Origin: Keratinibaculum paraultunense
Lineage (GTDB): Bacteria; Bacillota; Clostridia; Tissierellales; Tepidimicrobiaceae
Reading direction: 5' to 3'
DNA: 64,000 bases
Assembly (NCBI RefSeq): GCF_016767175.1
Contig: NZ_CP068564.1
Coordinates: 1,054,001-1,118,000 of the forward strand
Positions 1-64,000 of this stretch are shown here, in pieces. Both the position numbers and the translations under genes were made by a program. The notes under the pieces were generated by a model. That model made no database searches and was not told the origin of the DNA. It saw only the letters and a list, made by a program, of their open reading frames with translations. Every line of letters begins with the position of its first letter. Position 1 is the first letter of the stretch.

Positions 1-819
1 AATTATTTTCCCATATATATTGTTATTAAAATTTAATATGTGATTTTCAACTTTAAAATTTTTTTCATTAAAAGTTGGATTAAAACCTATATTAGTTAAG
101 CTTAAATATTGTTGATCTTTTAATACAGTAATAGTTTTATAAACTCCATTTTTAGGTATGATATAATTATCAATAGGATTAATATTAGCAGTAGGAAATC
201 CTAACTTTGTTCCTCTATTGCTACCTTTAATAACTTGCCCTAATATTGTATAATATCTTCCTAAAAATTTGTTTGCTTTTTTTATATTCCCCTCCATCAA
301 TAATTGACGTATTCTTGTACTACTTACTATTTCATTATCAATTGTTATCGGCCTAATAATATTAGTTTTAAATCCTTTCTTGATTCCTAGCTCCTTTAAA
401 TATCTACAATCACCCACAGCTTTATATCCAAATCTATAATCAAAACCAACTGTAACTAATTTTGCATTTAATAGATCTATTATTATTTTATCTACAAACT
501 CTTCTCCTGAAAGTTTCATAATATTTTCATTAAAATTAAGAGTAAATACTACTTCTACTCCTAAATTTTTAAGTATTTTTAGTTTTTGTTCATTAGAAGT
601 AAGAATAGGCACAGATTTTGAATTTTCCTTTAATACATTCTTTGTATGATTTTTAAATAGCAAAACTCCAGGTTTTAAACACATCTCAATTGCTTTTTGT
701 ATATTATCTTCTATTAAATATTTATGACCTATATGAACACCATCAAAATTACCTAAGGCTATTGCTGTTTTATACTCACTCTTATTACTTAAATTTAAAT
801 CTAAATCTATAATTTCCAT
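1..819 (-). CDS. ribF: Bifunctional riboflavin kinase / FMN adenylyltransferase (FAD synthetase), 3' end missing
   Basis: This cytoplasmic enzyme makes FMN from riboflavin and then FAD from FMN. The first 273 codons are in the window and the C-terminal end runs off the left edge. The N-terminal nucleotidyltransferase domain shows LGNFDGVHIGH near residues 22 to 32 with the HxGH motif, and SSTRIR near residue 160. The riboflavin kinase domain starts near residue 185 and shows GFPTANI, the usual flavokinase motif. The ATG at 819 follows a GGTGAT site. The gene lies 10 bases after truB, at the end of the rimP-nusA-infB operon, where ribF also lies in Bacillus. The family identity is clear; only the last 35 or so residues cannot be checked. 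Confidence 0.96.
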   Translation of the reverse strand, partial: MEIIDLDLNLSNKSEYKTAIALGNFDGVHIGHKYLIEDNIQKAIEMCLKPGVLLFKNHTKNVLKENSKSVPILTSNEQKLKILKNLGVEVVFTLNFNENIMKLSGEEFVDKIIIDLLNAKLVTVGFDYRFGYKAVGDCRYLKELGIKKGFKTNIIRPITIDNEIVSSTRIRQLLMEGNIKKANKFLGRYYTILGQVIKGSNRGTKLGFPTANINPIDNYIIPKNGVYKTITVLKDQQYLSLTNIGFNPTFNEKNFKVENHILNFNNNIYGKII

Positions 820-829
820 AACATCACCT

Positions 830-1723
830 TTATATTAAAACTTTGTTCATTTTTAAATAGAAAGTATTATTTTCTTCAATAACTTTACCTATTCCAATAA
901 AAGTATCCTTAGAATATATTCTTAATAAAGAATCTTTATTATAATTATTAAACATAGTTTTAGATATAGAAACACGAGCACCATTTCTTAATTTTTCAAA
1001 GTATCTATCCTCCATAATCAACTTATCTAAATGACTCAAAGCTTTATCCATTGGTAAAATAATATCCTTAATATCTTTTTTACTTAAACTTTTTATATAG
1101 TCAATACTATAACTATCTTCAACTTTAAAATTGCCTACACCTATTCTCATAAGATAAGACATATAACCATAGGTGCCTAAAACTTTCCCTATATCATCAC
1201 ATAATGTCCTTATATATGTTCCCTTTGAGCATTTTGTATAGAAAATAATTTTTTTATTATCAATGTTCTTCAATATTTTCATATCATAAATAAAAGCTTC
1301 CCTATATGCTCTTTTAACAACTTTACCCTTTCTTGCTAATTCATATAATTTTTTCCCTTGATGCTTCAATGCGGAATACATAGGGGGCTCTTGTAATATT
1401 TTACCTTTAAATTTATCAAATGCATTATATATTTCTTTCTCACTAACTTCCTTTAAAGAATAGTTTATAACTTTACCGTCTATATCTAAGGTATCAGTAG
1501 CCAATCCTAAACTTAATTCTCCAACATATTCTTTATCCATATTAAGTAGATATTCACTAATTCTAGTAGCTTTTCCAATACATAAAAGAAGAACTCCAGA
1601 TGCATTTGGATCTAAAATACCTGTATGTCCGATTTTATTAATTCCTATAGTTCTTCTCATTATATTGACTATATCATGAGAAGTTAATCCTTTTGGTTTA
1701 AAAATGTTAATTATACCATTCAT
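830..1723 (-). CDS. truB: tRNA pseudouridine(55) synthase TruB
   Basis: TruB converts U55 of the tRNA T-loop to pseudouridine. The protein has 297 residues, the usual length. The catalytic motif GHTGILDPNASG is at residues 32 to 43 with the nucleophile Asp38. KCSKGTYIRTLCDDIG near residue 163 is the second family signature. The last 60 residues fit the small C-terminal PUA-like domain. The start is 7 bases after the nrnA stop, and the gene is followed by ribF. This is the conserved rbfA-(nrnA)-truB-ribF translation cluster. Confidence 0.97.
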   Translation of the reverse strand: MNGIINIFKPKGLTSHDIVNIMRRTIGINKIGHTGILDPNASGVLLLCIGKATRISEYLLNMDKEYVGELSLGLATDTLDIDGKVINYSLKEVSEKEIYNAFDKFKGKILQEPPMYSALKHQGKKLYELARKGKVVKRAYREAFIYDMKILKNIDNKKIIFYTKCSKGTYIRTLCDDIGKVLGTYGYMSYLMRIGVGNFKVEDSYSIDYIKSLSKKDIKDIILPMDKALSHLDKLIMEDRYFEKLRNGARVSISKTMFNNYNKDSLLRIYSKDTFIGIGKVIEENNTFYLKMNKVLI

Positions 1724-1730
1724 ATTTAAA

Positions 1731-2717
1731 TCACCTTAAAGCTATATTTATTTCATTTTTTATTTCATTAAGAATAAGTTTCTTTGCTTCTGCTATAGTA
1801 GCATAAATAGTGCAACCAGCAGCTTTTTTATGACCCCCACCATTAAATTTAGTGCATATCTTTGAAACATCAATTTTTTTCTTACTTCTTAAACTAGCTT
1901 TTATTTCATTGTATTCCATTTCTTTCAATAAGACAGCAACTTCTACGGAATTTATATCTCTTACAAAGGATACTAACCCCTCTGTATCTTCCAACTTTGC
2001 ATCATTCTTTTTAAGCATGTGCTGAGTAACCGATATTACACCTATCATGTTATCCATAAACAATTCCAAACTGTTTAAACAATCTATAAATAATTTTGTT
2101 TTTTCAATACTTTTGCTTTGATATAAATTAATATTTATATCTTCCATGTCTATTCCAATTTGTAATAGTTCAGCAGCAATCAAATGTGTAGCATAAGTAG
2201 TATTACTATACATAAAACTTCCTGTGTCTGTACTAATTGCTGTATATAAACAAGTAGCAATATCTTTATCTATATTAACACCAATCTTATTAATTAATTT
2301 ATAAATTAACTCTCCTGTAGCAGCAGATTTAGGAGATACTATGTTTATATGACCAAAGTTAGTGTTTGAAATATGATGATCTATATTTATAACATTATTA
2401 GCTTTTAAAGCAACTTTCTTTCCTATACCTAATCTATCCATATCACTACAATCTAAAGCAATAAAAGTATCAATACCTTCATCTATATCATGCTCTTTTA
2501 TAAATTCTATATTTGGCAAAAATAAATATTTTTGTGGAATGTCATCTACTCTTAGTAATCTAACATCTTTATTCATTTTCATTAGTGCCATTCCTAAAGC
2601 CAAAGTAGAACCTATATTGTCTCCATCAGGTTCTACATGAGAACAAATACATAATTTATTAGAGTTTTTTATTACATCAATAGCTTGATTTATAGAAGAT
2701 TTTAAATTATTATTCAT
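1731..2717 (-). CDS. nrnA: DHH/DHHA1 phosphoesterase, NrnA-like oligoribonuclease / pAp phosphatase
   Basis: NrnA-type enzymes degrade 2 to 5 nt RNA oligomers and 3'-phosphoadenosine 5'-phosphate, and some family members cleave cyclic dinucleotide products. Visible motifs are [11 protein letters not shown] near residue 30, [11 protein letters not shown], the eponymous [13 protein letters not shown], and the C-terminal DHHA1 motif [10 protein letters not shown] chose the ATG at 2717 rather than the in-frame ATG at 2741. An AAAGGAG site sits just upstream of it, and the ATG then overlaps the rbfA stop by 8 bases, which indicates translational coupling. The protein is then 328 residues. The gene is typical of this position in Clostridia. 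The exact substrate cannot be read from the sequence. Confidence 0.93.
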
Positions 2718-3087
2718 TAGAATTTCTCCTTTTTTCTTCATCCTCTTTTTTTACTTTATCTATTAACTTAGACATATATATTCCTCGTTCAATTGATTCA
2801 TCTAAATAAAATATAGGTTCTGGTGTATAACGCAAATCTATTCTATTACCTATTTCTTTTCTAATAAAACCTTTAGCACTTTCTAAACCTTCCAATGTAT
2901 CATCTTTAGCTTTTTGATCTCCTAAAACAGATACATATATATTAGCATAGCTTAAATCCTTAGTTACCTCTACTTTTGTTACACTAATCATTGGACTTAT
3001 GCGTGGATCCTTTACTTCCATTGTGAGTAATTCTGATACTATTTTTTTAACTTCTTCTGATATTCTATTAATTCTTCTGGTATCCAT
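2710..3087 (-). CDS. rbfA: 30S ribosome-binding factor A
   Basis: RbfA is a small KH-fold protein that binds the immature 30S subunit and helps 16S rRNA 5' end maturation. The sequence fits the family throughout: [17 protein letters not shown] at the start, [23 protein letters not shown], and [17 protein letters not shown] near the end. An in-frame GTG exists at 3096, but the ATG at 3087 has an AGGGGTG site at proper distance and begins with the usual MDTRR, giving 125 residues. It follows infB by 14 bases and overlaps nrnA by 8. Confidence 0.96.
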
Positions 3088-3101
3088 GGAAATCACACCC
3101 C

Positions 3102-5072
3102 TTACTGTTCAACTTCTTCTAATATATAAGCTTCTAATATATCTCCTTCTTTTATATCATTATAATTTTCAAGAGCTAAACCGCCTTCATAACCGCTTAA
3201 TACTTCTTTAACATCATCTTTAAATCTTTTAAGTGATGATATATTACCTTCAAATATTACAATATTATCTCTAAGAAGTCTAATTTTGCTATTTCTTGTA
3301 ATCTTGCCATCCTGAACGTATATACCAGCAACATTACCAACATTTGGAACTTTAAAGGTAGCTCTAACTTCAGCCCTACCTATAACTTTCTCTTCATATT
3401 TTGGCTCTAACATACCTTTAATGGCTGCTTCAATATCCTCTATAGCTTCATATATAACTCTATAAGTTCTAACATCAACATTTTCTTCCTTTGCTATATC
3501 TAAAGCATTTTGTGTTGGTCTTACATTAAAACCTATAATAATAGCATTAGAAGCTGCAGCCAACATTACATCACTTTCAGTTATACCTCCAACACCTCCG
3601 TGAATAATATTAATTTTTACTTCTTCATTTTCTAGCTTTTCAAGAGATTGTTTAATAGCATCTATAGTTCCTCTTGCATCAGTTTTTATAATTATATTTA
3701 ATTCCTTAATTTCACCTGATTGTATTTTTTCAAATAAATCATCCAAAGAAACCTTTTGCGTAATTTTTAATTGCTCTTCTCTTTCTAATTCTTTTTTCCT
3801 TTCTGCATATATTCTAGCAGTTTTTTCATCTTCTACTGCATATAAGATATCACCTGAAAGAGGTACTTCAGATAATCCTAAAATCATCACCGGAATAGAA
3901 GGACCTGCTTTTTTTATATTTTTCCCTTTATCATCAAACATAGCTCTTATTCTACCACTTGTACTACCACAAACTACTACATCTCCAACTTTTAATGTGC
4001 CTTTTTGAACTAATACAGTAGCTACAGGTCCCTTTCCCTTATCTAATTGAGCTTCTATTACTGTTCCCATTGCCTTTCTATTAGGATTAGCCTTTAATTC
4101 TTGCATCTCTGCCACAAGCAATATCATTTCTAATAAATCATCAATACCTTCTTTCTTTAATGCTGAAACTGGTACATTTACAGTGTCTCCACCCCATTCT
4201 TCTGGAACTAATCCATATTCTACTAATTCTTGCCTTATTCTATCTATACTTGCATCTGGTTTATCTATTTTATTTATTGCCACTATAATAGGAACATTAG
4301 CAGCTTTAGCATGATTTATTGCTTCTACTGTTTGAGGCATAACTCCATCATCAGCTGCTACAACTAATACTGCTATATCCGTAACTTGAGCACCTCTTGC
4401 TCTCATAGATGTAAAAGCTTCATGACCTGGAGTATCTAAAAATACTATTTTTTTACCTTTAATATTAACAACTGAAGCACCTATATGCTGAGTTATCCCA
4501 CCAGCTTCTTGCTCAGTAACATTGGTTTCTCTAATAGCATCCAGTAACGAAGTTTTTCCATGATCAACGTGTCCCATTACAGTAACCACAGGTGGTCTAG
4601 GTTTTAAATCCTCTGGATCATCTTCATAATCTAAATTAAATTCATCTTTTATCTCCAAAGATTTAGACCTTATAATTTTGAAACCTAATTCTTCACCTAT
4701 AATACTTGCAGTATCGAAATCTATGGATTGATTTTGATTAGCCATTATACCTAAGTTTATCAATTTAGTTATTAATTCTGCTGGAGTAATACCTATCTTA
4801 TCTGCTAAATCTTTAACCACAATTGTATCTTCTACTTCTATAACTTTTTCTTCTTCCTTTTTTTTATGAGTTCCATTTGTCGATTGTTTTTCTTTTTTTC
4901 CTTTATCTTTTATTTCACCTGAAATAAGTTCTTTAATTGTTTCAGCTTCTTCATTCTCAATTGTAGCCATATGGCTATTAACGTTTATTCCCATTTCCTC
5001 CATTAATTCCATTAATTCCTTACTGGTAATTTTTAGTTCCTTTGCTAATTCATATATTCTTTTTTTTGTCAA
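3102..5072 (-). CDS. infB: Translation initiation factor IF-2
   Basis: IF-2 is the GTPase that brings initiator tRNA to the 30S subunit and promotes subunit joining. Two IF2-N helical modules are visible ([16 protein letters not shown] and [16 protein letters not shown]), joined by a short charged linker. The G domain follows, with GHVDHGKT (G1), DTPGHEAF (G3) and NKIDKP (G4), and then the C-terminal domains. At about 656 residues this is a short IF-2, normal for Clostridia. The start is probably the TTG at 5072, which has GGGGGTG five bases upstream; a longer in-frame TTG at 5087 would lie inside that site. The ylxQ gene usually found before infB is absent. Confidence 0.97.
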
Positions 5073-5111
5073 ACTATACACCCCCAATATTTTTACAGGT
5101 GATGATTGATA

Positions 5112-5387
5112 TTATTCTTTAGAAAATTTTAATATTGTATCTTTTAATTTATCATATATTTCATCTGGTATGTCAATATCTAATGCTTTTTTAAGTTTTT
5201 GATTACGTTTTGCATTCATAAGACATTCTTCATTTAGACAAATATATGCTCCTCTACCATTCATCTTCCCCGTCAAATCTACTTCTATATTACCTCCTTT
5301 ATCTTTAACTACTCTAATCAGTTCTTTTTTAGGCTTATTTTCATGACAGGCTACACATTTTCTCATTGGAATTTTTCTTTTTTTCAA
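5112..5387 (-). CDS. ylxR: YlxR family RNA-binding protein (RnpM-like)
   Basis: This 91-residue protein belongs to the YlxR (DUF448) family. The family signature MRKCVACHENKPKKEL is near the N terminus, and GRGAYIC and KKAL motifs follow. The B. subtilis homologue has been described as a modulator of RNase P (RnpM). It lies 16 bases after nusA and 39 bases before infB, its conserved place. Role beyond RNA binding is inferred from the homologue. Confidence 0.94.
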   Translation of the reverse strand: MKKRKIPMRKCVACHENKPKKELIRVVKDKGGNIEVDLTGKMNGRGAYICLNEECLMNAKRNQKLKKALDIDIPDEIYDKLKDTILKFSKE

Positions 5388-5403
5388 ATTACCACCCCAC
5401 TAT

Positions 5404-6456
5404 TTACTCTGAAATAAAATTATCTTTATATTGACTTTCACTTTTTATGTCTATTTTCCAATTAGTAAGTTTTGCAGCCAATCTTGCATTTTGCCCTTCC
5501 TTACCAATGGCTAGTGATAATTGATAATCTGGTACTACAACCAAAGCCGATTTTTCCTGTTCATTTACCTCAACTTTCAATACTTTTGAAGGACTTAAAC
5601 TGTTAGCTATAAATTCCTCTATATTTTTACTCCAAACAATTATGTCTATTTTTTCACCATTTAATTCTTCTACAATAGCCTTTACTCTGCTCCCTTTAAA
5701 TCCAACACAAGCTCCAACAGGATCAACATTTGGATCCCTTGAAAAAACAGCAATCTTAGTTCGTGAGCCAGCTTCTCTAGATATAGCATATATATCTACA
5801 ATACCATCATGTATTTCTGGAACTTCTAACTCAAATAATCGTTTAACTAAACCTGGATGAGATCTTGATAGAATAATTTGTGGTCCCTTTGTTGTTTTTT
5901 TTACTTCCAATATATATAATTTTAATCTATCGCCTTGTTCATATATTTCTCCCTCAATTTGTTCTGAAGGAGGTAATATTCCTTCAGTTTTTCCTAAATC
6001 TATATACACATTATTTCTACTTACTCTCTGTACTGTACCTGTTATTATTTCATTTTCTCTATCAGCAAATTCTTCATATATTACATCTCTTTCTGCATCT
6101 TTAATTCTTTGAATTATTACTTGTTTTGCCGTTTGTGCTGCAATTCTTCCAAAATTCTTTGGAGTAATCTCTATGTTTACTACATCACCTAATTGATATT
6201 TATCATCTATGTTTTTAGCATCCTCTAAACTTATTTCCATTAATTCATTTTCAACTTTTTCAACTACATTTTTTTTTGCAAATACCTTTACTATTCCAGA
6301 ATTTTCATCAATTTCTATCTCAACATTTTGCGATGATCCAAAATTTTTTTTATAACTAGAAATAAGTGCTGATTCTAGGGCCTCTAATATTATTTCCTTT
6401 GATATTCCCTTTTCTTCTTCTATCTCTTCAAGGGCTTCAATAAACTCTATATTCAT
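5404..6456 (-). CDS. nusA: Transcription termination/antitermination factor NusA
   Basis: NusA binds RNA polymerase and nascent RNA and stimulates pausing and intrinsic termination. The 350 residues show the N-terminal polymerase-binding domain (MNIEFIEALEEIEEEKGI), an S1 domain around residues 130 to 200 (ITGTVQRVSRNNVYIDLG), and two KH domains. The KH region includes DPVGACVGFKGSRVKAI and the C-terminal LAIGKEGQNARLAAKLT. The short form without C-terminal acidic repeats is normal for Firmicutes. It sits 15 bases after rimP. The leader of this operon holds a hairpin at 7020 to 7039 that could make NusA autoregulatory; see findings. Confidence 0.97.
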   Translation of the reverse strand: MNIEFIEALEEIEEEKGISKEIILEALESALISSYKKNFGSSQNVEIEIDENSGIVKVFAKKNVVEKVENELMEISLEDAKNIDDKYQLGDVVNIEITPKNFGRIAAQTAKQVIIQRIKDAERDVIYEEFADRENEIITGTVQRVSRNNVYIDLGKTEGILPPSEQIEGEIYEQGDRLKLYILEVKKTTKGPQIILSRSHPGLVKRLFELEVPEIHDGIVDIYAISREAGSRTKIAVFSRDPNVDPVGACVGFKGSRVKAIVEELNGEKIDIIVWSKNIEEFIANSLSPSKVLKVEVNEQEKSALVVVPDYQLSLAIGKEGQNARLAAKLTNWKIDIKSESQYKDNFISE

Positions 6457-6471
6457 TAATCCAAACCTCCT

Positions 6472-6936
6472 CTAAAATTTAACTACCAATTTAATATTTG
6501 ATATAATATCTCTTTGAATTGCCCTTTCCTTTTGATTTTCTTCGATAATGATAATATTTTCCTGGGTGAAACTTGCTAATTTCCCTGTATATTTTTTCTT
6601 ACCATCTATATTTTTATATAAACTCACTTCTATTTCTTTTCCAATATTTCTACGCAAATCTTTATCCGTCTTTAATGGTCTATCTAATCCTGGAGATGAA
6701 ATTTCTAAATAGTAGCTATTTTTTATAATATCAATTTCATCTAGCTTATTTCCCACTGCCTCACTAACTTTTTGACAATCGCCAATAGTTATGCCTTCTA
6801 CATTCCCTATATAAAATCTCAGAAACTGTTGCCCATTTTCTTTTATAAATTCTATATCCACTAAATCGTATCCTAAGTCTTCAATTATAGGCTCACAATT
6901 TTCCTCAATAATTTTAAGAATATTTTTTTTATTCAA
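6472..6936 (-). CDS. rimP: Ribosome maturation factor RimP
   Basis: RimP helps assemble the 30S head. The protein has 154 residues, as expected, with the signature YLEISSPGLDRPLKTDKDL in the middle and an Sm-like C-terminal domain (IGKEIEVSLY, YTGKLASF). A GGAGGTGA site precedes the start. It is the first gene of the rimP-nusA-ylxR-infB operon. The 164 bases before it, up to the end of polC, hold the promoter and leader hairpin listed separately. Confidence 0.96.
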   Translation of the reverse strand: MNKKNILKIIEENCEPIIEDLGYDLVDIEFIKENGQQFLRFYIGNVEGITIGDCQKVSEAVGNKLDEIDIIKNSYYLEISSPGLDRPLKTDKDLRRNIGKEIEVSLYKNIDGKKKYTGKLASFTQENIIIIEENQKERAIQRDIISNIKLVVKF

Positions 6937-7009
6937 AATATCACCTCCACTTTAATATATATCTATTTTTTGTTCAATATTTAGAAATATACCTTTCAAA
7001 TATATATAT

Positions 7010-7039
7010 CAAACAAATAAGAGTGGGGTAACCCACTCT
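7010..7039 (-). terminator. Leader terminator or attenuator before rimP-nusA
   Basis: On the minus strand an 8-bp perfect stem (AGAGTGGG, loop TTAC, CCCACTCT) is followed by TATTTGTTTGAT, an interrupted U-tract. It lies 60 bases downstream of polC and 84 bases before rimP. Because a good promoter sits upstream of it (7077 to 7104), RNA from that promoter must pass this hairpin before reaching rimP and nusA. It can therefore both end polC transcripts and act as an attenuator. A broken U-tract is what one expects of a NusA-dependent terminator. Confidence 0.75.
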
Positions 7040-7076
7040 ACTTAAGAATAATTAGCCTAATTGTTGTACCAACTTA

Positions 7077-7104
7077 ATTATATCATATAGTTTAAAAAAA
7101 TCAA
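7077..7104 (-). promoter_or_regulatory. Sigma-A promoter for the rimP-nusA-infB operon
   Basis: The minus strand reads TTGATT (7104 to 7099), a 16-base spacer, then TATAAT (7082 to 7077) with a TG one base upstream, i.e. an extended -10. The -35 box overlaps the polC stop codon. The expected start of transcription is near 7070, which gives a leader of about 130 nt before rimP containing the hairpin at 7020 to 7039. Confidence 0.75.
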
Positions 7105-10100
7105 ATATTAAAAAGGCTTATTTGGTTACTTTCTGGTAAATTCAAAAGACAACCATGTTCTCTCAAGGCTTCTAAAGCAGTTTTATTTACCTTCGCTCTA
7201 GATATTAAATCTTCAATAGATAAAAATTCAGCAATATTTCGTTCCTGAACTATTTTTCTAGCTACTGTTTCTCCAACTCCTTCAAGGCTCTTAAGAGGCG
7301 GTATTATTCCTTTATCGCCAATTATAAATTTGTCACTATGAGATTTATATAATTGGACTTTTTCAAAATTTAATCCCCTAGCATACATTTCTTGAACCAC
7401 TTCTAACACTGTTAACTGATTTTTCTCCTTCGCTGTTAAGTTATTCAAATTATTTTCTAATTCCTTTATTTTATTATCTATAGTACCTTTACCTTTTAGA
7501 ACTAGTTGGGCATCAAAATCTTGAGCTTTCGTGGTAAAATAAGTTGCATAGAAAGCTTCAGGATAATGTACTTTAAAATATGCGATTCTAAAAGACATCA
7601 TTACATATGCAACAGCATGAGCTTTAGGAAACATATATTTAATCTTTTTACAAGAATTTATATACCAATCTGGTACGTTAAAGGATCTCATATATTCTTC
7701 ATCTTCTTCTGATAAACCTCTGCCCTTTCTCACATTTTCCATAATTTTAAAAGATTTCTTTTTATCTAAGCCCAAATGAATTAAATATAGCATAATATCA
7801 TCTCTAGTGGAAATAACCTGATTCAAAGTTGCAGTTCCATTTCTAACTAAGTTTTGAGCATTATTTAGCCATACGTCTGTTCCATGAGATAGTCCACTAA
7901 TACGTACCAACTCTGAAAAAGTATTTGGTTGAGTATCTATAAGCATTTGTCTTACAAATTTAGTTCCAAATTCTGGTATACCTAAAGTTCCTACATCTGT
8001 ATTTATGTCTTTGGGATCAATACCTAATGGTTCTGTACTAGTAAATAATTTCATAGTTTCTTTATCATCTAGAGGAATAGATTTAGCATCTACACCTGTA
8101 ATATCTTCTAACATTCTTATAATTGTGGGTACATCATGACCTAATATATCAAGTTTAAGTATTCTACCACTAATAGAATTATAATCAAAATGTGTGGTTA
8201 TTACTCCAGATTCCTTATCGTCTGCTGGATATTGAATAGGTGTGAAATCATGTATATCTTTATATTTAGGTACAATCATAACTCCTCCTGGATGTTGTCC
8301 AGAAGTACGTTTTATTCCGCTGCAACCTTGAACTAATCTATTTATTTCTGCTGGATGGACACTTATACCTTTTTGTTCATGATATTTTTTTACAAAACCA
8401 TAAGCAGTTTTTTCTGCAATAGTGCCAATAGTACCAGCTCTAAATACATAACCTTTGCCAAATAGTTCTTCTGTATATTTATGAGCTTGAGATTGATATT
8501 CTCCTGCAAAATTTAAATCAATATCTGGTTCTTTATCGCCTTCAAACCCTAAAAATACTTCAAACGGTATGTCATGACCATCTTTTTTAAGTAAAGTTCC
8601 ACATTTAGGACAAACTTTATTTGGTAAATCAACTCCTGAACCTACAGGACCATCTTCAATAAATTCACTGTATTTGCATTTAGGACATACATAATGAGGA
8701 ACTAAAGGATTTACCTCAGTAATACCACTCATCGTTGCAACAAAAGATGAACCCACAGAACCTCTTGAACCAACTAAATATCCGTCTTTTAGAGATTTCC
8801 ATACTAGTTTTTGAGCAATTATATACATTACAGCATATCCATTATTAATTATAGAATTTAATTCCTTATCTAATCTTTCTTTAACTATATCTGGTAATGG
8901 ATCACCATATATTTCCATGGCTCTATTATACGTAATTTTCTTTAATTCTTCATCTGCTCCTTCTATAATTGGGGGATAAGTGCCTTCAGGAATTGGTTTT
9001 ATATTCTCTATTTGATTTGCTATTAAATTACTGTTTTTTATTACTACTTCTTCTGCTTTTTCTTTACCTAAATATTTAAATTCTTCTAACATTTCTTCTG
9101 TAGTTTTAAAATAAAGAGGAGGTTGAAAATCTGCATCAGAGTACCCTTGCCCTGTCATTAATATCTTTCTAAATATCTCATCTTCTGGATCTAAAAAATG
9201 TACATCTCCTGTAGCTACAACAGGCTTATTAAATTTATCTCCTATTTCTACAATTTGTTGATTTATACGTCTTAGCTCATTTTCATCTTTCACAATTCCG
9301 TTTCTTAATAAATGCATGTTATTTCCAATAGGCTGTATTTCTAAATAATCATAAAAATTTACTATATTTTTTATTTCATTAACATCCATATTTCTTAGAA
9401 TAGCACTATATAATTCTCCTGCTTCACAAGCGCTACCAATTATTAATCCATCTCTATATTGAGATAATAAAGATTTAGGAATTCGTGGTCTTCTGTAAAA
9501 ATAATTTAAATGAGATTCAGAAATAAGTTTATATAAATTTTTTAATCCCTTTTGGTTTTTAGCTAATATTATTATATGATAGGGCTTCTCTTTAGAGATA
9601 TTTTTATTTGTTGATAATTTATTTATTTTATAAAAATTATTTATATGATTCTTATCTAGTATATTCATGCATTTTAAAAATATCTCTCCTGTTGCTCTTG
9701 CATCATCTATTGCTCTATGATGATTAACTAAATCTACATTTAAATATTTAGCAATTACATCTAGTTTATATTTCTTAAGTTGAGGGAATAAAGCTCTTGT
9801 AAGCTCAAGGGTATCAAGAACTGGATTGTCTAATATCTTACCTAACTTTAAAAATTCTTCTCTTATGAAACCAATATCAAAAGAAGCATTATGAGCTACT
9901 AATACACTATTTTGAATAAATTTCTCAAAACATGGTAAAACTTCTTCTATTCTTGGTTTATCAGATACCATTTCGTCGGTAATTCCAGTGATATTTACTA
10001 TATTATTTGGAATAGGTATACCAGGATTTACTAATTGGCTAAATTCATCTATGATTACTCCTTCTCTTATTTTTACTGCTCCTATTTCAGTTATTTTATC

Positions 10101-11378
10101 ATTTATTGGTGACAAACCTGTAGTTTCAATATCAAATACTACATATGTATTATAATCTTTGCCTTTTTCATAATTAATTACTATGGGTTTATTATCATTT
10201 ATTAAATAACCTTCAACACCATATATGATCTTTAAATCTAATTTTTCACCTACTTCCATAGCCTCTGGAAAACCTTGTACTACACCATGATCAGTAATAG
10301 CTATAGCTTTATGTCCCCAACTTTTAGCTCTTTTAGCTAAACTTTCAAAACTGCTTATACCGTCCATTGCACTCATTTGAGTATGTAAGTGAAGTTCTAC
10401 TCGTTTATCTTTACAATTATCTTCTCGTTTTATTTTCTCCAATATATTTAATGACTTAAGCATTAAAACCAAGTGTTTTGAAAAATTATCGAATATAATA
10501 TCTCCTTCTACTTTTACATATAAATCTTCATGTATATTCGCTATAAATTCATCAAATTGTTTTTCAGTTAAAAACACCTTTATGGTCATAGAATCCGTAA
10601 AATCTGTAATATTGAAAGTTACAAGTTTTCTATTTCCTCTAATATCTCTTGTTTTTAACTGAAATATTTCACCACATATAATAGCCGTTCCTGTATCTGA
10701 TGTAATATCCTTAATTTTTATAGGAGAACCATCAATCTTTTGACCAAATACATAATCTAGATTAGAATTTATAGATTTTTTTTCTACATTTTTTTTATTA
10801 CTATTGTTGCTATTGTTTAAAGTTTCTAAAGATATTTCTTTCTCCTCTTCTATGGTTTGCTTTATAATTGCATCTTCATCTTCAAATACTTTTGTTTTAT
10901 CTAATTTAACCTCTATATCTACATTAAACTCCTCTATTATTTTTCTTTTAATTTTTAATGGAATTTTGTTTTTTTCTAATGCATAATTTATAATCCTGTT
11001 TTTACCATATATTGTAAGAGTGCCATCTTTAAATTTATAGCTTAAATCGTCTATCCAAGAACTACTAGAAGGAATTTCTTCTTTTATTAAATACAATATA
11101 TTTCCCCAATATATATCAATTATATTTTCAATGCTATCTTGAATATTATATTCAACTATTAAAGATATATTAAAATTATAAAATTGAGATTTTAATATAG
11201 ATTTTACATATTCTAATACTTTCTCATCAATAATTTCATTAGATTCTAATATTATTTCAATAGTAAGGTTTTTCCTGTAAAATTTCACATTTTTAACAAA
11301 TAGGGAGTCTATTTTATAATTTATATCTATATTATTCTTAACAAATATTTGTGATAATTGTATGTTCCCTTCTTCCAT
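7101..11378 (-). CDS. polC: DNA polymerase III alpha subunit, PolC type
   Basis: PolC is the main replicative polymerase of low-GC Gram-positives, with a built-in proofreading exonuclease. At 1425 residues it has normal length. Domains run in the usual order: N-terminal region; OB fold (roughly 215 to 310); the first part of the PHP domain (VELHLHTQMSAMDG); an inserted DnaQ-type exonuclease (VFDIETTGL, VAHNASFDIGF, HHRAIDDA); the rest of PHP; a zinc-binding insertion with paired CPKC motifs; the palm with PDIDLNFAGEY; and helix-hairpin-helix elements near the C terminus. It follows ispG after an 80-base gap in which I see no clear promoter. The proS gene that separates rseP and polC in Bacillus is absent. 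Confidence 0.98.
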   Translation of the reverse strand: MEEGNIQLSQIFVKNNIDINYKIDSLFVKNVKFYRKNLTIEIILESNEIIDEKVLEYVKSILKSQFYNFNISLIVEYNIQDSIENIIDIYWGNILYLIKEEIPSSSSWIDDLSYKFKDGTLTIYGKNRIINYALEKNKIPLKIKRKIIEEFNVDIEVKLDKTKVFEDEDAIIKQTIEEEKEISLETLNNSNNSNKKNVEKKSINSNLDYVFGQKIDGSPIKIKDITSDTGTAIICGEIFQLKTRDIRGNRKLVTFNITDFTDSMTIKVFLTEKQFDEFIANIHEDLYVKVEGDIIFDNFSKHLVLMLKSLNILEKIKREDNCKDKRVELHLHTQMSAMDGISSFESLAKRAKSWGHKAIAITDHGVVQGFPEAMEVGEKLDLKIIYGVEGYLINDNKPIVINYEKGKDYNTYVVFDIETTGLSPINDKITEIGAVKIREGVIIDEFSQLVNPGIPIPNNIVNITGITDEMVSDKPRIEEVLPCFEKFIQNSVLVAHNASFDIGFIREEFLKLGKILDNPVLDTLELTRALFPQLKKYKLDVIAKYLNVDLVNHHRAIDDARATGEIFLKCMNILDKNHINNFYKINKLSTNKNISKEKPYHIIILAKNQKGLKNLYKLISESHLNYFYRRPRIPKSLLSQYRDGLIIGSACEAGELYSAILRNMDVNEIKNIVNFYDYLEIQPIGNNMHLLRNGIVKDENELRRINQQIVEIGDKFNKPVVATGDVHFLDPEDEIFRKILMTGQGYSDADFQPPLYFKTTEEMLEEFKYLGKEKAEEVVIKNSNLIANQIENIKPIPEGTYPPIIEGADEELKKITYNRAMEIYGDPLPDIVKERLDKELNSIINNGYAVMYIIAQKLVWKSLKDGYLVGSRGSVGSSFVATMSGITEVNPLVPHYVCPKCKYSEFIEDGPVGSGVDLPNKVCPKCGTLLKKDGHDIPFEVFLGFEGDKEPDIDLNFAGEYQSQAHKYTEELFGKGYVFRAGTIGTIAEKTAYGFVKKYHEQKGISVHPAEINRLVQGCSGIKRTSGQHPGGVMIVPKYKDIHDFTPIQYPADDKESGVITTHFDYNSISGRILKLDILGHDVPTIIRMLEDITGVDAKSIPLDDKETMKLFTSTEPLGIDPKDINTDVGTLGIPEFGTKFVRQMLIDTQPNTFSELVRISGLSHGTDVWLNNAQNLVRNGTATLNQVISTRDDIMLYLIHLGLDKKKSFKIMENVRKGRGLSEEDEEYMRSFNVPDWYINSCKKIKYMFPKAHAVAYVMMSFRIAYFKVHYPEAFYATYFTTKAQDFDAQLVLKGKGTIDNKIKELENNLNNLTAKEKNQLTVLEVVQEMYARGLNFEKVQLYKSHSDKFIIGDKGIIPPLKSLEGVGETVARKIVQERNIAEFLSIEDLISRAKVNKTALEALREHGCLLNLPESNQISLFNI

Positions 11379-11458
11379 TTCTAGCTTCTCCCCCTTTAAC
11401 TTTCATAGGATATTTTTTTATTATTCAATATAACTGAGCCTTTATAATCTAATAATTC

Positions 11459-12508
11459 CTAAATATTTTCTATTTCTTTTAGAAGCTCATCTATTAAATG
11501 CTCCTCTTTAACTTTTTTAATAATTTTGCCCTTTTTAAATATGAGACCTTCTCCTTTTCCACCAGCAATTCCAATATCTGCTTCTTTTGCCTCTCCAGGA
11601 CCATTTACTGGGCAACCCATAATTGCTACTTTTAAAGGTTTTTTAATATATCCTAACTTTTCTTCAGCTTCTTTTACTAAATTTACAAGATCTATATTTG
11701 TTCTCCCACAAGTAGGGCAAGAAATAATTTCAATACCTTCTTCCAATAGACCTAAAGATCTTAAAATTTCACGTCCCACCTTTACTTCTTCTATTGGATC
11801 ACCTGTAAGAGATACCCTTATAGTATCTCCAATTCCCATATAAAGCAAAGTACCAATTCCAACAGAAGACTTAATAGTTCCCCTCCATATGGGACCCGCT
11901 TCAGTAATTCCAAGATGTAATGGATAATCGACTAAATCAGATATTTTTTGATATGACTTTATAGTTAATAGTACAGAACTTGCTTTCAATGAAATTTTCA
12001 TATTTTCATAACCTAATTTTTCTAACAATCTTATTTGCTCTAAAGCACTATATACCATAGAATCTTCATTAACTCCACCATATTTTTCTAAATATTCTTT
12101 TTTAATAGATCCAGAATTTACTCCTATTCTTATAGGTACTTTTCTATCTTTACAAGCCTTCACTACTTCCTTAACTCGTATTTCTGAACCGATATTGCCA
12201 GGATTTATTCTCAAACAGTCTGCACCATTTTCAACTGATGCTATAGCTAATTTATAATCAAATTGTATATCAGCAATAAAAGGTATGTTAATTTTAGATT
12301 TAATTTTATTTATAGCTTTTGCATCATCTAAATCAGTTATAGCTCCTCTAACTATATGGCATCCAACTTTCTCTAAATCCTTTATTTGCTTTATAGTACT
12401 TTCTATATCTTTAGTAATTGTATTGGTCATAGATTGAACTGTAATAGGGCTACCTCCGCCTATTGCTACATTGCCAACCATAATTTTTCTAGTTTTTTTC
12501 CTTTTCAT
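11459..12508 (-). CDS. ispG: 4-hydroxy-3-methylbut-2-enyl diphosphate synthase (GcpE/IspG)
   Basis: IspG is the [4Fe-4S] enzyme of the MEP isoprenoid pathway that makes HMBPP from MEcPP. The protein shows a TIM-barrel domain (NVAIGGGSPITVQSMTNT, RINPGNIG, RIGVNSGS) and the C-terminal cluster cysteines in SCPTCGRT and MGCPVNGPGEA. An in-frame TTG exists at 12559, but the ATG at 12508 begins with MKRKKTRKI and has a GAAGGTGAT site just upstream, giving about 349 residues and a start 4 bases after rseP. The presence of ispG implies a working MEP pathway although dxr is missing from this cluster. Confidence 0.97.
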   Translation of the reverse strand: MKRKKTRKIMVGNVAIGGGSPITVQSMTNTITKDIESTIKQIKDLEKVGCHIVRGAITDLDDAKAINKIKSKINIPFIADIQFDYKLAIASVENGADCLRINPGNIGSEIRVKEVVKACKDRKVPIRIGVNSGSIKKEYLEKYGGVNEDSMVYSALEQIRLLEKLGYENMKISLKASSVLLTIKSYQKISDLVDYPLHLGITEAGPIWRGTIKSSVGIGTLLYMGIGDTIRVSLTGDPIEEVKVGREILRSLGLLEEGIEIISCPTCGRTNIDLVNLVKEAEEKLGYIKKPLKVAIMGCPVNGPGEAKEADIGIAGGKGEGLIFKKGKIIKKVKEEHLIDELLKEIENI

Positions 12509-12512
12509 AACA

Positions 12513-13526
12513 TCACCTTCTAAATAAATTAAATCTAATAATATCAGAATAGGTAACAACTATCATTAAAGCAATTAATAAAACAAATCCTATAAAGTGA
12601 ATAAACCCTTCTTTTTCAGGGTCTATAGGTTTTCCTCTAATCATTTCTACAACTAAAAAAACTATCCTACTGCCATCTAGTGCTGGTATTGGTAAAAGAT
12701 TAAAAAACCCTAAATTTACACTAATAAACCCCAATAAATATAATAATTCTATTATACCGTATTTAGCTGTCTCTCCTATTGTATATATTACACCAACAGG
12801 TCCTGAAAGATCTTTAGTACTTACCTTACCTCTAAATGCCATTTTTATAAATTCAAACATAAGTTTTAATATATACCCTGTTTTTTGAAAGCCACCTTTT
12901 ATGGCTAATAAGAAAGACTTTTCGAACTTAGGTTCTATACCAATAATAACTCTATTTTCCTCACTTATCTCGGGTTTTAGATTATATTTAATAGTTTTTC
13001 CTTTTCTCAATATAACTATATCTATGTATTCTTCTGGATTAGATTTACTTATCTCTTCTGATATTTCATCCCAACTATTAATTTTTTCCCCATTGATACT
13101 TATTATTTGATCTCCGCTTAAAATACCAACTTCCTCTGCAGGAGAACCTTCTAGTGTTTTATAAACAGTTGTACTAGGCATTCCAACACTATAAGATACA
13201 ATAGAAAATACAATTATAGCTAATATAAAATTCATAATTGCACCAGCTGCTACAACGGCTATTCTAGATAATGGAGAAACATTATTAAAACTTCTTGGAT
13301 CATTGGATTTTTCATCCTCTCCTTCCATGCTTACATAGCCTCCTATAGGTAAGATTCTAATAGTATATTTAGTTTCACCTTTAGTCTTTTGTAATATCTT
13401 AGGTCCCATTCCAATTGAAAATTCGTTAACTTTTATTCCAACTGTTTTAGCCACTATAAAATGTCCAAATTCATGAAATAAAATAACCATTAAAAACACA
13501 AATATTGCTGCTATTATTGTTAACAT
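12513..13526 (-). CDS. rseP: Site-2 intramembrane zinc metalloprotease RseP/RasP
   Basis: This membrane protease cuts transmembrane segments of anti-sigma factors and leftover signal peptides. The zinc motif HEFGH lies in the first membrane helix (VILFHEFGHFIVA). A PDZ domain covers roughly residues 105 to 185 (GSPAEEVGILSGDQIISING), and NLLPIPALDGSRI in a C-terminal helix supplies the third zinc ligand. The ATG at 13526 has a GGCGGTGAT site upstream, so I prefer it to the GTG at 13535; the protein is 337 residues. It lies directly after cdsA; dxr, normally between them, is absent. Confidence 0.95.
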   Translation of the reverse strand: MLTIIAAIFVFLMVILFHEFGHFIVAKTVGIKVNEFSIGMGPKILQKTKGETKYTIRILPIGGYVSMEGEDEKSNDPRSFNNVSPLSRIAVVAAGAIMNFILAIIVFSIVSYSVGMPSTTVYKTLEGSPAEEVGILSGDQIISINGEKINSWDEISEEISKSNPEEYIDIVILRKGKTIKYNLKPEISEENRVIIGIEPKFEKSFLLAIKGGFQKTGYILKLMFEFIKMAFRGKVSTKDLSGPVGVIYTIGETAKYGIIELLYLLGFISVNLGFFNLLPIPALDGSRIVFLVVEMIRGKPIDPEKEGFIHFIGFVLLIALMIVVTYSDIIRFNLFRR

Positions 13527-13544
13527 ATTTATCACCGCCTATTT

Positions 13545-14324
13545 TTATAATATAAAATAATTTATATAATAATAAACCAAAGGAGCTGTAAACAATATAC
13601 TATCAAATCTATCTAGCACTCCACCATGACCTGGTATTATAAAACCAAAATCTTTTACATTGGAAAACCTCTTGATTTTAGAAGCAGTTAAATCACCTAA
13701 CTGAGCTACAATGCTGCCTATTATAGATAAAATTATATACTTCCAAATTAAGTTTATACCTAATATTTTAATATATAAATAAGTCAACAATACTGATCCC
13801 AATATTCCGCCTATAGAACCTTCAAGTGTTTTATTTGGGCTTAGTTTAGGACATAATTTTTTCTTGCCAAATAAACTTCCAACTATATATGCAAAAGTAT
13901 CTGTTCCCCATGCTATAATAAATACGAACCATATATAAATATCTCCTTCTAAATATAAAATATGTTGAAATAAATAAGGTATGTAAACTATTCCAAAAAG
14001 AGTTATACTTATATCATACAATGTAGCATCTTCATTTAACACAAGAAATATTGATGAAATAATTAAAATAAAATATAGTATAAACAATAAAGAAAACTTT
14101 TCAACTCCTAACCAAGAAAATAAAAAAAACAAACAGCCCATATATCCAATAAATTTTATTGGGTGAACACTATTACACTCTACAGCATCATAAAACTCTT
14201 TTAAACCTATTATAGACAACAGGAATATAAAAAATACCATAATAGTTCCGCCTTTTATAGCTACAAAAACTGTTAGTAGAACTAATATTATACCTGTTAT
14301 AGTTCTTATAAACAATTCTTTCAC
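13545..14324 (-). CDS. cdsA: Phosphatidate cytidylyltransferase
   Basis: CdsA makes CDP-diacylglycerol from phosphatidate and CTP and feeds phospholipid synthesis. The 259 residues contain about seven hydrophobic segments, as in the family. The C-terminal signature is well conserved: SKIKRFSNVKDFGFIIPGHG followed by GVLDRFDS. The start codon directly abuts the uppS stop, so the two are translationally coupled. Both enzymes act at the membrane in envelope lipid supply. Confidence 0.95.
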   Translation of the reverse strand: MKELFIRTITGIILVLLTVFVAIKGGTIMVFFIFLLSIIGLKEFYDAVECNSVHPIKFIGYMGCLFFLFSWLGVEKFSLLFILYFILIISSIFLVLNEDATLYDISITLFGIVYIPYLFQHILYLEGDIYIWFVFIIAWGTDTFAYIVGSLFGKKKLCPKLSPNKTLEGSIGGILGSVLLTYLYIKILGINLIWKYIILSIIGSIVAQLGDLTASKIKRFSNVKDFGFIIPGHGGVLDRFDSILFTAPLVYYYINYFIL

Positions 14325-15068
14325 TTAAATTCCCCCAAACCTTCTATCTCTTTTTTGATAGTCTATAATTGCTTTATAAAAATGTTCTTCTTTAAAGTCT
14401 GGCCAATATATGTCTGAAAACCAAAATTCAGTATATGCTATTTGATATAACATAAAATTACTCAATCTTAACTCACCACTTGGCCTTATTAATAAATCTG
14501 GATCAGGTATTCCATTTGTATATAAATAATTAGAAAAATTCTTTGTATTTATATCTTTCTCATTTATTTTACCCATTTTTACATCTTCTAAAATGTTTTT
14601 TACAGCACGAACAATTTCGTCTCTTCCCCCATAGTTTAAACCTATATTTAAAACCATTTTGTTATTGTTTTTAGTTTTTTCTATTGCTCTTTCAACTTCT
14701 TTTCTAGGAGTCTCTGGTAATTTACTTATATCTCCCATAGTTTGAATTCTTATATTGTTTTTACAAATTTTATTTAATTCACTTCTTATGTATTGAACCA
14801 ATAGTTTCATAAGACCTTCAATTTCTTCCTTAGGTCTTTTCCAATTTTCAGTTGAAAAAGCATATAAAGATAAGTATTTTATATTCAATTTTTCAGCAAC
14901 TTCTACTATTTCAATTACTCGCTTCATACCTTCTTGATGCCCAGCTGTTCTAGGTAAAAATCTTTCTTTTGCCCATCTTCCATTTCCATCCATTATAATT
15001 GCTACATGACTAGGAATGTTATTAATATCTATCTTGCTTTTTAACTCAATCGACTCTTTTTTATTCAT
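14325..15068 (-). CDS. uppS: Isoprenyl transferase, undecaprenyl diphosphate synthase
   Basis: UppS extends farnesyl diphosphate with cis isoprenes to C55-PP, the lipid carrier for peptidoglycan. The catalytic motif AIIMDGNGRWAK near residue 26, SLYAFSTENWKRP, and the C-terminal RPSGELRLSNF are all present. I chose the ATG at 15068 (MNKKES), which has a GGAGGT site seven bases upstream. The longer in-frame start at 15101 would lie inside the frr terminator hairpin. The protein is then 247 residues, the usual length. Confidence 0.96.
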   Translation of the reverse strand: MNKKESIELKSKIDINNIPSHVAIIMDGNGRWAKERFLPRTAGHQEGMKRVIEIVEVAEKLNIKYLSLYAFSTENWKRPKEEIEGLMKLLVQYIRSELNKICKNNIRIQTMGDISKLPETPRKEVERAIEKTKNNNKMVLNIGLNYGGRDEIVRAVKNILEDVKMGKINEKDINTKNFSNYLYTNGIPDPDLLIRPSGELRLSNFMLYQIAYTEFWFSDIYWPDFKEEHFYKAIIDYQKRDRRFGGI

Positions 15069-15087
15069 AATAAGTACCTCCATCATT

Positions 15088-15114
15088 AAAAACCCCTTCA
15101 AAATTAAGAAGGGG
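15088..15114 (-). terminator. Rho-independent terminator after frr
   Basis: On the minus strand a 7-bp GC-rich stem (CCCCTTC, 8-base loop, GAAGGGG) is followed directly by TTTTT. It begins 4 bases after the frr stop and ends just before the uppS ribosome binding site. It probably lowers transcription from the rpsB-tsf-pyrH-frr genes into the lipid genes rather than stopping it completely, since I see no new promoter before uppS. Confidence 0.8.
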
Positions 15115-15118
15115 AAAA

Positions 15119-15676
15119 TTAAAATTCTAATAACTCTTCTTCTTTTTTGCTAGTCAATTCATCTACTTCTTCTATAAATTTATCTGTTATTTTTTGAATT
15201 TCTTCTTCAGCCATTTTTCTTTCATCTTCACTTATTTCTTTATCTTTTTCCATTTTCTTAATTTTATCATTAGCTTCTCTTCTAGTATTTCTTATAGCAA
15301 TTTTAGCATCTTCAGAGGCTTTTCGAACAAGCTTGACCAGTTCTTTTCTTCTTTCTTCAGTAAGCATAGGTATTGGTAATCTAATTATCTTCCCATCATT
15401 TGATGGATTTAATCCTAAATCTGATTTCAATATCTCTTTTTCTATAACCGGTATTAAATTTACATCCCAAGGTTGAATAACTAGCAGTCTAGGTTCTGGA
15501 GCAGTAATACTAGCTACTTGTTTTAATGGTGTACTAGTTCCATAATAATCAATGGTAATCTTATCAAGTAAAGCTGGATTAGCTCTTCCTGCTCTAATAC
15601 CTTGAAGCTCTTCTTTGTACACAACTACCGTTTTTTTCATCTTTTCCTCTGCTTCCTTATGAACATCTAAATACAT
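15119..15676 (-). CDS. frr: Ribosome recycling factor
   Basis: RRF splits post-termination ribosomes together with EF-G. The 185 residues match the family end to end: [19 protein letters not shown] with the conserved RAGRA, the LLVIQPWD segment, [18 protein letters not shown], and the long charged three-helix bundle at the C terminus. It follows pyrH by 2 bases and is followed by a terminator. Confidence 0.98.
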
Positions 15677-15678
15677 AA

Positions 15679-16395
15679 TTAATCCTCCTTTACATGAGTA
15701 CCTATTTTTTTACCCAATACTACGTCAACAATATTTTTAGGTTCATCAATGCCAAAAACTATTAACGGTATTTTATTATCCATACATAAAGACGTTGCAG
15801 TAGAATCCATAATTCCAAGCCCCATATTTAAAATATCAATATAACTAAGAGTATCAAATTTTTTAGCAGATGAATTTATATATGGATCAGAGTCATAAAC
15901 TCCATCCACTCCTTTCTTAGCTAATAAAATAACTTCAGCTTCTACTTCAGCAGCCCTTAAAGCAGCTGCAGTATCTGTTGAAAAATAAGGATTTCCAGAA
16001 CCAGCTGCAAAAATAACAACTCTTCCTTTTTCTAAATGGCGTATAGCTCTTCTCCTTATGTATGGTTCAGCAATTTGTCTCATTTCAATAGCTGTTTGAA
16101 CTCTAGTTATCACTCCAATATTCTCTAAAGCATCTTGTAAAGCTAAAGCATTTATAACAGTACCCAACATACCCATATAATCAGAAGTTGCCCTATCCAT
16201 AGACTCTACATTTCTACCTCTCCAAAAATTACCGCCACCTACTACTATCCCCACTTCTACCCCTAAATCATGTACATTTTTTATTTCATTTGAAATCCTA
16301 TTGATAATACTTATATCTATACCATATCCCTTATCTCCTGCTAGAGCTTCGCCACTTAATTTTAAAATAATCCTTTTAAATATTGGTTCCTCCAT
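15679..16395 (-). CDS. pyrH: UMP kinase
   Basis: PyrH phosphorylates UMP to UDP and is the bacterial amino-acid-kinase-type enzyme. The 238 residues show [13 protein letters not shown] at the N terminus, [12 protein letters not shown], the uridine and phosphate-binding [31 protein letters not shown], and [14 protein letters not shown]. It is placed between tsf and frr, the conserved arrangement. A hairpin without a proper U-tract lies between tsf and pyrH. Confidence 0.98.
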
Positions 16396-16438
16396 ATGTA
16401 TCCTCCCTCATATATTTATGGCTATTCCATTATCTTAT

Positions 16439-16471
16439 TTAAATGGAGAACAACCAGTGTTCTCCATTTAA
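16439..16471 (-). other. Stem-loop between tsf and pyrH
   Basis: A perfect 13-bp inverted repeat with a 7-base loop starts 10 bases after the tsf stop. On the minus strand the downstream arm ends in TTTAAATAAG, so there is no separate U-tract. It is stable enough to act as a weak terminator, an RNA processing site, or a 3' protector for the rpsB-tsf part of the message. I cannot tell which from the sequence. Confidence 0.55.
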
Positions 16472-16480
16472 TCAATTTAA

Positions 16481-17128
16481 TCACACGTTCATCTGCTTTG
16501 CTACTTCTTCAGCAAAATTTTCTTCCTTTTTTTGCAAACCTTCTCCTAACTCATATCTTACAAAACGCCTAATTTGTATATTTTCGCCTATTTTAGCTAT
16601 TTTTTCATTTAATAGATCTTGAACTTTTATATCTGGATCCTTAATAAAAGGCTGCTCTAATAAACAAATTTGTTCAAAAAACTTTTCTAATCTTCCTTCA
16701 ACAATTTTTTCTACTATATGTTCTGGTTTCCCTTCATTTATTGCTTGCTGTGTAAGAATTTCTCTTTCTTTCTCCACTTCTTCTTCAGGCACATCTTCTC
16801 TACTTACGTATTTAGGATTAGAAGCTGCTACTTGCATAGCCATATCTCTAACAAACTGCTTAAATTCATCTGTTTTTGCAACAAAATCTGTTTCCGAATT
16901 AACTTCTATTAAAACTCCAATTCTTCCACCATGAATATATGCATCAATTAAACCTTCCGCAGTAATTCTGCCAGCCTTTTTGGCAGCTTTGGATAAACCT
17001 TTTTCTCTAAGCAAATTAACGGCTTTTTCAATATCTCCATCTGTCTCTACTAAAGCTTTTTTACAATCTAACATTCCAGCACCAGTTCTTTCCTTTAATT
17101 CTTTAACTTGTGTAGCACTAATACTCAT
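16481..17128 (-). CDS. tsf: Elongation factor Ts
   Basis: EF-Ts is the guanine nucleotide exchange factor for EF-Tu. The N-terminal UBA-like domain shows [21 protein letters not shown] with the conserved TGAGMMDCK-type motif, followed by the core with [10 protein letters not shown]-type sequence ([16 protein letters not shown]). At 215 residues it is the short form common in Clostridia rather than the approximately 290-residue Bacillus form. It follows rpsB across a terminator-like hairpin. Confidence 0.97.
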
Positions 17129-17149
17129 TCAATCCCTCCTCTTATTGTT

Positions 17150-17195
17150 AAAAATGGTAAGAGCTAAAAAGGAGCATATCCCTTTGACCCTTACC
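17150..17195 (-). terminator. Terminator-like hairpin between rpsB and tsf
   Basis: On the minus strand a two-part stem is visible: GGTAAG pairs with CTTACC, and inside it AAAGG pairs with CCTTT. It is followed by ATTTTTAAC, a five-U tract. It lies in the 74-base gap between rpsB and tsf. Partial termination here would make more S2 than EF-Ts message; tsf has no clear promoter of its own. Confidence 0.55.
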
Positions 17196-17202
17196 TTTTT
17201 TA

Positions 17203-17910
17203 TTATTCTTCCACGTCCTCTATTTGCTCACCTTGTTTCCCTTCTAAAATAGCATTAGCCATTGTTTCCGTTAATAACTTAACAGCTCTAATTGCATCAT
17301 CATTTCCAGGAATTACATAATCAATTTCATCAGGATCACAATTAGTATCAACTATAGCTACTACAGGTATACCTAATATTCTTGCTTCATTAACTGCTAT
17401 TTTTTCTTTTCTAGGGTCTACTACATATAAAGCATCTGGAAGTCTATCCATATTTTTAATGCCTGATAAGAATTTTTCTAATCTATCTCTTTCATGACGG
17501 AGCTGTATTACTTCCTTTTTAGGTAAAACATCAAATATTCCATCTTCTTCCATCTTTTCTAACTCATGAAGTCTATCAATCCTTTTTCGAATAGTTCTAT
17601 AATTAGTTAACATACCCCCAAGCCATCTTTGATTTACATAATACATTCCACATCTTTTAGCCTCAGTTTCAATTGCTTCTTGAGCTTGTTTCTTTGTTCC
17701 TACAAATAAGACTTCTCCACCATTAGCAGCTACATTCTTTAAAAATTCATAAGCCTCTTCTACTTTTTTTACTGTTTTTTGTAAATCTATAATATAGATT
17801 CCATTTCTCTCAGTAAAAATATATTCCGCCATTTTAGGATTCCATCTTCTAGTTTGATGCCCAAAATGAACTCCTGCTTCTAAAAGTGATTTCATTGTAA
17901 CAACTGACAT
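17203..17910 (-). CDS. rpsB: Small ribosomal subunit protein uS2
   Basis: Ribosomal protein S2 of the 30S subunit. Diagnostic segments are [19 protein letters not shown] at the start, [45 protein letters not shown] and [11 protein letters not shown] chose the ATG at 17910 because the longer TTG start at 17928 is itself part of the GGAGGTG ribosome binding site; the protein is about 235 residues. It has its own strong promoter and a structured leader, both listed below. Confidence 0.98.
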
Positions 17911-17940
17911 ACTTAAATTCACCTCCAAGTTTTATTCCTC

Positions 17941-17998
17941 CATTCTTATCATCTATTTAAGGGACCTATAAGGGCACTACCTTAAATATTAAAGAATG
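17941..17998 (-). promoter_or_regulatory. Structured 5' leader of rpsB
   Basis: The RNA leader of rpsB can fold into a two-tier hairpin: CATTCTT (17998 to 17992) pairs with AAGAATG (17947 to 17941), and inside it TATTTAAGG (17988 to 17980) pairs with CCTTAAATA (17962 to 17954), closing a 17-base loop. The outer stem ends directly at the ribosome binding site region. Such a structure is a candidate for feedback control by protein S2, as known for other r-protein leaders, but I cannot match it to a named family with certainty. Confidence 0.5.
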
Positions 17999-18015
17999 TG
18001 TGTAATTACTCTAGT

Positions 18016-18044
18016 AGTATACCATAAGCATAACTTTTTATCAA
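18016..18044 (-). promoter_or_regulatory. Sigma-A promoter of rpsB
   Basis: The minus strand reads TTGATA (18044 to 18039), a 17-base spacer, and TATACT (18021 to 18016) preceded by TGG, an extended -10. This is one of the best promoter matches in the window. It lies in the 144 bases between the last gene of the fla/che operon and rpsB and predicts a start of transcription near 18009. Confidence 0.85.
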
Positions 18045-18054
18045 TATAGAATTA

Positions 18055-18519
18055 TTATTTAATTTTATATAATTTTTCTTGTAATTTTATTATAATTTCC
18101 ACTTCTCTAATACCCATATTTAGTTTTTTAGCAATTTCTTCAAAAGAATAGCCTTTATTTTTTAATTCCAATATGTTTTTATCAAATTCACTAATAGATT
18201 TTTTTGTTTTTAATTTACTATCTATTATAATAGGATTTTCTACTCTTTTACTATTTAATCTATTGAAAGATTCATTTCGATCTAAATTATTAGATGAAAC
18301 TTTCTTTTCATAATATTCTAATTTATCTAAACTGCTGTCAATTAATTGTTCAAAGTCACTTACAGTACTCTCAATAGCAACATAATAATCTCTTATATTA
18401 TTGTAAATATAAATTAACTCATCATATATATCCTTTTCTTTCTTCGAAAAAAAATATATATACATTATAGAAAAAACAATGCATATTAGTCCAATACATG
18501 TTATCAGCATCTCTAACAT
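18055..18519 (-). CDS. SwrB-like membrane-anchored protein at the end of the fla/che operon
   Basis: This 154-residue protein has one N-terminal membrane helix (about residues 3 to 24), a charged coiled-coil-like middle, and a C-terminal helix-turn-helix-like segment, LKNKGYSFEEIAKKLNMGIR, near residues 117 to 136. In B. subtilis the same place, between sigD and rpsB, is held by swrB (ylxL). That gene encodes a single-pass membrane protein that promotes basal-body maturation and flagellar export. Architecture and position both fit, though sequence similarity across families of this kind is low. I therefore call it SwrB-like by position and layout, not by proven homology. The HTH-like segment may bind protein rather than DNA. 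Confidence 0.7.
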   Translation of the reverse strand: MLEMLITCIGLICIVFSIMYIYFFSKKEKDIYDELIYIYNNIRDYYVAIESTVSDFEQLIDSSLDKLEYYEKKVSSNNLDRNESFNRLNSKRVENPIIIDSKLKTKKSISEFDKNILELKNKGYSFEEIAKKLNMGIREVEIIIKLQEKLYKIK

Positions 18520-18532
18520 AGTTCACCTCAAA

Positions 18533-18853
18533 TTATATTCTTATATCAATAGTTTTACCAATATTTTTTTCTTCTTTTTTATCTTTATTTTCCTTTTTTT
18601 TAATATTATCTTGTTCTTTTTTTGCATAATATTTATTGTTGTTATCTTGTCTTTCTTTATTTGGGTCCACAACAAGATCTTCTGTTTTGTTTGTATCTCG
18701 TACTTTTTTAATATTATGTGCTATTTGTTTTTGATTTTGAATGATTCCATGTTCCATTTGTATTTTGATTTTATCATATTCTATTTGCTTAATTCTAGAT
18801 ACTTCTTGTACTTTAGGAACTAAACTGGTATAATCAACAGGTCTAATGGGCAT
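18533..18853 (-). CDS. Small charged protein of unknown function in the fla/che operon
   Basis: I do not recognise a named domain in this 106-residue protein. It begins MPIRPVDYTSLVPKVQEVSRI, then forms a Lys/Glu/Asn-rich helix, and ends in a very basic and acidic tail (KKKENKDKKEEKN) before IGKTIDIRI. No signal peptide or membrane helix is seen. It lies 10 bases after fapA and 13 bases before the swrB-like gene, so it is co-expressed with the flagellar genes. Its short ordered N terminus (PIRPVD) is probably the conserved part. Function unknown. Confidence 0.75.
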   Translation of the reverse strand: MPIRPVDYTSLVPKVQEVSRIKQIEYDKIKIQMEHGIIQNQKQIAHNIKKVRDTNKTEDLVVDPNKERQDNNNKYYAKKEQDNIKKKENKDKKEEKNIGKTIDIRI

Positions 18854-18863
18854 GTAATCCCTC

Positions 18864-20252
18864 CTAATAAGGACCTACTTTTATTTCGCCTTCATCTTTA
18901 TAAAAAATACATTTATGCATTTCATCTCGTACATAAAAAATACTATTCCCAATGATTATCTTCACTCCAGGATATATAGTGTCAGCAACTTTTACTCTAC
19001 CTTTATCTAAGTCTTGCACACTAACTTTTATATTTTCATATTCATTCTTTAATATATTTAATTCTTCTAATAAACTATTTTTAGTTTTCAATAATTTTAT
19101 GTATATTTGTACTTTATCATCATCTAAACGACTAACTTTTTTTAGATTATCTAATAGAGACAATGACTTCATAACTTTATTCAAATTTTCTTCTGCAATA
19201 TCTATCCTTTTTTGAAGTTCTTTAATTTTATTTTTAACATCAGGATCAATACCTACCTCTAAAACTGTAACAGTAGCCATAGAAGATCCTATAATATTAG
19301 CTCTAATCTCTTTCCTTGCTCTACATATGCCTCCTACTATTAATCCTCTTTTCCCTAAAACTGTTACGTTTCCTTTACTACTAACTTCACTATGCATGAT
19401 AGCTTCTGCTGTAACATTCCCTCCTACATTTAAAACAGCATTTTCTACAAACTTAGTAGTAACACTTCCTTTTGTATTTATAGTAAGTCTGTTATATCCC
19501 TGTATACCTTGTTTAACTATTACATCTCCCGTATTTTCAATATATCCTCCTTCTACTATTCCCTTAACCTCTACATCTCCACTAGCTTTAATTCGAAAAC
19601 CGTTTAATACATTTCCTCTTACCATTACACTACCGTTAAAATCTATATTTCCAACTTTATTATCCACATTGTCTACTTCAAATATTTCTGATACTATAAC
19701 CCTTCCATCTTTTAATTCAACTAATCCATCTTTTTCTGATATCAAATATTTTCCATCTTCTGAAAGTTTTACATTTTTTCCATATCTAAATTTAGGCATT
19801 TTACCTTTCCTACAATGGATAGGTTCACCAGTTACTTTATATCCATCTTTTCCTTCTTTAGGTGGAATAATTTCTGCCAAAATATCTCCTTTTTTTACAT
19901 TATTTACAATTCCTAATTCTCTATAATCGACAGTACCATCTTCAAGTAATTTGGGAACTAATTTTTTCTCAATATCAAAATAATATTTTATATACCCATC
20001 TTTTCCATCAATAGGTTCTATACCTTCTGCAATACAAATTTTTTCATCACAATATTGGCTTGATAATAACCATGATAATTCATCTTCTTTTAATCCTACT
20101 TTAATAATTTCTTTAATATTAGCTATTGTTTGTTCAATATCCTTGTCGTCCCATTTTGGAATATTATCATTTTTATCTTTAACTAATGTAATATAAGCTT
20201 TCATTCCATCTCTAGAAATTTCAAGCATTACATTTGGAGAAATTTTATGCAT
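18864..20252 (-). CDS. fapA: FapA/DUF342 family polymer-forming protein
   Basis: The 462 residues match the FapA (DUF342) family. An N-terminal region covers residues 1 to 170. A right-handed beta-helix follows, built from short repeats (GNIDFNGSVMVRGNVLNGF, IKASGDVEVKGIVEGGYI, GDVIVKQGIQGYN, GNVTVLGKRGLIVGG), and then a coiled coil from about 335 to 415. The last segment (VKVADTIYPGVKIIIG) closes the helix. Family members bind the cytoplasmic face of the cell envelope, and some bind flagellar or pilus export proteins, but no reaction is known. It sits 13 bases after sigD, inside the fla/che operon. The link to motility here is inferred from position. Confidence 0.88.
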   Translation of the reverse strand: MHKISPNVMLEISRDGMKAYITLVKDKNDNIPKWDDKDIEQTIANIKEIIKVGLKEDELSWLLSSQYCDEKICIAEGIEPIDGKDGYIKYYFDIEKKLVPKLLEDGTVDYRELGIVNNVKKGDILAEIIPPKEGKDGYKVTGEPIHCRKGKMPKFRYGKNVKLSEDGKYLISEKDGLVELKDGRVIVSEIFEVDNVDNKVGNIDFNGSVMVRGNVLNGFRIKASGDVEVKGIVEGGYIENTGDVIVKQGIQGYNRLTINTKGSVTTKFVENAVLNVGGNVTAEAIMHSEVSSKGNVTVLGKRGLIVGGICRARKEIRANIIGSSMATVTVLEVGIDPDVKNKIKELQKRIDIAEENLNKVMKSLSLLDNLKKVSRLDDDKVQIYIKLLKTKNSLLEELNILKNEYENIKVSVQDLDKGRVKVADTIYPGVKIIIGNSIFYVRDEMHKCIFYKDEGEIKVGPY

Positions 20253-20265
20253 ACAATACCTCCCA

Positions 20266-21015
20266 TCAACTTTCTATAAATCCTTCTTTTATTAATTGAT
20301 TCTTAAGTCTTAATATAGCTTTACTATGTATTTGCGAAATTCTCGACTCAGATAGATCCAAAACGTACCCTATCTCTCTATAAGTCAATTCATCAAAATA
20401 GTATAAGGATATTACCATCTTTTCTTTTTCTGGTAATCTATCTATTATATCAGCTAATATTTTCTTTAACTCTTTTTCCTCATATACTACCTCTGGAGTT
20501 TTTATTCTTTCTTTATTATCTATATTATTATATTCTTCTTTATTAATTAATATATTTTCTAATGAAACTACATTAAAAACATTTGTATCTGCTAATATAT
20601 CTTCTACTTCTTTTAATGAAATATTTAAATATTCAGCTAATTCGTGATTTGATGGTGTTCGTCCCAATTTATTTTCTAATTTGAACATACTACTTTGTAT
20701 TTCCTTTGATTTTTTCCTTAAAGATCTAGGCACCCAATCTAATTTCCTTATATTGTCAATAATTGTTCCTTTAATTCTAATTTGAGCATAAGTTTCAAAT
20801 TTAATATTTTTACTAATATCATAACGTTCAATACTATCGATTAATCCTATCACTCCAAAACCTATTAAATCATCATATTCTACTTTACTACCGTAATAAT
20901 TATACATTCGACCTGCTATTATTTTTACTAAATAAATATATTCTTCAATTAATTTTTGTTTTATTTCTCTATCTTTAGTCTTTGAATATTCCTGCCATAG
21001 TTTATCTCTATTCAC
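20266..21015 (-). CDS. sigD: Flagellar sigma factor sigma-D (FliA/WhiG family)
   Basis: Sigma-D directs transcription of late flagellar, autolysin and chemoreceptor genes. The 249 residues show region 2 (EEYIYLVKIIAGRMYNYYG, DDLIGFGVIGLIDSIERYD, FETYAQIRIKGTIIDNIRKL followed by DWVPRS), region 3 (LGRTPSNHELAEYLNIS), and region 4 with LTYREIGYVLDLSESRISQI. The order cheC-cheD-sigD is the same as in B. subtilis. No flgM-like gene is seen in this window, so the anti-sigma factor must be coded elsewhere. Confidence 0.97.
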   Translation of the reverse strand: MNRDKLWQEYSKTKDREIKQKLIEEYIYLVKIIAGRMYNYYGSKVEYDDLIGFGVIGLIDSIERYDISKNIKFETYAQIRIKGTIIDNIRKLDWVPRSLRKKSKEIQSSMFKLENKLGRTPSNHELAEYLNISLKEVEDILADTNVFNVVSLENILINKEEYNNIDNKERIKTPEVVYEEKELKKILADIIDRLPEKEKMVISLYYFDELTYREIGYVLDLSESRISQIHSKAILRLKNQLIKEGFIES

Positions 21016-21037
21016 TTAAACTACCTCCCTAGGGGAA

Positions 21038-21520
21038 TTATATTATCTTTACACCATGTCCAATTGTTTTTACTAGTAGAGAACCATCTTCTGCATTTAA
21101 TTCAATAGTTCTACCATAATTCCCGCCAGTATCTTCAGAGATAATTTTTATATTTAACTCTGACAATTTCCTTTTAGTAGCCTGTACATTCCTTTCTCCA
21201 ATTTTCAATATACTATTGTCCTTGTTGAAAGAAAACATTTGTGCTCCACCTGCAATCTTTGCAATCAAAAAATCTTTTTTAGCACCTTCTATGATCATTT
21301 TTTCTATTAATAAATCAATACCTGTATCAGCAAATTTAGCCTTATTTTCGTTATTTTGAATCTCTTTACTGGAAGGCAACATAATGTGAGCTAAGCCAGC
21401 AACTTTATTATGTTTATCATATAATGCTATGCCTACGCAAGAACCTAAACCAAGAGTTGTTAATATACCTGGAGCTTTAATTACGTTTAAATCTGCCATT
21501 CCAACTTTAATAACTTTCAT
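21038..21520 (-). CDS. cheD: Chemoreceptor glutamine deamidase CheD
   Basis: CheD deamidates glutamines of chemoreceptors and forms a complex with CheC that raises CheC phosphatase activity. The 160 residues show the catalytic region TLGLGSCVGIALYD with Cys28, AHIMLP with His45, and Thr22 at the position of the third active-site residue. The later segment IKIISEDTGGNYGRTIEL is also typical. It lies 1 base after cheC, the partner gene. Confidence 0.96.
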   Translation of the reverse strand: MKVIKVGMADLNVIKAPGILTTLGLGSCVGIALYDKHNKVAGLAHIMLPSSKEIQNNENKAKFADTGIDLLIEKMIIEGAKKDFLIAKIAGGAQMFSFNKDNSILKIGERNVQATKRKLSELNIKIISEDTGGNYGRTIELNAEDGSLLVKTIGHGVKII

Positions 21521-21521
21521 A

Positions 21522-22136
21522 TTATAATACTCCCAAACTTGATAATATTTTTTTAAAGGAATTCATATCTGGTAATAAAAAAAGATTACCTTTTACAGTA
21601 TTGTCTCCTTCTTTAAATACAGTTTCAATAAATAACACTTGATCAGCGATATAACCAAATTGAATAGCTGGTACACTCAAAATAGCTCCTGCCATATCTA
21701 TTGCTAATGATGGTACTGATACAGTTATTTTTAATCCTGTTAATGCACTTAAAGAATTTACATAAGATGAGGCTAGTATATTTCCCACTTCTGACAAAGC
21801 CGATATTGCCATGTCATCTAATTTTTCCACAGTGTCCTCTCTATTTAATAACATATTACTAAGATTTATAGCAGATTCTATATCTAACATAAACATAATA
21901 TTCCCTCTGATTTCTTCATCAAGGTCTAAATAAATTCCAACTACTAAATTTTCTTCTCCACCTAATAAAGTAGCCACTTCATTAAATTCTAATATTTTTA
22001 CTTGAGGCACATTCATATCTACACGTTTAGATAACATATTAGCTAAAGCTGTAACTGCATTTCCGGAACCAATATTACCTATTTCACCTAATATATCTAT
22101 CATCATATCATTTAAGTTATTCACGTCCATAATCAA
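21522..22136 (-). CDS. cheC: CheY-P phosphatase CheC
   Basis: CheC removes phosphate from CheY-P and takes part in adaptation together with CheD. The 204 residues carry both phosphatase signatures of the form (D/S)xxxExxN: one with EIGNIGSGNAVTALANML near residue 16 and one with SALSEVGNILASSY near residue 110. The middle of the protein matches the FliY N-terminal half, as expected. The gene lies between cheW and cheD. Confidence 0.95.
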   Translation of the reverse strand: MIMDVNNLNDMMIDILGEIGNIGSGNAVTALANMLSKRVDMNVPQVKILEFNEVATLLGGEENLVVGIYLDLDEEIRGNIMFMLDIESAINLSNMLLNREDTVEKLDDMAISALSEVGNILASSYVNSLSALTGLKITVSVPSLAIDMAGAILSVPAIQFGYIADQVLFIETVFKEGDNTVKGNLFLLPDMNSFKKILSSLGVL

Positions 22137-22142
22137 CGCTCC

Positions 22143-22574
22143 CTAATATTCTAATATTTTCTTTAAGTTTAAAAGTATAATTAATCTATCAGAGATTTTC
22201 CCTATACCGCTTACATATTCCATAAACTGATTGTTTTCATCATAAGGAGGCTTATCTATATTATCCTTAGGAATTTCCAGTACTTCTGATGATGAATCAA
22301 CAATTAACCCTACTACAATATCATCTAAAGTAACAATAACTACCCTTGAATTTTCGTCTATTTCACGTTTCTCCATGCCTAGTTTTTCCCTTAAATTTAT
22401 AATGGGAATTACTTCTCCTCTTAGATTAGTTACACCAGTAACGTAATCTGGTGCATTAGGAACTCTAGTAGTGGTACTCATTTTTTCTATAGAAAGAACA
22501 TTATATATAGGTATTCCATAGCATTCATCATCTAGCCTTGATATAACATATTTGTTTTCTATTTCAGAAGACAT
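22143..22574 (-). CDS. cheW: Chemotaxis coupling protein CheW
   Basis: CheW links chemoreceptors to the CheA kinase. The 143 residues are a single CheW domain: CYGIPIYNVLSIEKMSTTTR, PNAPDYVTGVTNLRGEVIPI with NLRE and VDSSSEVLEI. The conserved NLRG motif is intact. It follows cheA by 13 bases. Confidence 0.97.
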   Translation of the reverse strand: MSSEIENKYVISRLDDECYGIPIYNVLSIEKMSTTTRVPNAPDYVTGVTNLRGEVIPIINLREKLGMEKREIDENSRVVIVTLDDIVVGLIVDSSSEVLEIPKDNIDKPPYDENNQFMEYVSGIGKISDRLIILLNLKKILEY

Positions 22575-22587
22575 AATTAACCCCCCT

Positions 22588-24951
22588 TTATATCAATGAA
22601 TTTGTATCTAGTATTAATGATATACTTCCATTTCCTAATATAGTAGCACCTGATATATATTTTATATTTGATAAATATTTACCCATAGGCTTTATAACTA
22701 TTTCTTGTTGTCCAATTAAACTATCTACTAATAATCCTGCTTGTTTTTCTCCCTTATGCACAACTACCGCTATATATTCATCCACATCCTCATTAAAATT
22801 AATATTTAAAATTCGATTTAATCTTACCACCGGTATAGTTTTACCTCTATATAACATTATTTCTTGACCTTGTATGTTTCTAATATCCTCTTTATTTATA
22901 TCAGTTATTTCAGTTATAGAACTTAATGGTATAGCATATATTTCATCATTTAATTTTACCAATAATGCTTGTATAATTGCTAATGTTAAAGGAATTCTAA
23001 TTATAAATTTAGTCCCAACATTTATTTTTGTTTCTATCTCAACAGAACCATTTATAGATTCTATCTTACTTTTAACTACATCTAAACCTACACCTCTTCC
23101 GGATATATCTGATACTTTCTCAGAAGTACTAAATCCAGGAGTAAATAATAAAGCTAAAATTTCTTCTTCACTTAACATTTCTCCTTCTTGTTCAGTAATA
23201 ATCCCTTTTTGTATAGCCTTATCTTTAATTTTATTCGAATCTATCCCTCTGCCATCATCAATAACTTCAATTACTACATTATTACCATCAGGATATGCTT
23301 TAAGTATAACAGTTCCTTCTTTTGGTTTTCCTAATTTTATCCTCTCTTCTGGCATTTCAATTCCATGATCAATAGAATTTCTAATTATATGTATTAAAGG
23401 ATCTCCTATTTCATCAATTACTGTCCTATCTACCTCTGTTTCTTCCCCCAACATTTGAAGCTTTATTTCCTTATTTAGCTCTTTAGATAAATCTCTTACC
23501 ATTCTTGGAAATCTATTAAATACTCTTTCTACAGGCACCATCCTAACTTTCATTACTGCATCATGAAGACTTGTAGTTATTCTCTCTAAATATTCAATAG
23601 CTTCTATCATATTTTCTTTATTAGAAGATTCGCTTAAATCATCCATCCTGGTTTTTATTATTATCAACTCAGACACAAGATTCATTAAATTATCCAATCG
23701 ATCAATATCTACCCTAACAGTTTTTCCAATTCTTTTTTCTCTTTTTATTATATTTGACTTTTTATCCTTAGAATTAGAAGTTGAAGTTGAACTTTTTCGT
23801 TCAGTATCCTTTTTAGTAATTTTGCTTTCCTTTTCCCTATTTCTATCAGCATGTTCCATTAAAACTATACTTACATTATCCACTTCAGCTATACCTTCTA
23901 AAGCTTTCTTTATCTCATCTTTATTTGCTTTTGTTATAAAAATAACCTCAAAACTTAAATCAAATTTTTCGTCTTCAATATCCTCCACTGGAGGATTTGA
24001 ATATATTATATCTCCCATAGGCTCTAATGTATTAAATACTATAAATGCTCTTGCTGATTTTAACATACACTGTGGATTTAAATTTATAGTAATTTTATAA
24101 GAGTTAAGACCTTTCTCTTTCGCTTCTTCTATTATATTTAAAGTATATTCATCTAATTGTTTTAATTGTTTATCTTCTTTTTGCTTAGATAGATATTCAT
24201 AATCAATTTCAACTATATTTACATCATCAATTTCTGAAATATTTTCTATTTCTTTTTGTATTTTTTCTTTGTCAACATTAGATATTAATACAACTGTAAA
24301 ACTTAAATCAAATTTTTCATCTTCAATATCCTCCACTGGAGGATTTGAATATATTATATCTCCTATAGACTCTAATGTATTAAATACTATAAATGCTCTT
24401 GCTGATTTTAACATACACTGTGGATTTAAATTTATAGTAATTTTATAAGAGTTAAGACCTTTCTCTTTCGCTTCTTTTATAGCTTTTATTGTGTATTGAT
24501 TTAAATATGCTTCATTTTGAATATTGGACTTATCACTTTTATTTATAGATTCTTTATTTTTATCTTTATTTATTATGGCTTGCAATCTATTTATTAAATC
24601 ATCATAACTTTCTTCATCTTCTTCTCCATTTTCTGCTATAAAATTAACAGAATAATCTAATGCATCAAAGCACTCAAATATAAGATCAATTATATTTTCA
24701 TTTAATTCTATGGTATTATTTCTTATTTCTTGGAACACATTCTCCATCTCATGAGTTAAATTTGAAATATTTGTAAATCCCATAGTTCCTGCCATACCCT
24801 TTAATGTATGGGCAACTCTAAATATCTCATCAATTAAAGCTTTATTATTAATATCTTTTTCTAATTCTAACAATGATTCATTCATAAGTTGTAGATGTTC
24901 TTTAGTTTCCTCTACAAATATATCTATATATTGATTAAAATCTAAATCCAT
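22588..24951 (-). CDS. cheA: Chemotaxis histidine kinase CheA with two tandem P2 domains
   Basis: CheA autophosphorylates in response to receptors and passes the phosphate to CheY and CheB. The 787 residues hold: P1/HPt with the phospho-accepting His48 in VAHTLKGMAG; two consecutive P2 domains (about 150 to 250 and 268 to 365), where one is usual; a short Ser/Lys linker; P3 dimerisation (VSELIIIKTRMDDL); the P4 ATPase with IRNSIDHGIE, DDGRGID, FTPGFST and SGRGVGLDVV; and a C-terminal P5 CheW-like domain. The two P2 copies share an almost identical 60-residue core, described under the repeats. The extra P2 may raise local CheY/CheB binding. All kinase motifs look intact. Confidence 0.97.
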   Translation of the reverse strand: MDLDFNQYIDIFVEETKEHLQLMNESLLELEKDINNKALIDEIFRVAHTLKGMAGTMGFTNISNLTHEMENVFQEIRNNTIELNENIIDLIFECFDALDYSVNFIAENGEEDEESYDDLINRLQAIINKDKNKESINKSDKSNIQNEAYLNQYTIKAIKEAKEKGLNSYKITINLNPQCMLKSARAFIVFNTLESIGDIIYSNPPVEDIEDEKFDLSFTVVLISNVDKEKIQKEIENISEIDDVNIVEIDYEYLSKQKEDKQLKQLDEYTLNIIEEAKEKGLNSYKITINLNPQCMLKSARAFIVFNTLEPMGDIIYSNPPVEDIEDEKFDLSFEVIFITKANKDEIKKALEGIAEVDNVSIVLMEHADRNREKESKITKKDTERKSSTSTSNSKDKKSNIIKREKRIGKTVRVDIDRLDNLMNLVSELIIIKTRMDDLSESSNKENMIEAIEYLERITTSLHDAVMKVRMVPVERVFNRFPRMVRDLSKELNKEIKLQMLGEETEVDRTVIDEIGDPLIHIIRNSIDHGIEMPEERIKLGKPKEGTVILKAYPDGNNVVIEVIDDGRGIDSNKIKDKAIQKGIITEQEGEMLSEEEILALLFTPGFSTSEKVSDISGRGVGLDVVKSKIESINGSVEIETKINVGTKFIIRIPLTLAIIQALLVKLNDEIYAIPLSSITEITDINKEDIRNIQGQEIMLYRGKTIPVVRLNRILNINFNEDVDEYIAVVVHKGEKQAGLLVDSLIGQQEIVIKPMGKYLSNIKYISGATILGNGSISLILDTNSLI
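23950..24128 (-). repeat. Second copy of the P2-domain repeat in cheA
   Basis: This 179-bp block matches 24298 to 24476 at 176 of 179 positions by direct comparison, with an offset of 348 bp. It codes for about residues 275 to 334 of CheA. Sequence on both sides diverges abruptly. Confidence 0.95.
24298..24476 (-). repeat. First copy of the P2-domain repeat in cheA
   Basis: Partner of 23950 to 24128. It codes for about residues 159 to 218. The only differences are three transitions; two of them change SI to PM in the otherwise identical peptide, and the third is silent. Confidence 0.95.
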
Positions 24952-24954
24952 TAT

Positions 24955-26001
24955 TTACACCCCCACTATACTCATAATTTCATGAGCAATATTGTTTAAA
25001 GGAACTATTTTGTCAACATGTTTAGTTTTAATTGCAGACTTAGGCATACCAAATACTACAGAAGTTGTTTCGTCTTGCGCTATGGTATATCCGTTAGCGT
25101 TTTTTATTTTAACAATACCTTTTGCACCATCTGAACCCATACCAGTCATAATAACTCCAATCTTTTTATATCCTTCTATTTCTGCTACTGACTCCATTAA
25201 TAAATCTGCAGCTGGTCGTAAACCCTTTATTGGTGGTTCCTTGCTCAATCTTATGATATTTTGATTTCCTTTAGGCACAACTCTCATATGATAATCGCCT
25301 GGTGCAATATAACAATAACCTCGCTTTAATGTTTCTCCTTCTTCTCCTTCTTTGACAACAACATGAGATAAAGAATTTAACCTATCTGCCAAGGATTTAG
25401 TAAAATTTGCAGGCATATGTTGTACTACTAATATGGTCCCATTTATATTTTTAGGAAATAATGGAATTACATCCTGTAATGCACGAGGTCCCCCTGTTGA
25501 AGTAGCTATAGCAATAATATAATCATATTCTACATTTTTATTTAACACTAAATCTTCTTGTCCTGTAATTTTAGGTTTAAATTTTATGCTATAATCTTTC
25601 TTTACTTTAGAAACAGCAGCCGCTTTTATCTTATCTGTTATTTCATATTTTATAAATTCACTGCTCATTTCAAATATGTTTTTAGGCTTTGTAATAAAAT
25701 CTATAGCACCAATTTCTAATGCCTTTAAAGTATGATATGCCCCGTCTTCAGTAAGACTACTAATCATTACTACAGGAATACTGTATTTATCTACTATATG
25801 TTTTAATGTAGTAATTCCATCCATTATAGGCATTTCAATATCTAATGTGATTACATCAGGTTTTAATATAGGAATTTTTTCTAATGCTTCTTTTCCATTT
25901 CTAGCTTCTCCCACTACTATAATATCATCATCTTCTTTCAGAGCATCCCTTAAAATCCTACGCATAAAAAGAGAATCATCTACTATCATTAATTTTATCA
26001 A
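24955..26001 (-). CDS. cheB: Chemoreceptor methylesterase CheB
   Basis: CheB removes methyl groups from chemoreceptor glutamates, and its receiver domain is phosphorylated by CheA. The receiver (1 to 120) has Asp54 in ITLDIEMPIMDG. The catalytic domain (about 155 to 348) has the nucleophile Ser in ATSTGGPRAL, His in VVQHMPANF, and Asp in MTGMGSDGAKG. The length of 348 residues is normal. It lies 3 bases before cheA in the operon. Confidence 0.97.
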   Translation of the reverse strand: MIKLMIVDDSLFMRRILRDALKEDDDIIVVGEARNGKEALEKIPILKPDVITLDIEMPIMDGITTLKHIVDKYSIPVVMISSLTEDGAYHTLKALEIGAIDFITKPKNIFEMSSEFIKYEITDKIKAAAVSKVKKDYSIKFKPKITGQEDLVLNKNVEYDYIIAIATSTGGPRALQDVIPLFPKNINGTILVVQHMPANFTKSLADRLNSLSHVVVKEGEEGETLKRGYCYIAPGDYHMRVVPKGNQNIIRLSKEPPIKGLRPAADLLMESVAEIEGYKKIGVIMTGMGSDGAKGIVKIKNANGYTIAQDETTSVVFGMPKSAIKTKHVDKIVPLNNIAHEIMSIVGV

Positions 26002-26667
26002 TTAAATCAGCCCTTTTTCTATTAAAATTCGCTCTTGCTTGAAAATAAATTTAATTATAATATCTCTATCTTTTTCGGTAATATCAATAAAATCAATTCC
26101 TAAACTATATTTATATTCAAACGTATCTATTTCTTCTATTCGTACTATCTTACTCTTAATATTCATAAATTGATCTTCTATTTTAAATTTACATTTAATT
26201 ATATCACCAACACGATGCTTAAAATTTGAATATAATCTAAGTCCACTTCCACTAATATCCTTAGTTTTACATTCCTCAGTTATTATCTCTTTTTCTGTAT
26301 TTTTTTTAATAATAAACTCCTTTATAACTGGAATGGAAATATTAAATCTATAATATCTCCTCATCTGATATTTCCTTATATCAGATATTTTTTTAACTTC
26401 TAGAATATATATTTTTTTATATTTCCTATCTGTAACCAATACATCAAAAGCATATCTACCTTTATCTTTAACTACATAGCTTAATGTAATCTTTTCACCT
26501 TCATGTATTGGTATGATTCTATTCTTCCAAATTGGACCACTTATTAAAAAACTACATTCATTTTTTAAATCTAATATTTGACTTGGAAAAGATTTTTCTC
26601 TTTTAGAAATCATTTTAAGTATTTCAATTCTGCTACCAATACTTAAATAATCTTTCCTTCCACTCAT
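26002..26667 (-). CDS. PilZ-domain flagellar brake protein, YcgR family
   Basis: This 221-residue protein has an N-terminal YcgR-like domain (IPIHEGEKITLSYVV) and a C-terminal PilZ domain. The c-di-GMP-binding motifs are visible: RRYYRF for RxxxR and KDISGSGL for (D/N)xSxxG. YcgR proteins bind c-di-GMP and slow or disengage the flagellar motor. Its stop abuts cheB and its start abuts flhG, so it is fully embedded in the fla/che operon. The homologue in B. subtilis is called DgrA/YpfA and lies elsewhere. Confidence 0.92.
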   Translation of the reverse strand: MSGRKDYLSIGSRIEILKMISKREKSFPSQILDLKNECSFLISGPIWKNRIIPIHEGEKITLSYVVKDKGRYAFDVLVTDRKYKKIYILEVKKISDIRKYQMRRYYRFNISIPVIKEFIIKKNTEKEIITEECKTKDISGSGLRLYSNFKHRVGDIIKCKFKIEDQFMNIKSKIVRIEEIDTFEYKYSLGIDFIDITEKDRDIIIKFIFKQERILIEKGLI

Positions 26668-27558
26668 TTATCTATCTCTCCCAAACAATAAAGCTTTTAA
26701 TCTTTGAACAAATCCTAAATTTTCCTTTTTTTCATTATATTTAACTGGATTTATAAGCTTCAATGCCATAACATTAATTTTTTTTGATATATTTGATGAA
26801 GGATTAAGTATCAAAAAAGGCTGTTGAATTTTTACTGCTTTATTTACTAATACATCTCTTTGTAAATATCCTAAATAATTTAAATTTACATTCAAAAAAT
26901 TTTGTGATACTTTACTAAGTTTATTAAATATATTTTCAGCTTCTCTTCTATTTTCAACAATATTTATAACTATATTTATTTTACCTTTATATCCATTAGT
27001 TGTCAAAGCTTTTATCATAGTATATGCATCCATTAAGGATGTCGGATCCGAAGTGGTTATTAATATAGTTTCATCTGAAATCATCACAAAATCAAGTACA
27101 ATATTAGAAATGCCAGCACCAGTATCTATAATTATATAATCCATTTCACGTTCTAAATTTTCCATTTCTTCAAGTAATTTATTAATATTTTTATCATCCA
27201 TCATGGATAATTGATGAATTCCTGAACCACCAGATATAAGCTTAATGCCTTCTGGTCCTTCTTCAATTATATCGTATATGTTTTTATCACTTTTTATTAA
27301 ATCTTCTATAGTGTATTTCATATTTATCCCTGTCAATATTTCTATGTTTGCTAAACCAATATCTGCATCTAATATCAATACCTTGTATCCTAAACGTTTA
27401 AGAGAAATAGCTAAATTTACTGAAAAACTAGTTTTCCCAACTCCTCCCTTTCCACTTGTAATTGCCAATACTTGAGCTCTGTCTTGTGATAATTTTATAT
27501 TATTTTTATTAGGTTTGTTTTTCATTATATTCCTTAATTTTTCAGCCTGATCTTTCAT
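26668..27558 (-). CDS. flhG: MinD-like ATPase FlhG (YlxH)
   Basis: FlhG is a ParA/MinD-type ATPase that controls flagellar number and placement and activates the FlhF GTPase. The N-terminal activator helix (MKDQAEKLRNIM, with the DQAEKLR motif) is intact. It is followed by the deviant Walker A SGKGGVGKTSFSVNLA and DADIGLANI, and IIDTGAGIS. The ATG at 27558 overlaps the flhF stop by 4 bases (ATGA) and has GGGGAG upstream; an upstream in-frame TTG or ATG at 27582 is less likely. The protein is 296 residues. Confidence 0.95.
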   Translation of the reverse strand: MKDQAEKLRNIMKNKPNKNNIKLSQDRAQVLAITSGKGGVGKTSFSVNLAISLKRLGYKVLILDADIGLANIEILTGINMKYTIEDLIKSDKNIYDIIEEGPEGIKLISGGSGIHQLSMMDDKNINKLLEEMENLEREMDYIIIDTGAGISNIVLDFVMISDETILITTSDPTSLMDAYTMIKALTTNGYKGKINIVINIVENRREAENIFNKLSKVSQNFLNVNLNYLGYLQRDVLVNKAVKIQQPFLILNPSSNISKKINVMALKLINPVKYNEKKENLGFVQRLKALLFGRDR

Positions 27559-28634
27559 AATATATTCTCCCCAATAAGACATTTAACTGCTTTATCTCTA
27601 TCAAATATCTCTATATCATCAGGTACATTTTGCCCTGTAGTTATATATGATACTGGTTTTTTCGTCAAATACTTAGCATTTAATACATTTCCATAATTAT
27701 CTGCTTCATCAATTTTAGTAAATATAATGCTGTAATCTTCAATAAAATCATAATGACTAATTATTGATTTTAATGTATTGTAACTGGTAGTTCCACTAAC
27801 TACTAAGTATATCTCTTTATTTTTAACAGACTTCATAATATTAACAATCTCATCCTTTTCATCTATTTGTTTGTGATTTTTACCAGCAGTATCCACTAAT
27901 ATAATATCCTTTTCTCTAAAATTAGCTAAAGCTTGAAACATATCTTTTTCATCATATACAACTTTTAATGGTAATTTTAGTATATCACTATAAGTTTTTA
28001 ATTGATCAACTGCTGCAATTCTATAGGTATCTGAAGTAATTAGACCAATATTATATTGATTATTAATTACTAATTGTGCTGCCATCTTCGCCAATGTTGT
28101 TGTTTTACCAACACCTGTAGGTCCTATAAAAAATACTACTTTTTGCTCTCCTTTATTTAAGCATAAAGGTTTTGCATCTCCAATATATTCTAATAAAGTA
28201 TACTTAACAATCTCTTCTATTCTTTCTTCATCTTGGTCTTTTAAATTTATTTGTTCTTCAATTGTTTTCAAAATTGCTGTTGCAATATAATAATTTACTC
28301 CATTTTCAATCAATTTTTTTTGATAAATTTCTAATTTCTTTGGAATTTCAGTTTTTTTCTCTACTATACTGGATGATATTCCTTCTACCATGTTTTTTAA
28401 ATTTTCCAATTCTTGATTAATTTTATTTAAATTATTATTAGAAACATTTAATTTAAACGCATCTTTTTCTTCATAAACTGCAGTAATTTCAACTTTTGGC
28501 TTTTTGAAAAACCCAATCAATCCTTTTTCTCTAACAGTTCTAGTATTTAATATTACAGCATCTGAACCAAGTTCTTTTTTCATCTTCAACATAGCATCAT
28601 AAGTTGATACACCATAAAACTTTTTTATTTTCAT
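27555..28634 (-). CDS. flhF: SRP-type GTPase FlhF
   Basis: FlhF is an SRP-family GTPase needed for correct placement of flagella. The N-terminal B domain begins MKIKKFYGVSTYDAM with the typical GSDAVILNTRTV. The NG domain carries [18 protein letters not shown] (G1), SDTYRIAAVDQLKTY, VDTAGKNHK (G3), and FTKIDEADNYG (G4). The length of 359 residues is normal. It overlaps flhA and flhG by 4 bases each. Confidence 0.97.
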   Translation of the reverse strand: MKIKKFYGVSTYDAMLKMKKELGSDAVILNTRTVREKGLIGFFKKPKVEITAVYEEKDAFKLNVSNNNLNKINQELENLKNMVEGISSSIVEKKTEIPKKLEIYQKKLIENGVNYYIATAILKTIEEQINLKDQDEERIEEIVKYTLLEYIGDAKPLCLNKGEQKVVFFIGPTGVGKTTTLAKMAAQLVINNQYNIGLITSDTYRIAAVDQLKTYSDILKLPLKVVYDEKDMFQALANFREKDIILVDTAGKNHKQIDEKDEIVNIMKSVKNKEIYLVVSGTTSYNTLKSIISHYDFIEDYSIIFTKIDEADNYGNVLNAKYLTKKPVSYITTGQNVPDDIEIFDRDKAVKCLIGENIL

Positions 28635-30658
28635 TGTAAGCTCACCATCCCAACGGATTGAATTTCTACTGACGGTTCTATTTCATTATATGATAATACT
28701 ATTAGATCTCTAGTAACTTGTTCAGTTAAACGCTTAAAATAAAACCTCACGATAGGTGCAGTTAATATAATAGGTTGCTCTCCTATGTTAGTTAGCTTTT
28801 GAGCAGCTTTTAATGTATTATTCAATATCCTTTGGGCAGTATTTGGCTCTAGCGATAAATAAGATCCTGTTTCAGTTCTATTAATTGAATTCATTATTAA
28901 CTCTTCTATCTCGCTATCTAATGTTATTACTTTCAATTGATTATTTTCTACATACTTATTAGTTATATACCCTGATAAACGTTGCCTAACATACTCAGTC
29001 AGTAAATCTGTATCCTTAGTTATACTTGCATAATCTGCTAAAGTTTCTAATATAGTAACCATGTCTCTTATGCTAATCTGTTCCCTCAATAAATTAGATA
29101 ATACCTTTTGCACCTCTCCTATAGTTAATAATTTAGGAACAACTTCTTCCACAACAGCAGGATATTCTTCCTTTACATTATCTATTAGTAACTTTACATC
29201 TTGCCTTCCAATTAATTCATGAGCTCTCTCCTTTATTACCTCTGTTAAATGAGTAGCAATTACAGATGGAGGATCCACTACTGTATACCCAAATATTTCA
29301 GCTTTTTCCCTCTCTTTTTCAGTGATCCACTTAGCTGGTAAACCAAAGGCAGGTTCTATAGTATCTATTCCTTCAATTTCACCTTCTCCAGTACCTGGAT
29401 CTAAAGCTAAATAATGATCAAATAATACTTCCCCTCGGGCCACTTCTACTCCCTTTATTTTGATAACATATTCGTTAGGATTTAATTGTATATTATCCCT
29501 TAGCCGAACTATTGGTACAATTAATCCTAATTCCATTGCAATCTGCCGTCTTATCATAACAATTCGATCTAACAAATCACCACCTTGATTAACATCCGCT
29601 AAAGGTATAAGACCATATCCAAATTCTAATTCAATATCATCTACTTTTAATAATTCGAATACATTTTCAGGTTTTCTTAATTCTTCCGCCTCAGATATCT
29701 CTTCAGTTGTTTCAATTATTTCTTCTTCAATGCCTTTACCCATGGTGTATCCTAAAAAAGCAAATAATAATCCTAAAACTATATATGTGCCTGTTGGTAA
29801 AGGTGTAAATATTCCCAAAAATATTAGTAACCCAGCTATTATATACAACAATTTAGGATTATTACCTAACAATTGTTCTATTAAATCCCTTCCTAAATTA
29901 GCCTCTGAAGCTGCTCTAGTAACTACTAACCCTGTAGCTGTAGAAATTAAAAGTGCTGGTATTTGACTAACCAATCCATCTCCAACTGTTAATAGTGTAT
30001 ATTTTTGAATAGCTTCATTAAAATCCATTCCACTCATAACACCCATTACTAGTCCACCTACTATATTTATAATGGTAATTATTATACCAGCAATAGCATC
30101 TCCTTTAACAAACTTAGTGGCACCATCCATAGCACCATAAAAATCCGCATATCTTTGTATATCTTTTCTCCTTTTTAGTGCTTCTTCTTCTGTTATCAAT
30201 CCAGAATTTAAATCTGCATCAATAGCCATTTGTTTTCCAGGCATAGCATCCAATGTAAATCTTGCCGATACTTCAGCTACTCTTTCAGCTCCTTTTGTTA
30301 TTACAACAAATTGTACAATCATTATTATAATAAATATTATAAATCCAACTATTATATTATCTTGAATTACAAACTGACCAAAAGTTTCAACAACCTTACC
30401 TGCATCTCCATCTATTAAAATTCCTCTAGTAGTTGATATATTAAGAGAAAGTCTAAACAAAGTTGCAATTAATAATAAAGATGGAAAAATAGATATTTCC
30501 AATACATCCTTTGAATACATAGAAATTAAAAGAATGAGTAATGAAAAAGCTATATTTAAACTTAATAATATACTCAATAAAACTTTAGGAATAGGTATAA
30601 TAATTATTATAACTATTGCAATAACCCCTAATGCTACAATTATATCACCAAACTTCAT
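28631..30658 (-). CDS. flhA: Flagellar export apparatus protein FlhA
   Basis: FlhA forms the nonameric export gate of the flagellar type III secretion system. The N-terminal 310 residues hold eight membrane helices and the conserved FHIPEP-region sequence ERVAEVSARFTLDAMPGKQM followed by AIDADLNSG. The C-terminal cytoplasmic half (about 330 to 675) binds substrates and chaperones. The 675 residues are normal length. It follows flhB by 11 bases. Confidence 0.98.
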   Translation of the reverse strand: MKFGDIIVALGVIAIVIIIIIPIPKVLLSILLSLNIAFSLLILLISMYSKDVLEISIFPSLLLIATLFRLSLNISTTRGILIDGDAGKVVETFGQFVIQDNIIVGFIIFIIIMIVQFVVITKGAERVAEVSARFTLDAMPGKQMAIDADLNSGLITEEEALKRRKDIQRYADFYGAMDGATKFVKGDAIAGIIITIINIVGGLVMGVMSGMDFNEAIQKYTLLTVGDGLVSQIPALLISTATGLVVTRAASEANLGRDLIEQLLGNNPKLLYIIAGLLIFLGIFTPLPTGTYIVLGLLFAFLGYTMGKGIEEEIIETTEEISEAEELRKPENVFELLKVDDIELEFGYGLIPLADVNQGGDLLDRIVMIRRQIAMELGLIVPIVRLRDNIQLNPNEYVIKIKGVEVARGEVLFDHYLALDPGTGEGEIEGIDTIEPAFGLPAKWITEKEREKAEIFGYTVVDPPSVIATHLTEVIKERAHELIGRQDVKLLIDNVKEEYPAVVEEVVPKLLTIGEVQKVLSNLLREQISIRDMVTILETLADYASITKDTDLLTEYVRQRLSGYITNKYVENNQLKVITLDSEIEELIMNSINRTETGSYLSLEPNTAQRILNNTLKAAQKLTNIGEQPIILTAPIVRFYFKRLTEQVTRDLIVLSYNEIEPSVEIQSVGMVSLQ

Positions 30659-30669
30659 TGTTTTTCCCC

Positions 30670-31767
30670 CTAATAATTATCTTTTAAACTATATACATAA
30701 GCTAAAACTTCAGCAACTGCTTCATACAATTCTTCAGGAATAATATCTCCTATTTCCACTAAATCATATAATGCCTTTGCTAAAGGTTTGTTTTCAACTA
30801 CTGGTATAGAATGTTCTTTTCCAACTTTTTTAATATTTTCTGCAATTAAATTTACACCTTTAGCTAATACATATGGTGCATGATACAGTTCATTGTCATA
30901 TTTAATAGCAACTGCAATATGTGTAGGATTAGTTATTATAACATCTGCTTTTGGAACATCTTGAATCATTCTTGACATTGCAATTCTACGTTGTTTTTCT
31001 CTTATTCTCGATTTAATTAATGGATCTCCTTCTGTTTGCTTATATTCTTCTTTTAGCTCTTGTTTTGTCATCATAAGATTTTTTTCATATTCTCTCCACT
31101 GAAATAAATAGTCCAAAAATGCAAGAAAAATTAATATCCCAATAATTTTAATTCCAAAACTAAAAGAAATATCTGCAAAATTTTTTAATATAACTGTTGT
31201 TTCTAAATTTGGCAATGAAATAATACGTGTCATACTTTTTGTTATAAAAGAGTATGCAATATATCCAGCTAGAATTATTTTCAAAATAGATTTTATTAAT
31301 TCCATTAATGCCTTTTTAGAAAATAATCTTTTAAAACCTTCAATAGGATTTATTCTATTGAAATCTATCTTTAATGGTTTAGTAGTAAATAAAAATCCTA
31401 CTTGTAAATAATTAATAGTCAAAGCAGCTACAAATGCTATAGCTAAAACAGGTATAGCCAATCCTAGAAAAGCAAGTATTATATTAATAAATTCAGGCAT
31501 CAAATTATTTTCCAAAAATAATTGATCTATATTTTCAATAGATTCATAAATTTTAGTCATATATTTTGTAATATTGCTTAAAGCATATTCTCCATATATT
31601 TTCAAAAACACGAATGTAACAAGAAGTATAAATGCAGCTGTCACTTCTCTACTTTGTAATACTTGTCCTTCTTCCCTTGCTTCTCTTCTTTTCTTAGGTG
31701 TTGCTTTTTCAGTTTTTTCTGCATCAGCAAAAAATTGTAAATTTATTTTAAAAATCATAATCATCAT
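30670..31767 (-). CDS. flhB: Flagellar export switch protein FlhB
   Basis: FlhB switches export from hook to filament substrates after self-cleavage. Residues 1 to 30 have the family start (AEKTEKATPKKRREAREEGQ). Four membrane helices follow, then the cytoplasmic domain with the self-cleavage motif NPTH in VIITNPTHIAVAIKY. The last 80 residues resemble YlqH (58515 to 58802), which looks like a free-standing copy of this tail. Several in-frame ATGs lie close together at 31767 to 31758, and the exact start is uncertain. Confidence 0.97.
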   Translation of the reverse strand: MMIMIFKINLQFFADAEKTEKATPKKRREAREEGQVLQSREVTAAFILLVTFVFLKIYGEYALSNITKYMTKIYESIENIDQLFLENNLMPEFINIILAFLGLAIPVLAIAFVAALTINYLQVGFLFTTKPLKIDFNRINPIEGFKRLFSKKALMELIKSILKIILAGYIAYSFITKSMTRIISLPNLETTVILKNFADISFSFGIKIIGILIFLAFLDYLFQWREYEKNLMMTKQELKEEYKQTEGDPLIKSRIREKQRRIAMSRMIQDVPKADVIITNPTHIAVAIKYDNELYHAPYVLAKGVNLIAENIKKVGKEHSIPVVENKPLAKALYDLVEIGDIIPEELYEAVAEVLAYVYSLKDNY

Positions 31768-31771
31768 CTTT

Positions 31772-32539
31772 CTAGAAGCTTTTTAAAAAATTGTAAATTG
31801 TTTCTACAGTCTGATTAAATACCCCAGTAGCCATAGAATAAAATATAGGCATTGATACGCTAATAATTAAAAGACCAATTAATATCTTTAGTGGCATACC
31901 AACTACAAATACATTCATCTGAGGTATAGTTCTTGACAATATACCTAAAAATAAATCTGTTAAAAGTATTATAATTACTACAGGTGCACTTAATTTAAAA
32001 CCAGTTGCAAAGGATTTTGCTAAAACATCTACAAGTAAAAACGTTGACTTTTCTTTAATGACAAATTTGCCAATAGGTATAAATTTATAACTATCTATAA
32101 GGGCATTTATTATTATATGATGACCATTAATTGATAATAAAAGTAAAAATGCTAAAATATAATAAAAATTTCCCATTAAAGGTACCTGTACTCTGTGCTG
32201 AGGATCCATTACATTTATCATTCCAAATCCTATTTTCATATCTACAATTTGCCCCATTACATAAAATGTTGAAAAAAAAGCATAACTAATAAAACCAATA
32301 ACAAAACCAACCATTAGTTCTTTTATTATAATAGAAACAAAAGTTATATCTGTATAATCCACTTTAATGTCTAATGTTAAAGTTATTAAAGCTGATAATA
32401 TAATTGAAAAACCAATTTTCATTACATTAGGAACATTTTGAGAACTAAAAAAGGGTGATATTAAAAAAATACCAGATGTTCTAACTAGTACTAATAAAAA
32501 TAATTCATATTTATTAAATAACAAATTAAAAGTATTCAT
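31772..32539 (-). CDS. fliR: Flagellar export apparatus protein FliR
   Basis: FliR is part of the helical FliPQR export pore. It is a hydrophobic protein of about 255 residues with six predicted membrane helices; LVRTSGIFLISPFF, DMKIGFGMINVMDPQ and the LLLTDLFLGILSRTIPQMNV segment fit the family. The ATG at 32539 has TAGGTG upstream, so I prefer it over the GTG at 32551, which is part of that site. Confidence 0.95.
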   Translation of the reverse strand: MNTFNLLFNKYELFLLVLVRTSGIFLISPFFSSQNVPNVMKIGFSIILSALITLTLDIKVDYTDITFVSIIIKELMVGFVIGFISYAFFSTFYVMGQIVDMKIGFGMINVMDPQHRVQVPLMGNFYYILAFLLLLSINGHHIIINALIDSYKFIPIGKFVIKEKSTFLLVDVLAKSFATGFKLSAPVVIIILLTDLFLGILSRTIPQMNVFVVGMPLKILIGLLIISVSMPIFYSMATGVFNQTVETIYNFLKSF

Positions 32540-32554
32540 AATATCAAACACCTA

Positions 32555-32824
32555 TCATTGTATGTAAAAGTTAATATTATTTAGCAAATCTATTGTAAAT
32601 TGAGTAACTACCTTTAAAATCCAAGGACCAAATATTATTAAGGATAATAAAACTGCAACAATTTTAGGCACAAAAGCCAATGTTGCCTCCTGAATTTGAG
32701 TAACTGCTTGTATAATACTAACAATCAACCCTACAACTAAACTAAATATTAACATTGGGGCTGATACTGCTAAAGTGGTTTTTATGGCTTCTTGAGCTAA
32801 TTTTAAAACATCACCATGATTCAT
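32555..32824 (-). CDS. fliQ: Flagellar export apparatus protein FliQ
   Basis: FliQ is a small pore subunit of the export gate with two membrane helices. The 89 residues show the family pattern, including LVVGLIVSIIQAVTQIQEAT and TLAFVPKIVAV. It lies between fliP and fliR in the conserved order and is preceded by an AGAGGTGATG ribosome binding site. Confidence 0.96.
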   Translation of the reverse strand: MNHGDVLKLAQEAIKTTLAVSAPMLIFSLVVGLIVSIIQAVTQIQEATLAFVPKIVAVLLSLIIFGPWILKVVTQFTIDLLNNINFYIQ

Positions 32825-32834
32825 TTCATCACCT

Positions 32835-33593
32835 CTATTTAAATCCTAAAACTAAAGACTTAACTATTAAATTCCACCCATCTACTAAAATAAATAATAA
32901 AATTTTAAAAGGCAACGATATTATAACAGGCGGTAACATCATCATACCCATTGACATTAAAGTACTTGATACAACCATATCTATAACTAAAAAAGGAATA
33001 TATACTACAAATCCAATTTGGAATGCAGTCTTTAATTCACTAATAATAAATGCTGGAATTAAAACATGATTAGGTATTTCATTTAAACTATTTACTTCTT
33101 CCATATTTTTTATATTTAAAAATAGCCCTAGATCCTTATCTCTAGTTTGTCTAAACATAAATTCACGAATAGGCTCCATTGTTTTCTCGATAGCTACATC
33201 TTGATTAATTTCCTCTTTTAAAAATGGTTGAATAGCTTCATTGTTTATATGAGAAGCTACAGGAGCCATTACAAAAAAAGTTAAAAATAAAGCCAAACCT
33301 ATAATCACCTGATTAGGTGGCGTCTGTTGAAGACCTAGTGCATTTCTGATTAATGATAGTACAATTATAATACGAGTAAAACTAGTCATCATAATCAAAA
33401 TAGAAGGTGCTAAAGTAAGTATAGTAAGTGCAATTAATATCTTAATTGAAAATACATAATCCTGTGGTTCATTGCTATCTTCTATTTTGATACTTTTACC
33501 CAATAAAGGTATTTCTGGTTGAGCATAAACAATTCCATTAGTTAAAATCATCAATAGAATTACTATAAAAAAAATCTTAATACTTTTTTTCAT
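32835..33593 (-). CDS. fliP: Flagellar export apparatus protein FliP
   Basis: FliP forms the core ring of the export pore. A cleavable signal peptide is seen at residues 1 to 25 (IVLLMILTNGIVYAQPE-like region), followed by four membrane helices. Family segments include MMTSFTRIIIVLSLIRNALG, LQQTPPNQVIIGLALFLTFF and SELKTAFQIGFVVYIPFLVI. It overlaps the end of fliO by 17 bases. Confidence 0.97.
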   Translation of the reverse strand: MKKSIKIFFIVILLMILTNGIVYAQPEIPLLGKSIKIEDSNEPQDYVFSIKILIALTILTLAPSILIMMTSFTRIIIVLSLIRNALGLQQTPPNQVIIGLALFLTFFVMAPVASHINNEAIQPFLKEEINQDVAIEKTMEPIREFMFRQTRDKDLGLFLNIKNMEEVNSLNEIPNHVLIPAFIISELKTAFQIGFVVYIPFLVIDMVVSSTLMSMGMMMLPPVIISLPFKILLFILVDGWNLIVKSLVLGFK

Positions 33594-34080
33594 TATCGTC
33601 GTCTTCCTTACTAATTAAATTATTAATCTTATTTTTTAAAGTACTAAAAATATTTTTATCACAAACACAACGCTGTTTATATTCTTCCAATTGTTCATCA
33701 AAATTTAAATCCATCTTGGTTTTAAAATCTTCTTTTAGAAACTTATCTATCATTTCAATATTGTTGTTGTTGATAGCAAATACATATATTTTATTATTTA
33801 TTTCTATCATTGCTATTTTTGTATTAATATCTATGTTTAGTATATCTATAATCTTCATGTATTTGCTATTTATAAATTTTTTTGAATTCTTTGCAATAAA
33901 TCTAGTTACATAAATAGCTATTACTATAACTAATATAAATATTCCTGTATAAGAAAATAATTTAAATATTGCTTTTCCTAGCTCATAACCTGCATTTACA
34001 GCATATACTTTATTACACATCAACAGTATTATAATCAATATTGATGTGAGTATTAATTTTACGCATTTTTTATTGCTCAT
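33577..34080 (-). CDS. fliO: Flagellar biosynthetic protein FliO (FliZ-like)
   Basis: FliO helps assemble the FliP ring. This protein has 167 residues. It starts with a signal-like helix (residues 10 to 28), then a second membrane helix (about 42 to 62), then a cytoplasmic region with IDILNIDINTKIAMIEINNK, the FliO core. The position between cheY and fliP matches B. subtilis fliZ (FliO). The family is poorly conserved, so position is a large part of the evidence. Confidence 0.88.
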   Translation of the reverse strand: MSNKKCVKLILTSILIIILLMCNKVYAVNAGYELGKAIFKLFSYTGIFILVIVIAIYVTRFIAKNSKKFINSKYMKIIDILNIDINTKIAMIEINNKIYVFAINNNNIEMIDKFLKEDFKTKMDLNFDEQLEEYKQRCVCDKNIFSTLKNKINNLISKEDDDNEKKY

Positions 34081-34081
34081 T

Positions 34082-34444
34082 TTATCCTAAAACCTTTTTT
34101 ACAGCCTCTATAACTCGATCCGCTTGAAATGGCTTTACTATAAAATCCTTGGCTCCTGCTTGTATTGCCTCAATAACCATAGCTTGTTGTCCCATTGCAG
34201 AACACATTACTATCTTTGCATTTTCATCTATTTTTTTTATTTCTTTTACAGCTTGAATTCCATCCATCTCTGGCATTGTAATATCCATGATTACCAATTC
34301 TGGTTTCAATTCTTTATATTTTTCAACAGCTTTTACTCCATTTTCTGCTTCTCCTACCACTTCAAATCCATTTTTAGTGAGAATATCCTTTATCATCATC
34401 CTCATAAAAGAAGCATCATCTACTATTAATATTCCTTTTGACAT
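34082..34444 (-). CDS. cheY: Chemotaxis response regulator CheY
   Basis: CheY carries the signal from CheA to the motor switch FliM. It is a single 120-residue receiver domain: acidic pair DD at 9 and 10, phospho-acceptor Asp54 in LVIMDITMPEMDG, Thr/Ser in MCSAMG, and Lys in FIVKPFQ. It lies between fliY and fliO, as in Bacillus. Confidence 0.97.
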   Translation of the reverse strand: MSKGILIVDDASFMRMMIKDILTKNGFEVVGEAENGVKAVEKYKELKPELVIMDITMPEMDGIQAVKEIKKIDENAKIVMCSAMGQQAMVIEAIQAGAKDFIVKPFQADRVIEAVKKVLG

Positions 34445-34476
34445 ATTGATTCCTCCTTTTAAATTTAAATTATTTA

Positions 34477-35625
34477 TTATTTACCATAAGAATTATCTAT
34501 ATCAGTTATTCTAATACCAAAATTATCATCAATTACTACTACCTCACCTTTAGCAATATATTTTCCATTTGCATAGATATCTAAAGGTTCCCCAACTAAC
34601 TTATCCAATTCTACTACAGTACCAGGACCATATTCTAAAATTTCACCAATTTTTTTAACCGTTCTTCCTAGTTCAACAGTAATTTCTACAGGTATATCGC
34701 TAACCAAATCGATAGGTTTATTATAACTAACTTCTTGAGAGTTGTCAAAAGTTTCAAATTGAGGCTTTTTAATAACTACAGGATCTTTTTCAATTTTTCC
34801 TAATTGTTTATCTTCTACAGTTCTATTATCTTTTATTTCTTCATTTTCTTCAAAACTATCACTCAATATATTACTTTCATCTTTATCAAAATAATTACTT
34901 GAATCTGGTGTTTCTATTTCTTTATCTTCGTCAGGTTTACCTATTAAGTTTGCAACCATTTCCTTGCCAAATTCTAAAGGTATTAATTGCATAATTTCAC
35001 TATCTATCAAATCTTCAACTATCATTTTAAAAGATACTTTAATAATTGGGTCTGGACCTTTTAATACATCTAATGTTTTCTTTCCTTCTTCAAATGTTAT
35101 TTCATAGGATTTTGGTGGCTCAATATCAATTTTTTTCATAAAAATTTCTGACAATGAAGTACAAGCTGAACCCATCATTTGATTCATTACTTCTGATATG
35201 GCACTTAAATCCAACTCTGTTAATTCTCTACTTGTATCAATTTCATCATTTCCTAACATTATATCAGTTATTATTTTTACATCATCTAGTTTTATAATTA
35301 ATACATTAGAGCCTTCAAATCCTTCTTTGTATTTTACATCTACTGCAACAAATGGAATAGGATACTCATCTGACAACTCTTTTACAGTAGCTATAGTAAC
35401 CGTTGGAGTAGTTATCATTACTTTTTTATTCAACAAAGTAGATAAGGTAGTTGCAGCAGTTCCCATACTAATATTACCTATTTCACCTATCGTATCCTTT
35501 TCTATATCTGTTATTACATCATTCTCTATATCATATTTATCGTCATTTTCGCTATTCTCACTAATATCCTCTGTTCCCTTTAATAAAGAATCTATTTCCT
35601 CTTGAGAAAGAGTATCTTTAGTCAT
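34477..35625 (-). CDS. fliY: Motor switch phosphatase FliY (CheC-like plus FliN domain)
   Basis: FliY is the Gram-positive switch component that both builds the C-ring and dephosphorylates CheY-P. An N-terminal CheY-binding peptide (LSQEEIDSLL) is followed by a CheC-type phosphatase domain (about 45 to 230) with EIGNISMGTAATTLSTLL and AISEVMNQMMGSACTSL. A variable acidic linker and a C-terminal SpoA/FliN domain (about 305 to 382, IPVEITVELGRTVKKIGEIL) complete it. The ATG at 35625 overlaps the fliM stop by 8 bases and has GGTGAT upstream; the protein is about 382 residues. Confidence 0.95.
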   Translation of the reverse strand: MTKDTLSQEEIDSLLKGTEDISENSENDDKYDIENDVITDIEKDTIGEIGNISMGTAATTLSTLLNKKVMITTPTVTIATVKELSDEYPIPFVAVDVKYKEGFEGSNVLIIKLDDVKIITDIMLGNDEIDTSRELTELDLSAISEVMNQMMGSACTSLSEIFMKKIDIEPPKSYEITFEEGKKTLDVLKGPDPIIKVSFKMIVEDLIDSEIMQLIPLEFGKEMVANLIGKPDEDKEIETPDSSNYFDKDESNILSDSFEENEEIKDNRTVEDKQLGKIEKDPVVIKKPQFETFDNSQEVSYNKPIDLVSDIPVEITVELGRTVKKIGEILEYGPGTVVELDKLVGEPLDIYANGKYIAKGEVVVIDDNFGIRITDIDNSYGK

Positions 35626-36609
35626 ATTCATCACCATCCTTTACAACCTCTGTTATTTTTACTGCCATTCTATTTCTAGATGTACCAATAGTACCTAAAA
35701 ATTTAACTTGAGAACCAATTCTTACTCTTATTTCTTCATCTGTTCTACTATTAAGCTTTATTACATCTCCCTTTTGCAAATCTAAAATATCTTTTACTTT
35801 TACAGTTGTAGAACCAAGTTCAGTCTTTATTGGAACCCTTGTATCTAATATTCTTTTTTTTATAGCTAAAATCTCTTTTTCTGATAAATCTTTCTCTTTT
35901 GTTGAAAACCAATATCTAGTACTTAATTTATCAAGTACTGGCTCTATAACTAAATGAGGTATACATATATTTAACATTCCTTCAGTTGAACCTACTTCAA
36001 CATTCATTGTTATAAGAGCAATAGTTTCATTAGGAGGCACTATTTGAGCAAATTGTGGATTAACTTCAATCTTATTTAACTTAGGCTTTAATTGAATTAT
36101 ATTGCTCCAAGCTTCTTGAATTAGAGGCATTACTTTACCCATCATATTATCCAGTAATGATAATTCTATCTCTGTAAAAGCTCTAATCTCTTGTTTTTCA
36201 GTACCATCTCCACCTAAAAGTCTATCTAATATAGCATATACTACATTTGTAGATATATCCATAAGTATTTGACCATTTAACGGTTCAAAATCTATAATGC
36301 TTAAAAATGCTGGATTGGGAATCGCATTACTAAATTCACTATAAGCAAATTGATCTACAGTCAAAATAGATATTTTAACTGGTGTTCTTAAGTATCCAGA
36401 TAAAAAAGTTTGAAATAATCTTCCAAAATTTTCATGAATTATCTCTAATGTTCTTAGTTGATCTTTAGCAATTTTTGTGGATTTCTAAAATCATATTTTT
36501 TTACTTTAGCTGAATTTTCTACTTCTTTAATCTCTTGAACATCCACATCTCCAGAACTTAAAGCTTGGAGTAATGCGTCAATTTCTTTTTGTGATAATAC
36601 TTCAGACAA
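35618..36609 (-). CDS. fliM: Flagellar motor switch protein FliM, interrupted by a one-base frameshift
   Basis: FliM is the C-ring protein that binds CheY-P and sets rotation direction. The intact downstream frame begins at 36364 with TVDQFAYSEF. The missing N terminus is present upstream in another frame: TTG at 36609 after AAGGAGGAGAGG, then SEVLSQKEIDALLQAL, the CheY-binding peptide, and YDFRNPQK. One A is missing in a poly-A run (five Ts at 36472 to 36476 on the plus strand); adding it restores IAKDQLRTLEIIHENFGRLF and a normal 330-residue protein. The C-terminal SpoA domain is intact. Either an assembly error, slippage during transcription, or a real mutation would explain this. Confidence 0.9.
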
Positions 36610-36628
36610 TTGCCTCCACCTCTCCTCC

Positions 36629-37057
36629 TTATTGAATAATTAGATCATCAAAATATACATTTGTTATTGTTTCATCATTGAACAATTTTATTAAACTTTC
36701 CTTTATCTCTTTCTGTAATTTTATCTGACCTTCTTCACCCTGTAATTCTTCTTCAGTCTTATTTCTAATTATTTTATTTATGTCGTCTCTTATTAAGAAC
36801 TGTTTTTTCTCCAGTAATTCTAATGTTTCTTTATTATTTGTCTCTATGGTTATTTTTACTTTAACTATCTTTTTACTATCTTTTATATTACAATACATAT
36901 CTTCCAAAGTTAAATTAAATGTTTCTAAATTCTTCTTATTAGAATTATTACCATTTTTATTATTACGATAAAATGTCACGCCTAATACAATACCTACTAC
37001 CGCTAAAACGACTACTAGAATTAACAGAACAATTAATATTACATTCCTATTATTCAT
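36629..37057 (-). CDS. fliL: Flagellar basal body-associated protein FliL
   Basis: FliL is a single-pass membrane protein around the stator that supports torque. One N-terminal membrane helix (NVILIVLLILVVVLAVVG) is followed by an extracytoplasmic domain. The C-terminal half (KVKITIETNNKETLELLEKK, REDINKI-like and TNVYFDDLIIQ) fits the family. I prefer the ATG at 37057, which has TGGAGTGAT upstream, over 37075; the protein is about 142 residues. It follows motB directly and fliM comes next. Confidence 0.92.
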   Translation of the reverse strand: MNNRNVILIVLLILVVVLAVVGIVLGVTFYRNNKNGNNSNKKNLETFNLTLEDMYCNIKDSKKIVKVKITIETNNKETLELLEKKQFLIRDDINKIIRNKTEEELQGEEGQIKLQKEIKESLIKLFNDETITNVYFDDLIIQ

Positions 37058-37079
37058 ATTATCACTCCATTTCATTTTG

Positions 37080-37802
37080 CTATGGTTCTATTTCTTCAAA
37101 AGACGATTGTAAAATAACTATGTCTACTCTCCTATTTTTTGCCTTGTTTTCTGGGGTATCATTAGGAGCTATTGGTCTATAATAACTATACCCAGAAGAT
37201 GAAATTCTACTACCTTTAATATTTCCTTCTTCAACAAGATACCTTAGTACATTAGTAGCTCTAATAGCAGATAACTCCCAATTTGTTGGATATTTTTTAG
37301 AATAAATTATAGGATCTGTATCAGTATGCCCTTCAACTTTAATCAATTTATCTTTAAATTCATCTCTGTTTAATATATCAGCTACATTTTTTAGTATTTT
37401 TTTAGATTCTGGTTTTAAATCTGCTTTTCCTGAATCAAAAAGGACACTATCCATAAATCTCACTACTAAGCCTCTTTCTTCTACTGATAAAATTATTTCT
37501 TCACCAAGTCCTATGCTATCGGCATATTTCTCTAAAATATCTTTTAATTCTTCTAAGTCCTCTTCCAATAACCCTTCAGAAGATTCAAGATTTTCATTTA
37601 AATCTAAAGTTGTTCCTCCCTCTAATACTCCTGTACCTCCTTGAAAACTACTCATTATACTTCTAAATTTTTGAGCATCAATCTCTGAAAAAGAAAACAA
37701 GAGTACAAAAAAACACAACAATAATGTAACCATATCACTATAAGTTGTAAGCCAATTTCCAACATTACTTTCTTCTTCTTTTCGCCTTCTTTTTCTCATC
37801 AT
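37080..37802 (-). CDS. motB: Flagellar stator protein MotB
   Basis: MotB anchors the stator to peptidoglycan and forms the ion channel with MotA. The 240 residues have one membrane helix with the key Asp23 in TTYSDMVTLLLCFFVLLFSF. The C-terminal OmpA-like domain (about 110 to 235) shows VEGHTDTDPI and NWELSAIRATNVLRYL. The start overlaps the motA stop by 4 bases. Whether H+ or Na+ is used cannot be decided from this sequence. Confidence 0.96.
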   Translation of the reverse strand: MMRKRRRKEEESNVGNWLTTYSDMVTLLLCFFVLLFSFSEIDAQKFRSIMSSFQGGTGVLEGGTTLDLNENLESSEGLLEEDLEELKDILEKYADSIGLGEEIILSVEERGLVVRFMDSVLFDSGKADLKPESKKILKNVADILNRDEFKDKLIKVEGHTDTDPIIYSKKYPTNWELSAIRATNVLRYLVEEGNIKGSRISSSGYSYYRPIAPNDTPENKAKNRRVDIVILQSSFEEIEP

Positions 37803-38584
37803 ACTCCCTCTTTCTCTACTTGTTTCCTATAATCCTTTCTCATCTCAGGAGGTATAAATGTTTTTAGCTTTTCTTCTATAATTCTAGGATTTTCCCCTGC
37901 TTGTATAGATAATAATCCTTCTACCATTAATTCTTTGACCAATATTTCTGATTTACTTCTAATCTTTAATTTTTGTGCCAAAGGTAAAAATATCACATTA
38001 GCTAACATGGAACCATAAAATGTAGTTACTAATGCTACAGACATATTTGGACCTATAGAACTTGGATCATCTAATTGACGTAACATATTTATTAATCCAA
38101 TTAATGTCCCAATCATACCAAAAGCAGGTGCATATGTAGCCATTGTTTCAAATATACTTTGCCCTTCTGCGTGCCTCTCCTCTAAAAAAACCAACTCTGT
38201 TTCCATTATATTTCTTACCAATTCAGGATCAGTCCCATCAACCACCAACATAATCCCTTTTTGTAAAAACTCATCTTCTAATTTTTCTGCATATTCCTCT
38301 AAAGAAAGTAATCCTTCTTTTCTTGCTACATTAGCTAAACTAATGATTTCTTGTATCACTTCATCAGGAGATATTTCTTCATAAGAAAAAGCTTTTTTTA
38401 TAACCTTAAATGTTTTAAGAAAATCTTCCATGGGAAAACTAGCTAAAGTTGAAGCTATTGTTCCTCCTAATGTAATAATTAAAGAAGGTATGTCTATGTA
38501 AGCTTTTAACTCCCCTGATGAAAGTATTCCCCCTACAATAAATACAAGTCCTAAAAGGAGACCAACTATTGTTGATATGTCCAA
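37799..38584 (-). CDS. motA: Flagellar stator protein MotA
   Basis: MotA is the membrane stator subunit that pushes on FliG. The 261 residues have four membrane helices. Recognisable parts are TIVGLLLGLVFIVGGI at the start, ADVARKEGLLSLE-like sequence in the cytoplasmic loop (NVARKEGLLSLEEYAE), and YAPAFGMIGTLIGLINML. The start is a TTG after GAGGTG. In B. subtilis motAB is far from this operon, but in many Clostridia it lies here, next to flbD. Confidence 0.96.
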   Translation of the reverse strand: MDISTIVGLLLGLVFIVGGILSSGELKAYIDIPSLIITLGGTIASTLASFPMEDFLKTFKVIKKAFSYEEISPDEVIQEIISLANVARKEGLLSLEEYAEKLEDEFLQKGIMLVVDGTDPELVRNIMETELVFLEERHAEGQSIFETMATYAPAFGMIGTLIGLINMLRQLDDPSSIGPNMSVALVTTFYGSMLANVIFLPLAQKLKIRSKSEILVKELMVEGLLSIQAGENPRIIEEKLKTFIPPEMRKDYRKQVEKEGV

Positions 38585-38587
38585 TTG

Positions 38588-38800
38588 CTACACCTCTTTC
38601 CCTTCCATTTTTCTTATATACATTATAGGTTTAGACTTAAAATCTACAACTTTATCTATTATCTCATCTACCGTTTCAGCTACTACTATCTTTTGACCCG
38701 TAGTAAGTGTAATAACTGTATCCGGGGTTTCCTCTACATACAATATTAAGTCACTATTTACTACAAATTCTTTACCGTTTAATCTTTTTACTTTAATCAT
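38588..38800 (-). CDS. flbD: FlbD/SwrD family flagellar protein
   Basis: This small protein (70 residues from the ATG at 38800, which has AAAGGTGG upstream) is a FlbD family member: MIKVKRLNGKEFVVNSDLI, then VEETPDTVITLTTGQKIVV, then VDEIIDKV. The B. subtilis homologue SwrD (YlzI) is reported to increase flagellar motor power. Its direct coupling here to motA-motB (3-base gap) agrees with a stator role. A longer start at 38833 would run through the hairpin after flgE and is rejected. Confidence 0.93.
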   Translation of the reverse strand: MIKVKRLNGKEFVVNSDLILYVEETPDTVITLTTGQKIVVAETVDEIIDKVVDFKSKPIMYIRKMEGKEV

Positions 38801-38815
38801 AGTATCCCACCTTTG

Positions 38816-38845
38816 AAAGAAGGGTAGAACCAACTACCCTTCTTT
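38816..38845 (-). other. Stem-loop between flgE and flbD
   Basis: A perfect 12-bp stem (AAAGAAGGGTAG / CTACCCTTCTTT) with a 6-base loop starts 9 bases after the flgE stop. The U-tract is short and broken, so complete termination is unlikely in the middle of this operon. It may protect the 3' end of the flgE message or reduce transcription into motAB. Confidence 0.6.
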
Positions 38846-38854
38846 TAAAATAAG

Positions 38855-40255
38855 TTATCTTTTCATATTAACTAACTCTTGTAACATCTCATCTGATGTA
38901 GTTATAATTCTTGAGTTAGCTTGAAAACCCCTTTGAGTAGTAATCATTTCTGTAAATTCCATAGATAAATCTACATTAGACATCTCTAAAGTTCCTGCTG
39001 CAATAGGTCCATACCCACTACTAGCAGCTCTTCCAAATTGAGGTTCTCCAGAGTTTCTAGTATCAACAAAGAAATTGTTACCCATTTTTTGAAGTCCCAT
39101 TGGATTATCAAATTTAGCCAACATAATTTGTCCTAAAGCTTTTCTCTCACCATTGGTAAAAATACCTACTACAGTTCCTGTATCATCAATAGAATATCCT
39201 TCTAATTTTCCTGAAGAATTTCCATCCTTTGCATAAGGTTTTGCATCCATATCGTTGGCATATTGGGTAAGTAGCCTGTAACTATCTTTATCGTCTGAAC
39301 TAAATAAGATTATATCACTAAAGTTTCCCGATGGAGCTACCTTATCTATTTCCTTTTCATCTCTATTTCTATTAAACTTAATAGCATTTAAATTTGTTAG
39401 CTCAAATCTGAAGGTTTCAGCATCCTCACCTTCCACAGGGGAGCCTCCAATACTAACTAGTTTTCCCTCGGCGTTAAATATCAGTTTTAGCTCATTATTA
39501 TTTTCTAATACATCTTTTAAGTCAGTAGCCTCTACATAATTTCCTGTTGCTTGATCTGTTATCCTATCTACACTCATAGTCCAACTAAAGGCTTTGTCAT
39601 CATCGCCTGTTTTAATTTCATTTTTAACAAATTTAAAGGTTATAATGTACGAATTACCGAGGCTATCTTTTATAACGGTATCTGCCTTATGAGCATTTTG
39701 ATCCCCTGCTTCAATCCTAGAGTCAAGGTTACCTTCAAATATAATCTTAGTTGTTGCAGTGGGAGCCTTTGTCTCTGATCTGTTTATTCTAATGCCCCCT
39801 ATTTCTGAAGTAATATTTCCATCTTCGTCAGCTAAATATCCCAGCACTTTATATCCATCAGCTGTAACTAGGTTCCCATCTCTGTCCAAGGTAAAATTTC
39901 CTGCCCTGGTATAGTATCTATTCTCAAAATTAGTATCATCAGATACTACAAAAAAGCCTTCTCCATCTATCATTAAGTCTTCAGGATTATCCGTTCTTTG
40001 TGCAGGTCCTTTGCTATGGATTGTATTAATAGATCCAATAGATACACCTAACCCTATTTGTTGTGGATTGGTACCTCCTCTGCCTTCTTGAGGTGCACTA
40101 GCTCCTCTAATTACTTGACTAAATACCTCTTGAAACGTCATAGCACCCCTTTTGTAGCCTACAGTATTGACATTAGCTATATTATTTCCTATAACATCCA
40201 TCTTGTTTTGATGGACTCTCAACCCTGATATACCAGAATACATTGATCTCATCAT
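38855..40255 (-). CDS. flgE: Flagellar hook protein FlgE
   Basis: FlgE polymerises into the hook. The 466 residues have the N-terminal rod/hook motif (SMYSGISGLRVHQNKMDVIGN followed by NIANVNTVGYK), the DGEGFFVVSDD flagellar segment, a variable middle exposed domain, and the C-terminal GTLEMSNVDLSMEFTEMITT and QRGFQANSRIITTSDEML helices. The start has a GGGAGG site. A 76-base gap before it contains an AGGAGG-like sequence and a small hairpin but no further gene. Confidence 0.97.
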   Translation of the reverse strand: MMRSMYSGISGLRVHQNKMDVIGNNIANVNTVGYKRGAMTFQEVFSQVIRGASAPQEGRGGTNPQQIGLGVSIGSINTIHSKGPAQRTDNPEDLMIDGEGFFVVSDDTNFENRYYTRAGNFTLDRDGNLVTADGYKVLGYLADEDGNITSEIGGIRINRSETKAPTATTKIIFEGNLDSRIEAGDQNAHKADTVIKDSLGNSYIITFKFVKNEIKTGDDDKAFSWTMSVDRITDQATGNYVEATDLKDVLENNNELKLIFNAEGKLVSIGGSPVEGEDAETFRFELTNLNAIKFNRNRDEKEIDKVAPSGNFSDIILFSSDDKDSYRLLTQYANDMDAKPYAKDGNSSGKLEGYSIDDTGTVVGIFTNGERKALGQIMLAKFDNPMGLQKMGNNFFVDTRNSGEPQFGRAASSGYGPIAAGTLEMSNVDLSMEFTEMITTQRGFQANSRIITTSDEMLQELVNMKR

Positions 40256-40331
40256 AAATATTACCTCCCATCAATTGGGCAGTTGTATATCATCAATCAG
40301 TCAGATATACATAACCTCCTAAAAGGTCCAG

Positions 40332-40721
40332 TTATACAATAACTGCCCCATCTATATTTGTAAATACATTGTTTTTTAATTGTGCTTTATTAAATGTAGT
40401 TATTATAGTTTTGTTTTTTATACTAGCAATAAAAGCCTTATCTCCTACAAATATTAAAGCATCCTTTATTCCTTTTTCTTCTGCTTTATTAAATCCAATT
40501 TTTAATTGTTCCAATTCATCTTCACTTAATTTGATATTTCTTGTATCTATCCTTGAAATAGCATGTTTAGAAAATTTAATTTCATTATTTTTATTTTGTG
40601 TTTTTTCAAGTATATCTTTAAAATTTTTATTAGATATATTATTCATTTTCCTATTGTTTTGCGATGAGTTAATGATTTGATTTTCTAATTGTTTTATTTT
40701 TATATTATTCACAGTTATCAT
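40332..40721 (-). CDS. Flagellar operon protein of the TIGR02530 type
   Basis: This 129-residue protein has the pattern of the conserved small flagellar operon family (TIGR02530): FSKHAISRIDTRNIKLSEDE, GFNKAEEKGIKDALIFVGD, and a C-terminal KNKTIITTFNKAQLKNNVFT stretch ending in NIDGAVIV. No membrane segment or signal peptide is seen. Its biochemical role is not known. Placement between flgD and flgE suggests a role in hook assembly; this is inference only. Confidence 0.85.
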   Translation of the reverse strand: MITVNNIKIKQLENQIINSSQNNRKMNNISNKNFKDILEKTQNKNNEIKFSKHAISRIDTRNIKLSEDELEQLKIGFNKAEEKGIKDALIFVGDKAFIASIKNKTIITTFNKAQLKNNVFTNIDGAVIV

Positions 40722-40738
40722 CCTATTCTTGAATTACA

Positions 40739-41338
40739 TTAATCATCTTCCTTAGAATCTGCTTTTTCTAAATTTTCTATTGCAGTAACCAATTCATCAT
40801 AAGCATTTTGAATTTCTTCTAAAGCTGGATCTTCTTTATCAAATATTTCCTTAGCAGCTAATAAAGCTATGCTAAATTTTTCCCAAGTTTCTTTTGTATA
40901 ATTGGCTTCCTTCAGTTCTTCAGCGGCTTTTATTTTAGTCCATAATTCTATTTTCCCAACTTGATCTTCAGGATCTTTTCCAAAATAAGTTTCTAAAGCT
41001 TTTCTAATATTAGTTATTTCTTTAAGCATTAATACATTTGCTTGAATTTGATTTAAATTAATTATATCCATAGTCTCTAACAATTCTTCACTTAAATTTT
41101 CAACATTCTTATTTAAATTTTGCATCTGTTCTAAAGAGCTAAATTGTGCTAATTGCGCTATAAATTCCTTGTCTTCCATTGGATTTAAAGGATCTTGATT
41201 AGCTAATTGTGTTGTTAATAATCTTAAAAAAGCATCTTTATCTAAATCGTTTTTTTTAGTTTCTAAAGGTTTTTTATTATCTATTTCATCATCAATATAA
41301 CGAATATGTTCTTTATATTCTATATTACCTATTTTCAT
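40739..41338 (-). CDS. flgD: Hook-capping protein FlgD with a FIVAR-like C-terminal module
   Basis: FlgD caps the growing hook. The N-terminal 110 residues are the normal FlgD domain: [40 protein letters not shown], and then MQNLNKNVE. The last part is unusual. Residues about 137 to 191 ([38 protein letters not shown]) fit a FIVAR-type three-helix module, normally found in extracellular surface and glycan-active proteins, instead of the tudor and Fn3-like domains of enteric FlgD or the simple short tail of Bacillus FlgD. The gene context is entirely flagellar, so I keep the FlgD call. See findings. Confidence 0.93.
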
Positions 41339-41350
41339 ATTAACACCTCC

Positions 41351-42778
41351 TTAAGCCAATAAATTTATACTCCCTTTTTCATTTATAATTGGTAATGTAT
41401 TTTGCAGGTATGTCTCTTTTTCTATTAATTCTTTATTTTTAATTTTTAATTTAGTTGATGATTTATTCTGCTTTTTGTTTGAATTAAAATCTAAATCACT
41501 TTCTCTTTTAAAATCTTCATTTGTTCCTACAAACACCTCAAAAGCCTTTATTTCCAATCCATTTTCTCTCATATCTTCTTTAAGTTGATACAAATTTGCC
41601 TCTATAATATCTTTGGTTTTGTAATTATCTACCATTATTTTTGCTAATATAGATCCTTTCTCCATTTCCATCTTCAACAATAAATCTCCAAGAATTTCTG
41701 GTTTTAATTTAATTTTTACTTCTTGCTTAGAATTTTCTAAATTTACTTTCACCTTATCAACTATTTGCTTAAATATATCTTTATAATCTACTTGTTGAAG
41801 TTTTTGTTCATTTGACTCAATGTTTTCTGAATCAAATTTCTCATTAATAATTCCAAATATTAAATTATTATAGTCATTTTTAAATTCATTATTAAATTCA
41901 GGCTGTTCTCCTACAACTTCTTGTTCATTAACAATTAACATTTCATCTGCTATAACTGCTTCATCTTCAGATACAAATTCTTTTTTTAATAATTCAGTTG
42001 ATCTTATTTTATCTTCTTGAATATCAAAATAATCTTCCATTGTTGAACCAATCATTAAGTCATCTATATCTTCTAACTCTTCTATATTTTTATTACTATT
42101 ACTATTTTTAATATCATTATTATTCTTTATGTTATTATCTTCTAAATCCCTTCTTGTAAATATTTGCCTGTCTAAATTAGCAAAATCATCTTTTTTTATT
42201 GCATCCTTAAATTTACTTAATATTTCTTCTAAAGTATCATAAATACTTTCTATTATTAATTTTTCTTCTGTATTATTTTTAATTTTAGGTAAAAGAGCTT
42301 CAATATTTTCAATTAACTCTATCACTTCATTTAACGTTAAATCCTCCAATAATAAGTTGTCTAATAAATGTTCAATTTTTATATTTTTAACATCTTGAAA
42401 GTTGATATTTTGAAACTTTAGAAGATCAAATTCACTAGATATATTTTTAATTTCTAAATCATCTAATTCTTCTATTAGTTTTAATAATGAACTTATTAAA
42501 ACTAATAGTTCATCTTTTACTTCCTCTCCTTTATTTTTATTTCTTTTATCAGTAGGTAACTCATCTTGAATATGTTTTTTAGTGATTCCATTTTTAAATT
42601 TTGTTTTTTTACTAGAACCTTTATATTGCTTATTAATATTGCCTATTTCATTTTGTTCCTTTATATATTTTTCAAATTTTTTAGCAAAATTTTCTTGATT
42701 TTTTTTAGCAGATTTAATAGCAGAAAAATTGCCATTAGATGTTTTTATATCTTCTAAAATAGAATTTACATTTAACAC
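41351..42778 (-). CDS. fliK: Flagellar hook-length control protein FliK
   Basis: FliK measures hook length and signals FlhB to switch export specificity. The N-terminal 330 residues are Asn/Lys/Glu-rich and of low complexity, as usual for this family. The conserved C-terminal domain is near residues 345 to 440: VKIKLKPEILGDLLLKMEME followed by KGSILAKIMVDNYKTKDIIE. The GTG at 42778 sits after AAGGAGGTG; an ATG at 42796 would be inside that site. About 475 residues. Position between the MotE-like gene and flgD is conserved. Confidence 0.92.
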   Translation of the reverse strand: MLNVNSILEDIKTSNGNFSAIKSAKKNQENFAKKFEKYIKEQNEIGNINKQYKGSSKKTKFKNGITKKHIQDELPTDKRNKNKGEEVKDELLVLISSLLKLIEELDDLEIKNISSEFDLLKFQNINFQDVKNIKIEHLLDNLLLEDLTLNEVIELIENIEALLPKIKNNTEEKLIIESIYDTLEEILSKFKDAIKKDDFANLDRQIFTRRDLEDNNIKNNNDIKNSNSNKNIEELEDIDDLMIGSTMEDYFDIQEDKIRSTELLKKEFVSEDEAVIADEMLIVNEQEVVGEQPEFNNEFKNDYNNLIFGIINEKFDSENIESNEQKLQQVDYKDIFKQIVDKVKVNLENSKQEVKIKLKPEILGDLLLKMEMEKGSILAKIMVDNYKTKDIIEANLYQLKEDMRENGLEIKAFEVFVGTNEDFKRESDLDFNSNKKQNKSSTKLKIKNKELIEKETYLQNTLPIINEKGSINLLA

Positions 42779-42807
42779 TTTTTCACCTCCTTTCATAATA
42801 GTTGAAT

Positions 42808-44055
42808 TTAAATTTGAGGTTCAGCTAACTTTTGAGTTAATTTAGAAGCTTTATCAGTACTTATATAGTTCATAATATTAGATAAAGCCTTGTTTTTCAT
42901 TCTAGATAATACATCTATAACTATGCTAGAATCAGAAATTTCATAAGCTGGTTCGGAAAATATTTCTAATTGTGTTACAGTTGCATCATTATCCATCATC
43001 TTCTCTACAATCTTTGCAACTTTATCAGGGCTCATCTTTTCATATACAGTAACTAGATCATTAATTTTTTCGTTATATTCTGTCATAAATTGTATAGTTT
43101 TACTAATTTCTGTAGTTATAGACTCTTCTTCTCCACTTAATTCTTCTTCCCTTCTAATTACATTAAATAGTTCTTGTATAAATTCATCATCATTTATTTT
43201 TGATAGTATTTCTGCTGATTTGAGTACAGATAAATTTTTATAAATAATTCCTAATTCATTCATATTATAAGTATCAGTATTTCCTATTTCCTCCACTGCA
43301 ATTTCAATAGGTTTTACTTCATACAATCTAGCTAAATCAGCTAATCTTAAATATTTTGCTTTCTTATCCAATAATTTACTTTCTATACTTGACCTTTTAT
43401 CACTTTTTAATGAATATAATATTTCATTTTCATAAGGTTCATCTAAATAGTATAATATATCTACAACTATATCTTCATTCATCAAACTAAATACTTCGGA
43501 TAAATTATCTTTAAAATCCTTATCATTCTCTATCCTATTTGTTATCTCTTTAATCGTAATTAGCAAATCTTGATTTTCTAATCTATTTATTTCATCCATA
43601 AATTCTTTTTCTTTTCCTTTTTTTATTTCATCATACATAGAAGAAAGAAGATTTTTACTCTGCTCTCTATTTCTAATCATTGTTATTATTTCGCTAGTTT
43701 TTGTTGGAGAATTTGAATTCATGTTTTTTATTAGTTCAGCATACAGTTTTCCATCTTCTTTTTTTATTATATACAATTTATCAACAGCTGCACTTGGATC
43801 TAAAGACAAAAGATAACTAGCTAAGTATTCTTTTTTATATTCATTATCCTCATCGTCTGAGTTAGCAAATTTATACCCTAATTTCCCTGGCAATTTACTT
43901 AATACACTATTTGCTTTAGTATTGAAGGATTTATTATTAAAGTACATAAAAGTTAATATTGATAAAGGTATGATTATCAACACGAAAATTAGTATTAACT
44001 TTGCTTTCCATTTTTTCTTTTTTTTTGCTCCTTCGATGTTTTCCATATTTTCCAT
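42808..44055 (-). CDS. MotE/YlxF-like protein with MgtE-N-type domain
   Basis: The 415-residue protein has a lysine-rich start, one membrane helix (about 18 to 38), and a long extracytoplasmic region. The C-terminal part (VTVYEKMSPDKVAKIVEKMM, SRMKNKALSNIMNYISTDKA) resembles the MgtE N-terminal/FliG-M type helical repeat, as in flagellar MotE/YlxF proteins. In B. subtilis ylxF holds the same place between fliJ and fliK. This version is about twice the usual length and seems to have two or more of these repeats. Exact role unknown; a chaperone or structural role for basal-body or stator parts is the family-based guess. Confidence 0.8.
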   Translation of the reverse strand: MENMENIEGAKKKKKWKAKLILIFVLIIIPLSILTFMYFNNKSFNTKANSVLSKLPGKLGYKFANSDDEDNEYKKEYLASYLLSLDPSAAVDKLYIIKKEDGKLYAELIKNMNSNSPTKTSEIITMIRNREQSKNLLSSMYDEIKKGKEKEFMDEINRLENQDLLITIKEITNRIENDKDFKDNLSEVFSLMNEDIVVDILYYLDEPYENEILYSLKSDKRSSIESKLLDKKAKYLRLADLARLYEVKPIEIAVEEIGNTDTYNMNELGIIYKNLSVLKSAEILSKINDDEFIQELFNVIRREEELSGEEESITTEISKTIQFMTEYNEKINDLVTVYEKMSPDKVAKIVEKMMDNDATVTQLEIFSEPAYEISDSSIVIDVLSRMKNKALSNIMNYISTDKASKLTQKLAEPQI

Positions 44056-44069
44056 ATTTAATCCCCCTA

Positions 44070-44507
44070 TTATTGGGTACTAGTTTTATAACTTATAATT
44101 GAATCTATATGTTTTTCTTCATTTTTTTGTAAATGATAGATATGCTTCTTATATTCCTGCTCTTTTAATTTTTCAAATATTTTCTTTTCCTTCACAGCAT
44201 TTATCATCTCTTCTTTTGCTTTTTCAGCATCTTTCCTAATGTTTTCAACAATTTGTTTTTGTAAATTTAATTTCTTACTTAAATCATTAATATAATTATT
44301 ATACATAACTAAGTTGCCAACACTAGTTTCTTCAGTAGATATGTTTTTTTCATCTTTTACATTTGTTATAATTTGATTAATTTCATTTAATTTATCTTCT
44401 TCTGCAATTAATTTTTTTTGTGCTACTCCATATTGACTTTTCTTATAGTCTTCAATAGTCTTTTTATAATTTAGAACCCTTTCAAATCTAAAATTAAAAT
44501 TTGCCAT
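44070..44507 (-). CDS. fliJ: Flagellar export chaperone FliJ
   Basis: FliJ is a coiled-coil protein in the export ATPase complex, acting inside the FliI ring. The protein is about 145 residues, starts FNFRFERVLNYKKTIEDYKK, and is almost wholly helical and charged. I use the ATG at 44507 (MANFNF), which follows GGGGGAATGGTGG. The ATG at 44522 would overlap the fliI stop and lie in that site. Confidence 0.93.
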   Translation of the reverse strand: MANFNFRFERVLNYKKTIEDYKKSQYGVAQKKLIAEEDKLNEINQIITNVKDEKNISTEETSVGNLVMYNNYINDLSKKLNLQKQIVENIRKDAEKAKEEMINAVKEKKIFEKLKEQEYKKHIYHLQKNEEKHIDSIISYKTSTQ

Positions 44508-44521
44508 CCACCATTCCCCCA

Positions 44522-45853
44522 TTAAAAGTTGTTTATCTTTTCATATATTGCTTTCATAATAGAAATGGTTTCTTCAAATGGATAACTTTCTAAAACTTCT
44601 TGTTTTAATAGTTTATCTATATCTTCCTTCAGTTGAATCGCTATATCGATTTTTCTATTTGAGCCCATTTTATATGCTCCAATATTAATTAAATCCTCAG
44701 ATTCTCTATAAGTTGCCATTACATCTTTTATAGCATTAGCCATATTCAAATGTTCTTTTTCTATTATACTTGGCATTACCCTGCTAACGCTAGCTAATAC
44801 ATCTATAGCTGGATAATGATTTTGGTTTGCTAATTTTCTTGACAATATAATATGTCCATCGATTATTCCTCGTACTGTATCTGTAACTGGTTCATTAAAA
44901 TCATCTCCATCTACTAATACCGTATATAATCCCGTTATAGTGCCTTTAGAAGAAGTACCTGCCCTTTCTAAAAGTTTAGGCATTACTGCAAAAACAGAAG
45001 GTGTAAAACCTCTGGTTACTGGGGGCTCTCCTATAGCTAGTCCAATTTCTCTTTGAGCCATCGCAAATCTAGTGAGGGAATCCATGAGTAGCATAACATC
45101 ATTACCATTATCTCTAAAATATTCTGCAATAGCTGTTGCCACCAATGCTCCCTTGACTCTTATCAATGCAGGTTGATCTGATGTAACAACAACTACTACA
45201 GATTTTTTTAAACCCTCTTCCTTTAAGTCCTTTTCTATAAATTCTCTAACTTCTCTACCTCTTTCTCCAATTAGACCTATTACGTTTATATCTGCAGAAC
45301 TATTTCTAGAAACCATACCCATAAGAGTACTTTTCCCTACTCCACTTCCTGAAAATATACCTATTCTTTGACCTTTGCCGCAAGTTAATAATCCATCTAT
45401 TGCTTTAATACCAAATGATAAAGGTTCAGATATTATTTTTCTTTCTAATGGATTAGGAGGATAATTTGATACAGGATACGTTTTATCAGTTCTTATCGGT
45501 CCTTTTCCATCTATTGGATTTCCTAATCCATCTATTACTCTTCCTATTAATTCATCTCCTACATTTACTCTTAAAGTTTTCCCGCTAGCAACTACTTTAC
45601 TACCTGAGGCAATGCCCTCCATATCTCCTAAAGGCATTAAAAGTATTTTATCTTCTTTAAACCCTACAACTTCTGCTAATACAGGTTCTGAATTATTATA
45701 TGGGTATATATAGCATAATTCTCCAATTGTTGCCATAGGACCATTGGATTCTATAGTTAATCCGGTAACTTTGGTAATATTCCCTGTATATTTTATAAAT
45801 CGTTTTTTATTAATTTCTTTTATATATTTTTTTATATTTATTCTTTCTTCCAT
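44522..45853 (-). CDS. fliI: Flagellum-specific ATPase FliI
   Basis: FliI is the F1-beta-like ATPase that unfolds and feeds export substrates. Motifs seen are the P-loop GIFSGSGVGKSTLMG, the Walker B-like DVMLLMDSLTRFAMAQREIG, and GEPPVTRGFTPSVFA. About 443 residues from the ATG at 45853, which has GAGTGAT upstream; an in-frame start at 45862 is possible. It lies 9 bases after fliH and abuts fliJ. Confidence 0.98.
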   Translation of the reverse strand: MEERINIKKYIKEINKKRFIKYTGNITKVTGLTIESNGPMATIGELCYIYPYNNSEPVLAEVVGFKEDKILLMPLGDMEGIASGSKVVASGKTLRVNVGDELIGRVIDGLGNPIDGKGPIRTDKTYPVSNYPPNPLERKIISEPLSFGIKAIDGLLTCGKGQRIGIFSGSGVGKSTLMGMVSRNSSADINVIGLIGERGREVREFIEKDLKEEGLKKSVVVVVTSDQPALIRVKGALVATAIAEYFRDNGNDVMLLMDSLTRFAMAQREIGLAIGEPPVTRGFTPSVFAVMPKLLERAGTSSKGTITGLYTVLVDGDDFNEPVTDTVRGIIDGHIILSRKLANQNHYPAIDVLASVSRVMPSIIEKEHLNMANAIKDVMATYRESEDLINIGAYKMGSNRKIDIAIQLKEDIDKLLKQEVLESYPFEETISIMKAIYEKINNF

Positions 45854-45862
45854 GAATATCAC

Positions 45863-46633
45863 TCATTCATTATCCAATATAGTTAATAGTAACTCTTTAA
45901 TTTCTTTTAATTGAGTTTGAAGACTTACATCTATATTACCTTTAGAGGTTTCCAATATACAATCTCCCTTAACCATATCACTATTAACTCGTATATCTAT
46001 CTCATCCACTAAACTTGCTTTAGCCAATATAACATCTTTATACTTTTCAACTATCTCATAATCCTCTTGTGATGTTATTATTGTTAATTTTTCTGATATT
46101 TCTAAATTATCTATTCCCTTCAGTATTAACGATACTATAATTTCTTCATCTTCGTCTACTTTTTTATAAAGTATTTTTTCATATATCGATATAACTAATT
46201 GAATTAAATCTTTTTCTGTATCTTTTAATAAACTGTTTCTTTTATTTACATAGTCCTTTTTAATATCTAAAGCTTGAGATATTAATATTTTTGAATCTTC
46301 TTTTCCTTCTTTATAACCTTGATTGTAACCTTCATCATAACCTTTCTTGTATCCATTTTTATAACCTTCATCATAGCCCTTAATTTTATTTTCTTTTAAT
46401 ATATCTTGAGCTCTCTTATGTGTATCATCTAATACTTCTTCAGATTTTTCATAAGCAGAATTTATAATTTCTTCAGATTTTTTCACTGCATCTTCAATTA
46501 TATCATCATATCTTTTTCTTGCTTCCTCTAAAAGATCATCATATACAGTAGCATCCCACTTTTCTTCCTTTTTAGATACTGTACCCTTTTCTATAACTCT
46601 TGTAGATTTTATTATATTAGACAATAATTTCAT
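45863..46633 (-). CDS. fliH: Flagellar export stator protein FliH
   Basis: FliH binds and restrains FliI and links it to the C-ring. The 256 residues are mostly helical. Residues 86 to 110 form six Gly-Tyr-x-x units in a row, an aromatic version of the family's GxxxG repeat. The C-terminal domain (about 130 to 250, LIQLVISIYEKILYKKV and VNSDMVKGDCILETSKGNID) matches FliH/YscL. The ATG at 46633 is only 2 bases from the GGAGG site; a TTG at 46624, overlapping the fliG stop, is a reasonable alternative start. Confidence 0.93.
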   Translation of the reverse strand: MKLLSNIIKSTRVIEKGTVSKKEEKWDATVYDDLLEEARKRYDDIIEDAVKKSEEIINSAYEKSEEVLDDTHKRAQDILKENKIKGYDEGYKNGYKKGYDEGYNQGYKEGKEDSKILISQALDIKKDYVNKRNSLLKDTEKDLIQLVISIYEKILYKKVDEDEEIIVSLILKGIDNLEISEKLTIITSQEDYEIVEKYKDVILAKASLVDEIDIRVNSDMVKGDCILETSKGNIDVSLQTQLKEIKELLLTILDNE

Positions 46634-47621
46634 CTCCTCCTCTCGGAGTGATTATTTCTCCTTCTTCTTCAAGTTTTCTAATTACATTTACAATATTTTG
46701 TTGTGCTTCCTCTATATCTCTTATTCTTACTGGTCCCATGAACTCTATGTCTTCTTTTATCATCTCTACAAGTCTCTTACTCATATTAGAGAATATAGCT
46801 TCTTTAACTTCTTCACTTGCACCCTTTAATGCAATAGCCCATTGAGAATTATCAATCTCTCTAATAATTCTTTGGATACTTCTATTATCTAAAGATACAA
46901 TATCTTCAAATACAAACATTCTCTTTCTTATTTCTTCACTCAATTCTGCATCCATTGTATCTAACTCTTCCATAATAAACTTCTCAGTACCTCTATCTAC
47001 AGAATTCAATATATCCACTACTGTTTGTACTCCACCAGTAGTTGTAAAATCCTGAGACAACATACCTGAAAATTTTATCTCTAGTACTTTTTCAATTTCC
47101 TTTACAACTTCTGGAGAAGTTCTATCCATTATGGCAATACGTCTTGTAACCTCAGCTTGTTTTTCAGGTGGCAGATTTGCTAATATTTGAGCTGCCTGCC
47201 CTGGATTGAGATAAGAAAGTATTAAAGCTATAGTTTGAGGATGCTCATTTTGTATATAATTTAATAGTTGATTTGGATCTGCCTTCCTAATAAATTCAAA
47301 AGGTCGAACATGTAAAGAAGATGTCAATTTGTTAATTATATCAACAGCTTTATCAGGACCTAGAGCCCTTTCTAATACTTCCTTAGCATAATTTATTCCA
47401 CCTTCTGAAATATACTCCTGTGCCAATGCTAATTGATAGAACTCTTCTACTATTTCATTTTTTTCTTCTGCTGATACCATTCGAGTATTTGCAATTTGTA
47501 AAGTTAACTCCTCAATTTCCTCTTCAGTTAGATGCTTAAATACCTCTGCAGATTTTTCAGGACCCAAAGTAATTAATAGTATAGCTGCTTTTTCTTTTCC
47601 ATCTAATTTTTTCTTTGCCAT
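46617..47621 (-). CDS. fliG: Flagellar motor switch protein FliG
   Basis: FliG is the rotor protein that interacts with MotA. The 334 residues show the N-terminal FliF-binding domain (KAAILLITLGPEKSAEVFKH), the middle domain with the conserved NEHPQTIALILSYLNPGQA, and the C-terminal torque helix region (FVFEDIVSLDNRSIQRIIRE) and MSKRLVEMIKEDIEFMGPVR. The end overlaps fliH by 17 bases. Confidence 0.98.
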   Translation of the reverse strand: MAKKKLDGKEKAAILLITLGPEKSAEVFKHLTEEEIEELTLQIANTRMVSAEEKNEIVEEFYQLALAQEYISEGGINYAKEVLERALGPDKAVDIINKLTSSLHVRPFEFIRKADPNQLLNYIQNEHPQTIALILSYLNPGQAAQILANLPPEKQAEVTRRIAIMDRTSPEVVKEIEKVLEIKFSGMLSQDFTTTGGVQTVVDILNSVDRGTEKFIMEELDTMDAELSEEIRKRMFVFEDIVSLDNRSIQRIIREIDNSQWAIALKGASEEVKEAIFSNMSKRLVEMIKEDIEFMGPVRIRDIEEAQQNIVNVIRKLEEEGEIITPRGGDEIIV

Positions 47622-47633
47622 ATTAAATCGCTC

Positions 47634-49148
47634 CTATTCATTTAACCATGTTCTTATGAGTTGTGCTACTATTTCTGGTTTATTTTCTACAAGCTTTTCA
47701 ATCTGAGCTTTCATTTTAGATTCCTCTGTTTCAAATTCAAGATCTTGCACTTCAGATTCTATCAATGTTTCTTCATCAATTTCTGATCCAATCTCTTTTT
47801 CTTCTTCTTGACGTTTTTGTCTTCTATATATCCCATAAGCCACTCCAGCTGATGCCGCAGCTATAGATAATATAATTGCTAACCAATTAATAGACTTTTT
47901 ATCTTTTTCTTCATCTAAATCAGTTGTTCTAAAATTCTGAGCTACTACTTGTACTTGCTTTGTATCCAAGCCAGTTGCAGCATAAATTAAATCAACAATT
48001 TCTTCTTCCAATGCAGGAGTAAATTCCCCATCTACTATAGCATTCTTATTTATAAGTACAGCCACAGTTATATCTTCCACTTGACCTGGTGCCTTCCTAA
48101 TCTCTTTGTTTATTTCATTTAATTCATAATTTATTGTATTACTTATTTTATCGTATTTTTCATTTCCATCTTCGGGCATAGGGTATGATTCATTAGAATC
48201 TTGACCCGGCCTTCCTGCTGCCGTCCCCCCCACCATATGTTCTTCTATTTGTTCCATACTTCTTATTAAACCTTCATCGCTTCCTTCAATTGGTGGAGCA
48301 AATTCAACTACACTAGTTTTTTCACTATCAAAATTTATTTTAACACTGGATCTTATATCTACATTACCAGGTCCAAACACATTTTCTAAAAAAGCTTTTA
48401 AACTATCATTTATTTTTGATTCTAAGTTGTTTTTAATAACAAATTGATCAGTTAACAAAAAGTCTTCTTCTTGTTCATCAGTCAATAGTTTACCTTCACT
48501 ATCTATTATTTTTACATTATCTGGATCCATATTTACGGAACCAGCTACCAAGTTTTTTATAGCAGCTATTGTCTCTGCTTTTAAAGGTCTATTATCAGAT
48601 CTTTCTATAAATACAGATGCTGTAGTTTCTAGTTCAGCTTCTTCTAATACAAAACCTGTATCTTCCTTAATATCTATGTAAACAGTAGCGTTTTCAATAC
48701 CATCTATCTCAGATATAGTTGATGATAATTCATTTTGAAGAGCATATTTCATTCTTTCCTTCTTATCATAATCAGTCATAGTCCAGCTACTCTCTTTAAA
48801 TGCATCCATAAAGCCGTAGCCTTCTTTTGGTAATCCATAGGAAGCTAATTCTATTTTTATTTTATTTTTCATATCTGCTGGAACCAATATAGTAGTAGTA
48901 TCATCTTTGCTAGGAGTTTTCCATTTTACTCCCATTTCATCTAGTTTTTTAGTAATTTGAGCCATATCTTTTAAAGATAAATCTTCATAAAGAACCTCAT
49001 ATTTAGGTCTAGAAAGTATGATGGTAAGTATGACTACGGTAAGAACTACAATTACAGAAATGATGATTATTTTTTTTCTTTTATTTTTATCCATCTCTTG
49101 CCAATATTCATTTAATTGGTTCCGCATTTGCTGTATCGTTTCCCCCAC
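47634..49148 (-). CDS. fliF: Flagellar MS-ring protein FliF
   Basis: FliF forms the MS-ring in the membrane. The 504 residues have an N-terminal membrane helix (about 25 to 45) and a C-terminal one (about 425 to 445), with ring-building motifs between them (EVLYEDLSLKDMAQITKKLD, VPADMKNKIKIELASYGLP). The last 40 residues, after the second helix, hold the FliG-binding tail with MKAQIEKLVENKPEIVAQLI. A GTG start follows AAGGTGGGG. Order fliE-fliF-fliG is conserved. Confidence 0.97.
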   Translation of the reverse strand: MGETIQQMRNQLNEYWQEMDKNKRKKIIIISVIVVLTVVILTIILSRPKYEVLYEDLSLKDMAQITKKLDEMGVKWKTPSKDDTTTILVPADMKNKIKIELASYGLPKEGYGFMDAFKESSWTMTDYDKKERMKYALQNELSSTISEIDGIENATVYIDIKEDTGFVLEEAELETTASVFIERSDNRPLKAETIAAIKNLVAGSVNMDPDNVKIIDSEGKLLTDEQEEDFLLTDQFVIKNNLESKINDSLKAFLENVFGPGNVDIRSSVKINFDSEKTSVVEFAPPIEGSDEGLIRSMEQIEEHMVGGTAAGRPGQDSNESYPMPEDGNEKYDKISNTINYELNEINKEIRKAPGQVEDITVAVLINKNAIVDGEFTPALEEEIVDLIYAATGLDTKQVQVVAQNFRTTDLDEEKDKKSINWLAIILSIAAASAGVAYGIYRRQKRQEEEKEIGSEIDEETLIESEVQDLEFETEESKMKAQIEKLVENKPEIVAQLIRTWLNE

Positions 49149-49179
49149 CTTGACACCTCATTTCTTCCAGTGTTATCTT

Positions 49180-49476
49180 CTATATTTGCATTCTCATAAT
49201 TTCCTTATACGCTTCAACAACCTTGTTTCTTATCCCCAAAGTTAACTGAAGAGCAACATTTGCTTTTTCTGCTGCAATAGTTACATCATGAAGGTTGTCC
49301 AATTCACCTGTGATGAGAAGCTTTTTATATTCTTCTTTATCTAATTGCAGTTGATTTACTTTATCTAAAGCATCTTTTAATAAATTATCAAATTTTATTG
49401 TTTGTTTTTTAAAATCTCCTTCTTTGTTTTCATGGCATAAAGCTGGTCTATATGTATTAATTGTTTTTATTTGCAT
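49180..49476 (-). CDS. fliE: Flagellar hook-basal body protein FliE
   Basis: FliE connects the MS-ring to the rod and plugs the export gate. The 98 residues are mostly alpha-helical; FDNLLKDALDKVNQLQLDKE and VALQLTLGIRNKVVEAYKEI with the end MRMQI match the family. It follows flgC by 4 bases. Confidence 0.95.
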   Translation of the reverse strand: MQIKTINTYRPALCHENKEGDFKKQTIKFDNLLKDALDKVNQLQLDKEEYKKLLITGELDNLHDVTIAAEKANVALQLTLGIRNKVVEAYKEIMRMQI

Positions 49477-49480
49477 CTAA

Positions 49481-49921
49481 CTACCTCCTACCTATATCTA
49501 ATGCCTTCATTAACATAGCCTTATTTGCATTCATAGCAGTAATATTAACTTCATAAGCCCTTTGTGCATCTATCATATCCACCATTTCTTTCATAATTTC
49601 AACATTAGGTAACATTACATATCCATCTTCATTAGCATCAGGATGTCCAGGTTCATATACTAGTCTAAAAGGACTATCATCCTCTACTACTTCTCTTATT
49701 TTTACTCCTTGACCATTAAATTTATTGCTCTGCTTTTCTAAGTAATATGAAAAAGGTTTATTTTTATCTTCTTCAAATACTACCATCTGTCTCCTATATG
49801 GCATACCCCCTGTTGCCCTTGTTGTATTTGCATTTGCAATATTTTTATTTATTATATCAATTCGAGTCTTTTCTGCCGCTAGTGCAGAAGCACTAATATT
49901 AATTGAATCAAATATACCCAT
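49481..49921 (-). CDS. flgC: Flagellar basal body rod protein FlgC
   Basis: FlgC is a proximal rod subunit. The 146 residues have the rod family N terminus (NISASALAAEKTRIDIINKN followed by IANANTT) and the C-terminal helix VDMIDAQRAYEVNITAMNAN. The ATG overlaps the flgB stop by one base (TAATG). Confidence 0.97.
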   Translation of the reverse strand: MGIFDSINISASALAAEKTRIDIINKNIANANTTRATGGMPYRRQMVVFEEDKNKPFSYYLEKQSNKFNGQGVKIREVVEDDSPFRLVYEPGHPDANEDGYVMLPNVEIMKEMVDMIDAQRAYEVNITAMNANKAMLMKALDIGRR

Positions 49922-50331
49922 TAATATCTACTCCCTTCACTAATAACATTTTTTACTCTATCAAACTCATCTATAGTTTGATCTACAAGGGCATTATACA
50001 TTATAGTATTTTTTGCAAGATTTGTTGCTTCAATATCTATATCTACACTATTTTTGTCAAATCTATAAGAAAAATTCCTATCAACTGTTATTTCAGGTTC
50101 AATATCTTCTACATTTTTAGTTATGGGTAGATGTTTATGATGAGTTCTAACTAATTTACTTTCTTGCTTGTCTATTGCCTCTTTTAACTTATCTTCAAAA
50201 TTAACAGATAACCTCTTATATTTTGGAGTATCAACATTAGCTATATTATGGTTAATAGCTTTATTTCTTAGCCATATTCCATCTAGCGCTTTGTTTAATA
50301 TATTAATATCGTTATAAAATTGTTTAAGCAT
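49921..50331 (-). CDS. flgB: Flagellar basal body rod protein FlgB
   Basis: FlgB is the first gene of the fla/che operon and a proximal rod subunit. Its 136 residues show ALDGIWLRNKAINHNIANVD followed by TPKYKRLSVNFED, and the C-terminal LVDQTIDEFDRVKNVI. A GAGGTGAT site precedes the ATG. The 210 bases upstream, to codY, hold a palindrome, a CodY-like box and the codY terminator, all listed separately. Confidence 0.97.
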   Translation of the reverse strand: MLKQFYNDINILNKALDGIWLRNKAINHNIANVDTPKYKRLSVNFEDKLKEAIDKQESKLVRTHHKHLPITKNVEDIEPEITVDRNFSYRFDKNSVDIDIEATNLAKNTIMYNALVDQTIDEFDRVKNVISEGSRY

Positions 50332-50348
50332 TTTATCACCTCTTATTA

Positions 50349-50369
50349 TAGATATTATTATAATATCTA
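50349..50369. promoter_or_regulatory. 21-bp palindrome upstream of flgB
   Basis: A perfect inverted repeat with 10-base arms (TAGATATTAT / ATAATATCTA) and one central base ends about 18 bases before the flgB ATG, just ahead of the ribosome binding site. The minus-strand sequence through it includes TATAAT and TAATAT, so it may cover the -10 region of a fla/che promoter. It could be an operator or a hairpin in the RNA. AT-rich sequence makes chance palindromes more likely, but 21 bases is long. Confidence 0.5.
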
Positions 50370-50467
50370 GTAAAATTCAACATTAACTAACAATATATTA
50401 AATTTTATAACTCTTTTTTCATTTACAATATATATAATAACAAAAAAAAGCATATATTTATAGTATT

Positions 50468-50482
50468 ATTTTACTGAAAAAT
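50468..50482. promoter_or_regulatory. Candidate CodY-binding box before the fla/che operon
   Basis: The plus-strand sequence ATTTTACTGAAAAAT matches 12 of 15 positions of the CodY consensus AATTTTCWGAAAATT, including the central CWGAAAA. It lies between codY and flgB, about 140 bases before the flgB start. CodY represses the fla/che promoter in B. subtilis. In AT-rich DNA such matches occur by chance, so this is a candidate only. Confidence 0.45.
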
Positions 50483-50507
50483 GGAAAAATCCTCCTTAAG
50501 TCCTAAT

Positions 50508-50537
50508 AAAAAATAGTGGGATACCCCACTATTTTTT
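50508..50537 (-). terminator. Rho-independent terminator after codY
   Basis: A perfect 13-bp stem (AAAAAATAGTGGG / CCCACTATTTTTT, loop of 4) begins 4 bases after the codY stop. The minus strand ends in TTTTTT. The A/T ends on both sides make it bidirectional in principle, but there are no plus-strand genes here. It separates the hslVU-codY unit from the fla/che operon. Confidence 0.9.
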
Positions 50538-50541
50538 ATAA

Positions 50542-51321
50542 TTATTCTCTTGTTTTTTCTAATTCTTCTAAAAGTTTGTCATTTAGTATTTTAATATGTG
50601 TACCTTTCATACCTAAAGATCTGGACTCAATTACTCCTGCAGATTCAAGTTTACGAAGAGCATTAACTATTACTGATCTAGTAATACCTACTCTATCAGC
50701 AACCTTACTTGCTACAAGTAAACCTTCATCCCCATCTAATTCTTCAAATATGTGTTCCATAGCTTCCAATTCAGAATAAGATAAAGTACCCAAAGCCATT
50801 TGCACCATGGCTCTTTTTCTAGCTTCCTCTTCCATTTTTTCACTTTTAGAACGAAGTATTTCCATCCCTACTATAGTGGCACTGTATTCTGCTAATACTA
50901 AATCATCTTCAGTAAAGTTTCTACCAAATCGAGCTAAAACTAATGTCCCTAATCTTTCACCACCACTATTTATAGGTATTATAGTAGTAATTTTATCTGG
51001 ATAATCACATTCTGAAACTTGATCAAAAACACATTCTGTAATTTCCTGTACATTTTCTTTTGTTTCGCTTACTTTTAATAACTCATCATTATACTTTTTA
51101 GGAAATCTTTTTTCTTTTACTATTTCTGATCTAATTATATCACAATCAAATCCCGTGGATAGTTCATATCCTAATACCTTGCCCTTTCTACTAGCAATAT
51201 AAACATTTGCATCTAGTATTTCACTAAGTATTTTACTTAGTTCTTGAAATGATACAGGTTTTGATCCTGAACTCTGTAAAGTTTTGTTTAATCTTCTTGT
51301 TTTTTGTAATAAAGTTTCCAT
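50542..51321 (-). CDS. codY: GTP- and branched-chain amino acid-sensing repressor CodY
   Basis: CodY is the global repressor that responds to isoleucine, leucine and valine, and to GTP. The 259 residues show the N-terminal GAF domain (about 1 to 155, [32 protein letters not shown]) and the C-terminal winged helix (about 200 to 250, [20 protein letters not shown] followed by [12 protein letters not shown]), the most conserved part. It lies 20 bases after hslU and right before the fla/che operon, the same order as in B. subtilis. Likely it controls the flagellar operon next to it. Confidence 0.97.
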
Positions 51322-51341
51322 CGACTATATCCTCCTTTTAT

Positions 51342-52726
51342 TTACAATATATACTTTGATATATCCCTTTGTTGTATATGTGCCATTAATTTTTCATTTA
51401 CATATGTTTCATCTATAATTATATCTTTATCATCCAAATCAGATGCTTCAAAAGAGATATCTTCTAACAGCTTTTCTAGAACTGTTTGTAATCTTCTTGC
51501 TCCTATATTTTCAGACTGTTCATTTGCAATATATGCATATCTAGCGATAGCTTTGATGGCTTCATCAGTAAACTCTAACTTAATACCTTCAGTACCTAGT
51601 AATAATTGATACTGTTTTATTATAGCATTTTTAGGTTTAGTAAGTATTTCTACAAAATTTTCTTCTGTCAAACTCTCTAGCTCTACTCTAATTGGAAATC
51701 TTCCTTGAATTTCAGGAATTAAATCACTTACCTTTGAAACATGAAAAGCACCTGCTGCAATAAATAATATATGATCTGTTTTTACAGGTCCATATTTTGT
51801 CATAACTGTAGTACCTTCTATAATTGGAAGTATGTCACGCTGAACTCCTTCCCTAGATACATCTGGTCCTCCACCATAATCTTTGCCAGCAATCTTGTCT
51901 ATTTCATCAATAAATATTATGCCTGTTTCCTGGGCTCTTTCTATTCCTAAGCTTACAACTTCATCCATATCTATAAGTTTTTGTGCTTCTTGATCACTTA
52001 TTATTTTTCTAGCTTCTCTTATTGTAACCTTTTTCTTTTTAGTCTTTTTTGGTAGAAAATCACCAAATATATCCTCCATATTTATATTATATTCTTCTAT
52101 ACCAAACGTACTAAACAACTCTATGGTGGAATTATAATTGTCTTCTACATCTATTTCAATAATTTCATCTTCTAATTCTCCATTTAACAATTTTTCCCTT
52201 ATCTCTCTTCGTTTATTCATTATAAGCTCTTTATCTTTTAATGAATTTTCATCATCCTCTTCTTTAATATTAAAAAGAGCTTCTAAGGGGTTAGAGTTTT
52301 TTCCTTTTGAAGATATAGGAATCAATATATCTAATATTTTCTCATCAGCAATTTTTTCACTTTTATCATAAACTTCTTCAATTTTTTTACTTTAACCATT
52401 CTAATAGATTCTTCCACTAAATCTCTAATCATAGAATCTACATCTCTTCCAACATATCCTACTTCTGTAAATTTAGTAGCTTCCACCTTTACAAAAGGTG
52501 CTTTTACCAATTTTGATAATCTTCTTGCTATTTCAGTTTTTCCAACACCTGTTGGTCCTATCATAAGAATATTCTTAGGTTTTATCTCGTCTTTAAACTC
52601 TTCAGAAAGTAAATTTCGTCTATATCTATTCCTTAAAGCAATAGCTACAGCTTTTTTTGCTTTATCTTGCCCAATAATATATTTATCTAATTCTTCAACT
52701 ATTTGCTTTGGTGTAAGTTCAACCAT
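51342..52726 (-). CDS. hslU: HslU (ClpY) ATPase of the HslVU protease, interrupted by a one-base frameshift
   Basis: HslU unfolds proteins and feeds them to HslV. Two open frames cover it. The first (52726 to 52331) codes for the N-terminal part with [20 protein letters not shown] and the Walker [10 protein letters not shown]. The second (52325 to 51342) codes for the I-domain and the rest, with Walker [11 protein letters not shown] and the sensor region [17 protein letters not shown]. One A is missing in a poly-A run (seven Ts at 52382 to 52388 on the plus strand). Adding one restores [20 protein letters not shown] and a normal 461-residue HslU. Like fliM, this is a homopolymer deletion. Confidence 0.9.
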
Positions 52727-52738
52727 ACATCATTCCTC

Positions 52739-53269
52739 CTAAATTACTTCAATAGTAATATTATTATTAGTATAAATACATATGGATGAAGCTATTAAAA
52801 TAGATTCCTTAGCTATTTCCTCTGCAGATAAATTAGAATATTTTAGGAGGGCTTTCCCAGAAGCATAAGCATAATTACCACCAGAACCTATAGCAATTAT
52901 TCCTTCTTCTGGTTCTATCACTTCTCCATTACCAGAAATAAGAAGTAAATTCTTATTATCTGCTGCAATCAACATAGCTTCCAAACGCCTCAAAACTTTA
53001 TCTCTTCTCCATTCTTTTGCTAATTCAACAGCCGCTCGCTTAAGATTTCCACTATATTGTTCCAATTTTTCTTCTAATATCTCTGCTAAAGTAAGGGCAT
53101 CAGCTACTGAACCAGCAAATCCTATTATAACATTATCATTATATATCTTTCTAACTTTTTTTGCAGTATTCTTCATGATGGTCGCATCACCAAAAGTAAT
53201 TTGTCCATCCCCAGCAATTGCAACTTTTCCTTCTTTTTTTACTGCTACAATAGTAGTACCATTTAACAA
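52739..53269 (-). CDS. hslV: HslV (ClpQ) peptidase of the HslVU protease
   Basis: HslV is the proteasome-like peptidase partner of HslU. The 176 residues start [20 protein letters not shown]. The catalytic Thr is residue 5, after a short N-terminal segment that must be removed, as usual in Gram-positives. [20 protein letters not shown] and [20 protein letters not shown] are also typical. The start is a TTG after GAGGTG. It is 12 bases before hslU. Confidence 0.96.
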
Positions 53270-53379
53270 TTATAACACCTCAATTCCTAAAATATAGTAG
53301 TATAATAGATAGATAATTCTGAATGTTTTATTATACATATAATAGATTACTACATTTTTAACAAATTGTACAGAAAAAT
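53270..53379. promoter_or_regulatory. hslV upstream region with two CodY-like motifs
   Basis: This 110-base gap between topA and hslV holds ATTGTACAGAAAAAT (53365 to 53379), 11 of 15 matches to the CodY consensus, and ATTCTGAAT (53315 to 53323), a small palindrome with the CodY core. No sigma-A promoter is convincing. If the sites are real, codY would be autoregulated through its own operon. Weak evidence in AT-rich sequence. Confidence 0.25.
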
Positions 53380-55464
53380 TTACTCCTTTTCAAATCTTTT
53401 ATATCCGCATTCTTTATTTATACACTGAATTTTAATACCATTTTTAGTTTTTTTCTTAACCATAATTCCATTACATTGTGGACATTTTTCCTTTATAGGT
53501 TCATTCCAAGAACTAAAATTACAATTTGGAAAATTACTACATCCATAAAAAATTCTTCCTTTTTTAGAACGTCTTCTTATGATATTACCTCCACAAAGAG
53601 GACATGGAATATCTAATTCATCCACTATTGCTTTTGTATTTTTACAATCAGGATATCCAGGGCAAGCTAAAAATTTCCCATATCGCCCATATTTTATAAC
53701 CATATTCCTTCCACATTTTTCACAAATTTCATCAGTCACTTCATCTTGAATTTCCATTTCATCTATTTCTTCTTCTGCTTTTTTCAATAACACTTCAAAG
53801 TCCTTATAAAAATCATCCACTACTGCTTGCCATTTATATTTACCTTCTGCTATTTCATCTAATTTCTCTTCTAATTCTGCAGTGAACTCTTCATTTATTA
53901 TTTCTCCAAAATATTTTTCTAATAAATCATTTACTAAAATTCCCAACTCAGTAGGTTCAAAAGATTTATTATTTAAAATTACATATTCTCTATTTAATAT
54001 AGTGGATATAATTGGTGCATAAGTGCTAGGTCTACCAATTCCTAACTCTTCCATTGTCTTAATAAGTGAAGCTTCTGTATATCTAGAAGGTGGCTGAGTG
54101 AAATGTTGATTAGGTTCTATTTTATTTACTTTTAATTTTTCACCTTCTACTAGTTTTGGTATTTCCAGATCATTCTCATCATTATCTTGATTATTATATA
54201 TTTTTAAAAAACCATCAAAATTCAACTTAGAACCTGAGGCTCTAAATACATTTCCATTTGATATTATCCTAACTGAAATAGTGTCATACTTGGCAGGAGC
54301 CATCTGAGAACTTATAAATCTCCTCCAAATTAAATCATATAATTTATATTGATCTAAGGTTAAGGAACTTTTTATTTCTTCAGGTTTTCTTAATACTGAA
54401 GTAGGTCTTATGCCTTCATGAGCATCTTGAGCTTCTTTTTTACTCTTGTTGATATAATTTTTCCCTCCATTATTATATTCTTTTCCATAATTATTAATTA
54501 TGAAATTTTTTGCTTGTTCAACTGCTTCATCAGATACTCTAGTAGAGTCAGTTCTAATATATGTTATAAGTCCTACTGTACCTTCGCCTTTAATATCTAT
54601 TCCTTCATAAAGTTGTTGTGCAATCATCATTGTTTTTTTAGTAGAAAAACCTAATTTCTTTGAACTTTCCTGTTGAAGAGTACTAGTAGTAAAAGGTGCA
54701 TAAGGATTCTTTTTTCTAGTACTTTTCCTTACACTATCTACAATAAAATTGTCTTCATCTATATTTTTTATTATTTTATCTACTTCTTCTTTATTAGAAA
54801 TTTCTATTTTCTTATCCTTACCGTCTTCAATAATACCATAAAAATTTGCTTCAAATGGAATATCATTTTTTTCTAATAAAGCTTTAATAGTCCAATATTC
54901 TTCAGGAATAAAAGCCTCTATTTCTTTTTCTCTATCGCATATTAGTTTTACTGCTACTGACTGAACTCTACCTGCACTTAAACCTTTTCTTATCTTTCGC
55001 CAAAGTAAAGGACTTATTTTATATCCTACAAGCCTATCTAATATTCTCCTAGCTTGTTGTGCATCTACAAGATTTTTATCAATTGCTCTTGGCTTCTTCA
55101 TAGCATTTAATACGGCATTTTTTGTTATCTCATTAAATTCAACTCTTACTAATTCGTCTTCTGGAATTTTTAATATATGAGCTAAATGCCACGATATAGC
55201 TTCTCCTTCTCTATCAGGGTCAGTAGCTAAAAAGATTTTGTTGGATTTTTTGGCCTCATCTTTTAATTCTTTAACCACTGGTCCTTTACCTCTAATTGTA
55301 ATATATTTTGGCTTATAATTATTTTTTATATCAATGCCTAAAGTACTTTTAGGCAAATCCCTCACATGTCCTACAGAAGCTTTAACTTTATAATTTTTCC
55401 CTAAAAATTTTCCAATAGTTTTTGCTTTTGCAGGTGACTCAACTATAACTAAATTCTTTTGCAA
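53380..55464 (-). CDS. topA: DNA topoisomerase I
   Basis: TopA relaxes negative supercoils. The 694 residues have the TOPRIM domain (VIVESPAKAKTIGKFLG; ATDPDREGEAISWHL), the core with the active-site Tyr in TYIRTDSTR near residue 305, and three C-terminal zinc ribbons (CEKCGRNMVIKYGRYGKFLA, CPLCGGNIIRRRSKKGRIFY and CPQCNGIMVKKKTKNGIKIQ). The start is a TTG after GGAGGTG. It follows dprA, as in Bacillus; trmFO and xerC, next in Bacillus, are missing. Confidence 0.98.
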   Translation of the reverse strand: MQKNLVIVESPAKAKTIGKFLGKNYKVKASVGHVRDLPKSTLGIDIKNNYKPKYITIRGKGPVVKELKDEAKKSNKIFLATDPDREGEAISWHLAHILKIPEDELVRVEFNEITKNAVLNAMKKPRAIDKNLVDAQQARRILDRLVGYKISPLLWRKIRKGLSAGRVQSVAVKLICDREKEIEAFIPEEYWTIKALLEKNDIPFEANFYGIIEDGKDKKIEISNKEEVDKIIKNIDEDNFIVDSVRKSTRKKNPYAPFTTSTLQQESSKKLGFSTKKTMMIAQQLYEGIDIKGEGTVGLITYIRTDSTRVSDEAVEQAKNFIINNYGKEYNNGGKNYINKSKKEAQDAHEGIRPTSVLRKPEEIKSSLTLDQYKLYDLIWRRFISSQMAPAKYDTISVRIISNGNVFRASGSKLNFDGFLKIYNNQDNDENDLEIPKLVEGEKLKVNKIEPNQHFTQPPSRYTEASLIKTMEELGIGRPSTYAPIISTILNREYVILNNKSFEPTELGILVNDLLEKYFGEIINEEFTAELEEKLDEIAEGKYKWQAVVDDFYKDFEVLLKKAEEEIDEMEIQDEVTDEICEKCGRNMVIKYGRYGKFLACPGYPDCKNTKAIVDELDIPCPLCGGNIIRRRSKKGRIFYGCSNFPNCNFSSWNEPIKEKCPQCNGIMVKKKTKNGIKIQCINKECGYKRFEKE

Positions 55465-55491
55465 TACTTACACCTCCAAACAATGATACAC

Positions 55492-56589
55492 TTATAATAA
55501 AGTAAATATTCCACCTGTCATTTCTTTAATCATCCCTTTTAATTCCAATATAGTAAGTATACTATTTATAGTAGAAATATCCAATCCAGTTTTTATTGCT
55601 ATTGTATCTTTGTGTATAGGACCATCCTTTACCAATTCTATTACCTGAATTTCTACTGGACTCAATCCTGATAGGGAAACAGTTTCTTTCTTTTGTATCT
55701 TTAATCTTTCCTGTAATTCGTATATTTCCTCAACTATATCATCTATATCCATTACAAGTTTAGCACCATCTTTAATTAATTTATTAGTTCCTCTACTAAA
55801 AATACTATTAATATTGCCAGGCAAAGCAAATACTTCTTTGCCTTGCTCCAAAGCATGATGGGCTGTTATCAAAGAGCCGCTCTTTTCTTTAGCTTCAATA
55901 ACTAATACTCCAAGGGATAAGCCACTTATTAACCTATTTCGCTGAGGAAAATTATATGCTAATGGCGGTACTCCTAAAAAATATTCAGTCATGATCATAC
56001 CATTTAATGGTATTTCTTTATACAATTTTTCATTTTTCTTTGGATATATTATATCTAAACCATTTCCCAAAATTCCTATTGTCCTGCCATTTTCTTCTAT
56101 AGCTATTTTATGGGCAATAGCGTCAATACCCAAAGCCAAACCGCTAACTATAGTTATATCTATATTAACCAATTCTCTTACTAGTTTTTCAGTAGCCCAT
56201 TTACCATAACTAGTGGTTTTTCTCGACCCTACTACTGCAATAGAAAATTCATCTTTTTCCTGCCATTCTCCCTTTTTATATAAAACCTTTGGTTTATCAT
56301 ATATATTATAAAGTCTTTTAGGATAATTTTCATCCAATATAGTAATTACATCAATTTCTTTTTTATTTAATTCATAAAATAATTTATCAATGTATTTTTC
56401 TTTTCGATTACATATAATTTTATCTATAATATTAGGTTTTACACCTTTTAAACTATATAATATGTCAGTGGAAGTATACCAAATATCTGTCAATTGGGGA
56501 GTCTGTTTCATTAATTTATCTATATTTTTATTTCCAATTCCAAGGCTATTTAACCATATTAAAACTTCTCTATTGGAAATTTCTCTCAT
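55492..56589 (-). CDS. dprA: DNA-processing protein DprA (Smf)
   Basis: DprA loads RecA onto incoming single-stranded DNA during natural transformation. The Rossmann-like core shows IAVVGSRKTTSYGKWATEKL, VSGLALGIDAIAHKIA, and EQGKEVFALPGNI with RGTNKLIKDGA, and a C-terminal winged helix (about 305 to 365) is present. The ATG at 56589 is preceded by GGGGGCAG; the protein is 365 residues. The gene follows yifB/comM, another transformation-related gene, which suggests a competence function, but dprA is common in non-competent bacteria too. Confidence 0.96.
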   Translation of the reverse strand: MREISNREVLIWLNSLGIGNKNIDKLMKQTPQLTDIWYTSTDILYSLKGVKPNIIDKIICNRKEKYIDKLFYELNKKEIDVITILDENYPKRLYNIYDKPKVLYKKGEWQEKDEFSIAVVGSRKTTSYGKWATEKLVRELVNIDITIVSGLALGIDAIAHKIAIEENGRTIGILGNGLDIIYPKKNEKLYKEIPLNGMIMTEYFLGVPPLAYNFPQRNRLISGLSLGVLVIEAKEKSGSLITAHHALEQGKEVFALPGNINSIFSRGTNKLIKDGAKLVMDIDDIVEEIYELQERLKIQKKETVSLSGLSPVEIQVIELVKDGPIHKDTIAIKTGLDISTINSILTILELKGMIKEMTGGIFTLL

Positions 56590-56591
56590 AT

Positions 56592-58124
56592 CTACTGCCC
56601 CCAATACTTATTATCCATACTTCTATACCTTATAGCTTCCAATATATGTTTATCTCTAATAATATCATCTTCGTCTAAATCAGCAATTGTTCTTCCCACC
56701 TTCAGTATTTTATTATAAGTTCTAGCGCTAAACCTATACTTTTTGAATGCTTTTTTCATGATAAATTCAGCTTCATCAGTAAGTTTACAATACTTTTTTA
56801 TATCTTTTGTCTCTAATTGTGAATTACTATATATGTTTTTATCTTTATATCTTTCTATTTGAATTTTTCTAGCCTTATTAACTCTATTTCTTATATCCTC
56901 TGATGTATCTATCTTTCTATCATCTCTTAAATCTTTATAATTTACAGGTAACACTTCAATATGAATATCTATTCTATCCAATAAAGGATTGCTAATTTTA
57001 GATAAATATCTATCTATATTACTTTGAGTACAATTACATTCGTGATACGGATCACCATAATATCCGCACGGACATGGGTTCATACTGGCTATCATCATAA
57101 ACTTAGATGGATAAGTTAAACTAGCATTTACTCTAGATATAGTAACCACTCCATCCTCCATAGGTTGCCTTAATACTTCAATAACTTCTCTTTTAAATTC
57201 TGGCAGTTCATCTAAAAACAGCACTCCATTATGTGCTAAAGAAACTTCACCTGGTTTAGGTACTCTTCCTCCACCAATTAATGATGCTACAGATATAGTA
57301 TGATGAGGTGATCTAAAAGGACGGCTTTTTATCAATGCATTAGACTCTAGCAGACCTGCAACACTATATATTTTTGTAACTTCTATTGATTCTTCAAAAG
57401 TTAAGTCAGGTAATATTGTAGGTATTCTTTTAGCTGCCATAGTTTTTCCAGACCCTGGAGGACCAATAATTAATACATTATGATTTCCAGCAGCAGCCAC
57501 CTCTAGTGCCCGTTTTAAACTCTCCTGTCCCTTTATATCACTAAAATCTATACCATTGTATTTTTTTTCACTCTTAAAAATTGTATTTTCTGTTTTATAA
57601 GGCTCTATCCATTCATCTCCATTAAGAAAATCCACTACCTGTTTTAAATCTTTAACAGGAATTATTTCTATATCCTCTACAACTGCTGATTCATTCCTAT
57701 TATCATAAGGAACTATACATTTTTTAATATTCGATTCACGCATAGAAATTACCATTGGAAGAGCACCTTCCACAGAATTTAATTTTCCATCTAAACCAAG
57801 TTCTCCTATAAATGCTACACTATCATCATATGTATTGTCAATTATTCCTACAGCCATAAGAATACCTACTGCAATGGCTAAATCCAATTGAGAGCCTTCT
57901 TTTCTCAAATTAGCTGGAACTAGATTAACAGTAATCCTATTTAATGGAAACTCATATCCACTGTTTTTTATAGCAGTACGTACTCTTTCTTTTGACTCTT
58001 TAATAGATATATCAGCTAACCCTACAATATTAAATAGAGGAAGTCCCTTAGATAAATCTGTTTCCACTTCTATAACATATCCATTTAACCCTTGTAATAC
58101 ACAGGTATTAACTTTGGAATACAT
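56592..58124 (-). CDS. comM: YifB/ComM family Mg chelatase-like AAA ATPase
   Basis: ComM is a hexameric helicase that promotes branch migration of transformed DNA. The 510 residues have an N-terminal Lon-protease-like domain (ANLRKEGSQLDLAIAVGIL), an AAA+ domain with Walker A IIGPPGSGKTMAAKRIP and Walker B GVLFLDELPEF, a zinc motif CPCGYYGDPYHECNC, and the C-terminal Mg-chelatase subunit domain. It lies between yraN and dprA, a common order in Clostridia. Confidence 0.96.
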   Translation of the reverse strand: MYSKVNTCVLQGLNGYVIEVETDLSKGLPLFNIVGLADISIKESKERVRTAIKNSGYEFPLNRITVNLVPANLRKEGSQLDLAIAVGILMAVGIIDNTYDDSVAFIGELGLDGKLNSVEGALPMVISMRESNIKKCIVPYDNRNESAVVEDIEIIPVKDLKQVVDFLNGDEWIEPYKTENTIFKSEKKYNGIDFSDIKGQESLKRALEVAAAGNHNVLIIGPPGSGKTMAAKRIPTILPDLTFEESIEVTKIYSVAGLLESNALIKSRPFRSPHHTISVASLIGGGRVPKPGEVSLAHNGVLFLDELPEFKREVIEVLRQPMEDGVVTISRVNASLTYPSKFMMIASMNPCPCGYYGDPYHECNCTQSNIDRYLSKISNPLLDRIDIHIEVLPVNYKDLRDDRKIDTSEDIRNRVNKARKIQIERYKDKNIYSNSQLETKDIKKYCKLTDEAEFIMKKAFKKYRFSARTYNKILKVGRTIADLDEDDIIRDKHILEAIRYRSMDNKYWGQ

Positions 58125-58168
58125 AATAAGGTCCCCCTTTAAAAAACATTTTTATCTTATTTAGACTA

Positions 58169-58519
58169 TCAACAAAAAGCATTCTCTATATGATTAATTT
58201 TATATTCTTTAGCTAAAAACACCTCTATTATATCGTATCTTATTTGATAATCAAATAGATTCTTTTCCTTCATATATATAAAAGAAGTCTTTATGATCTT
58301 ATTTTGTTTTCCCACATTTACTGCTTCATAGGGATAACCAAAATAAGTACTAGTTCTAGTTTTTACTTCTATAAAAGTTAATATATCAGATTTAGCGGCT
58401 ATTATATCTATCTCTCCTATATTAGTTCTATAATTTGTATCTAAAATTTCATATCCTTGGGATTTAAGATAGTCTAAAGCCAATTTTTCCCCTATTAATC
58501 CTTTATCCCTGTTATTAAT
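58169..58519 (-). CDS. YraN family endonuclease-like protein (UPF0102), probable ATT start
   Basis: YraN proteins have a restriction-endonuclease-like fold of unknown role. The nuclease-type motif GEIDIIA with a following TFIEVKTRTS is present (D-x-E-x-K-like). A TTG at 58483 would give 104 residues but would lose the conserved N-terminal segment NNRDKGLIGEKLALDYL, which is in frame upstream. The only start that keeps it is ATT at 58519, with GGGAGGGAG six bases upstream and overlapping the ylqH stop. That gives 116 residues, the family length. The neighbours are ylqH and yifB. ATT starts are rare, so this needs proof. Confidence 0.88.
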   Translation of the reverse strand: MNNRDKGLIGEKLALDYLKSQGYEILDTNYRTNIGEIDIIAAKSDILTFIEVKTRTSTYFGYPYEAVNVGKQNKIIKTSFIYMKEKNLFDYQIRYDIIEVFLAKEYKINHIENAFC

Positions 58520-58802
58520 CTCTACTCCCTCCCTTTTCTTTATCTAAAAGATATACAAATAGGATTATTTCTGAAACAGCTTCATATAGTTCCTCTGGAA
58601 TTTCCTCATGTAAATCTAATTTAATTAAATCTTCTATTAATTTTTCATCTTTATATATTTCAATTCCTTCTTTATGACCTTTTTCAATAATTTTCTCAGC
58701 AATTTCCCCCTTGCCTTTTGCAATTACTTTTGGAGCATTATATTCTTTTTTATAGGATAGAGCTACTGCTTTTTTAATAATTTTATTTTTTCCCTGTTTC
58801 AT
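58515..58802 (-). CDS. ylqH: YlqH, free-standing FlhB C-terminal-domain homologue
   Basis: This 95-residue protein matches the cytoplasmic tail of FlhB after the NPTH cleavage site: KKAVALSYKKEYNAPKVIAK, EEIPEELYEAVSEIILFVYL. The same region of FlhB in this window is 30710 to 30900. No NPTH motif or membrane helix is present. The ATG at 58802 follows GCAGGTG and lies 4 bases after ylqG. In B. subtilis the gene also follows ylqG. Function is not known. Confidence 0.92.
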   Translation of the reverse strand: MKQGKNKIIKKAVALSYKKEYNAPKVIAKGKGEIAEKIIEKGHKEGIEIYKDEKLIEDLIKLDLHEEIPEELYEAVSEIILFVYLLDKEKGGSRD

Positions 58803-58806
58803 ATTT

Positions 58807-60186
58807 TTACACCTGCACATCTAAAAAATAAATAGGATTCGGATTCACTATTAAATAGTCTAGCATATTATTTTCTTTCTCTTCTGTATATTTAATACTG
58901 TTAATTTTATAACCTGTACTATTTACCATTTCATTTAATAAGTTCTCTTTATCCTTAAAAAAAATAATATCATCCTTGTTAATATTTTTAAACAATACAT
59001 CAATTTTATTTTCAATAACTCTTAAATATATATTTATATTTCCAAAATTATTTGTTTTCAAGTCTATAAAAACATTGATTGCTTCTTTAGGATTATCTTT
59101 CTTTTTTTTATTCTTTACTAAAGTAATAAAACCTTCATCCCAAAATTTACTAATTTTAAAAGGAAAACATATAATATTTAAATGTTCATAAAGTTGTTGT
59201 AAAAATTCAAATTTATTTTGAATTTCTTCTATACTATCAAATATATTATCATCAATTTTCCCATCTTTAAAGTTAATATTGCCATCTTTAAACAACTGTA
59301 TTATTTTTTGTATATTTGTCTTATGTCTTATAATATTTTGATCTAGCATATTTAAATTATCATTTTTAATAATATTATATTTATCATTGCTTGTAAATTT
59401 TTTCTCTATTATATTTTCTAAATTCATAAAGTTCTCCGAAAATAAATAAGTATTTTCAACCAATTCTAAAAAATATTCTATATTATTCATACTTGGTTTA
59501 ATATCGTATTTAATAAAAATACTAATAGTTTTGATTAAATTTGAATCTATAGTGTTTCTTTCTAATAGTTGACAAAATTTTTCTTTTACATATTCTGATA
59601 TATCAAATTGTCCATTATGCTCGTCTTTAGGTTGTATTAGAATATTCCTTATATCTTCATCTCCTATAAATTTTAATTCATCATAAGAATTGACTAGTAA
59701 AACCATATCTTCATCAAACATTTTTATAAGCTGTTCTAATTTATCTAATATCCAAAGCCCTTTCTCTAAATTTTCCCTATTTATAGAAACATTATATTTT
59801 ACTAAACTATCTAAAAATTCTATAGCTACCTCATCTTGTTCTAACTTATATTCTGCTAATATATTCATTAAGTATTCTTCTTTTTTAATAGCTAAATCTA
59901 AATTAGTTAGTTTTAAAGAATCATTCGTATTCTTTTCTAAAACAGGAGTCAGTATTATTTTATTAGGCAATAAAGACTTTACAGTAAATGTTATAAGTTT
60001 GTCTTCATACTGAGTAAAATTTCCTTCTACATAAGCTTTTACAACCCCAAAGTTTTTAATATCTATAATAGCTAAATCCTCTATAATTTCTAAAATTTTC
60101 CCTTTAATTAAATCTCCTTCTTTTAAAGATATCTTCTTTTCATCATTATAGAGATCATATATATTAAACAAATTTGTTATTTTCAT
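58807..60186 (-). CDS. YlqG-like protein with a FliK-type C-terminal domain
   Basis: The 459-residue protein is not well known. Residues about 20 to 85 look like a beta-rich, OB/S1-like segment (LKEGDLIKGKILEIIEDLAI). The central 250 residues are charged helices. The last 90 residues (INVFIDLKTNNFGNINIYLR, VIENKIDVLFKNINKDDIIF) have the pattern of the FliK C-terminal core. It lies directly upstream of ylqH, the FlhB-tail protein, so the pair looks like a FliK/FlhB switch outside the flagellar operon. B. subtilis has ylqG at the same place. Function unknown. Confidence 0.75.
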   Translation of the reverse strand: MKITNLFNIYDLYNDEKKISLKEGDLIKGKILEIIEDLAIIDIKNFGVVKAYVEGNFTQYEDKLITFTVKSLLPNKIILTPVLEKNTNDSLKLTNLDLAIKKEEYLMNILAEYKLEQDEVAIEFLDSLVKYNVSINRENLEKGLWILDKLEQLIKMFDEDMVLLVNSYDELKFIGDEDIRNILIQPKDEHNGQFDISEYVKEKFCQLLERNTIDSNLIKTISIFIKYDIKPSMNNIEYFLELVENTYLFSENFMNLENIIEKKFTSNDKYNIIKNDNLNMLDQNIIRHKTNIQKIIQLFKDGNINFKDGKIDDNIFDSIEEIQNKFEFLQQLYEHLNIICFPFKISKFWDEGFITLVKNKKKKDNPKEAINVFIDLKTNNFGNINIYLRVIENKIDVLFKNINKDDIIFFKDKENLLNEMVNSTGYKINSIKYTEEKENNMLDYLIVNPNPIYFLDVQV

Positions 60187-60202
60187 AATGGCTTTACCAC
60201 CT

Positions 60203-60814
60203 TTATTTACTTAAAATATTACCTAAAAAAGATATTCTGTGAATAGGGGATGGCCCTATTTGTTTAATAGCTTCCCTGTGCTCTTTAGTCCCATATCCTT
60301 TATTCTTATTGATTTTATAACCTGGAAATTGTTTGTCCCATATTTGACACAATCTATCCCTATATACTTTTGCAATTATTGATGCACATGCAATACCGTG
60401 ACTCTTTGCATCACCTTTAATTAAACTAGTTTGAGGTATATCCAAAGATACTCTTTCTGCATCTATCAAAAGGTAATCTGGAATTACCTGCTCATTATTC
60501 TTATCCTTTAAATTTAATACTGCTTTCTTCATGGCAAGTTTTGCACTTTCTTTTATGTTTATCTCATCTATAATTTTTGAATCTACTTGCCCAATACCTA
60601 CAGCAATTGAATTTTCAATTATATCATAATATAATTTTTCTCTCTTTTTCGCTGTCAGTTTTTTTGAATCATCAACTCCATTTATCATTAACCCTTCAGG
60701 CATTATAATAGCACAAGCAATTACATCTCCTGCTAAACAGCCACGTCCTACTTCATCTATACAAGCAATAAGTTTATATCCTTCATTGTGAAGTTTGTTT
60801 TCAATATCTAGCAA
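60203..60814 (-). CDS. rnhB: Ribonuclease HII
   Basis: RNase HII removes ribonucleotides from DNA and RNA from hybrids. The 203 residues contain the active-site motif CIDEVGRGCLAGDVIA (Asp20, Glu21), LLIDAERVS, and GDAKSHGIACASIIAKVYRD. The end, KNKGYGTKEHREAIKQIGPS followed by PIHR, is typical. It lies 4 bases after rbgA. Confidence 0.97.
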   Translation of the reverse strand: MLDIENKLHNEGYKLIACIDEVGRGCLAGDVIACAIIMPEGLMINGVDDSKKLTAKKREKLYYDIIENSIAVGIGQVDSKIIDEINIKESAKLAMKKAVLNLKDKNNEQVIPDYLLIDAERVSLDIPQTSLIKGDAKSHGIACASIIAKVYRDRLCQIWDKQFPGYKINKNKGYGTKEHREAIKQIGPSPIHRISFLGNILSK

Positions 60815-60818
60815 TATA

Positions 60819-61673
60819 TCACCTCAAATTCTTTGGTAATTCTAATGTTATTCTTCCTATAAAACCTTCTCTAAATTCATCAATTATAATATGAGAGACT
60901 TTTTCAAAATCTATTTTTCCACCTTTAATAATACATCCTCGTTTTTTACCTATTTCCATCATTATATCATAAGGTGTTTTGTCTTTAGTTATTATATTAT
61001 AACGATTTTCTATATAGCTATTGGATATCTCATTTAGTCTTTCTATAAGTTCCATAGATAAAGTTATAGTATCCAATAATTCATCCTTTATAGCACCGGT
61101 AAAAGCTAAATTTAATCCTACATGTTTATCTTCAAATCTAGGCCACAGTATTCCAGGAGTATCCAATAATTCTAAACCGCCTTTAATTTTAATCCATTGA
61201 TTTGCTTTGGTTACTCCAGGTTTATTTCCTACCTTAGCACCTTTCCTATTTGAAAGACTATTGATTAAAGTGGATTTGCCTACATTTGGTATACCAAGTA
61301 TCATAACCCTTATAGGCTTGTTTTTAATTCCCTTCTTTTTTAATGCTATTCTCTTATCCTCTGTAAGTTTATAGGATAATTTAACTATATTATCTATACC
61401 CTTTTTATTTAAACTATCTACACTTACTGCTTTAATTCCCTTTGACTTAAAATATTCTTCCCACAACAAATTTGCTTTTTTATCAGCTAAATCCGATTTG
61501 TTTAAAATAATAAGTCTTGGTTTATTACCTATGATAGTATTTATATCAGGATTTTGACTACTATAAGGTATTCTTGCATCTATTACTTCATACACTAAAT
61601 CAACTAGAGAAAGATTTTTTTTAATAGAATTTCTAGTTTTTTTCATATGTCCAGGATACCAATTTATATTCAT
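60819..61673 (-). CDS. rbgA: Ribosome biogenesis GTPase RbgA (YlqF)
   Basis: RbgA is a late 50S assembly GTPase. The G motifs are in circularly permuted order: NKSDLADKK (G4) comes first, then GIPNVGKSTLINSL (G1), then LDTPGILWPRF (G3). The N terminus INWYPGHMKKTRNSIKKNL is typical. The ATG at 61673 follows AGGTGAT; the GTG at 61682 is part of that site. The protein is 284 residues. It lies after the rplS terminator and starts the rnhB group. Confidence 0.97.
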   Translation of the reverse strand: MNINWYPGHMKKTRNSIKKNLSLVDLVYEVIDARIPYSSQNPDINTIIGNKPRLIILNKSDLADKKANLLWEEYFKSKGIKAVSVDSLNKKGIDNIVKLSYKLTEDKRIALKKKGIKNKPIRVMILGIPNVGKSTLINSLSNRKGAKVGNKPGVTKANQWIKIKGGLELLDTPGILWPRFEDKHVGLNLAFTGAIKDELLDTITLSMELIERLNEISNSYIENRYNIITKDKTPYDIMMEIGKKRGCIIKGGKIDFEKVSHIIIDEFREGFIGRITLELPKNLR

Positions 61674-61691
61674 GGTAATCACCTACTTTTC

Positions 61692-61721
61692 AAAATAAAA
61701 TTGGGACTATATAGTCCCAAT
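61692..61721 (-). terminator. Rho-independent terminator after rplS
   Basis: A 22-base perfect palindrome (ATTGGGACTAT / ATAGTCCCAAT) begins 3 bases after the rplS stop and is followed on the minus strand by TTTTATTTTG. It closes the rplS unit. Readthrough must supply rbgA unless a promoter was missed. Confidence 0.88.
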
Positions 61722-61724
61722 AAA

Positions 61725-62072
61725 TTAATACATCGTTTTTTCTCTCACTTTAGCAGCTTTACCTTGCCTTTTTCTTAAATAATAAAGTTTTGCTCTTCTT
61801 GCTTTACCTTTCCTAGTTACCACAATTTTATCAATTCTTGGAGAATGTAAAGGAAAAGTTCTTTCAACACCAACACCGTAAGATAATCTTCTTACAGTAA
61901 AAGTTTCTTTAATTCCTCCACCTTGTCTTTTTATAACTGTGCCTTCAAATATTTGTATTCTTTCACGACTTCCCTCTTTGACCTTATAATGAACTTGAAC
62001 AGTATCACCTACATTAAAATCAGGCAAATCATTTCTCAATTGTTCATTTTCCAACACCTTAATTATATCCAC
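61725..62072 (-). CDS. rplS: Large ribosomal subunit protein bL19
   Basis: L19 lies at the 30S/50S interface. The 115 residues match the family throughout: [60 protein letters not shown], and [20 protein letters not shown]. It has its own promoter, structured leader and terminator. Confidence 0.98.
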
Positions 62073-62095
62073 TGTTCAAACCTCCCTTCTCCCTA

Positions 62096-62125
62096 GACGT
62101 TCTTACCTTATGGTAGCGGACCGTC
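62096..62125 (-). promoter_or_regulatory. L19 leader RNA element upstream of rplS
   Basis: In the RNA, GACG (62125 to 62122) pairs with CGTC (62099 to 62096), and inside it TACC pairs with GGTA around an ATAA loop, leaving internal loop GGTCCGC-like bases. The position 24 bases before the rplS start, and the shape, agree with the Firmicutes L19 leader (the Rfam family L19_leader), thought to bind L19 for feedback control. The match is from memory of the family, not from a search. Confidence 0.65.
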
Positions 62126-62145
62126 AGTACTTTTACACGTTGTGT

Positions 62146-62174
62146 ATTATAGCATATGAAAATATAAAACACAA
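62146..62174 (-). promoter_or_regulatory. Sigma-A promoter of rplS
   Basis: The minus strand reads TTGTGT (62174 to 62169), a 17-base spacer, and a perfect TATAAT (62151 to 62146) with TGC upstream, i.e. an extended -10. It begins directly after the trmD stop codon. Expected start of transcription is near 62139, giving a leader of about 67 nt. Confidence 0.85.
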
Positions 62175-62912
62175 CTAATTTTTATCTTTTATTTTTTGTT
62201 TAATTTCTTCAAGTATTTTTATTTCTTCATCAGATAAGGAATGCTTTTCCAAAAGTTCAGGTCTTTTCATATAGGTTGATTCAATTGCTTTATATCGACG
62301 CCATTTTTTTATTTTTTTATGATTTCCAGACAGTAAAACCTCTGGTACAGATATATTGTTAAATATCCTAGGTCTAGTGTATTGAGGATGTTCAAGAAGT
62401 CCATTGTAATGGGACTCATTTACAATGGATTCTTCGTTTCCCAATACACCTGGTAATAACCTTACAACTGAATCTATAAGAACCATAGCAGGAATTTCCC
62501 CACCAGTTAATACATAATCCCCAATGGAAATTTCCATATCTACATAATGTTCAATAATTCTATTGTCTACTCCTTCATAATGACCACATAAAAGAATTAA
62601 GTGTTCCTTTTTAGCTAACATATTAGCCAGCTCTTGATTATAATTTTGTCCTTGAGGAGATAAATATATAACAGTAGAATTATCCTGCTTTACACTGAGT
62701 ATGGCTTCATATATAGGTTCTGGTCTCATTACCATTCCTGGACCTCCCCCATATGGATAATCATCAACACGTTTATGTTTATCTTTTGAAAAATCTCTAA
62801 TATTCACTTTATTAAAGATAAATAAGCCTTTTTCAATGGCTCTCCCTATAATACTCCACTCCTCAAAGCTATCAAATAACTCAGGAAAAAGAGTAAGTAC
62901 ATCAATTCTCAT
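62175..62912 (-). CDS. trmD: tRNA (guanine(37)-N(1))-methyltransferase TrmD
   Basis: TrmD methylates G37 next to the anticodon and prevents frameshifting. It is a knotted SPOUT enzyme. The 245 residues show DVLTLFPELFDSF, DDYPYGGGPGMVMRPEPI, LLCGHYEGVDNRI, and SIGDYVLTGGEIPAMVLIDS. The start overlaps the rimM stop by 4 bases. Confidence 0.98.
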   Translation of the reverse strand: MRIDVLTLFPELFDSFEEWSIIGRAIEKGLFIFNKVNIRDFSKDKHKRVDDYPYGGGPGMVMRPEPIYEAILSVKQDNSTVIYLSPQGQNYNQELANMLAKKEHLILLCGHYEGVDNRIIEHYVDMEISIGDYVLTGGEIPAMVLIDSVVRLLPGVLGNEESIVNESHYNGLLEHPQYTRPRIFNNISVPEVLLSGNHKKIKKWRRYKAIESTYMKRPELLEKHSLSDEEIKILEEIKQKIKDKN

Positions 62913-63412
62913 TCTATCATTCCTTCAATTGGATCTATTATTATGTTTTTATTATCAACATCTATGTGAATAATAAATTCTTTTATTGCTGGAATCAAAT
63001 ATTCCTTATCTAAATTATAATCTTTTACTACATATACATCATTACTTGCAGATTGAATAACATCTGAAATTAAACCAATTTTCTCTCCTTCATGATTATA
63101 TACCACACAACCTATTACATCATATATAAAATATTTATCCTCAGGTAATTTTATTCTATCTTCCTCATCTACATAGATAAAATCATCTTTAAAAGATATT
63201 ATCTCATTAATATTATCAATTCCTTTAAATTTAATTATAACTAACCCTTTGTGATATCTTACATTTTCTATTTCTAATTTTACTTTATTTTTTCCTAAAT
63301 AAACTTTCTTGAGTTTATTAAATCTATATATATCATCTGTCAATGGATAAATTTTTACTTCTCCCTTAACTCCATGGGTATTTATTATTTTTCCTACCTG
63401 AGTAAACTCCAT
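62909..63412 (-). CDS. rimM: Ribosome maturation factor RimM
   Basis: RimM helps assemble the 30S head and binds protein S19. The N-terminal domain shows TQVGKIINTHGVKGEVKIYP; the C-terminal PRC-barrel domain starts near residue 93 (KYFIYDVIGCVVYNHEGEKI) and ends with HIDVDNKNIIIDPIEGMI. The ATG at 63412 follows GGTGGGTG; a GTG at 63427 is less likely. The protein is about 167 residues. Confidence 0.96.
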   Translation of the reverse strand: MEFTQVGKIINTHGVKGEVKIYPLTDDIYRFNKLKKVYLGKNKVKLEIENVRYHKGLVIIKFKGIDNINEIISFKDDFIYVDEEDRIKLPEDKYFIYDVIGCVVYNHEGEKIGLISDVIQSASNDVYVVKDYNLDKEYLIPAIKEFIIHIDVDNKNIIIDPIEGMIE

Positions 63413-63421
63413 ACTTTCACC

Positions 63422-63461
63422 CACCAAAATATAATATAAAGGGAATTAGATCGCTAATCCC
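63422..63461 (-). terminator. Terminator-like hairpin between the KH gene and rimM
   Basis: On the minus strand GGGATTAG, loop CGAT, then CTAATTCCC form a stem with one bulged base, followed by TTTATATTATATTTTGG. It begins 3 bases after the stop of the KH-domain gene. It may reduce expression of rimM-trmD relative to rpsP. Moderate evidence because of the bulge and mixed tail. Confidence 0.5.
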
Positions 63462-63463
63462 CT

Positions 63464-63694
63464 CTATTGAATAATTTCCACTACAACTCTTTTATTTTCT
63501 TTAATAGCAGCTGCTTTTACTACTGTTCTAATAGCCTTTGCAATTCTACCTTGTTTTCCAATCACTTTGCCCATATCATCTTCTGCAACTTTCAATTCAA
63601 TTATTACTGATTGTGTACCTTCAACCTCATTAACTTCTACTTCATCAGGATTATCTACAAGTGCTTTCGCTATCATCTCTACTAATTCACCCAT
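63464..63694 (-). CDS. khpA: KH-domain RNA-binding protein KhpA (YlqC)
   Basis: KhpA is a small KH-domain protein that in Gram-positives pairs with KhpB (Jag) and affects cell division and RNA levels. The 76 residues hold the KH signature VIGKQGRIAKAIRTVVKAAA with GKQG as the GxxG loop. The ATG at 63694 follows AGGAGGTG; the GTG at 63703 is inside this site. It lies between rpsP and rimM, the conserved order. Confidence 0.95.
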   Translation of the reverse strand: MGELVEMIAKALVDNPDEVEVNEVEGTQSVIIELKVAEDDMGKVIGKQGRIAKAIRTVVKAAAIKENKRVVVEIIQ

Positions 63695-63728
63695 TATTAG
63701 CACCTCCTAGAAATTATTCCTCAACTAA

Positions 63729-63986
63729 TTATTCATTAAGTTTATCATATACACCACTTTCTCTAAATAATCTATCAACAGTATCTGTCGGTTTAGCACC
63801 ATTATTTAACCATTTTATAGCTTTTTCATCATCTATTTTAACTGTTATAGGCTCAGTTAAAGGATTATAGTAACCTATCTCTTCAATAAATCTCCCGTTT
63901 CTTGGAGAACGAGAATCAGCAACTATTATTCTATAAAAAGGGTTCTTTTTTGCACCCATTCTTCTTAATCTAATTTTAACTGCCAT
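63729..63986 (-). CDS. rpsP: Small ribosomal subunit protein bS16
   Basis: S16 is an early-binding 30S protein. The 85 residues match the family: [40 protein letters not shown], and [16 protein letters not shown]. An AAGGAGGTGA site lies upstream, in the last 14 bases of the window. The promoter, if any, is outside. The downstream gene khpA follows after about 34 bases. Confidence 0.98.
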
Positions 63987-64000
63987 GTTTTCACCTCCTT

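Follow-up and report, generated by a model that had tools for sequence, protein, structure and literature searches.

The cheA gene and its surroundings

The window, that is, the whole stretch of 64,000 nucleotides analyzed in this study, contained a flagellar and chemotaxis gene cluster on its minus strand, in which the gene cheA is housed. Additionally, cheB, cheW, cheC, cheD, and a gene for a CheY-like protein were found in the window, with cheC and cheD lying downstream of cheA. The features discussed below are as follows.

22588-24951, minus strand: cheA, encoding 787 aa with Hpt (P1), P2a, P2b, dimerization, HATPase_c, and CheW-like domains (open reading frame and Pfam)
24187-24501, minus strand: P2a, the first P2 domain, residues about 151-255 as modeled (Pfam P2)
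23839-24153, minus strand: P2b, the second P2 domain, residues about 267-371 (Pfam P2, 106.4 bits; codon alignment with P2a)
24298-24476, minus strand: putatively converted core, P2a copy, 179 bp, identical to 23950-24128 at 176 of 179 bases
23950-24128, minus strand: putatively converted core, P2b copy, 179 bp, identical to 24298-24476 at 176 of 179 bases
24955-26001, minus strand: cheB, directly upstream of cheA (Pfam CheB_methylest and Response_reg)
22143-22574, minus strand: cheW, adjoining cheA downstream (Pfam CheW)
34082-34444, minus strand: CheY-like receiver-only protein of 120 aa (Pfam Response_reg, 115.8 bits)

The Hpt (residues 7-98), dimerization (H-kinase_dim, 410-469), HATPase_c (517-656), and CheW-like (661-787) domains of the cheA protein all scored above the Pfam cut-offs and occurred in CheA order. 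The P2 family (PF07194) matched two stretches of the protein with 202 bits in total, and at the genome level it gave two distinct matches in one open frame (109.8 and 106.4 bits). Among the receiver-domain matches in the genome (n = 24), the top score belonged to the CheY-like gene of the cluster, and at least one further short frame (125 aa) could likewise encode a lone receiver. The CheY-like protein would likely bind P2 as its main client, and CheB is a likely second client.

At 34477-35637, the cluster that holds the separate cheC also encodes a switch protein, which we take to be FliY-like because it combines two CheC-like stretches with FliN at its C-terminal end. The occurrence of this protein beside cheC may mean that the removal of phosphate from CheY is doubled too. 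Within cheA, an antisense open frame of 164 aa was identified (22874-23368, plus strand), which is most likely incidental to the AT richness of the coding sequence.

The repeated core of the two P2 domains

The core was defined by an ungapped self-comparison of cheA at an offset of 348, and its bounds are the mismatches at 24477 and 24297. Three mismatches remain inside it, at 24369 (S/P), 24364 (I/M), and 24319 (silent). Outside the core, base agreement was 66.7% over the first 10 codons and 63.8% over the last 35 codons, and the offset of 348 stayed constant through these diverged but still alignable flanks. The tandem, the tract, and its edges were thus observed directly, and the initial annotation, which had described two P2 domains with a 179-bp core identical at 176 of 179 bases, a spacing of 348, and diverged flanks, was borne out to the base. 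No further direct repeat of at least 60 bases besides the cheA core was found in the 64-kb window with a seed of 14.

Over the variable sites, the longest run of identity between P2a and P2b of the window was 44 of 147, which was equaled in none of 10000 column permutations, indicating that the identity of the core is not due to chance. In the nine other pairs tested, the longest run was 3-10, and 529 to 9952 of 10000 permutations reached it.

The structural model of P2a (mean pLDDT 92.9) matched the CheA P2 domain of Thermotoga maritima (1u0s_A) with a Foldseek E of 5.1e-10, an rmsd of 0.8, and 36% identity. In the numbering of the model, the core takes in residues 10-68 together with two bases of residue 9. 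It begins in the last part of the first helix and runs through strand 1, helix 2, strand 2, and a short helix into the first part of strand 3, and the diverged parts comprise the beginning of the first helix as well as the remainder of strand 3, the next helix, and strand 4.

Tandem P2 in related genomes and the history of core and flanks

Two P2 domains were found in three of 20 family genomes (including that of the window) and one in 16, and the contig of the remaining genome (G010) starts past the P2 region, so that its P2 count cannot be judged. The three tandem-P2 genomes are that of the window (G000), a genome of the same genus (G012), in which a contig end truncates P2a, and G014, which we take to be the record of Clostridium sp. 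Cult3 (L037) because the contig coordinates agree and the 810-residue frame is identical in both. In a tree of CheA based on P3-P5, for which 24 of 25 loci were kept (L015 of G003 was lost to the motif filter), the three genomes formed one clade (98/97), within which the window grouped with G012 (98/96). This shared clade suggests that the duplication is probably old, and a single P2 duplication in the ancestor of the three genomes would be the simplest reading of the sequences.

The best 80 loci from at least 572 relatives were searched by local tblastn with P2a of the window, which could overlook a second P2 that has diverged; two P2 domains were detected in L037 alone, a single one in 78 loci, and none in L100. 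At the order level, 74 of 199 genomes matched; outside the three tandem-P2 genomes, no open frame exceeded 713 aa, a length too short to hold a second P2 of such size, though several frames (e.g., 189, 414, 501, and 523 aa) seem truncated and allow no judgment. At the class level, PF07194 was detected in 116 of 291 genomes, and two matches in one frame were found only in that of the window among the matches listed; long frames of 886 aa (G280) and 771 aa (G384) had one PF07194 match each. A second CheA-like region was noticed in G019 (contig C7:157254-158209), 36-53% identical in pieces and with stop codons within the matched frames, which is perhaps a decayed second cheA or a frame-shifted assembly.

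Silent sites separated the core from the flanks. Between P2a and P2b of the window, dN and dS were 0.014 and 0.03 in the core, compared with 0.42 and 0.90 in the C flank, and the core held one silent change over 34.3 silent sites (95% range 0.0007-0.16 per site). Among core codons for the same residue, only 1 of 57 differed between the two copies of the window. Against the copies of G012 the corresponding counts were 13 of 49 and 15 of 53 (dS 0.52-0.83), and against those of Cult3 they were 23 of 51 and 21 of 52. The contrast with G012 indicates that the window copies were homogenized after the split from G012.

The other tandems repeated this pattern less clearly: the core was again more alike between copies than the flanks, and the silent bases differed per genome. 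In G012, 1 of 35 same-residue codons differed between its own two copies (37 comparable core codons) and the C-flank dS was 1.04; since one copy starts within the repeat, at the end of a contig, assembly could account for part of the core identity there. The two G012 copies have silent bases in common that are unlike those of the window. In Cult3, 10 of 51 same-residue core codons differed between the two copies, which were nearer to each other than to the copies of the window, and the longest identity run of this pair (6) was ordinary, being reached by 2910 of 10000 permutations. These comparisons support a recent homogenization in the window, a recurrence of the pattern in G012, and a weaker form of it in Cult3. 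The comparison with relatives had been proposed in the initial annotation itself as a check, and its outcome, with cores alike again and silent bases differing per genome, supports an old duplication with a recent conversion, as it is not that of identical substitutions held by selection.

The flanks and the core also differed in the relationships that they favored. Counts of sites favoring orthology, paralogy, or cross-pairing were 12, 5, and 3 in the flank vs. 0, 18, and 0 in the core for the window and Cult3 (Fisher p 7.4e-6), 9, 1, and 3 vs. 0, 8, and 0 for the window and G012 (p 4.1e-4), and 13, 2, and 3 vs. 1, 9, and 0 for Cult3 and G012 (p 2.4e-4), with sites treated as independent. Flank sites thus favored orthology and core sites paralogy in all three genome pairs, which share genomes and are therefore not independent comparisons. 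Because the core edges were defined on the two window copies, they are an outside choice for Cult3 and G012. The end of the G012 cheA on contig L027 (K27), which is P2b-like at its 3' end, stood in as P2a for the N part.

The core tree had 23 rows and the C-flank tree 22; neither included L015, L021 (a contig without P2), L047, L049, L050, or L051. In the core tree, the two window copies (Wa and Wb) grouped together (89/77), as did the G012 copies (84/86; Ka9 covers 37 of 59 core codons), and the Cult3 copies (Ca and Cb) shared an unresolved fork with three rows from loci with one P2; AU tests rejected the orthologue groupings (p 0.000165, 1.3e-6, and 8.6e-5). In the C-flank tree (105 columns), from which K27 was omitted because its 3' part is P2b-like, the three P2b copies grouped (92/87) and Ca joined Ka9 of G012 (95/90), with Wa unplaced and no P2a clade (P2a held together, p 0.40). 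Paralogue groupings were not rejected on this short flank, so that the case for an old duplication depends on the counts of sites and on the clade and layout that the three genomes share.

Probable gene conversion, its alternatives, and known systems

Taken together, these results make it highly probable that an old tandem duplication of P2 was followed by divergence and then by recent gene conversion of the central core. The initial annotation, which had proposed an old duplication with a recent conversion of the middle part, was right in outline, given the near identity of core codons within the window and their divergence from orthologues (13-23 of 49-53). We infer the mechanism, direction, number of events, and functional effect as follows. 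The P2 domain of CheA would have been duplicated once, in the common ancestor of the genus of the window and the Clostridium sp. Cult3 lineage, after which P2a and P2b would have diverged. Non-reciprocal homologous recombination between the copies would then have overwritten their central, best conserved part, most likely by RecA-dependent gene conversion between sister chromosomes or within one. Conversion probably occurred more than once in the clade, and in the genome of the window it would have been recent and about 179 bp long.

Two unequal crossing overs, with a gain to three P2 domains and a later loss, might have homogenized the core instead of non-reciprocal conversion. The resulting pattern would be much like that of conversion, and a hybrid P2a/P2b end in G012 resembles a loss event. 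The cheA gene of G012 is split over two contigs (L009 and L027), each ending in the repeat: L009 opens with 87 bases that are repeated from its base 367, and its first 83 bases are found in L027. Positions 2043-2218 of L027 pass from the P2a flank through the core to the P2b flank, with a P2b match in 21 of 21 C-flank codons, and differ from the P2b of L009 (1-542) by one base late in the core (ACA vs. ATA at codon 59). This hybrid may reflect the path of the assembly through the repeat, a conversion tract that extends further in some cells, or the loss of one P2. However, L027 ends at a contig edge in the repeat, two exchanges would be required with both outer flanks retained, and no frame long enough for three P2 domains was seen among the 20 family genomes. 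We consider this alternative improbable.

A fresh partial duplication, in which the middle part was recently copied without an old tandem or tandems arose independently in each genome, is very unlikely. The C-flank tree, short as it is, did not formally reject the paralogue groupings (AU p 0.35, 0.14, and 0.16), but the offset of 348 holds across diverged, alignable flanks. This alternative is also disfavored by the placement of the tandem in a single clade of three genomes and by the leaning of flank sites to orthology over paralogy in each genome pair.

Selection on the core protein, or on its DNA or RNA sequence, could in principle keep the copies alike without recombination, and the core is indeed the conserved part of P2: of the 12 columns that are invariant across 23 aligned P2 sequences, it contains 11. 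Nevertheless, the same codons change silently between genomes and hardly at all between the copies of the window, so that selection at the protein level cannot explain the identity of the core. Selection on silent sites was also rejected, as the same codons carry different silent bases across genomes, including those common to the two copies of G012. We give this explanation almost no weight. Equally far-fetched is an assembly or polishing artefact: short-read polishing can homogenize repeats of this size, but the genome is one contig of 2,307,997 bases, three differences survive in the core next to diverged flanks, and the separately assembled Cult3 has the same tandem.

For the gene conversion that we prefer, a few core codons, at which the two copies of the relatives encode different residues, bear on direction. 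At codon 12 the two window copies are b-like, and at codons 13 and 17 they agree with the P2b of G012; at codon 27 they are a-like, and at codon 24 they agree with the P2a end of G012. This mixture of residues at few sites suggests at least two conversion tracts or patchy repair in the core of the window. It is conceivable, if rather doubtful, that the P2 pair is under concerted evolution, in which each lineage would have undergone its own conversion of the same central docking block, favored as both sites must continue to recognize the same co-evolving CheY and CheB, with the outer parts free to diverge. If so, the hybrid P2 of G012 would be a present-day outcome of this recombination, either with a longer tract or with the loss of one P2.

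Both P2 domains probably still dock CheY (and CheB), which would double the docking sites per CheA subunit, with the conserved part kept equivalent, by analogy with Borrelia. The proposal that the tandem is a rapidly tuned signaling module found no support, because the homogenization of identical protein cores runs counter to diversification. The repeat is also a plausible, putative site of repeat-driven instability. Draft assemblies can break at the P2 repeat, as that of G012 did, which is a warning for users of drafts. More generally, the cheA gene of the window illustrates that recombination can hold the copies of a duplicated interaction domain in one signaling protein together against their drifting apart, and its two 179-bp blocks, 348 bp apart, provide a tractable case for measuring conversion and copy loss.

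Duplicated P2 domains in CheA have already been published for Borreliales and for several independent events. The survey by Berry et al. 2023 (PMC10782961) covers CheA proteins with a duplicated P2 or CheY-binding domain, two per CheA as in the window, and infers several independent duplications; its section on P2 mentions neither this clade nor conversion between copies. The same paper treats the P2 docking domain as dispensable in E. coli, which is also the organism treated in passages on P2 of PMC5705603. Among the matches listed for literature on CheA gene conversion, tandem or duplicated P2, and inter-domain conversion, no P2-P2 conversion was recognized from titles and the starts of abstracts.

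CheA2 of Borrelia burgdorferi, with P2-alpha and P2-beta, is described in PMC10703414 as a chemotaxis CheA with tandem P2 domains, like that of the window, and its two P2 domains are proposed to raise the local concentration of phospho-CheY. The Borrelia pair is 26% identical as proteins, whereas the window pair has a DNA core that is 98% identical. The P2 domain of Thermotoga maritima CheA (1u0s chain A) has the same fold as P2a of the window but is a lone domain, and its parent CheA has a single P2 (PMC10703414) compared with two in the window. Conversion between old bacterial paralogues is known for RF1/RF2 (PMC4530459), as proposed here for the P2 pair; RF1 and RF2 are separate genes, whereas in the window the converted stretches would lie 348 bp apart in two domains of a single gene. 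As P2 duplication and gene conversion are both known, the advance is modest, and the cheA gene of the window is a tidy new instance combining the two rather than a new system.
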